From Alphaproteobacteria bacterium casp-alpha2 (GTDB taxonomy: Bacteria > Pseudomonadota > Alphaproteobacteria > Rhodospirillales > Casp-alpha2): a DNA stretch of 37,440 nucleotides. How positions within the stretch are numbered: position 1 is the stretch's first letter; each line of letters begins with the position of its first letter. The stretch is from the NCBI GenBank assembly GCA_001510075.1, contig LFEN01000004.1, forward strand, positions 1 through 37,440. Direction: 5' to 3'. The position numbers and the translations under genes were made by a program. The notes below the pieces were generated by a model. It was not told the DNA's origin and did not search any database. It worked only from the letters and a program-made list of their open reading frames with translations. Below, one piece after another: positions 1-37,440 of the stretch.

Positions 1-181
1 CTGTTCAATAACAAAGGGAATCACGAATATTCTTAACAAAGATTCAACAAAATCGTTTTTGATTCAGAAAATCTCGGAAGTGCTCTAGCGGCGTTCTGAA
101 TGCCATTTCTTGATAATTCTCGTCATCTGGACACACCTATCCCGTCGATTTCACTTCGCCTTTGATTTTCCTCGGCCTACA

Positions 182-550
182 CTAGGGCGTGAAGCTGGAG
201 CCGCACCTCGTTATTGCGTTCGCGCAAGCGGGCGGAACGCCAAACTTGCTTCCAACAATCCACCGCATGGCGGGATCATGTCCCAGACGCTCAGCATCAT
301 TCACGTCCTCATAACCGCCAAGACGACCAAACACCGATTGACGAAATTGCCCCGTCATGCCGTGCCATCCGTTCTTGCCGATACGGCTGTCTTGGAAAAT
401 ATCCCCGGCGCCATCGGTCAAGCCAAGGGCATCATCAAGCTCCCGATAAGCGAGCAACCCGCCGTCAGAGGTGATCTTGGAACCGTGAAATTCAAGCTTC
501 AAGCGGCGGTCAAAATCGACCCGTAAGCTGTCCCGTTTCGATTCACCCAC
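182..550 (-). pseudogene. IS1380-family transposase remnant, internally deleted
   Basis: N-terminal motif LEFHGSKITSDGGLLAYRELDDALGL...GYEDVNDAERLGHDPAMRWIVGSK is typical of IS1380 transposases. After about aa 100 the annotated frame loses similarity, while a neighbouring frame encodes RLRERNNEVRLQLHALV*, resembling the C-terminal VRLQLHAL motif of the same family. Confidence 0.75.
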
Positions 551-668
551 CGGGTGTCCTATACCTGCTGCTCCATCAATGCATCAACATATTGATTCTT
601 ATAGAAGAATTCCCATCACGGGGCATGGAATATCGGGTTCACCTGGAAAATGGGGGCTAAATTAACTT

Positions 669-3600
669 CTATATTTCCCGGGCGTCGATGACGCCGGGAA
701 TGTCGCGCACCGTGTTCAGCACATCGGGGGTTACGTTATAGCTGCCGCGCAGTTCCAGCTCGGCTTCCAGGCCCTCATCCATGTAGGTGACGACCCTGAC
801 GTGGCCCCGGCCGTGCCCCTGTCCGGACAGGATATCGTTGAGCGCCGCCAGGGGTTGGGCGGTGGCGACGGTGACCATCATCCCCGGCGCGATATTTTGG
901 GCAGCGCCTTCAAGCGAAGAAAGCCCGTGAATGGAAAACCGTCCCTTTTCTTCGTCGAACTGGGCCTGGATGAAAAATGAATTTCCGACGACAAGGGTTG
1001 AGCGCTTATCCGAAAGCAACTCGGAAAAAGCGATGGCCTCAAAAACGCCGGACATATCCATGAACTTCAGAAAAGCGTAGCGGTTGCCTTTTTGCGACGT
1101 ACGTTCGGAAATTTCCATCAGGATGCCGGCCATTTTTCGCATGCCGCCCTTGCCGCTGGCCATGATTTCCGATGCTGTCTTGGTGTTCAGGCGTTTCAGC
1201 ATTTTTCCATGATCGTCCAGGGGGTGGCCTGACAGGTACAGCCCGGTGGCTTCGAATTCCTCTTTCAGGCGGTCCATTTTTTCCCAGTCGTCGATGGGTT
1301 GCAGGACCAGCGCTTCCATGGCTTTGTCTTCGCCGCCGAACAGGCCCATTTGATTTGAGGCGCGTTCCGAGTGGGCCAGGCTGGCGAATTTTAGCAAGGT
1401 TTCGATGTTCCCGTGTAACTGGCGGCGGTTGGGCGTCAGGCTGTCGAAAGCCCCGGCCCGGACGAGATTTTCCATTTGCCGTTTGTTGACCGCGTGCGGG
1501 TCAAGGCGCTGGGCAAAATCGGAAATGTCCTTGAACGGGCCATTGGCTTCGCGTTCCTGGATAACGCCTTGCATCGCCCCTTCGCCGACATTCTTGATGG
1601 CCGCCAGCGCGTAGCGGATGGCAGGGCGGCCGTCGCTCCGCTCGACGGTGAAAAAAGGCTGCGATGCATTGATGTCCGGGCCTCTGAGTTCGAAGCCTAA
1701 GTCTTTGATCTCTTGACGGAAAATGCCGAGCTTGTCGGTGTTGCCCATGTCCAGCGTCATCGAGGCGGCCAGGAATTCAACCGGGTGATTGGCCTTCATA
1801 TAAGCCGTCTGATAGGCGACCAGGGCATAGGCAGCCGCGTGGGACTTGTTGAAGCCGTACCCGGCGAACTTGTTTACCTGATCAAAAATATCGTCGGCCT
1901 TGGCTTCCGGCACGCCCTTGCTTTTGGCGCCGTCGATGAAGGTCTGGCGTTGTTCGGCCATTTCCTTTTTGATCTTTTTGCCCATGGCGCGGCGCAGGAT
2001 ATCGGCGCTGCCCAGGGAATAGCCGGAAAGCTCCTGGGCGATCTGCATCACCTGTTCCTGATAGATCATGATGCCGAAAGTTTCCTTGAGGATGCCTTCC
2101 AGCGTCGGATAAAGGTAATCCGGGGCCTCTAGCCCGTGTTTGCGCTTGATGTAGCTGGGGATGTTGTCCATCGGCCCCGGCCGGTAGAGCGCGACGACGG
2201 CGATGATGTCTTCAAAGGTATCGGGTTTGAGCTTTTTAAGGACATCGACCATGCCCGCCGATTCAAGCTGGAACACGCCGGTGGTATCGCCACGGCTGAT
2301 CATCTCATAGGTTCCCGGATCATCCAGCGGCAAGGTGGCGATATCCAGTTGCGCCCCGGTTTCGCGGACCAGCTTTTCCGCCTTGTCGAGAACGGTCAGA
2401 GTCTTCAGGCCCAGGAAATCGAACTTTACCAGCCCGGCGGATTCAACGTACTTCATGTTGAAACCCGTTACCGGCATGTCGGATCGCGGGTCCCGGTACA
2501 GCGGGATTAACTCATCCAGCGGCCGGTCGCCGATGACGACGCCGGCGGCATGGGTGGAAGCGTGGCGATAAAGACCTTCCAGCTTCCTTCCGATGTTGAG
2601 CAACTTGTCGACCACCGGGTCGTCCTTGCCCATTTTGCGTAATAGCGGTTCCGCCTTCAGGGCTTCTTCCAGGCTTGGCGGATTGGCCGGGTTGGACGGC
2701 ACCAGCTTGCAGATTTTATCGACGTAGCCATAGGGCATTTCCAACACCCGGCCGACATCGCGTAACACCGCCCTGGCTTGCAGCTTTCCAAACGTGATGA
2801 TCTGGGCGACGTGGTCACGGCCATATTTTTCCTGCACGTAGCGAATGACCTCGTCACGACGGTCCTGACAGAAATCGATATCGAAATCAGGCATGGACAC
2901 ACGTTCCGGGTTCAAGAAGCGTTCGAACAGCAAGCCCCAGCGCAACGGGTCGAGATCGGTGATCAGCAGCGACCAGGCGACGACGGACCCGGCCCCCGAC
3001 CCACGGCCGGGGCCGACGGGGATGCCTTGCTGCTTGGACCAGTGAATGAAATCGGAAACGATCAGGAAGTATCCGGGATAGCCCATATCGATGATCGTCT
3101 TAAGTTCGAATTCAAGGCGTTTGCGATACGGATCGGCGGTTTTAGCGCGCTCTTCTTCCGTCATTCCTTTTGTATAAATGATTGCTTTTAAACGGTTTTC
3201 CAGGCCTTCCGCGGCCTGTTGGCGAAGTTCGTCTTCTTCTGTTCGGCCGACCCCGCAGTCATAAGGCGGCAAAATCGGTTGCCGGGCTTCGACCATGAAG
3301 GCGGTGCGTTTAGCGATAACAAGGGTGTTGTCGACGGCTTCGGGCAAATCGCTGAACAGGGCGCGCATTTCGCTGGCCGATTTAAAACCGTGGTCCGGCG
3401 TCAGCCGTCGTCTTTCGCGCGTCGAGATGTAGGTTCCATCGGCAATGCAGATCAGCGCGTCGTGTGCTTCGTGCATGGAGGCGTCGGAGAAAAAAGCTTC
3501 ATTGGTGGCGACGACCGGCAATTCCATCTCGTAGGCAAAATCCAGGAAAAGCGGTTCGGTCTGCTTTTCGGCCTCAAGGCCGTGTCGCATCAGTTCGATA

Positions 3601-4130
3601 TAAAGCCGCCCGGAAAACATCCCCGACAGCTTGCGCAGCAATTCCCTTGCAGCCTCTATCTGGCCGTCGACCAGAAGCTTGCCGACGGGTCCGGAAGGAC
3701 CACCGGTCAAGGCGATCAGGCCTTCGCAATATTGTTCAAGGACGGCAAACGGAATTTGCGGGTCGGCGCCGTCTTCGGAATCCAGATAGGCATGGCGGAC
3801 CAGTTTCAGCAGGTTGTGGTAGCCGGTTTCGTTCTGTACCAGAAACACCATCGGATCGGTGTCCGGCTCAGGCCCGTGACCTGCCCCTGCCCCGGCTTCC
3901 TTCTTTTCGCGGGTCAAATCGATCTGACAGCCGATGATCGGTTGCACCCCGGCCTGGGCCGCCGCGCCGGCGAATTCCAGGGCGCCGAACAGATTGTTGG
4001 TGTCGGTAATGGCGACCGCCGGCATCTTGCGGGTGCGGCAGATTTCCACCAGTTCCTTGACCGGAATGGCCCCTTCGGAAAGGGAATAAGCGGTATGAAC
4101 CCGCAAATGGACAAAATCAGCGTGCGCCAT
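669..4130 (-). CDS. dnaE: DNA polymerase III subunit alpha
   Basis: 1153 aa; N-terminal PHP domain (FVHLRVHTAYSLSEGA), PolC/DnaE palm motifs (GPGRGSGAGSVVAWSLLITDLDPLRWGLLFERFLNPERVSMPDFDIDFCQDRRDEVI), C-terminal OB region. Confidence 0.98.
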   Translation of the reverse strand: MAHADFVHLRVHTAYSLSEGAIPVKELVEICRTRKMPAVAITDTNNLFGALEFAGAAAQAGVQPIIGCQIDLTREKKEAGAGAGHGPEPDTDPMVFLVQNETGYHNLLKLVRHAYLDSEDGADPQIPFAVLEQYCEGLIALTGGPSGPVGKLLVDGQIEAARELLRKLSGMFSGRLYIELMRHGLEAEKQTEPLFLDFAYEMELPVVATNEAFFSDASMHEAHDALICIADGTYISTRERRRLTPDHGFKSASEMRALFSDLPEAVDNTLVIAKRTAFMVEARQPILPPYDCGVGRTEEDELRQQAAEGLENRLKAIIYTKGMTEEERAKTADPYRKRLEFELKTIIDMGYPGYFLIVSDFIHWSKQQGIPVGPGRGSGAGSVVAWSLLITDLDPLRWGLLFERFLNPERVSMPDFDIDFCQDRRDEVIRYVQEKYGRDHVAQIITFGKLQARAVLRDVGRVLEMPYGYVDKICKLVPSNPANPPSLEEALKAEPLLRKMGKDDPVVDKLLNIGRKLEGLYRHASTHAAGVVIGDRPLDELIPLYRDPRSDMPVTGFNMKYVESAGLVKFDFLGLKTLTVLDKAEKLVRETGAQLDIATLPLDDPGTYEMISRGDTTGVFQLESAGMVDVLKKLKPDTFEDIIAVVALYRPGPMDNIPSYIKRKHGLEAPDYLYPTLEGILKETFGIMIYQEQVMQIAQELSGYSLGSADILRRAMGKKIKKEMAEQRQTFIDGAKSKGVPEAKADDIFDQVNKFAGYGFNKSHAAAYALVAYQTAYMKANHPVEFLAASMTLDMGNTDKLGIFRQEIKDLGFELRGPDINASQPFFTVERSDGRPAIRYALAAIKNVGEGAMQGVIQEREANGPFKDISDFAQRLDPHAVNKRQMENLVRAGAFDSLTPNRRQLHGNIETLLKFASLAHSERASNQMGLFGGEDKAMEALVLQPIDDWEKMDRLKEEFEATGLYLSGHPLDDHGKMLKRLNTKTASEIMASGKGGMRKMAGILMEISERTSQKGNRYAFLKFMDMSGVFEAIAFSELLSDKRSTLVVGNSFFIQAQFDEEKGRFSIHGLSSLEGAAQNIAPGMMVTVATAQPLAALNDILSGQGHGRGHVRVVTYMDEGLEAELELRGSYNVTPDVLNTVRDIPGVIDAREI

Positions 4131-4189
4131 GCCTGATGGTACTCCCCCACCTAGGCTGAAGTCACCATATCTTGTGGCGGGGCATCAAG

Positions 4190-4222
4190 TTATCCACAAC
4201 AAATTGCTGTTTTTGTGGATAA
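4190..4222. promoter_or_regulatory. Pair of inverted perfect DnaA boxes upstream of dnaE
   Basis: TTATCCACA at 4190-4198 (+) and TGTGGATAA at 4214-4222 (TTATCCACA on -). The arms TTATCCACAA/TTGTGGATAA form a perfect 10-bp inverted repeat with a 13-nt spacer. Confidence 0.7.
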
Positions 4223-4232
4223 AACGTCCGGC

Positions 4233-4910
4233 CTATTCGACCAGAAACCCGCCTTCAAGGCGCACTGTTCTATCCATGCGCGCCGCCAGGGCCGGGTTAT
4301 GGGTGGCGATCAGTGCCGCCAGTCCGGCGCCGCGAACCAGTTTCAGCAATACCTGAAACACATCATCGGCGGTGTCCGGGTCGAGATTGCCGGTCGGCTC
4401 GTCGGCCAGCAGCAGCGCCGGCGTAGACGCCAGTGCGCGGGCGATGGCGACGCGTTGCTGTTCGCCGCCCGACAGCATGCCCGGGCGGTGTTTTTCCCGG
4501 TCCTTTAAGCCCATCCAGTCGAGCAGCTCTTTGGCCTGAATTTCGGATTCCTTCTTGCTCCGGCCCGATATGATGCCGGGAATGGCGACGTTTTCCAGCG
4601 CCGAAAATTCCGGCAACAAGTGGTGGTATTGGTAAACAAACCCCAGATGATTGCGGCGCATGGCGGTGCGCTCGTCATCGTTCATGCCGGTGCAGGTCTG
4701 CCCGGTGATGGCGACATCGCCGCCGCTCGGCGCTTCCAGCAGGCCGGCGATATGCAGCAACGTCGATTTCCCGGACCCCGACGGCCCGACAAGGGCGACG
4801 ATCTCTCCTTCGCCCAAGTTTAAATCGACGCCTTTCAGAACATCCAGGTCGTCGCGGCCCTGGTGAAAGGTGTGTTTGACGCCGGTCAGTTGCAGCACCC
4901 GCTCACTCAT
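4233..4910 (-). CDS. lolD: Lipoprotein-releasing system ATP-binding protein
   Basis: 225 aa ABC ATPase: Walker A GPSGSGKS, signature [15 protein letters not shown], Walker [13 protein letters not shown]; adjacent to and overlapping the LolC/E permease. Confidence 0.95.
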
Positions 4911-6147
4911 AGCGAAGCGCCTCTGCCGGGTCCAGGCGCGCGGCGCGCCAGGACGGATACAGCGTTGCCAGGAAGGACAGCCCCAATCCCATCAAAACCA
5001 CGGAGACGACTTCCGACGGGTCGACGACGGCCGGCAGTTGCGACAGGAAATAAATTTCGGCGGCGAACAATTCCGTACCCGTCAGGCCCTGTATCCACTG
5101 GCGGATGGTTTCGATGTTTTGGGCAAAGGCGAGGCCCAATCCGAAACCGGCCATGGTGCCGATGGTGCCGACGGACGCGCCGGCAATAAAAAATATCCGC
5201 ATGATCTGGCCCCGGGTCGCGCCCATGGTGCGCAGGATAGCAATGTCCCTGCCCTTGTCCTTCACCAACATGATCAGGCTGGAGATGATGTTGAAGGCGG
5301 CGACCAGGATAATCAACGTCAGGATCAGGAACATGACGTTGCGTTCGACCTGAATGGCGTTGAAGAAACTGGCGTTCACCCGTTGCCAGTCATGTATCCG
5401 CGCCAGCCCGCCCAGTTGTTTGGATAAGATAACGCCAATCCGGGGCGCATCGTCGGGATTGGTGATGAAGACTTCCAGGTTCGACACTTGCTGGGGCAGC
5501 TTGAAATAAATTTGCGCGGCGTCCATGGGCATGAAGATAAAACTGGAATCGTATTCGTACATGCCGATCTTGAACGTCGCGGAAACGCGATAGGCGCGCA
5601 TGCGCGGCACCGTGCCGAACGCCGTGGCGTTACCCTTGGGCGAAATCAGCGTCACCTTGTCGCCGACGCCGACGCCCATTTTTTCAGCCAGACGGGCGCC
5701 GATGATGATGTTGCCCTGGCCTTTGAAGCTGTCCAGTGACCCGGAAACGATGTTGTCGGCGATGATCTTGCGGCTTTTCAGATCTTTGCCGCGAATACCG
5801 CGCACGACGGCCCCTTGGGCGACGCCCCTGGCGGTGGCCATGACCTGTCCTTCGATCAGCGGCGTTACGGCGACGACACCGTGAACGGTGCGCAGTTTTT
5901 TGGCGATGGTATCGAAATCGGCGAGCTTGTTGTTCTGCCCATAGACGCTGAGATGACCGTTGATGCCGAGGATGCGGGTCAGCAATTCCTGGCGGAAACC
6001 GTTCATCACCGCCATGACGATGATCAGCGTGGCGACACCTAAAGCAATACCCAGCAGCGAAAACCAGGCGATGACGGAAATAAACCCTTCCTGGCGCCGC
6101 GCCCTGAGGTAGCGCATGGCGATCATCCATTCGAAGAAAGAAAACAA
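4903..6147 (-). CDS. lolC: Lipoprotein-releasing ABC transporter permease, LolC/LolE family
   Basis: 414 aa; [43 protein letters not shown]-terminal FtsX-like membrane domain. The first codon of the ORF is TTG (6147..6145). Confidence 0.93.
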
Positions 6148-6170
6148 ATTCTAATCCTTTTTATGGCCGG

Positions 6171-6800
6171 TTATGGCCTGTTGAGGCCGCTGCGAACCAT
6201 TTCAATGCGCGCTGAAGGCGCGTCCCGAAAATGCCCGGCGTCAAAGGGTGGTTCCGGGGCGTATTCGATGCCGAGTTGAATGGCCTTGGCGATATCCTCG
6301 CCGGCGATCTCGGCAGCCAACGTCAACGCCATGTCGATCCCCGATGATACCCCCGCCGCCGTGATGACTTTTCCCTGGCGCACGACACGCTGGTCAACGG
6401 GTTCAGCCCCGAAGGCTTTTAAATCTTCCATCGCCCGCCAGTGGGTCGTCGCCTTCAGCCCTTTCAGCACCCCCGCGCCGCCCAATATCAGCGCCCCGGT
6501 GCAAACGGATGTTGTCCATGTCGTTGTTTCATGGACCCGCGCGACCCAGTCCGTAATCTCTTTATCTTCGGCCGAAGGATCGGCCCCCGGCCCGCCCGGC
6601 ACGACAAGAATATCCGGTGTCGGTATCTCGGCCAGAGCGTAATCGGCAATCATGGCAAGACTTTGTCCCTTGGTGCGGACCTCGCCCTTGTGCTTGCCGA
6701 CCATGCGGACATCGGCGCCGGGAAGCTTGCCCAGGACCTCAAACGGGCCGACGGCATCCAGCGGTGTAATGCCGTCGAACAGTAAAAAGGCGATTTGCAT
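6171..6800 (-). CDS. DJ-1/PfpI family protein, isonitrile hydratase-like
   Basis: 209 aa; IAFLLFDGITPLDAVGPFEVL, VVPGGPGADP, nucleophile elbow SVCTGALILGGAGVLKGLKATTHW. Confidence 0.85.
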   Translation of the reverse strand: MQIAFLLFDGITPLDAVGPFEVLGKLPGADVRMVGKHKGEVRTKGQSLAMIADYALAEIPTPDILVVPGGPGADPSAEDKEITDWVARVHETTTWTTSVCTGALILGGAGVLKGLKATTHWRAMEDLKAFGAEPVDQRVVRQGKVITAAGVSSGIDMALTLAAEIAGEDIAKAIQLGIEYAPEPPFDAGHFRDAPSARIEMVRSGLNRP

Positions 6801-6805
6801 GACAA

Positions 6806-8116
6806 TCAGCCTGCCAACCTTGAGAGCGCGTCTTCGGGGGAAACGTCTTCGCGTTCGCCCGTCGCCCGGTTCTTTAATTCTACAATGCCCTTGTCCACCC
6901 CCTTCGGCCCGATGATTACCTGCCAGGGCAGGCCGATCAAATCCATGTCGGCGAATTTGGCCCCGGCGCGGCCTTCTCGGTCGTCCATCAAGACTTCGAC
7001 GTTTGCCGCTTGAAGTTTTTGGTAGAAATCTTCCGCCGCCGTATCACAAGCGTCGTCGCCGGTTTTCAGGTTGATCAGGCCGACCTTGAATGGCGCCACC
7101 GCTTCCGGCCAGATGATGCCGTCATCATCGTGGCTGGCTTCGATAATGCCGCCGACGAGCCTTGAAACCCCGATCCCGTACGAGCCCATTTCGACGCTAA
7201 CGTCGTTGCCGTCCGGCCCGGTGACGATGGCGTTCATGGCTTCGGAATATTTGGTGCCGAAATAGAAAATATGCCCGACCTCGATGCCGCGCGCGACCAC
7301 CAGGTCCTTGCCCAAGGCTTTTTCCGCCCCTTCATCGCGTTCGTCATCGGTGGCGGCGTATTTTTCGGTGAAGGCATTGACGACGGTTTGCAGATCGCTG
7401 TTGGCAGCAATGTTTTCCAGCCATTTGTTATCGAGAAAATCCCGGTGGCAGGCAATTTCACTTTCCCCGGTATCGGCCAGGATAAGAAATTCGTGGCTCA
7501 TGTCGCCGCCGATGGGGCCGCTGGCGGCCTTCATGGGAATGGCCTTCAGCCCCATGCGGGCATAGGTCTTGAGATAGGCGATAAATTGTTTGTTGTAGGT
7601 TTGCTTGGCGGCTTCGAAATCGAGATCGAAGGAATAGGCGTCCTTCATCAGGAACTCGCGGCCCCGCATGACGCCGAACCGGGGCCGCACTTCGTCGCGG
7701 AACTTCCACTGGATGTGGTAGAGGTTTTTCGGCAGATCGCGGTAGCTTTTGACCGAATCCCGGAAAATTTCGGTGATCTGTTCCTCGTTGGTGGGCCCGT
7801 AAAGCATGTCGCGGTCATGGCGGTCGGTGATGCGCAGCATTTCCGGCCCATAGGCGTCGTAGCGCCCGCTTTCCCGCCACAGGTCGGCCGGTTGGATGGT
7901 CGGCATCAGCATTTCCTGGGCGCCGATGGCGTCCTGCTCCTCGCGGACGATTTGTTCGATCTTTTTCAACACCTTAAAGCCCATCGGCAGCCACGAATAA
8001 ATGCCGGCGGAAGACTGGCGCACCATGCCGGCGCGCAGCATCAGCCGGTGCGAAACGATCTGGGCCTCGGCGGGGTTTTCCTTGAGGGTCGGCAGGAAAT
8101 AACGGGATCGGCGCAT
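6806..8116 (-). CDS. proS: Prolyl-tRNA synthetase, short form without a full editing insertion domain
   Basis: 436 aa class II aa[103 protein letters not shown]. Confidence 0.97.
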
Positions 8117-8234
8117 TATGGGGGCCTCTGGATTACAAGAGAATCAGGTTCCGCCGACTGTATGCGTTTGCCGCGCCCGCTTCAATAACGGCAAGGTTCA
8201 ACATCGTATGCAGGGACAAGAATCTTGATGACGG

Positions 8235-8401
8235 GGGGTGGAAAACCCCTTAGAGTCCGTACCTATAAATACTCACTCGGTATTTGAAAAACGTCGGGGA
8301 TAGCCCGGGAATTGGGAGGACAAAAACAATAATAAGGGTTTCATGAAAACCCACTTTTAAACTGGGAGAGGCGGGATCGTTCGTGATCTTGCTTTTTTTT
8401 T
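8235..8401 (+). ncRNA. Candidate structured small RNA (intergenic, plus strand)
   Basis: No convincing ORF. Successive hairpins: GGGGT-GGAAA-ACCCC (8235-8249), AAATAC-TCACTCG-GTATTT (8267-8285), CGGG-GATAG-CCCG (8295-8307), GGGTTT-CATGA-AAACCC (8336-8352), ending in a Rho-independent terminator. The 5' end is undetermined. Confidence 0.45.
8371..8401 (+). terminator. Rho-independent terminator with UUCG tetraloop
   Basis: GCGGGATCG-TTCG-TGATCTTGC: 9-bp stem including G-U pairs, followed by 9 consecutive T. The G-U pairs become A-C mismatches on the minus strand and there is no T-tract there, so it is plus-strand specific. Confidence 0.8.
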
Positions 8402-8417
8402 GCCTTTTTTAAGCCGT

Positions 8418-8987
8418 TTACTTTTTCCTGTAAATCTTCGCATCGACCTGCATCCAGGGCGGGTTCTTTTTGGCGATACGCTTATAGGCTTGGCAGCCTT
8501 CGTGATGGGCGCCGGGCAGATAGCCTATGCACATCAAAAATTCGTTGACGATTTCGCCGCCCATGAACTTGAACGTCTGGCGGAACAGCTTCGTCCATTC
8601 GTCGCGGTTCAAGGGATGATGCAAGGCGATCCATTGGGCAAAACCACCATGGCTGCCTCTGAGCCCCTGTATCCGCCTGGCGTTTTCAATGATGGACGCG
8701 ACTTTTAGTTTATTGCGAATAATGCCTGCGTCGCCCAACAACCGTTTAACATCCCTGGCTTTGTAGGCGGCGACGATATCGACACCGAAATTGTCGAAGG
8801 CTTTGACCGTGGTCGGGCGTTTCTTGAGGATGAGCTCCCAAGACAGCCCGGCCTGGAACAGCTCCAGGGATTGCAGCTCAAACAAATAACGTTCGTCGTC
8901 TTTGCCATCTAGAGGAAAGCCGTATTCCTTGTCGTGGTAGGATTGGTGGATGGGGTTGCCTTTGGCGGCGTCGCAGTACCAGGACAT
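8418..8987 (-). CDS. tag: DNA-3-methyladenine glycosylase I family protein
   Basis: 189 aa; SYHDKEYGFPL, LFELQSLELFQAGLSWELILKKR, C-terminal HHEGC (HxxxC, Zn-snap like) as in Tag. Confidence 0.87.
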   Translation of the reverse strand: MSWYCDAAKGNPIHQSYHDKEYGFPLDGKDDERYLFELQSLELFQAGLSWELILKKRPTTVKAFDNFGVDIVAAYKARDVKRLLGDAGIIRNKLKVASIIENARRIQGLRGSHGGFAQWIALHHPLNRDEWTKLFRQTFKFMGGEIVNEFLMCIGYLPGAHHEGCQAYKRIAKKNPPWMQVDAKIYRKK

Positions 8988-8988
8988 C

Positions 8989-9228
8989 TTACACCCTGAA
9001 CGAAATCACGCCGGACTGGATGATCAGGTAGACGAGCACAAAGACGACGCCGGAAATTCCTGTCGTCGCCGCCAGCTTCAACACCATGCGTGGCTTCGCA
9101 GGCGCGCCGGGGTCTTCGCCTTCGATCAAATCGTCGGGGTCGATGCGGCGCACCCCCCACGGCAGCACCATGAAGATGACAAGCCACCAGATAATGATAT
9201 ATACGGCCAGGCCGGTCCAGAAATCCAT
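8989..9228 (-). CDS. DUF1467-like small membrane protein
   Basis: 79 aa; two hydrophobic segments, WWLVIFMVLPWGVRRIDPDDLIEGEDPGAPAKPRMVLKLAATTGIS; same context (mce - this gene - proS) as in other alphaproteobacteria. Confidence 0.8.
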   Translation of the reverse strand: MDFWTGLAVYIIIWWLVIFMVLPWGVRRIDPDDLIEGEDPGAPAKPRMVLKLAATTGISGVVFVLVYLIIQSGVISFRV

Positions 9229-9234
9229 TATCGT

Positions 9235-9639
9235 TTACGCCTCTTCCAGTTCGATCAGGGTACCGGAAAAATCCTTGGGATGTAAAAACAACACCGGCTT
9301 GCCGTGCGCCCCGGTTTTTGGGTTCCCGTCGCCCAATACCCGCGCCCCATCGGCTTTCAGTTTGTCAGCAGCAGCAACAATATCATCGACCTCAAAACAG
9401 ATATGATGCATGCCGCCTTGGGGATTGCTCTCCAGGAATTTGGCAATCGGGGAATGATCACCCAACGGCGCCAGCAACTCGACCTTGGTATTGCCGAGGT
9501 CTACGAAGACGACGCTGACGCCGTGATCGGGCAAAGCTTGCGGCGCCGACACGCTTGCCCCCAGCGTATTTTCATAAAGTGCCGCCGATGCCGTCAGGTC
9601 CGGCACGGCGATGGCGACATGGTTGAGCTTGCCGATCAT
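9235..9639 (-). CDS. mce: Methylmalonyl-CoA epimerase
   Basis: 134 aa glyoxalase fold; MIGKLNHVAIAVPDLTASAALYENTLGA, GGMHHICFEVDDI, KPVLFLHPKDFSGTLIELEEA. Confidence 0.93.
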   Translation of the reverse strand: MIGKLNHVAIAVPDLTASAALYENTLGASVSAPQALPDHGVSVVFVDLGNTKVELLAPLGDHSPIAKFLESNPQGGMHHICFEVDDIVAAADKLKADGARVLGDGNPKTGAHGKPVLFLHPKDFSGTLIELEEA

Positions 9640-9653
9640 AGTTCCGCTTTCCG

Positions 9654-11321
9654 TTAAATTCGCACCAGATGCACGATGGTAATGGGGCTCTTGTCGAGAT
9701 TCTTGCGGAAACTGCGCCGGACTGCAATACGCACGGCTTCCGAAGCTTCGGCATCGTCGCGGCGTTTTTTGCCGGGCAGGTCTTCAATGGCCTCACAGGC
9801 GGCATCCAATGCATCCTCGATAAAGTCATCTTCCTCAATTTCGAGCAGCCCCAAGGTGCTGATTTGTGGTTCTGCCGCCAAATCCCCGTCGGCGTTTAAA
9901 ACGATGCTGACGGTGGCGGTGCCGTTAAAGGCTACACGGTTGCGGCCGCGCACGACCTCGCCGGATATGGAGACCAGCCGGTTGCCGTCGGCGGCCAGGC
10001 GTCCGGAGGCGACAGTGTCGATAATCTCGGGCTTGCCGGGGCTTAAGCGCACCATGGCGCCGTTTTCACCGGGGATGGCGTTCGGCACCTGACAGGCCAG
10101 CGCCAGCTTGGCGTGTTCGTGAAGGTGCCGGGTTTCGCCGTGCACCGGCACCGCCAGTTTTGGCCGTGACAGTTGATACATTTTTATCAACTCATCGCGT
10201 GCCGGATGGCCGGAAACATGAATGAACTTGTCATTGGGGGAAACAACCTCGACGCCTTTCCTGACCAGTTGATTGTGCAGTTTTCCAATATCGGCCTCGT
10301 TGCCGGGAATGATGCGGGCCGAAAAAATTACCGTGTCGCCGGATTTCAGGGTCACGTCGGGATGATCGTCGTTGGCAATCCGCCATAGCGCTGCGCGCGG
10401 TTCGCCCTGGCTACCGGTGCAGATGATGAGCGCTTTGTCGTCGGGCAAATGGCCTGCGTCTTCTTCGGCGACGAAGGCGGCGACGTTTGCGAGATAGCCG
10501 TTTTCTCGAGCTGCCTCATTCATGCGCCACAACGACCGCCCCGCCAGCACGACATCGCGGTTGTTGGCCTTGGCCGCCGTGGCGATGGTTTCAAGCCGGG
10601 CTACGTTGCTGGCAAAGCACGCAACGGCGACACGGCCTTGGCATTCACCGATGACTTCCGTCAGGCTGTCCAGCAAATCTGCTTCAGACCCGGTGGAGCC
10701 AGGGTTAAAGACGTTGGTCGAATCACAGACCAGCGCCAGCACCCCTTCGTCGCCCAAGCGTTGCAATGCTTCCATATCCGCCTTGTCGCCGACGACCGGG
10801 TCGGGGTCGAATTTCCAGTCGCCGGTGTGCAGGATGGTGCCTTGCTCCGTGCGGATGGCGATGGCGTTGGGCTCGGGGATGGAATGGGTCAGGGTGATCA
10901 GTTCCATGTCGAACGGCCCGACGTTGAACCGCCCGCCCAGGGGCACCTCGATGATTTCGACCTGGTCGGCGAAATCGGTTTCCGACAACTTGCGCTTGAG
11001 GATCGAAATGGTGAACGGCGTCGCATAGATCGGGCATTGCAGGCGTTGCCACAAATACGGCACGGCGCCCAGATGATCTTCGTGGGCATGGGTCAGCACC
11101 AGGCCCGCCAGTTGATCGCGGTGCTCTTCGATAAACGCCGGATCGGGCATAATGACGTCGATACCGGGCAGGCTGCAGTCACCGAAGGTAACGCCGAGAT
11201 CGACCATGACCCAGGTTTCCTTATCCTTAGGGCCGAGGCCATAAAGGTTGAGGTTCATACCGATCTCGCCCGAGCCCCCCAGCGGCAGGAAAACCAGATT
11301 GTCGGTTTCGTTTTTGCTCAT
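9654..11321 (-). CDS. rnj: Ribonuclease J (metallo-beta-lactamase/beta-CASP)
   Basis: 555 aa; LVLTHAHEDHLGAVPYL, LHTGDWKFDPDP, CTGSQGEPRAALWRIA, HVSGHPARDELIKMYQLSRPKLAVPVHGETRHL. Confidence 0.95.
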   Translation of the reverse strand: MSKNETDNLVFLPLGGSGEIGMNLNLYGLGPKDKETWVMVDLGVTFGDCSLPGIDVIMPDPAFIEEHRDQLAGLVLTHAHEDHLGAVPYLWQRLQCPIYATPFTISILKRKLSETDFADQVEIIEVPLGGRFNVGPFDMELITLTHSIPEPNAIAIRTEQGTILHTGDWKFDPDPVVGDKADMEALQRLGDEGVLALVCDSTNVFNPGSTGSEADLLDSLTEVIGECQGRVAVACFASNVARLETIATAAKANNRDVVLAGRSLWRMNEAARENGYLANVAAFVAEEDAGHLPDDKALIICTGSQGEPRAALWRIANDDHPDVTLKSGDTVIFSARIIPGNEADIGKLHNQLVRKGVEVVSPNDKFIHVSGHPARDELIKMYQLSRPKLAVPVHGETRHLHEHAKLALACQVPNAIPGENGAMVRLSPGKPEIIDTVASGRLAADGNRLVSISGEVVRGRNRVAFNGTATVSIVLNADGDLAAEPQISTLGLLEIEEDDFIEDALDAACEAIEDLPGKKRRDDAEASEAVRIAVRRSFRKNLDKSPITIVHLVRI

Positions 11322-12088
11322 GAATTACGGCGGTGAATGGCGAGAAGCCCGCGCAAGGTCAAATCCGGGTCGGACTGTTTGATGCACTCGGCGGCTTCGG
11401 CGAACAAAGGTGCCAGACCGCCGGTGGCGATGACGTCCATGTCCGTTCCATGCTCAATTCGGAGCCGACCTACCAACCCTTCGATGAGGCTGAGATAACC
11501 CCAATAGATGCCGGACTGCATGGCCTCGACCGTGTTCTGGCCGGTGACTTTTTCGGTCCGCTGTACGGCGACGCGGGGCAGTTGGGCGGCGGCCATGTGA
11601 AGGGCTTCCAGCGACAGGTTGATCCCGGGCGCGATGACGCCGCCGATATAGTCGCCGTCGGCATTGATGATATCAAACGTCGTCGCGGTGCCGAAATCGA
11701 TGATGATCAGCGGCCCTGCATAGCGTTCATGGGCGGCGACGGCGTTGACCAGCCTGTCGGCGCCGACATCGTCGGGCCGATCGATCAGCACCTTGAGGCC
11801 GAGGTCGACGCCGTCTTCGCCGATGATGAGCGGGTCACAGCCGAAATAATCCCGGCACAGCGATTTCAGGGAAAAAAGCGCTGCCGGAACGACGGTGGCG
11901 ATGATGGCGGCGGAAATGTCTTCAGGCGTTAGCTTGGCGGCTGCCATGAGCTGGCTAAGCCAGACGCCGAATTCGTCTGCTGTCCGGTCCGTGCCCGATG
12001 ATGAACGCCATTCACCCCTAAGCCTGTCTTCGTCGTCAAAGACGGCAAAAACGATATTGGTGTTGCCCGAATCAATAGCCAGCAGCAT
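11318..12088 (-). CDS. coaX: Type III pantothenate kinase
   Basis: 256 aa; MLLAIDSGNTNIVFAVFD, GADRLVNAVAAHERYAGPLIIIDFGTATTFD, GGVIAPGI, ATGGLAPLF. Confidence 0.96.
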   Translation of the reverse strand: MLLAIDSGNTNIVFAVFDDEDRLRGEWRSSSGTDRTADEFGVWLSQLMAAAKLTPEDISAAIIATVVPAALFSLKSLCRDYFGCDPLIIGEDGVDLGLKVLIDRPDDVGADRLVNAVAAHERYAGPLIIIDFGTATTFDIINADGDYIGGVIAPGINLSLEALHMAAAQLPRVAVQRTEKVTGQNTVEAMQSGIYWGYLSLIEGLVGRLRIEHGTDMDVIATGGLAPLFAEAAECIKQSDPDLTLRGLLAIHRRNS

Positions 12089-12099
12089 GGTTTGGTGCT

Positions 12100-12864
12100 C
12101 TATGCTTTTGGAAAGAAAATGTCGCCAGCAGTGATCCTACGGACTTCGTCGGCGGTTTCCAGCAATAAAGCGCCGTCTTCGTCCAAATCGGTAAATTTGC
12201 CGGTGATGGTCTCGTTTTCCAGGTGGACCTCAATCTCCTTGTCCTTGCCGTAGCATCGCCACAACCAGTTCTTGCGCACCGGCTCGAAGCCTTCATCCAG
12301 CCACTTGTTGGTCCACAGGAGAAAATGCCGACAAAAAGCCACCAGGGTTTCCGCTTCCGCCGCACCCCAGGCTTCGGCCCTAAACGATGTTGCCGGAAAT
12401 TCCGTATCGGCGGGAAAAACGCCGACATTGACGCCGACCCCGAGCACGATCCACTCAGGCACGCTGCCAGCGCCGGTTTCCGCTTCGAGCAGGATACCGG
12501 CGACCTTGCGGTCGTTGAGCAGGATGTCGTTGGGCCACTTGCAATGCACCTGATGGCCCGGCTCGCCGACGGTGCCGAGCGTATCAAACAGCGACAGGGC
12601 GGCGATGAAGCTGAATTCGGCGGCCCGCGCCAGGGCAACGTCGGGGCGTAAGATCAGCGAGAAATACAGGTTTCCCGGTGGGCTAGACCATTCGCGGCCC
12701 CGCCGCCCCCGCCCGGCGGTTTGTTCCTTGGCCCAGATGACGGTGCCGTCCGGGGCTTTTTCCGGGCCAAGGGCTGCCATCCGCTTGGCTTCGGCATTGG
12801 TGCTGTCGATGGTTTCCAGCGCCACCAGATTGTAGGCGGCGGGAAGTTTGGGCGCCTCCGTCAT
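12100..12864 (-). CDS. birA: Biotin--[acetyl-CoA-carboxylase] ligase, monofunctional
   Basis: 254 aa; [62 protein letters not shown]. No N-terminal HTH domain. Confidence 0.95.
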
Positions 12865-14330
12865 CCTGCAAACAGCGCTTTGGCGGCGCTGGCGGCGGCG
12901 TCAAGGACCGGCTTGGGGTAGACGAAGAAGAAGGTGACGGCCAAGCCGGTCGCGGTCATGACCAGGGCAAGGTCGAGGCTGATGGGTTTATTGAGGACTT
13001 CGTCGGGTTCTTCGAAATACACCACTTGCACGATGCGGATGTAGTAAAACGCGCCAACGACGCTGGCCAGTACGCCGATGATGGCGAGCCCATAGAGGCC
13101 CGAGTTTATCGCCGCCATGAAGATGTAAAGCTTGCCGAAGAAGCCCGCCAGCGGTGGAATACCGGCCATGGAAAACATGAAAATCCCCATGCCCAAGGCC
13201 ATCATGGGGTGGGTTTTGCCGAGGCCGGAAAGATCGGAAATGTTCTCGACCATGGTATCGCCGCGCCGCATGCAAAGAATGCAGGCAAAAGCGCCGACAT
13301 TCATCACCAGATAAATCGCCAGGTAAATCAGCATGCCCTTGACGCCGGCTTCGGTGCCGGTGGCGAGACCGATCAGGGCGTAACCGACGTGGCCGATGGA
13401 GCTGTAGGCCATCATCCGTTTGATGTTGCGCTGGTTGATGGCGGCGAAGGCGCCCAGAATCATCGACGCGATGGAAATGAAGACGACAATCTGCTGCCAG
13501 TCTGCGACCAAATCCCCGAAGGGGCCGATCATGACGCGGATAAACAGCGCCAAGGCGGCGATCTTCGGCGCGACGGCGAAAAAGGCGGTGACCGGCGTCG
13601 GCGCGCCTTCGTAAACGTCGGGCGTCCACATGTGAAACGGCACGGCGGAAACCTTGAACGCCAGCCCGGCCAGGATGAAAACGATGCCGAAAATAACGCC
13701 GATGTTGGCTTCGCCGTGGAGGCTGTGGAAATGTTCGGCCAACAGGTCGAAATTGGTCGTTCCGGTGAAGCCGTAAATCAGCGAGCTGCCGTACAGCAAC
13801 ATGCCCGACGCCACCGCGCCCAGAACAAAATATTTCAGGCCCGCTTCCGTCGAGCGGGTATCGTCGCGCTGATAGGCGGCGATGACATAAAGCGACAATG
13901 ACTGCATCTCAAGCCCGATATAGAGCGCAATCAAATCATTGGCGGATATCATCAGCATCATGCCGAGTGTCGCAAACACGATCAGGATCGGGTATTCGAA
14001 GCGGGCCATGTTGTGACGCTCGATAAATCCTTGCGACAAAACGATGGCGAAGGCGGAACCGATCAGCACCAGCACCTTGCAATAGACGGCAAAGGTATCG
14101 CTGATGAACATGTTCTCGAACGTCAGCAAGCGCGGGCCGGACAGGGTGAAAGCCAGCAACAGCGCCAGCAACAGGGTGATGACGCTGAGGAAGGAAACCA
14201 GCCGCGCGGTCTTGGCATCCAGCGCCGCCGTTCCGGTTTTATGGAAAACCCCGAACATCAGCAACGCCAGGATGGAGAGGCCGAGAAACAGTTCCGGCAG
14301 GGCGGGAACGATATTGGGAATGTCAGCCAT
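12861..14330 (-). CDS. nuoN: NADH-quinone oxidoreductase subunit N
   Basis: 489 aa multi-TM antiporter-like subunit; [35 protein letters not shown]; follows nuoM. Confidence 0.96.
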
Positions 14331-14348
14331 GGTGCTCCCTGCCCTTTC

Positions 14349-15875
14349 CTATTTACCCGCCGCCGTAGCGATGGCGGCCCCGGGGGCGCCCGCATCGAGG
14401 GCAGTGTTAATGTTGGTCAACAGGTTTTCGACGGATACATGCATGATGTCCAGGAACGGGCCTGGGTAAATACCCATCCAGATGACCAAAATGACCAGCG
14501 GCGCGAAGATGGCGATTTCGCGCATATTCAAATCGCCGATGGCGGCAAGGTTTTCCTTGGTCATGGCGCCGAAAATCACCCGGCGATAGAGGTACAGCAT
14601 ATAGGCCGCGCCCAGGATCAGGCCCGTCGCCGCCAGGGCCGCGACCCACGGGTTGACCTTGAAGGCGCCGACCAGGATGAGGAATTCGCCGATAAAGCCC
14701 GCCGTCCCCGGCAGCCCGACGGAGGCCAGCATGAAGAGCATGAAAATCAGCGAATATTTCGGCATCTGATGGACCAATCCGCCGTAGGCGGTAATTTCGC
14801 GCGAATGAATGCGGTCATAGACGACGCCGACGATAAGGAACAGCGCCGCCGACACGATGCCGTGGCTGAGCATCTGATAAATCGCCCCTTCAATCCCCTG
14901 CACCGTCAACGTGAAAGCGCCGATGGTCACGAACCCCATGTGCGCGACGGAGGAATAGGCGATGAGTTTTTTCATATCTTCCTGGGCCAGGGCGACCAGG
15001 GAGGTATAGATGACGGCGATGATCGAAAGCGTGAAGATCAGCGGCGTGAACATGACCGATGCGTCGGGGAACATGGGCAGGGAAAACCGCAGGAACCCGT
15101 AACCGCCGAATTTCAACAACACGGCGGCCAGCACCACGGAACCCGCCGTCGGCGCCTCGACATGGGCGTCGGGCAGCCATGTATGCACCGGCCACATGGG
15201 AATCTTGACGGCAAACGAGGCGAAAAACGCCAGCCATAGCCAGGTTTGTAATTCCGGCGGGAAACGGTGAACCAGTAAATTGGGAATGTCTGTCGTTCCG
15301 GCGTCGGCGTACATGGCCAGAATGGCCAGCAACATCAGCACCGAGCCGAGCAGGGTATAAAGGAAAAGCTTGAACGATGCATAGACCCGCCTGGGGCCGC
15401 CCCAGACGCCGATGATGATGAACATGGGGATCAGCACGGCTTCGAAGAAAATGTAGAAAACCACCAGATCGAGCGCACAGAACATACCGATCATGAAGGT
15501 TTCCAGAACCAGGAACGAGATCATGTATTCTTTGACCCTGGTTTGGATGTTTTCCCAACTGGCAAGCACGCAAAGTGGCGTCAGCAGCGTCGTCAGCAAT
15601 ACGAACAACATGGAAATACCATCGACGCCCATTTTGTAGCTGATGTTAAAATCAGGCATCCACAGCGCGTATTCGACGAACTGGAAGTTCGCGGTCTTGG
15701 TATCGAAATGAACCCAGATAAACAGCGACAGCACGAAGTTGATCATCGACGTCCACAATGCAACATGGCGGGCATTGCGCGCGACGACATCCGCATCGCC
15801 GCGAATGGAGAGGATGAACAGCGCGCCGACCAGCGGCAGGAAGGTCAACAGCGATAGAATGGGTAGTGTGTCCAT
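14349..15875 (-). CDS. nuoM: NADH-quinone oxidoreductase subunit M
   Basis: 508 aa; [57 protein letters not shown]. Confidence 0.97.
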
Positions 15876-15886
15876 GCGCCCCTGCC

Positions 15887-17842
15887 CTAATGCGTGAACA
15901 AGTACCAGGTGACCAGGACAACGACCCCGGCCAGCATGGCAAATGCATAATGATAGAGATACCCCGTCTGCAGGGCCCCGGCGCGTTTCGCCAGGAGCCT
16001 GACGGCGGCGGAAACACCATCCGGACCGACCCCGTCGATGAGGGAGCCGTCGCCGGTTTTCCAGAATTCGCGGCCCAGATAAAAAGCCGGCTTCACGAAT
16101 ATCCGGTCATAAAGCTCGTCGAAATACCATTTGTTGAGCAAAAACAGGTACACCGCCCGGAAGCGCCCAGCGATCATGGCGGGAATGGCGGGTGCCAGGA
16201 GGTAGAACAGGTACGCCAGCGCAATGCCTGCCACGGCAACCGCCAACGGCAGATATTTCACCCACACAGGTACGTTGTGGGCGGCTTCCAGTGCCGGGTG
16301 GCTCGGCAGCACCAGGATCGCATTACCCCAGAAATTGCTGGCGCCGTGGCCGACAAAGCTTTCGTAGCCCAGATAGCCGATGAACATGGCCCCCGCCGCC
16401 AGCACGATCAGAGGAACAATCATCACCTTGGGGCTTTCATGGACGTGGCCCATGACTTTCTTGTCGGCCCTGGGCGCGCCATGGAACGTCATCAACAGCA
16501 GCCGCCAGGAATAGAACGCCGTCAGAAAGGCCGCAGCGATCCCCATCCAGAAGGCGTACCCCCCGGCCAGAGTGTCTGCCGCGTAGGCGGCTTCCAGGAT
16601 GACATCCTTGGTGAAATATCCGGCGAAGGGGAAAATCCCTGCCAGCGCCAGCGAGCCGATCCACATCAATACGTAGGTGACCGGGATCAACCGCCAAAGC
16701 CCGCCCATCTTTCGCATGTCCTGTTCGTCGGACATGGCGTGAATGACGGACCCTGCGCCGAGGAACAGCAAGGCCTTGAAAAACGCATGCGCGACGAGAT
16801 GAAAGACACCCGCCGAATAGGCCGATACGCCGGCGGCGAAGAACATGTATCCCAGTTGCGAGCAGGTGGAATACGCAATCACCCGCTTGATGTCGTTTTG
16901 CACGCAGGCGACGGTGGCGGCGAAAATCGCCGTCGATGCGCCGACGACGGTGACCAGCGTCAGCGCGGTTTCCGAATATTCAAACAGCGGCGACATACGC
17001 ACGACCATAAAGACCCCCGCCGTGACCATGGTCGCCGCATGGATCAGGGCGGAAACCGGGGTCGGCCCTTCCATGGCGTCGGGCAGCCAGGTGTGCAGCC
17101 CCAATTGCGCCGATTTGCCCATGGCGCCGATGAACAGCAGCACAGCGCAGACCGTGATGGCGCTGAATTCACCGCCGAAGATCTGCATCGTCGCGTTTGC
17201 CTTGTTCGGCACGGCGGCGAAGATGGTGTCGAAATCGGTGCTCTGGAACAGGATAAAGACGGCGAAGATGCCAAGGGCAAAGCCGAAATCGCCGACCCGG
17301 TTGACGAGGAAGGCCTTGATGGCGGCGGCGTTGGCCGCCGGGCGGTCATACCAAAAACCGATCAGCAGGTACGAACACAGCCCCACCCCTTCCCAGCCGA
17401 AGAACAACTGCACCAGATTATCCGACGTCACCAACATCAGCATGAAGAAAGTGAACAGGTTGAGATAGCTCATGAAGCGCGGAATGGCATTGTCGTGGTG
17501 CATGTAGCCGATGGAATAGACATGAATGACCGACGACACGCTTGTTACCATGAACAGCATGACGACGGACAGGGTATCCAGCTTCAGCGCCCAGGATACC
17601 TCCAGCGCGCCGGAATCGATCCAGGTGAACAATTCAACCGTTTTAGGGTTGCTGCCCAGCACGACGTCCCAGAATACGAATCCGGCAGCGACGGCGGCCA
17701 GGATCATGGAGCCGCAGGTGACGTACTGGGCGGCTTTGTCGATGCGGTTGGGGTGATGGCTGTCGCGGGGGCGCATAAACGCCAGCAAGCCGGCGATGAC
17801 AGCTCCCAGCAGCGGCAGGAAGACGGCGAATATTTCCATCAT
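15887..17842 (-). CDS. nuoL: NADH-quinone oxidoreductase subunit L
   Basis: 651 aa; [80 protein letters not shown]. Confidence 0.98.
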
Positions 17843-17851
17843 CTGCGCCCC

Positions 17852-18163
17852 CTAGCCTTTCATCATGTTGATGTCTTCAACCGCGATGGAGCCACGGTTT
17901 CGGAAATAAACGACCAGAATGGCAAGCCCGATGGCGGCTTCGGCGGCGGCCACGGTGAGCACAAACATGGCGAATACCTGCCCGACCAGATCGCCGAGAT
18001 GGGCGGAAAAGGCGACCAGATTGATATTCACCGCCAGCAGCATCAGTTCGACGGACATCAAAATCACGATGACGTTCTTGCGGTTGAGGAAGATGCCCAA
18101 GATCCCGAGCGTGAACAGGATTGCCGCCACGGACAGATAATGGGAAAGACCGATTTCAAACAT
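17852..18163 (-). CDS. nuoK: NADH-quinone oxidoreductase subunit K
   Basis: 103 aa; [48 protein letters not shown]. Confidence 0.96.
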
Positions 18164-18774
18164 CAGATGCCCTTTCCTGTCTCGACCTGGACGACTTCGA
18201 TCGTATTTTCAGGGCTGCGGGCGACTTGCTCGGAGATTTTTTGTTTGCGGACACCCTTGCGGGTGCGGTGCGTCAACACGATGGCGCCGATCATGGCGAC
18301 CAGCAAAATCATCCCTGATGCCTGGAACAGGAAGATGTAGTGGGTATAAATCAATTCACCGAGCGCCCGGGTATTGGTGGTGGCGTCGGCGGCCGGGATC
18401 GGGAACAGCCCGCCTTTGATGGCTTCGCCCGGCACCGCGGAACCGGCGACGATGACCACCAGTTCCAGCGCCAATACCAGACCGATAATGCCGCCCAAAG
18501 GCAGGTACTGTAAAAATCCCTGGCGCAGTTCGACAAAATTGATGTCCAGCATCATGACGACGAAGATAAACAGCACCGCCACGGCGCCGACGTAGACGAC
18601 GACCAGGATCATGGCCAGGAATTCCGCCCCCAACAGCACGAACAACCCGGCGGAATTGAAGAACGCCAGGATCAAAAACAACACCGAATGCACCGGGTTC
18701 TTGGCCGAAATCACCATCACCGCAGAAGCAATGGTAATAAGGGCAAACATGTAAAAGGCCAGGGCTTGTATCAT
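18163..18774 (-). CDS. nuoJ: NADH-quinone oxidoreductase subunit J
   Basis: Start placed at [46 protein letters not shown] at 18774 overlaps the nuoI stop by 4 bp. The longer ORF (18822) carries 16 unlikely N-terminal residues. Confidence 0.94.
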
Positions 18775-19259
18775 CGGTAAGGGGCGTCCTGTTTGAGGCG
18801 TTCGGCGAGTTCGGTTTCCCAACGGTCGCCGTTGGCCAGCAGTTTTTCCTTGTCGTACAAAAGTTCTTCACGGGTTTCCGTGGAATATTCGAAATTCGGC
18901 CCCTCGACAATGGCGTCCACGGGGCAGGCTTCTTCGCAGAGGCCACAGTAAATACATTTCACCATATCGATGTCGTAGCGCGTCGTGCGGCGCGATCCGT
19001 CGTCGCGTGGTTCGGCCTCGATGGTAATGGCCTGGGCCGGACAGACGGCCTCGCACAGCTTGCACGCGATGCAGCGCTCTTCACCATTGGGATAGCGCCT
19101 GAGCGCGTGTTCGCCTCTGAAGCGCGGGCTTAGGTAGCCTTTTTCGAACGGGTAATTGATCGTCACCTTTTTGCGGAACATGTAGCGCAGCGTCAGCGCC
19201 ATGCCCATGACCAACTCGCCGAGAACGACGGTTCTTATTTTGCGGCGGATGAAACTCAT
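18771..19259 (-). CDS. nuoI: NADH-quinone oxidoreductase subunit I
   Basis: 162 aa; two 4Fe-4S motifs [16 protein letters not shown] and [16 protein letters not shown]. Confidence 0.98.
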
Positions 19260-19273
19260 GCTTTTCCCCCTCC

Positions 19274-20290
19274 TCAGCCCGGCACCGGTGCCAGATCGAA
19301 GGCGACGACGATGCCGCCGACGATAGCGACGGCAGCCAATGAAATGGGCAGGAAGACTTTCCAGCCCAACCGCATCAGTTGGTCATAACGGTAGCGCGGG
19401 AAGGTTGCCCGCACCCACAAGAACACGAACAGCACAGCCGCGATCTTGAACGCGAACCACACCGGCCCCGGCACCCAGTTAAACGGCGCGATATCCATCG
19501 GCGGCAGCCAGCCGCCCAGAAACAGCACCGTCGTCATAGCGGCCATCAGGATCATGTTGGCGTATTCGCCCAGGAAAAACAGCGCGAAGGCCATCGACGA
19601 ATATTCGACGTTGTAGCCGGCGACCAGCTCGGCTTCGGCTTCGGGCATATCGAAAGGATGGCGGTTGGTTTCGGCCAAGGTCGAGATAAAGAAAATCACC
19701 GCCATGGGGAACAACGGGACAATGAACCAAAGATCTTTTTGCGCGCGCACGATGTCCGACAGATTAAGCGAGCCGGCCACCAGCAACACGGTAATGATGA
19801 TAAAGCCCATGGAAACTTCGTAAGATACCATTTGCGCCGCCGAGCGCAGCGCGCCCAGGAACGCATAGCGGGAATTGGATGCCCAGCCGGCCATCAGGAT
19901 GCCGTAAACGCCGAGCGATGAAATGGCGAAAAGGAACAAAATTCCGACGTTGATATCGGCCAGCACCATGCCGTCATCGAAGGGTATGACGGCCCAGGCG
20001 ACCAGGGCTAGAATAAAGGTGACGCAAGGTGCCGCGATAAAGACGCCCCGGTTGGCGCCCGACGGGATAATGGTTTCCTTGAGAAACAGTTTGAGGCCGT
20101 CGGCAAGGGGTTGCAAAAGCCCGAACGGACCGACCACATTGGGCCCCTTGCGAAGCTGCATGGCCCCGATGACCTTGCGCTCGACGTAGGTAAGATAGGC
20201 CACCGAAATCAACACCGGCGCGACGATCAAGATGATCTTGATGACGATCCAGGCCGTCGGCCAGATATAGATATCCCAAAGTTCAGCCAT
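19274..20290 (-). CDS. nuoH: NADH-quinone oxidoreductase subunit H
   Basis: 338 aa; [76 protein letters not shown]. Confidence 0.98.
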
Positions 20291-22361
20291 CGGTGCCCGT
20301 CTTTCCGGTTTCGCCTACGCGCATATCGGCGCACTGGGCCATGGTTAGCGAAGCGCGGCTGATCGGGTCGGTCATGTAAAAGTTGTCGATGGGGCACCGG
20401 AACGGCGCTGCGCTGGTTTCTCCGTCTTTGCCAAACGCTCCCCAAGGGGCTGGGGTAACCTCTCCCAAATTCATAAACGCCGCGTTGACCTCAACCAGTC
20501 GGCCACGAACGGCCTTGAGGGTGTCATAGGGCAAGGCTGTACCCAAAACGCCGGATAAGGCGCGGATGATGGTCCAGTCTTCGCGCGCATCGCCCGGCGG
20601 GAAGGTGGCAAGACTTGTCTGTTGTACCCGGCCTTCGGTGTTGACGAAGGTTGCGTTCTTTTCCGTGTAGGCGGCCCCCGGCAAGACAACGTCGGCGCGG
20701 TGGGCGCCGCGGTCGCCGTGGTGGCCCTGGTAGATGACAAAGGCATCACCCAGGCGGTCGGTGTCTATTTCATCGGCGCCGAGCAAAAACACCGTGCCGA
20801 TCTTGCCGTTTTGGGCGGCGCCCAGAATACCGAGCGTATCGAGCCCGCCTTTGCCCGGGACAAAGCCAAGGTCGAGACCGCCGACGCGGGCGGCTGCCGT
20901 ATGCAGGACGTTGAAACCATTCCAGCCGTTCTTGCCGTCAATCATGCCCCGGTTTTCAGCGATTTGACGGGCCAGCCCCAAGATCACATCGCCGTCTTCG
21001 CGGGCCAGGGCGCCCTGGCCCAGGATCAGCATCGGGCGGTTGGCGGCTTTCAGCACCTTGGCAAAATCATGCCGCCCGGCAGCGATGGATTTCAGGACCT
21101 CCGCGCCGTCGCCCAAGTATTGCGTGGTGTAGGTCAAATCGACATCCGCACCGGTGACACCGCCAACGACGGCAACGGGAAAACCGCCCTGGACCGAGCG
21201 CTTGCGCAAGCGGGCGTTGAGGACCGGGGCTTCGAGCCTGGGATTGGTGCCGATCAACAGGCAGGCGTCGGCGGCCTCAATCCCTGCGATGGTAGTATTG
21301 AACAGGTATCCGGCGCGCAATGAGGGGTCCAGCTTGGCCCCGTCCTGGCGGCAATCCGTATGGGGCGAGCCAAGTTTCGCCATCAGGTCTTTTAAGGCGG
21401 TCATGGATTCACAGTCGGCAAGGTCGCCGGCAATGGCGGCAATGGATTTTCCGTCCTTGCCCTTTAGCTGTTCGGCAATGGCAGCGAAGGCTTCGTCCCA
21501 GGTGGCGGCTTCGAGCTTGCCGTTGCGGCGCACAAAGGGTTTGTCCAGGCGCTGTCGTTTCAATCCGTCGCAGGCAAAGCGGGTCTTGTCGGAGATCCAT
21601 TCCTCGTTAACGTCTTCGTTAAGGCGCGGCAATACCCGCATGACCTCAGGCCCGCGGGTATCGACGCGGATGTTGCACCCGAGCGCGTCGAGCACGTCGA
21701 TGGATTCCGTGTTCTTCAATTCCCACGACCGCGCCGTATAGGCATAGGGCTTGGACGTCAGGGCGCCGACGGGACAAAGATCAATCATGTTGCCCGACAG
21801 TTCCGACGTCAGGGCTTTTTCGACATACGTGCCGACTTCCATATTTTCGCCGCGCCCGGTGGCGCCCAGTTCCTCCACCCCGGCAATTTCCGTGGCGAAG
21901 CGGATGCACCGGGTGCAGTGGATGCACCGGGTCATGATGGTCTTGATCAGCGGCCCCAGTTCCTTGTCCTTGACGGCGCGTTTGTTGTCTTGGAAGCGTC
22001 CCCGGTCGGTGCCGTAGCCCATGGCCTGGTCCTGCAGGTCACATTCCCCGCCCTGGTCGCAGATCGGGCAATCAAGGGGGTGATTGATGAGCAGGAACTC
22101 CATCACGCCGCGGCGCATTTTGCGGACCTCGTCCGTGTCCGTTTTGATGACCATGCCCTCGGCCACCGGCATGGCGCACGACGCAATCGGTTTCGGCGCG
22201 CGTTCCATGTGGACCAGGCACATGCGGCAATTGCCGGCGATGGAAAGCCGTTCATGGAAACAGAAACGGGGAATTTCCTTGCCCGCCAGCTCGCAAGCCT
22301 GAAGCACGGTCAGGCCGGCTTCGACTTCGATCTCGACACCGTCAATGGTCATTTTTGGCAT
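20283..22361 (-). CDS. nuoG: NADH-quinone oxidoreductase subunit G
   Basis: Start reassigned to [48 protein letters not shown] (ATG at 22361); the longer ORF prefixes about 99 residues read out of frame from nuo[21 protein letters not shown] and [10 protein letters not shown] motifs. Confidence 0.96.
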
Positions 22362-22372
22362 CTCTTGTATCC

Positions 22373-23659
22373 CTAGGCGGCTTCGGCATCGCGAGCGATG
22401 CGCTCGATGATGCGTTGTTCGATGTCGTCTCGGAAGTGGCGTATCAGTCCCTGGACCGGCCAGGCAGCAGCGTCGCCCAGGGCGCAAATGGTGTGGCCTT
22501 CTATCTGGCGGGTGACTTCTTCCAGCAGGTCGATTTCTTCCAACTCGGCGGAGCCATCGGACAGGCGTTCCATCATCCGCCACATCCAGCCGGTGCCTTC
22601 CCGGCACGGCGTACACTGGCCGCAGCTTTCGTGTTTGTAGAATCTGGACAGGCGGCAAATGGCGCGCACCAGGTCTGTCGATTGGTCCATGACCATGACA
22701 GCTGCCGTGCCGAGGCCGGATTTAACCTCGCCCAGCGAGTCAAAATCCATATGGACGGTATCGCAGATAGATTTCGGCAGCATCGGCACCGACGCGCCGC
22801 CGGGGATAATGGCCTTCAGGTTTTCCCAGCCGCCGCGCACCCCGCCGGCATGCTTTTCGATCAATTCCTTTAGCGGGATACCCATTTCTTCTTCGACGGT
22901 GCACGGATTGTTGACGTGACCGGAAATATTGAAAAGTTTGGTGCCGGTGTTGTTAGGCTTGCCGAGATCAGCGAACCAGTTGGCGCCCCGGCGCATGATC
23001 GCCGGCGTGACGGCAATCGTTTCGACGTTGTTGACCGTTGTCGGGCAGCCATAGAGCCCAACATTGGCCGGGAACGGCGGCTTCAAACGGGGTTGGCCTT
23101 TTTTGCCTTCGAGGCTTTCGATCAGCGCCGATTCCTCGCCGCAGATATAGGCACCCATGCCCCGGTGGATGTAAAAATCGAACGCATAGCCCGACCCGCA
23201 GGCATCCGGCCCGATCAGCCCGGCAGCGTAGGCTTCGTCGACGGCGCGCTGCAGGGCCTCGGTTTCGCGGTAAAATTCGCCGCGCACGTAGCAATAAGCG
23301 GTGTTGGCGCCCATGGCGAAGGCCGCCACCAGTGCGCCTTCGATCAGTTTGTGCGGTTCGTTGCGGAGAATTTCCCGGTCTTTGCAGGTGCCGGGTTCAC
23401 CCTCGTCGGCGTTAATGACCAGGTAATGGGGCCTTTCGCTGGCTTCCTTGGGCATGAACGACCATTTCATGCCGGTGGAAAAACCGGCGCCGCCGCGGCC
23501 GCGCAATCCGGAAGCCTTGATTTCCCCGATGATTTTCTCACGCCCCTTGGCGAGGATGGATTTTGTCTTGTTCCAGTCGCCGCGCTTTTTGCAGCCATTG
23601 AGGCTGGTGTCTTCGAGGCCGTAGATATTGTTGAAAATGCGGTCCTGATCTTTCAGCAT
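22373..23659 (-). CDS. nuoF: NADH-quinone oxidoreductase subunit F
   Basis: 428 aa; [51 protein letters not shown]. Confidence 0.98.
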
Positions 23660-24261
23660 TATTTGCCCCCCGCATCTTTATCTTTGCCGGTCAGGGAGGT
23701 TAAGCCCCCTGCCGGTTCGCACGTGTGGCGACCGGTACGTGACCCCGGTTTGGGGGAAGCGCCGTTCTTTAATTCGTCGAGGATGGACTTGGTTGAAGAG
23801 GCGTCCAAATCTTCGAAATAGTCATCGCCGATTTGAATCATCGGCGCGTTGACGCAGGCGCCCAGGCATTCCGCTTCGCTGAGCGTGAACATGCCGTCTT
23901 CGGTGGTCATGCCGAAATCGATGCCTAAGGATTTTTTGCACTGGCCGGTAATTTCGTCAGACCCGCGAAGCCAGCACGGCAGGTTGGTGCAAACCTGGAC
24001 GTGGTGTTTGCCGACGGGTTTGGTGTTGTACATGGTGTAGAAAGTGGCGACTTCGTAGACCCGGATCGGCGGCATTCCCAACATATCGGCGACAAAGTCC
24101 ATGGCCGCTTTCGGCAGCCAGCCTTGGTTTTGCCGTTGCGCCAGGTCTAACAACGGCATCACCGCGCTTTCCTGCCAGCCTTCGGGATACTTGGCGAGAA
24201 CGTCCTTGGCCTTTTCCACGTTCTCTGCGTTGAAGGTGAAAGTTTCCTGCCCGCCGGTCAT
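23659..24261 (-). CDS. nuoE: NADH-quinone oxidoreductase subunit E
   Basis: 200 aa; [57 protein letters not shown] (2Fe-2S thioredoxin-like). Confidence 0.97.
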
Positions 24262-25436
24262 CGGTCTATTTCTCCGAACACGACATCGAGCGAGCCGATA
24301 TTGGCGACGACATCGGCCAGCATGTGTCCCTTGGATAAAAGATTCAGGCCCTGTAAATGGGCGAAGCCGGGGGCTCGAATTTTACAGCGATACGGTTTGT
24401 TGGTGCCGTCAGAAATCAGATAGACGCCGAATTCCCCTTTCGGGGCCTCGACGGCGGTGTAGGTCTCGCCGGCGGGGACGTGGTAGCCCTCGGTATAAAG
24501 CTTGAAGTGATGAATGAGGGCCTCCATGGAATTTTTCATTTCGGCCCGTGGCGGCGGCGATATTTTGCGGTCGTTGGTTTTGCACGGGCCGCCCGGCATG
24601 TTGTCCAGGCATTGCCTGATGATGCGCAGGCATTGGCGCATTTCATAAATACGCACCAGATAGCGGTCGTAACAATCACCGTGTTTGCCGACGGGAAGAT
24701 CAAAGTCCATTTTATCGTAAACGTCATAGGGCTGTGACTTGCGCAGATCCCAGGCGACCCCGGCAGCGCGCAGATTGGGCCCGGTGAAGCCCCAATCAAA
24801 GCATTGCTCGGCTGTAATGACCCCGATATCGACGGTGCGCTCTTTGAAGATGCGGTTTTCCGTCAACAACGTTTCGCAATCATCGATCATTTTCGGAAAC
24901 TGTTCGGCCCAGGCGCCGATATCGTCCAGCAATTCGGGGGGCGTATCGCAGGCAACGCCGCCGGGCCGGAAATAGTTTACGTGCATGCGCGCACCCGACG
25001 CGCGCTCGCAGAATTCCATCAATTTTTCGCGTTCTTCAAACATCCACAACATCGGCGTCATTGCCCCGGTGTCCATGGCGAAGGCGCAGACCGTAAAGAT
25101 ATGGTTCAAAACCCGACCGATTTCGGCATAAAGCACCCGGATATATTGGGCCCTGGGCGGTACTTCCAGGTCGAGCAGCTTTTCAACGGCGAGGGCAAAG
25201 GCGTGTTCCTGGTTTTGCGGCGAGACGTAATCGAGGCGATCGAAATAGGGCACCGCCTGGACGTAGTTTTTGTATTCGATGAGTTTTTCCGTGCCCCGGT
25301 GCAGCAGGCCGATATGAGGGTCGGCGCGCTCTATAATTTCGCCGTCCATTTCCAGAACCAGACGCAGCACGCCATGGGCCGACGGGTGTTGCGGGCCGAA
25401 ATTGAGATTGAAATTCCTGATCTGGGTTTCGGCCAT
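24258..25436 (-). CDS. nuoD: NADH-quinone oxidoreductase subunit D
   Basis: 392 aa; [45 protein letters not shown]. Confidence 0.98.
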
Positions 25437-26059
25437 CAGGACTTTTCCTTCTCTTCTTCGGCTACAGCCTTTTCGTCGCCGGGCAGCATTTTCTGCACCC
25501 CTTCCCAGGGACTTAGGAAGTCGAAGCTGCGGAATTCCTGGGTCAATTTCACCGGTTCGTAAACGACGCGCTTTTGCGCATCGTCGTAGCGAATTTCAAC
25601 ATACCCGGTGAGCGGGAAATCCTTGCGTAGCGGATGGCCTTCAAAGCCATAGTCGGTGAGGATTCGGCGAAGGTCGGGATGGTTCGAAAAATAAATTCCG
25701 AACATGTCCCAGGCTTCTCTTTCCCACCAGTTGGCGGAACTGAAAACCTCTGTCACGGATGGAACAGGCGTTTTTTCATCGGCTTCGATCTTGACCCGCA
25801 CCCGGGTGTTGTTGATTAGACTGAGCAGGTTGTAGACGACTTCGAAGCGTGGCGTGCGCTCGGGAAAATCGACTCCGCAAACATCAACCAATTGCTTGAA
25901 GCGGCAACTGACGTCATCGCGCAGGAAGGACAAAAGTTTGACGATACCTTCCGGCCGGGCGCGCACGGTTAACTCGCCCCGCACGACGTCGGTTCCCAGT
26001 ATGTCTTGGGGCAACTGGCCGGCGATATAATCACCGAGATCTTTTAAAGCCAAATCCAT
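25436..26059 (-). CDS. nuoC: NADH-quinone oxidoreductase subunit C
   Basis: Start placed at [22 protein letters not shown] (ATG 26059); [49 protein letters not shown]. The longer ORF prefix overlaps nuoB out of frame. Confidence 0.96.
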
Positions 26060-26105
26060 ATTCTTGTTACCGGTTGAGGACGATTGCCGGGCCTGGGGCC
26101 ATCGG

Positions 26106-26672
26106 TTAGCGCCAGAGCTTTCCGGTCCTGTTAATTTTCTTTTGCAGTTGGAGGATACCGTAAACCAGGGCTTCGGCGGTGGGTGGGCATCCCGGAACGT
26201 AAATATCGACCGGCACCACCCGGTCACACCCGCGAACGACGGAATAGGAATAATGGTAATACCCGCCGCCGTTGGCGCAGGACCCCATGGAAATTACGTA
26301 ACGCGGCTCGGCCATCTGGTCATAGACCTTGCGAAAGGCGGGGGCCATTTTGTTGGTCAGGGTGCCGGCGACGATAATAACGTCGGATTGGCGCGGGCTT
26401 GGCCTTGGCACGACGCCGAAACGGTCCAGGTCATAGCGGGGCATGTAGGCGTGGATCATTTCCACGGCGCAGCATGCCAAACCGAAGGTCATCGGCCACA
26501 ACGAGCCGGAGCGGGCCCAGTTGACCAACTTGTCCACGTTAGCGAGCACGAACCCCCGGTCTTGCAGTTCCCCGGTGACTTGCCTGAGAAAGGCGTCTTG
26601 TTCCGGCCCAGGCGGCACCGGAGTGCTGGCCGTGGGGTCTATTACTCCCATTCTAGTGCGCCCTTTCGCCAT
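26106..26672 (-). CDS. nuoB: NADH-quinone oxidoreductase subunit B
   Basis: 188 aa; [56 protein letters not shown]. Confidence 0.98.
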
Positions 26673-27049
26673 TCATAAATAAAGCCGATGGTCAGAATGA
26701 ATAAGAAGATCATCATCGACCAGAAACCGAAAACGCCGATTTTACTCAGCGTCACCGCCCACGGAAATAGAAAGGCGACTTCCAGGTCGAAGATGATGAA
26801 CAGGATCGCCACCAGATAAAATCGAACGTCGAATTTATGGCGCGCATCATCAAACGGATCGAACCCGCATTCGTAGGCCGAATTTTTTTCGGCATCCGGT
26901 TTTTGCGGCACAATCAGGTACGATGCCCCGACGCAGACGCCTGCAATAACAGAGGCAATGCCGATGAAGATGAGGATAGGCAGGTAATTGGCGAGCAATT
27001 GGTCCACGGCAGCCTTCCAAATGGCCAGAGTCTGTTGGCGGACGAACAA
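26642..27049 (-). CDS. nuoA: NADH-quinone oxidoreductase subunit A
   Basis: 135 aa; [44 protein letters not shown]. An alternative GTG start at 27007 ([12 protein letters not shown]) better matches typical NuoA length. Confidence 0.95.
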
Positions 27050-27156
27050 CCGGCGCCTTCGGCAAGACCGGTCGAACTAGGGGTATAAAGTGCCTGACAA
27101 GCGGTCTTTTTACAACCTTTCTGGAGCGTTTAAATGGATAGTCTTGGGGAAAAAAA

Positions 27157-27233
<77 letters not shown>

Positions 27234-27316
27234 CTTTGCATTTTTCTTCGGCCCGTTCGGGGTTTTGCCGGGCCGGGTGCATCGTATGCACCCTTGCATG
27301 AGTGTCAACAGGTATA

Positions 27317-27392
27317 TGGTGGGCGGTGACGGGTTCGAACCGCCGACCTACTGGATGTAAACCAGTTGCTCTCCCAACTGAGCTAACCGCCC
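27317..27392 (-). tRNA. tRNA-Val(TAC)
   Basis: Reverse complement GGGCGGTTAGCTCAGTTGGGAGAGCAACTGGTTTACATCCAGTAGGTCGGCGGTTCGAACCCGTCACCGCCCACCA; 76 nt cloverleaf, anticodon TAC. Confidence 0.97.
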
Positions 27393-27412
27393 GTTTTTCT
27401 AAGTATATCCCC

Positions 27413-27449
27413 AAAAACAATACCGGCCACGCCAAAGGCGTAGCCGGCA
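27413..27449 (-). terminator. Rho-independent terminator of hupB
   Basis: Minus strand TGCCGGCTACGCC-TTT-GGCGTGGCCGGTA: about 13-bp stem with a TTT loop, followed by TTGTTTTTGG. Confidence 0.85.
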
Positions 27450-27472
27450 TCATAGTTTTTTGTAACGACGTC

Positions 27473-27745
27473 CTAGTTAACGGCGGACTTCAACGCTTTG
27501 CCGGATTTGAACTTAGGAACGTTTGTCGCTGCGATTTGGATTTTTTCACCCGTACGCGGGTTGCGGCCAGTAGTGGCGGCCCGCCGCGAAACGCTGAAAG
27601 TTCCAAAACCAACAAGGCGGACTTCCGTGCCGCCTTGAAGGGACGAAGTAATTGCCGACGTAATGCCGTCGATCGCCTTGGCAGTATCGGCTTTGGATAA
27701 ACCAGTTTGGCTCGCCACAGCGGCGACAAGATCATTTTTGTTCAA
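27473..27745 (-). CDS. hupB: DNA-binding protein HU
   Basis: 90 aa; MNKNDLVAAVASQTGLSKADTAKAIDGITSAI...GFGTFSVSRRAATTGRNPRTGEKIQIAATNVPKFKSGKALKSAVN. Start codon is TTG with upstream AAGGGGGC. Confidence 0.97.
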   Translation of the reverse strand: MNKNDLVAAVASQTGLSKADTAKAIDGITSAITSSLQGGTEVRLVGFGTFSVSRRAATTGRNPRTGEKIQIAATNVPKFKSGKALKSAVN

Positions 27746-27856
27746 TGGAAAGCCCCCTTTTTAAATGGTGGTGCTGAACAAGAACCGTCTAGACGGTTCG
27801 ATAATGCGGATATTTGTTACTCAGGTAATACCCGCGAAACCCTTTGCATACGCAAA

Positions 27857-27886
27857 AGCATAGGTGCAGGAAGTTGACCCCGTCAA
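27857..27886 (-). promoter_or_regulatory. Putative sigma70-type promoter of hupB
   Basis: Minus strand TTGACG (27886-27881), 17-18 nt spacer, CTATGCT (-10); about 105 nt upstream of the TTG start. Confidence 0.5.
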
Positions 27887-28015
27887 TCGCAGAACCGCAG
27901 TTTTCCCCTGTTTTATGCGGTTTTTCGGCCATTTTTTGGATTCGCTTTGAAATTAAAGATCATTTTTTCGGGAATTTTTCCCCCGCTGCTTCGGGTTTTC
28001 CTGAAAAAGCCCACG

Positions 28016-28050
28016 AAAAACCCGATTCCGGGGGAAATCCGCGAATCGGG
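28016..28050 (-). terminator. Rho-independent terminator downstream of lon
   Basis: Minus strand CCCGATTC-GCGGATTTCCCCCG-GAATCGGG-TTTTT: 8-bp perfect stem plus T-tract. Confidence 0.75.
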
Positions 28051-28107
28051 AAATTCGTATTTCAGGCCGGGGCTAAAGGAAAACGGCCAGATATCTAAGG
28101 GCGTGCC

Positions 28108-30519
28108 CTAGTGTTTGACCACACCGGGCAACTCGTCATCGCCGCCGGAATCAGATGCCAGGGTGCTGGCCTCCAACTCGGCATCTTCGTCCCAATTCTG
28201 GGCTGTCAGGGGGCTGACAAGGGCATGTTCAAGAACCTCATCGACCATGGAAACGGGGATAATTTTCAGCCCTTTTTTAACATTGTCGGGAATTTCAACC
28301 AGGTCCTTTTCGTTGTCCTTGGGGATCAACACCGTCTTGATGCCGCCGCGAAGCGCCGCCAGGAGCTTTTCCTTCAAGCCCCCGATCGGCAGGACCCGGC
28401 CTCTGAGCGTTATTTCACCGGTCATGGCGACGTCTTTGTTGACGGCGATGCCGGTCAGAACGGAAACGATGGACGTCACCATGCCGACACCGGCGGACGG
28501 CCCGTCTTTGGGCGTTGCCCCTTCGGGAACGTGAAGGTGGATGTCTTTTTTCCAGAATAGTGCCGGGTGAATGCCAAATTGCGGGGCCCGGGACTGGACG
28601 AAGGATTTTGCCGCCTGGATGGATTCGGTCATCACTTCACCCAACTTGCCGGTAATCGTCATTTTACCCTTACCCGGCACCATCACCGCCTCGATGGACA
28701 ACAATTCGCCGCCGACTTCCGTCCAGGCAAGCCCGGTGGTAACGCCGACCATATCATCGAGTTCGATCTCACCGTAGCGATAGCGCCGCACGCCGGCCCA
28801 CTTTTCAAGGTTGCGCCGCGTCACGTTGACGTTCTTGTGTTTGCCGAGCAAGATTTCCTTGATCGCCTTGCGCGCCAGATTGGCAATTTCGCGTTCCAGG
28901 TTTCGCACGCCGGATTCCCGCGTGTGGTAACGGATCAGGTCCCGCAAGCCGGTTTCCGAAATCGACCATTCTTTGTTCTTCAGGCCGTGTTTTTCGATTT
29001 GCTTGCTAATCAGGTGACGCCGGGCGATTTCGACTTTTTCGTCTTCGGTGTAGCCCGACAAACGGATGATTTCCATTCGATCAAGCAGGGGCGACGGCAT
29101 GTTGAGGGTATTGGCCGTGGTCACGAAGAAGACATCGGACAGATCGTAATCGACCTCAAGGTAATGATCGTTGAAGGCGTGATTTTGTTCCGGGTCGAGC
29201 ACCTCAAGCAGGGCCGACGCCGGGTCGCCGCGCCAGTCCTGGCCCATCTTGTCGACTTCGTCCAATAAGAACAGCGGGTTTGACGACTTGGCCTTTTTCA
29301 TGCCCTGGACGACCTTGCCCGGCATTGAGCCGATATAGGTGCGCCGGTGACCGCGGATTTCCGACTCATCACGCACGCCGCCCAAGGACATGCGGACAAA
29401 ATTGCGTCCCGTCGCCTTGGCGATGGATTGGCCGAGAGACGTCTTGCCGACACCCGGCGGGCCGACCAGGCATAAAATCGGGCCGGAGACCTTGTTGGTG
29501 CGCTGCTGCACGGCCAAGTATTCGAGAATGCGCTCTTTGACCTTTTCCAGGCCGTAATGGTCGGCATTGAGAACGTCACCGGCCACTTTGATGTCTTTTT
29601 TGATCCGCGAGCGTTTTTTCCAGGGAAGAGAAAGCATCCAGTCCAGGTAATTGCGCACCACGGTTGCTTCGGCCGACATCGGCGACATGGATTTTAATTT
29701 TTTGAGCTCGGCCGTTGCCTTTTCCTTGGCTTCCTTGCTGAGCTTCGTCTTGGCGATTTTTTCTTCGATTTCGGAGGTTTCGTCCCGACCGTCCTCGGTT
29801 TCGCCCAGTTCTTTCTGGATCGCCTTGAGCTGTTCGTTCAGGTAGTACTCGCGCTGGGTCCTCTCCATCTGGCGTTTGACCCGGTTGCGGATTTTTTTCT
29901 CGACCTGCAGAACGCCGATTTCGGCTTCCATGTGGGAAAACACCCTCTCCAGGCGTTCGATAACGGTTTCCGTTTCCAGAAGCTCCTGCTTCTCGGAAAT
30001 CTTCAATGCCAAATGAGACGCCACGGTGTCAGCCAGCTTGGTGGGTTCTTCAATCTGGTTGATAGAAACAAGAACTTCCGGTGGAATTTTCTTGTTAAGC
30101 TTGATGTACTGTTCGAACTGGGAAATGACTGAGCGTGTCAGGGCTTCCAATTCCTGCGGATCGCCTTCGTCATCGGGGATCAGTTCCCCTTCGGCGAGAA
30201 AAAATTCTTTCTTGTCGGCATAACGCAGTACTTTCGCCCGTTGCACCCCTTCGACCAGCACCTTGACGGTTCCGTCAGGCAGCTTGAGTAATTGCAACAC
30301 CGTGGAAACAGTACCGACATCATAGATATCTTCAGATGAAGGATCGTCTTGGGCGGCGTTTTTCTGGGCCACCAGCAGGATCTGCTTGTCGTCCTTCATG
30401 ACGTCTTCGAGCGCCCGGACGGACTTGTCCCGACCGACGAACAAAGGAACGATCATATGAGGGAATACAACGATATCGCGAAGCGGAAGGACGGGGTACA
30501 TGTCGACTTGGTACGTCAC
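28108..30519 (-). CDS. lon: ATP-dependent protease La
   Basis: 803 aa; [71 protein letters not shown], catalytic [14 protein letters not shown] start preceded by AAAGGTGGA. Confidence 0.98.
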
Positions 30520-30615
30520 AGATGGTCCACCTTTTTTTGTTTATGTCGGTCGTAGTCCCAGATACGAAGCTTAAGGAATTTCTGACCGGTGAGCAAAGTA
30601 GTTTGTCAGGGTCAT

Positions 30616-30644
30616 AAATGGGCTCGTCTTCACTGCCGTTCAAG
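30616..30644 (-). promoter_or_regulatory. Putative heat-shock (sigma32/RpoH) promoter of lon
   Basis: Minus strand CTTGAAC-N14-GCCCATTT, versus consensus CTTGAAA-N(11-16)-CCCCATNT; about 97 nt upstream of the lon start. Confidence 0.55.
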
Positions 30645-30691
30645 GGGGGTGGCCAGGGAATTGCCGGGCCTTGCCCGCCAAAAACGGTTTT

Positions 30692-31957
30692 TCAGGCGCT
30701 GGTTTCGACTTCTTTCTGGCGATCAGAATAAATATAGAGCGGTTTTGCAAAATCATCGGCAACTTCGCGGCTGATAACCACTTCCTCGACCCCTTCAAGG
30801 CCGGGCAGATCGAACATGGTGTCGAGAAGAATGCTTTCCATGATCGAGCGCAGCCCACGCGCCCCGGTTTTGCGGGCACACGCCTTATGGGCAATGGATT
30901 TCATCGCATCCTCCGAGAAGGTCAGGCGCACGTCTTCCATTTCAAACAGGCGTTGGTACTGTTTGACGAGAGCGTTTTTCGGCTTTGTCAGGATCTCCAC
31001 CAAAGAGGCTTCATCCAGGTCTTCCAGGGTCGCCAGCACCGGCAGGCGGCCGACGAATTCCGGTATCAGGCCGAATTTCAACAAATCTTCTGGTTCCACT
31101 TCGCGCAGGATGTCACCGGTATTGCGGTCATCAGCAGCCCGCACGTCGGCGCCAAAGCCGATGGTGGTGCCTTCACCCCGGGCCGAGATGAGCTTGTCCA
31201 GTCCCGAAAACGCGCCCCCGCAGATGAATAAGATGTTGGTGGTATCGACCTGCAGGAATTCCTGTTGCGGATGCTTGCGCCCGCCCTGGGGCGGTACGCT
31301 GGCGACGGTGCCTTCCATAATCTTCAGCAACGCCTGCTGCACCCCTTCGCCGGAAACGTCGCGGGTGATGGACGGATTGTCGGATTTGCGGGAAATCTTG
31401 TCGACTTCATCAATGTAGACGATGCCCCTTTGCGCGCGCTCGACATTGTAATCGGCTGACTGCAGCAGCTTGAGGATGATATTTTCGACGTCTTCGCCGA
31501 CATAGCCGGCTTCCGTCAGGGTTGTCGCGTCGGCCATGGTGAACGGCACATCCAGGATACGCGCCAGGGTCTGCGCCAGCAGCGTCTTGCCGCAGCCGGT
31601 GGGGCCGATCAGCAGGATATTGGACTTGGCCAGTTCGACATCGTTGCTCTTGGCTGAGTGGTTGAGCCGCTTGTAGTGGTTATGAACGGCGACGGAGAGA
31701 ACACGTTTCGCATGCTCCTGACCAATGACGTAGTCATTCAGGACGGTGCAGATATCGATTGGCGAGGGAACGCCGTCTCCGGTTTTGACCAGATTGGTTT
31801 TGTGCTCTTCACGGATGATATCCATGCACAATTCGACACATTCATCGCAGATGAACACTGTCGGACCCGCGATAAGCTTGCGCACTTCATGCTGGCTTTT
31901 GCCACAGAAGGAGCAATACAGGGTGTTTTTTGAATCGCCGCCGGTAGATCTGCTCAT
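30692..31957 (-). CDS. clpX: ATP-dependent Clp protease ATP-binding subunit ClpX
   Basis: 421 aa; zinc-binding [48 protein letters not shown], Walker [11 protein letters not shown]. Confidence 0.98.
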
Positions 31958-32080
31958 GAGTACTCCGTTGGGTTAACCGGCCCCTCCCCTTTGTTCTTTT
32001 ATTTTACGCATTTGAACTCTGGCCACACAACACCAAAAAAATCAATAAAAACAATATATTAAATGGTTTTATCTATGACG

Positions 32081-32107
32081 GTGTGGGGCAGTAAGGGGTT
32101 TTTCAAG
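32081..32107 (-). promoter_or_regulatory. Putative heat-shock-like promoter upstream of clpX
   Basis: Minus strand CTTGAAA-N12-CCCCACAC; a second CTTGAA lies upstream (32117-32122) with CCCCTTAC 18 nt downstream. Confidence 0.35.
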
Positions 32108-32171
32108 CCTATTCAATTCAAGCCAAAAAGTTCAGAACGCCCTAAAGTGGACAAAAAAGGTTGTCGTTTCC

Positions 32172-32867
32172 TTAATCGTCGTCGGAATTTTTGCCGTTTT
32201 TCTTGTCGTCTTTGCCGCCGTTACCCCCGGCGGAATCCCCATCATCATCTTCATTAACAGGCCGGCTGGTGACGATTTCATCGATGATGCCGAAATCAAG
32301 GGCGGCTTGCGGGCTCATGAAACGGTCGCGTTCAACGGCCTCTTCAATAACGGATAATTTCTGGCCGGTGTGTGTGACGTAAATTTGGTTCAGCCTTTCA
32401 CGCATGGAAAGGATTTCTCTGGCCTGAATTTCAATATCGGTGGCTTGGCCCTGGGCGCCGCCGGAAGGCTGGTGAACCATGATCCGGGAATTCGGCAACG
32501 CGTAGCGTTTTCCCGGCGCCCCGGCGCACATCAACAGTGACCCCATGGATGCCGCCTGGCCGATGCAGACGGTGGAAACGTCGGGGCGGATATATTGCAT
32601 GGTGTCATAGATGGCGAGGCCCGAGGTGACGATGCCGCCCGGGGAATTGATATAAAAGGAAATGTCCTTTTTGGGGTTTTCCGATTCCAGGAACAACAAC
32701 TGCGCGCACACCAGGCTGGCAACACCATCATCGACGCCGCCGGTCAAAAAGATGATGCGTTCCTTGAGCAGCCTTGAATAGATGTCATAGGCGCGCTCGC
32801 CCCGGTTGGTCGTCTCGACCACCATGGGGACCAGGTTGTTCATATAAAATTCGCCGGAATCAATCAT
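32172..32867 (-). CDS. clpP: ATP-dependent Clp protease proteolytic subunit ClpP
   Basis: 231 aa; [33 protein letters not shown], Ser motif [45 protein letters not shown]. Confidence 0.97.
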
Positions 32868-32897
32868 TTTTGGAGGCTTCCTTATGGGGTACCCGGA

Positions 32898-34304
32898 TTA
32901 CTTGTCTTTTTTGGCCGGTTTTTTGGCCTTCGGCTTGGGTTTTGCTTTTGCCTTGGCTTTGGATTGGGACTTTGCAGGTTCTTCCTGCATCGTCTTCATC
33001 AAATCATCCGTGCTGACCGCTTTATCGGTGATCGTCGCTTGTTCGAGGATGAAATCGACAACCTTTTCCTCAAAAATGGGGGCGCTCAGTTGTTCCATGG
33101 CTTGCGGGTTTTTCTTGTAATGCTCTAGGACTTCCTGTTCACGACCGGGATGGCGCCGGGCTTCCGCCATCAGTTGTTTGTTGAGGTCCTCCTGCTCGAT
33201 CTGGACGTTGTTGGAGCGTCCGACTTCCGACAACAGCAGGCCTAAGCGAATCCGGCGCTCGGCGATGTCGCGAAATTCGGCTTTTTGTTCTTCCTCGGAC
33301 TTGTCTTCCTCGCCGGCGACGTCGGGATTGTTGGATTTTTTCTGTTCTTCATATTGTGCCCAGATTTGCTCGAACTCTTGCTCAAGGAGCTTCTCCGGCA
33401 CTTCAAAATCATGCGCCTCGGCCAATTCATCCAGCAACGTCCGTTTGAGGTGCATGCGCGCCAGCTGATCGAATTCCTTACCGCGCTCTTCAGCGATGGA
33501 TTTCTTGAGCGTGTCCAGGTTCTCCAGGCCCAACTTTTTAGCCAGTTCGTCGTCGATGGCAGACTCAACCTGTTCTTTGATTTCATGCACGGTGACGTCG
33601 AAGACGACGGCCTTGCCCGATAATTCCTCGGCCCCGTAGTTTTCAGGAAAACTAACGTTGACCGTGACCTCGTCGCCGGCGTTAACGCCGATCAGCTGGT
33701 CTTCGAAGCCGGGAATGAAGGTGTTGGAGCCGAGCGTCAACTCATACCCTTCGGCCTTGCCACCGGCAAATTCCTTACCGTCGATGCGACCGACAAAATC
33801 AATCGTCAGAATATCGCCGGACTTGGTCTTGCGTTTTTCCTTAACGGGCGCGGAAGAACCGTGCGATTTTGCCAGATTGGCAAGCGCTTCGTCGATGGCC
33901 TTTTTGTCTTCCTTGGCCGTCATCCGCTGCAATTTGATTTTTGAAAAATCGACCGGCTTGATTTCCGGCAGCAGCTCAACGGCCAGCGTGTATTCAAGAT
34001 CGCCGCCGTCCTCAAACGACGTCACCTCGATCTGCGGCTGCATGGCCGGACGCAAGCCTTTTTCCGCCAGGGCTTGCTGGGAAGAATCGTTGACGGCGCG
34101 TTCCAGAATCTCGCCCATTACCGACGGGCCGTACTTTTTCCGCAGTACGGATACCGGAACCTTGCCGGGACGAAATCCGGGCAGTTGCGCGGTTGTCGCC
34201 AGTTCCTTCAAGCGGTGGCTGATTTTTTCTTCGATATCCTTGGCCGGCAGCGCTATTTTGAATTCGCGGCTCAGGCCTTCAGATTTAGTTTCAGTGATTT
34301 GCAT
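32898..34304 (-). CDS. tig: Trigger factor
   Basis: 468 aa; ribosome-binding LPGFRPGKVPVSVLRKKYG, PPIase-like domain, C-terminal Lys-rich tail. Confidence 0.96.
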   Translation of the reverse strand: MQITETKSEGLSREFKIALPAKDIEEKISHRLKELATTAQLPGFRPGKVPVSVLRKKYGPSVMGEILERAVNDSSQQALAEKGLRPAMQPQIEVTSFEDGGDLEYTLAVELLPEIKPVDFSKIKLQRMTAKEDKKAIDEALANLAKSHGSSAPVKEKRKTKSGDILTIDFVGRIDGKEFAGGKAEGYELTLGSNTFIPGFEDQLIGVNAGDEVTVNVSFPENYGAEELSGKAVVFDVTVHEIKEQVESAIDDELAKKLGLENLDTLKKSIAEERGKEFDQLARMHLKRTLLDELAEAHDFEVPEKLLEQEFEQIWAQYEEQKKSNNPDVAGEEDKSEEEQKAEFRDIAERRIRLGLLLSEVGRSNNVQIEQEDLNKQLMAEARRHPGREQEVLEHYKKNPQAMEQLSAPIFEEKVVDFILEQATITDKAVSTDDLMKTMQEEPAKSQSKAKAKAKPKPKAKKPAKKDK

Positions 34305-34338
34305 AAAAATCCTAATACCACAATCAAGGTAAAAAAAT

Positions 34339-34423
34339 TGGTGCGGGCGGAGGGACTCGAACCCCCATGACTTGCGTCACAGACACCTAAAGCCTGCGTG
34401 TCTACCAATTCCACCACGCCCGC
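34339..34423 (-). tRNA. tRNA-Leu(TAG)
   Basis: Reverse complement GCGGGCGTGGTGGAATTGGTAGACACGCAGGCTTTAGGTGTCTGTGACGCAAGTCATGGGGGTTCGAGTCCCTCCGCCCGCACCA; 85 nt with long variable arm, anticodon TAG. Confidence 0.95.
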
Positions 34424-34464
34424 GGATAGCGCCAAAACGGCCTAGAATCCTTCACGGGGGCGCA

Positions 34465-34492
34465 AATTTACACGATGGTTGCGGCCTGTCAA
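34465..34492 (-). promoter_or_regulatory. Putative sigma70 promoter of tRNA-Leu
   Basis: Minus strand TTGACA (34492-34487), 16 nt spacer, TAAATT (34470-34465), about 42 nt upstream of the tRNA 5' end. Confidence 0.6.
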
Positions 34493-34535
34493 TGCATGGC
34501 AAATTGGCAAAAATAGTAGCTGAAAAAACAAGACA

Positions 34536-35999
34536 TCACCCCTTAAGATGGTTACGCACGGCGGCGGAAGCCTTGATCTTTCCGGTCCCGGTGTAGGCTT
34601 CGTGATTTTCTTCCACCTTGTTCAGGTCATAGAGGTAATTGATCATCATGGTGGCGGAATTTCTGACGCCCCGAGGCGACAAATCCGCCCGCCAGTTGAG
34701 GCTTTCCATCCTGGCGCCGTTGGACAAATGGAAGTGGGCAACCGGGTCCAGAGCCCGCAGGTTCAGGCCTTTTTCTTCCAACAGATAGCGCGCGGCCAGC
34801 TTCAACAACGGCGCGCGAAGCGCTTCGGAAACAGTCTGGTCCTGGGGCCAGGCGAGATCGGATAGCAGGGATTTCAGAATTCCCTTGGCCCCTGACGCGC
34901 GTCCTGCTGCGGCGCTAAGCGCCTTTCTTTCGGTCTGGGAGAGAAGGTTCGGATCGCCCTCGCCCAAGGTGCGGCTGAGCCACTTCATCATGCCGGGGAT
35001 CGGCGACAGCGTGGCGAATGTCTTGAGGCCCTTGAATTCGGCGCCAAGGGTGACCGCCACCCGCTTGATCAAAAAATTTCCGAAACTGATGCCGGCAAGG
35101 CCTTTCTGGGCGTTGGAAATGGAATAAAAAATAGCCGTGTCGGCGCTGTTCGGGTCAATCACCGGGGCGTTTCCGTCCAGCAAATCATGGATATTGCCGG
35201 CCAATCCGTTGACCAGGGCGACTTCGACGAAAATCAACGGCTCGTCCGGCATGCGGGGATGGAAATAGGCGAAGCACCGGCGATCGGAATCGAGCCGGTT
35301 TTTCAGATCGTCCCAGCCGTTGATGGTGTGTACCGCTTCATAGGCGATGAGCTTTTCCAGCAGGGCTGCCGAAGCGGTATCCCAGGTGATCCGCCGAAGT
35401 TCCAGAAAATCGACATCAAACCAGGTGGTTAAAAGATCCTTCAGTTCCTGTTCAAGGGCAGCCAGGGCAGGATCGGTCGTTTTCAGGGCCAGCAACTCGG
35501 CCCGCATATCGACCAGGAACTTAATGCCGTCGGGAAGCGCATTGAATTGAGTGAGAAGCTTTATCCGGGGGGCTTCCAGGGACTTTTTCAACAGTATATG
35601 GGCCGAGCGTCTGGCATCATCGCTATCGGCCCTGCGCAGCTTATCAACGGCGGCGTCGACAGGACCGGGATCAACATCAAAGTCGTGGGCCAGCACCCGG
35701 AGAAAACGTTGGCGGCCATTGGCATCGAGCGCCAGATAGACATGGCCCAAGGCCGCCGCTCGTGAGCGGGCTGTTACTTCGCCGCCCCGCGTTTCCAGGC
35801 AATCGCGCATCTGATGACGCAACTGCTCCAGGTCGCCTTCCGGCAACTCGGGCCTGGAACTGGCCGTGCTGGCGTCATAGCTGGAACCGGCAATTCCCTG
35901 CCAGGCGCTTTTAATGTTTTTCAGTGTGCGGTCGAGAAATCCCGGCCCTTTTGGAGCAGGGGGCTCGCCTTGATGATTGTTGGGTGCAATATCATTCAT
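34536..35999 (-). CDS. Malonyl-CoA decarboxylase
   Basis: 487 aa; FAYFHPRMPDEPLIFVEVALVNGL, FYSISNAQKGLAGISFGNFLIKRV, KTFATLSPIPGMMKWL, FHLSNGARMESLNWRADLSPRG. Confidence 0.94.
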   Translation of the reverse strand: MNDIAPNNHQGEPPAPKGPGFLDRTLKNIKSAWQGIAGSSYDASTASSRPELPEGDLEQLRHQMRDCLETRGGEVTARSRAAALGHVYLALDANGRQRFLRVLAHDFDVDPGPVDAAVDKLRRADSDDARRSAHILLKKSLEAPRIKLLTQFNALPDGIKFLVDMRAELLALKTTDPALAALEQELKDLLTTWFDVDFLELRRITWDTASAALLEKLIAYEAVHTINGWDDLKNRLDSDRRCFAYFHPRMPDEPLIFVEVALVNGLAGNIHDLLDGNAPVIDPNSADTAIFYSISNAQKGLAGISFGNFLIKRVAVTLGAEFKGLKTFATLSPIPGMMKWLSRTLGEGDPNLLSQTERKALSAAAGRASGAKGILKSLLSDLAWPQDQTVSEALRAPLLKLAARYLLEEKGLNLRALDPVAHFHLSNGARMESLNWRADLSPRGVRNSATMMINYLYDLNKVEENHEAYTGTGKIKASAAVRNHLKG

Positions 36000-36035
36000 G
36001 GACGAAACATCTGCCTGAACAGCCGAAAATTCAAG

Positions 36036-37440
36036 TTAAGGTTTTGTAACGGCTTTCAATTCCTTGAGAATTTCCGGGATAAAGCCGGGTAGGTCTTCGC
36101 TGATAAGGCCTAAGCCAATTTTCTCCGCCAGTCTGCCGTGCATCCAGGCGGCGGCGCATCCGGCCTCAAATGGGGCCATGCCCTGCGTCATCAGGCCTAA
36201 GGCCATGCCCGCAAGAACGTCACCGGACCCGGCGGTGGCCAAGTCGGGCGTTCCGGTGGAATTTATCGAAGCTCGACTATCGGGAGCGGCGATTACCGTA
36301 TCCGGCCCCTTGAGCAATACCACCGCACCGGACTGTTCCGCCGCCGCCCTGACGCGGCAGACCTTGTCGCCGTCATAGCTGAACAGGCGCTTGAATTCGC
36401 CTTCGTGCGGTGTCAGCAGGCAAGGGCCGGAAATAGCCTTGAACAAGGTTTCCGGGGCGTCGGCAAAAACACTCAGTCCGTCGGCGTCAATGACGATCGC
36501 CTTTCCGCTGGCCAAGGCGGCTAAAATTCTTTCCCGGGTGGTTTCGTTAACCCCGGCTCCAGGCCCGGCAAGGACGGCGTTCTTGCGTTCATCGGCAAGA
36601 AGGGCGGCGAACGCGTTGTCGTCGCCGACCGCGTTTACCAGGGTGCCGGGTTCTTCGGCGGCATAGAGGGCAAAAGCTTCCGGCGGCGATGCAATGCTCA
36701 CTAGGCCGGCGCCTGTGCGCCTAGCGCCCATTGCCGCCAGTCGGGCGGCGCCGGTCATTTCAGCCCCGCCGAGGACGACGGCATGGCCGCGGCTGTATTT
36801 GTGGTCTTGCGTATCCGGCCAGGGAAATTGATCCAGCCAAAGGCCGGGGCCGTTGAGGAAGGTTTGCGGATTAATGGGGCCGAGAACGCCTTCCGGGATA
36901 CCGATGTCGGAGACAACGAGTTCGCCACACCGTTCCCGCCCCGGCATCAGGAAATGGCCGGGTTTGGGCCGAAAGAAGGTGACGGTGATCGCAGCATTCG
37001 GCGCGTCGCCCAGAATGTCGCCACTGTCCCCATGCACGCCGCTTGGGATATCGACGGCGAGGCAGTCGAGGTTCCTGGCGTTGACGGCTTCAATAATTCC
37101 CAGCGCCACCCCATCCAAAGGCCGGGTCAGCCCGGCCCCGAACAGGGCATCGATAACCAACGGGTCATCGTCAAGGATGGAGAGGCTAAGTTCTTGCGTT
37201 TCACCCTGCCAGCGAACAGCATTGATGGCAGCATCGCCTTTCAGTTTTTCCTTGTTCCCCAGCAAAGCCAACCGCACCGGCCAGCCGGCCTCGGCCAGCA
37301 GGCGGGCGACGACAAAACCATCACCACCGTTATTGCCGGGCCCGGCAAGCACCGCTATCGGCCTTTGTTGCCAGCGTTGCTGGATTGCGTCGGCAACGGC
37401 GGCGCCCGCCGCTTCCATCAGGTCAAGAGACACCACCCCC
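36036..37440 (-). CDS. nnrD: Bifunctional NAD(P)HX epimerase/dehydratase, N-terminus truncated by the window edge
   Basis: YjeF_N domain (AGPGNNGGDGFVVARLLAEAGWPV) fused to ADP/ATP-dependent NAD(P)HX dehydratase (LTPHEGEFKRLF, DLATAGSGDVLAGMALGLMTQG). The apparent start at 37436 is an internal GTG. Confidence 0.95.
   Translation of the reverse strand, partial: GVVSLDLMEAAGAAVADAIQQRWQQRPIAVLAGPGNNGGDGFVVARLLAEAGWPVRLALLGNKEKLKGDAAINAVRWQGETQELSLSILDDDPLVIDALFGAGLTRPLDGVALGIIEAVNARNLDCLAVDIPSGVHGDSGDILGDAPNAAITVTFFRPKPGHFLMPGRERCGELVVSDIGIPEGVLGPINPQTFLNGPGLWLDQFPWPDTQDHKYSRGHAVVLGGAEMTGAARLAAMGARRTGAGLVSIASPPEAFALYAAEEPGTLVNAVGDDNAFAALLADERKNAVLAGPGAGVNETTRERILAALASGKAIVIDADGLSVFADAPETLFKAISGPCLLTPHEGEFKRLFSYDGDKVCRVRAAAEQSGAVVLLKGPDTVIAAPDSRASINSTGTPDLATAGSGDVLAGMALGLMTQGMAPFEAGCAAAWMHGRLAEKIGLGLISEDLPGFIPEILKELKAVTKP

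Follow-up and report, generated by a model that had tools for sequence, protein, structure and literature searches.

The closest described counterpart of the RNA considered here is CrfA (CCNA_R0093; see also Landt et al. 2010) of Caulobacter crescentus. Experiments have established CrfA as a sponge of the alpha-r8 sRNAs SisA-D: pairing with their core runs through residues G49-C63 of a G/A-rich loop and is assisted by Hfq, SisA decays, and the SisA targets are freed during carbon starvation (Vogt et al. 2025, PMC12559287). In NA1000, its transcription starts at 3,781,500 (minus strand; PMC5988900). CrfA is the only alpha-r8 sponge in the literature searched; such sponges are a kind already known, from one species (PMC12559287), and no wider conservation of CrfA is reported in PMC12559287 or PMC5988900. 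A sponge of sibling sRNAs is also described in Vibrio, where QrrX acts on the Qrr sRNAs (PMC12559287).

We analysed a 37,440-nucleotide stretch of an alphaproteobacterial draft genome (79.6% complete, 1.77 Mb), referred to as the window, in which the gap between proS and tag most likely encodes an alpha-r8 (MmgR/SisA) sponge acting like CrfA. The named relatives of this genome are Rhodospirillales MAGs.

Results

A predicted plus-strand sRNA between proS and tag

An earlier note on this DNA had placed a structured plus-strand sRNA in a gap of about 300 bp between proS and tag, and the gap measures 301 bases (8117-8417). It is flanked by the prolyl-tRNA synthetase gene proS (6806-8116, minus strand), a divergent neighbour that is kept together with the RNA, and by the 3-methyladenine DNA glycosylase I gene tag (8418-8987, minus strand), which is convergent with it. 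A sigma-70 scan returned no promoter; the arrangement ATGACG-17 nt-TAGAGT became visible through alignment with relatives, in which the plus-strand -35 element (8228-8233) has the consensus RTGACN, with 100% identity within genus g7, and the -10 element (8251-8256) reads TANNNT. The predicted sRNA of about 139 nt occupies 8263-8401 on the plus strand, with its start taken from the promoter spacing (8262-8265) and its end from the T run. The note had let the RNA begin at 8220 and had counted a first hairpin (GGGGGTGGAAAACCCC) at about 8234-8250. Because this hairpin lies in the spacer that separates the two promoter elements (8234-8250), outside the RNA, and is unconserved, we place the start near 8263.

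The plus-strand intrinsic terminator described in the note is present at 8371-8401, where the 9-bp stem with its UUCG loop, GCGGGATCG-TTCG-TGATCTTGC (8371-8392), is followed by nine T (8393-8401). Its strand specificity, attributed to G-U pairs, also holds: the pairs are there, and the stretch folds with -51.9 kcal/mol on the plus strand versus -34.3 kcal/mol on the minus strand. The series of hairpins in front of the terminator did not stand up as described: although the plus strand folds far better than the minus strand, the fold is no better than chance (z -1.38; 20 of 200 shuffles were as good). The hairpin series is therefore weak evidence, and the above-chance signal, as far as sequence comparison can tell, is the conservation of sequence, promoter and terminator among relatives.

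Between promoter and terminator lies a conserved core, GCCCGGGAATTGGGAGGA (8303-8320, plus strand), a predicted sponge site that complements the core of the alpha-r8 (MmgR/SisA) RNA of the same genome. The A-rich repeat AAA-AAC-AAT-AAT-AAG (8322-8336, plus strand), which consists of ARN triplets and is kept among the relatives in the genus, is a candidate Hfq distal-face site; the genome contains an hfq gene, and the RNA combines the ARN repeats with a terminal U run. A small plus-strand hairpin, GGGTTT...AAACCC (8336-8352), is kept in the genus, and other genera have other hairpins instead. A mini-hairpin within the core (CCCG...UGGG) was considered and dropped as weak, being disrupted in f31 genomes. 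No Rfam 15 family matched the plus strand at the gathering score, in agreement with the note, which did not recognise the RNA as tmRNA, 6S, SRP or RNase P RNA; the 6S model (RF00013) has no match here, and the 6S RNA of this genome is located at G000:C6:24804-24954.

Homologues, synteny and conservation

A DNA search yielded copies with 67-70% identity in three genomes of the genus, and two further, more divergent copies were recognised by inspecting the regions downstream of tag. Further members in two other genera came from a first covariance model, about 50 genomes at E<=1e-5 from a second one applied to 317 genomes of the order, and about 20 further convincing loci from a third one applied to 385 genomes drawn evenly from the class, which also gave some chance matches without synteny. 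As judged by tblastn, nearly all convincing matches share the same slot, divergent from proS and convergent with an rnj-mce-DUF1467 operon that terminates with tag in some lineages. Since the covariance-model searches were genome-wide and used no synteny information, the shared proS slot provides independent support. In some genera tag is missing from the slot beside the RNA and DUF1467 is the neighbour there instead, and in g7 and f31 the RNA is kept though tag is absent from the site.

The RNA is not universal, as many genera gave no match. The order of G402 gave none at E<=0.001, with its members scoring just above that threshold, and a search of a plasmid collection gave none. In G005 (L026, G005:C80), proS and tag abut directly, and the sRNA is absent from the site, with no match elsewhere in the genome. 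Several genomes carry, divergent to the sRNA, a gene whose product looks secreted and has the motif VAYxPGxDVxGxxVxPAD (L005:371-1366, L004:1-429, L046:222-842, L121:945-1376 and L135:907-1323, all on the minus strand); the two proteins tested had no Pfam match, and the set includes G410 and G544, where proS does not adjoin the sRNA.

A script detected a plus-strand terminator in 48 of 49 loci, and the pattern RTGAC-N16-18-TANNNT was found upstream in 33 of the 49, compared with 0.9% of shuffled upstreams, nearly always at a distance of 62-80 nt from the core. In genus g7 the identity was 1.0 in the -35 element, 0.54 in the spacer, 0.89 in the -10 element, 0.88 in the RNA and 0.26 just past the terminator, a footprint that, in the alignment, tracks the plus-strand gene and is confined to the RNA and its signals. 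The terminator stem shows compensatory changes: over 28 distinct sequences the helix is 98.6% paired, both partners vary in 5 of 10 pairs, and many of the changes form G-U on the plus strand, the count being biased towards this structure by an alignment fitted to it.

G007 and G003 have, in place of the -35 region, a palindrome that contains GTATAC (TGTATACA / GGTATACA; L023 ~1297-1305, L025 ~2262-2268), which looks like a GntR-type operator. The Shine-Dalgarno-like core, together with the TGTATACA palindrome near the -35 position in these two genomes, had raised the idea that the site is the leader, or a relic, of a gene for a transporter. This candidate was rejected: each genome of the genus has the core motif a single time, at this RNA, and no gene follows.

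Taken together, the syntenic homologues, the plus-strand promoter and terminator and the RNA-confined conservation footprint bear out the central proposal of the note, and computation thereby supports the gene, its strand, its signals and its wide conservation. The predicted plus-strand sRNA gene appears real and has counterparts in the same slot in many Alphaproteobacteria.

Complementarity to alpha-r8 sRNAs

The family core consensus, GCCCRRGUUUnGGGAGG, complements the 10-nt core of the alpha-r8 sRNAs (suhB/MmgR in Rfam; SisA-D in Caulobacter). The alpha-r8 RNA of the same genome, which scores above the Rfam cut-off, is encoded at G000:C34:43537-43610 near the gene for FGase (N-formylglutamate amidohydrolase), and the FGase neighbourhood is the published context of alpha-r8 genes (PMC12559287). 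Of 24,944 stretches covering both strands of the window, the best partner of the genome's own alpha-r8 core was the sRNA core, with a pairing energy of -29.6 to -30.9 kcal/mol, and some stretches outside the sRNA came close, the next-best reaching -29.3. Part of the core is the Shine-Dalgarno-like GGGAGG, which is able to pair with any CCUCC. Sponging by CsrB-like GGA repeats or of Cuckoo-RNA (CCUCCUCCC) was set aside, as alpha-r8 gives the longer complement.

In 30 genomes, own pairs of core and alpha-r8 averaged -39.6 versus -36.4 for swapped pairs (sd 0.53), with none of 20,000 permutations as good, and the preference was found both within the order (p=0.006) and in the rest of the class (0/20,000), although these permutation values overstate the significance because related genomes are not independent. 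The same matched changes were seen in distant families. All 4 genomes with UAGAC in alpha-r8 have GUCU in the sponge, as against 0 of 26 others (Fisher 3.6e-5), and outside the order alpha-r8 CUC/CUU accompanies sponge GAG/AAG (p=0.015). G371 has a perfect 25-nt complement between sponge and alpha-r8. In the genus to which the window belongs, own pairs do not come first: G009 and G002 pair better with many foreign alpha-r8 RNAs. The computed comparisons argue for complementarity that co-evolves with alpha-r8.

In two relatives from the class (L123 and L119), the minus strand of the core matches RF00519 (suhB/MmgR) above the cut-off, which implies that the plus-strand core is complementary to alpha-r8 sRNAs. 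The sponge model, in turn, weakly matches the antisense of alpha-r8 genes (G000:C34:43505-43625 on the minus strand, G003:C44, G020:C131, G076:C207 and G004:C14), as expected if the sponge came from an inverted alpha-r8 copy; by this resemblance, its origin may be an inverted or antisense copy of the alpha-r8 gene. Two tandem alpha-r8 genes about 220 bases apart were observed at L170 (G253:C47:394644-394715 and 394936-395008). The sole above-cut-off alpha-r8 match of G431 is the minus strand of its sponge locus (L123:1510-1583 = G431:C3:32618-32691, minus). This locus has a strong minus-strand terminator and is missing the RTGAC promoter at the usual distance, and it has possibly switched strands or uses both.

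Alternative explanations

Pairing with partners other than alpha-r8 has to be weighed because of the nature of the core. It is G-rich and accessible, and CrfA itself was initially taken for an activator that pairs with mRNA (PMC12559287), so the RNA might be an ordinary trans-acting sRNA whose GGGAGG core pairs with C-rich mRNA stretches and not chiefly with alpha-r8. We consider this improbable, as the core tracks the alpha-r8 of the same genome also outside CCUCC, which mRNA targeting does not predict. The widely kept GGAGG is, moreover, a perfect Shine-Dalgarno sequence that could bind the 3' end of 16S rRNA and make the RNA a ribosome decoy or Shine-Dalgarno mimic. G084 (GGGGAAAC) and G092 (GGGGGAAG), however, are without GGAGG yet retain GCCCGGGTTTTGGG, the conserved stretch reaches far upstream of the Shine-Dalgarno-like part, and no conserved start codon comes after it, leaving the decoy with hardly any probability.

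The layout of the locus invites two further explanations. The end of the RNA and the stop codon of tag are 17 nt apart, and the RNA is convergent with the operon, as would suit a mere antisense or insulating transcript for tag; alternatively, the RNA could be the decayed leader of a lost gene, the outcome that the note itself had named as speaking against an sRNA. The RNA is nevertheless kept in g7 and f31 where the site is without tag, it is strongly conserved, apparently under purifying selection, with its own promoter and terminator, and no gene lies downstream. Conservation, as read from the alignments, largely refutes both variants, to which we give almost no credence. Mispolarisation is the other concern: if the true RNA were a minus-strand alpha-r8 (MmgR) paralogue and the plus-strand signals were incidental, the two minus-strand RF00519 matches above the cut-off (L123 and L119) and the terminator-like minus-strand hairpins in 16 of 49 loci would fall into place. 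The suhB model (RF00519; alpha-r8/suhB/MmgR), however, found nothing on either strand of the window, the transcribed one included, at E<=5, or in eight relatives from the order at E<=0.1; a promoter of this type occurs on the minus strand in 0/49 loci against 33/49 on the plus strand; and the G-U changes in the stem of the nearly ubiquitous plus-strand terminator (48/49) would be A-C mismatches on the minus strand. A minus-strand alpha-r8 paralogue in this order is not supported by these sequence data and seems very unlikely. Overall, mRNA pairing, a ribosome decoy and a leader relic account for less of the data than a sponge does.

Discussion

As an alpha-r8 sponge, the RNA would be a free-standing sRNA of about 139 nt transcribed from its own promoter on the plus strand. 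Its exposed core (8303-8320) would pair with the alpha-r8 RNA that the genome encodes elsewhere, at the anti-Shine-Dalgarno core of that RNA (UUUCCUCCCA/U...). The pairing, which probably takes place on Hfq, would mask or destabilise alpha-r8, and its target mRNAs would be released. We infer expression, Hfq binding and the sponge effect, as well as any link to carbon status.

We lean towards the idea that sponge control of alpha-r8 is an ancient arrangement of the Alphaproteobacteria and not a speciality of Caulobacter, with a dedicated sponge gene, perhaps an inverted alpha-r8 copy, that many families have retained next to proS while its core co-evolved base by base with an unlinked alpha-r8. 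Neither Rfam 15 nor the openly accessible literature searched describes the RNA family, its proS position, its class-wide spread or its co-evolution with alpha-r8. If the idea is true, alpha-r8 control, and with it carbon storage and nutrient uptake, would be exerted by a sponge-sRNA pair in many Alphaproteobacteria, and a class-wide syntenic sponge family would supply natural compensatory variants as well as a family absent from Rfam. It would also call for caution with MmgR-model matches beside proS, which may lie on the wrong strand.

The locus can finally be set against known RNAs. The 6S, tmRNA, SRP and RNase P RNAs are likewise structured and stand-alone, and their Rfam families do not match here. 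QrrX is, like the window RNA, a dedicated sponge gene directed against a family of sibling sRNAs; the hosts and targets are unrelated, and the likeness is one of description, not of sequence. The alpha-r8 RNAs (suhB/MmgR RF00519, SisA-D) have a core nearly identical to the minus strand of the window core, whereas the window RNA is read from the opposite strand at another locus and has its own promoter and terminator. The proS gene of Caulobacter presumably lies elsewhere than beside crfA. CrfA and the window RNA are both independently encoded and complement the alpha-r8 core UUUCCUCCCU with a G/A-rich element, which lies at about nt 49-63 in CrfA and, as GGGAGG, at about nt 52-57 here, and the layout of the window RNA, as predicted from its sequence, is that of CrfA: a GGGAGG core, followed by ARN triplets and a U run in the terminator, as is typical for sRNAs bound by Hfq.
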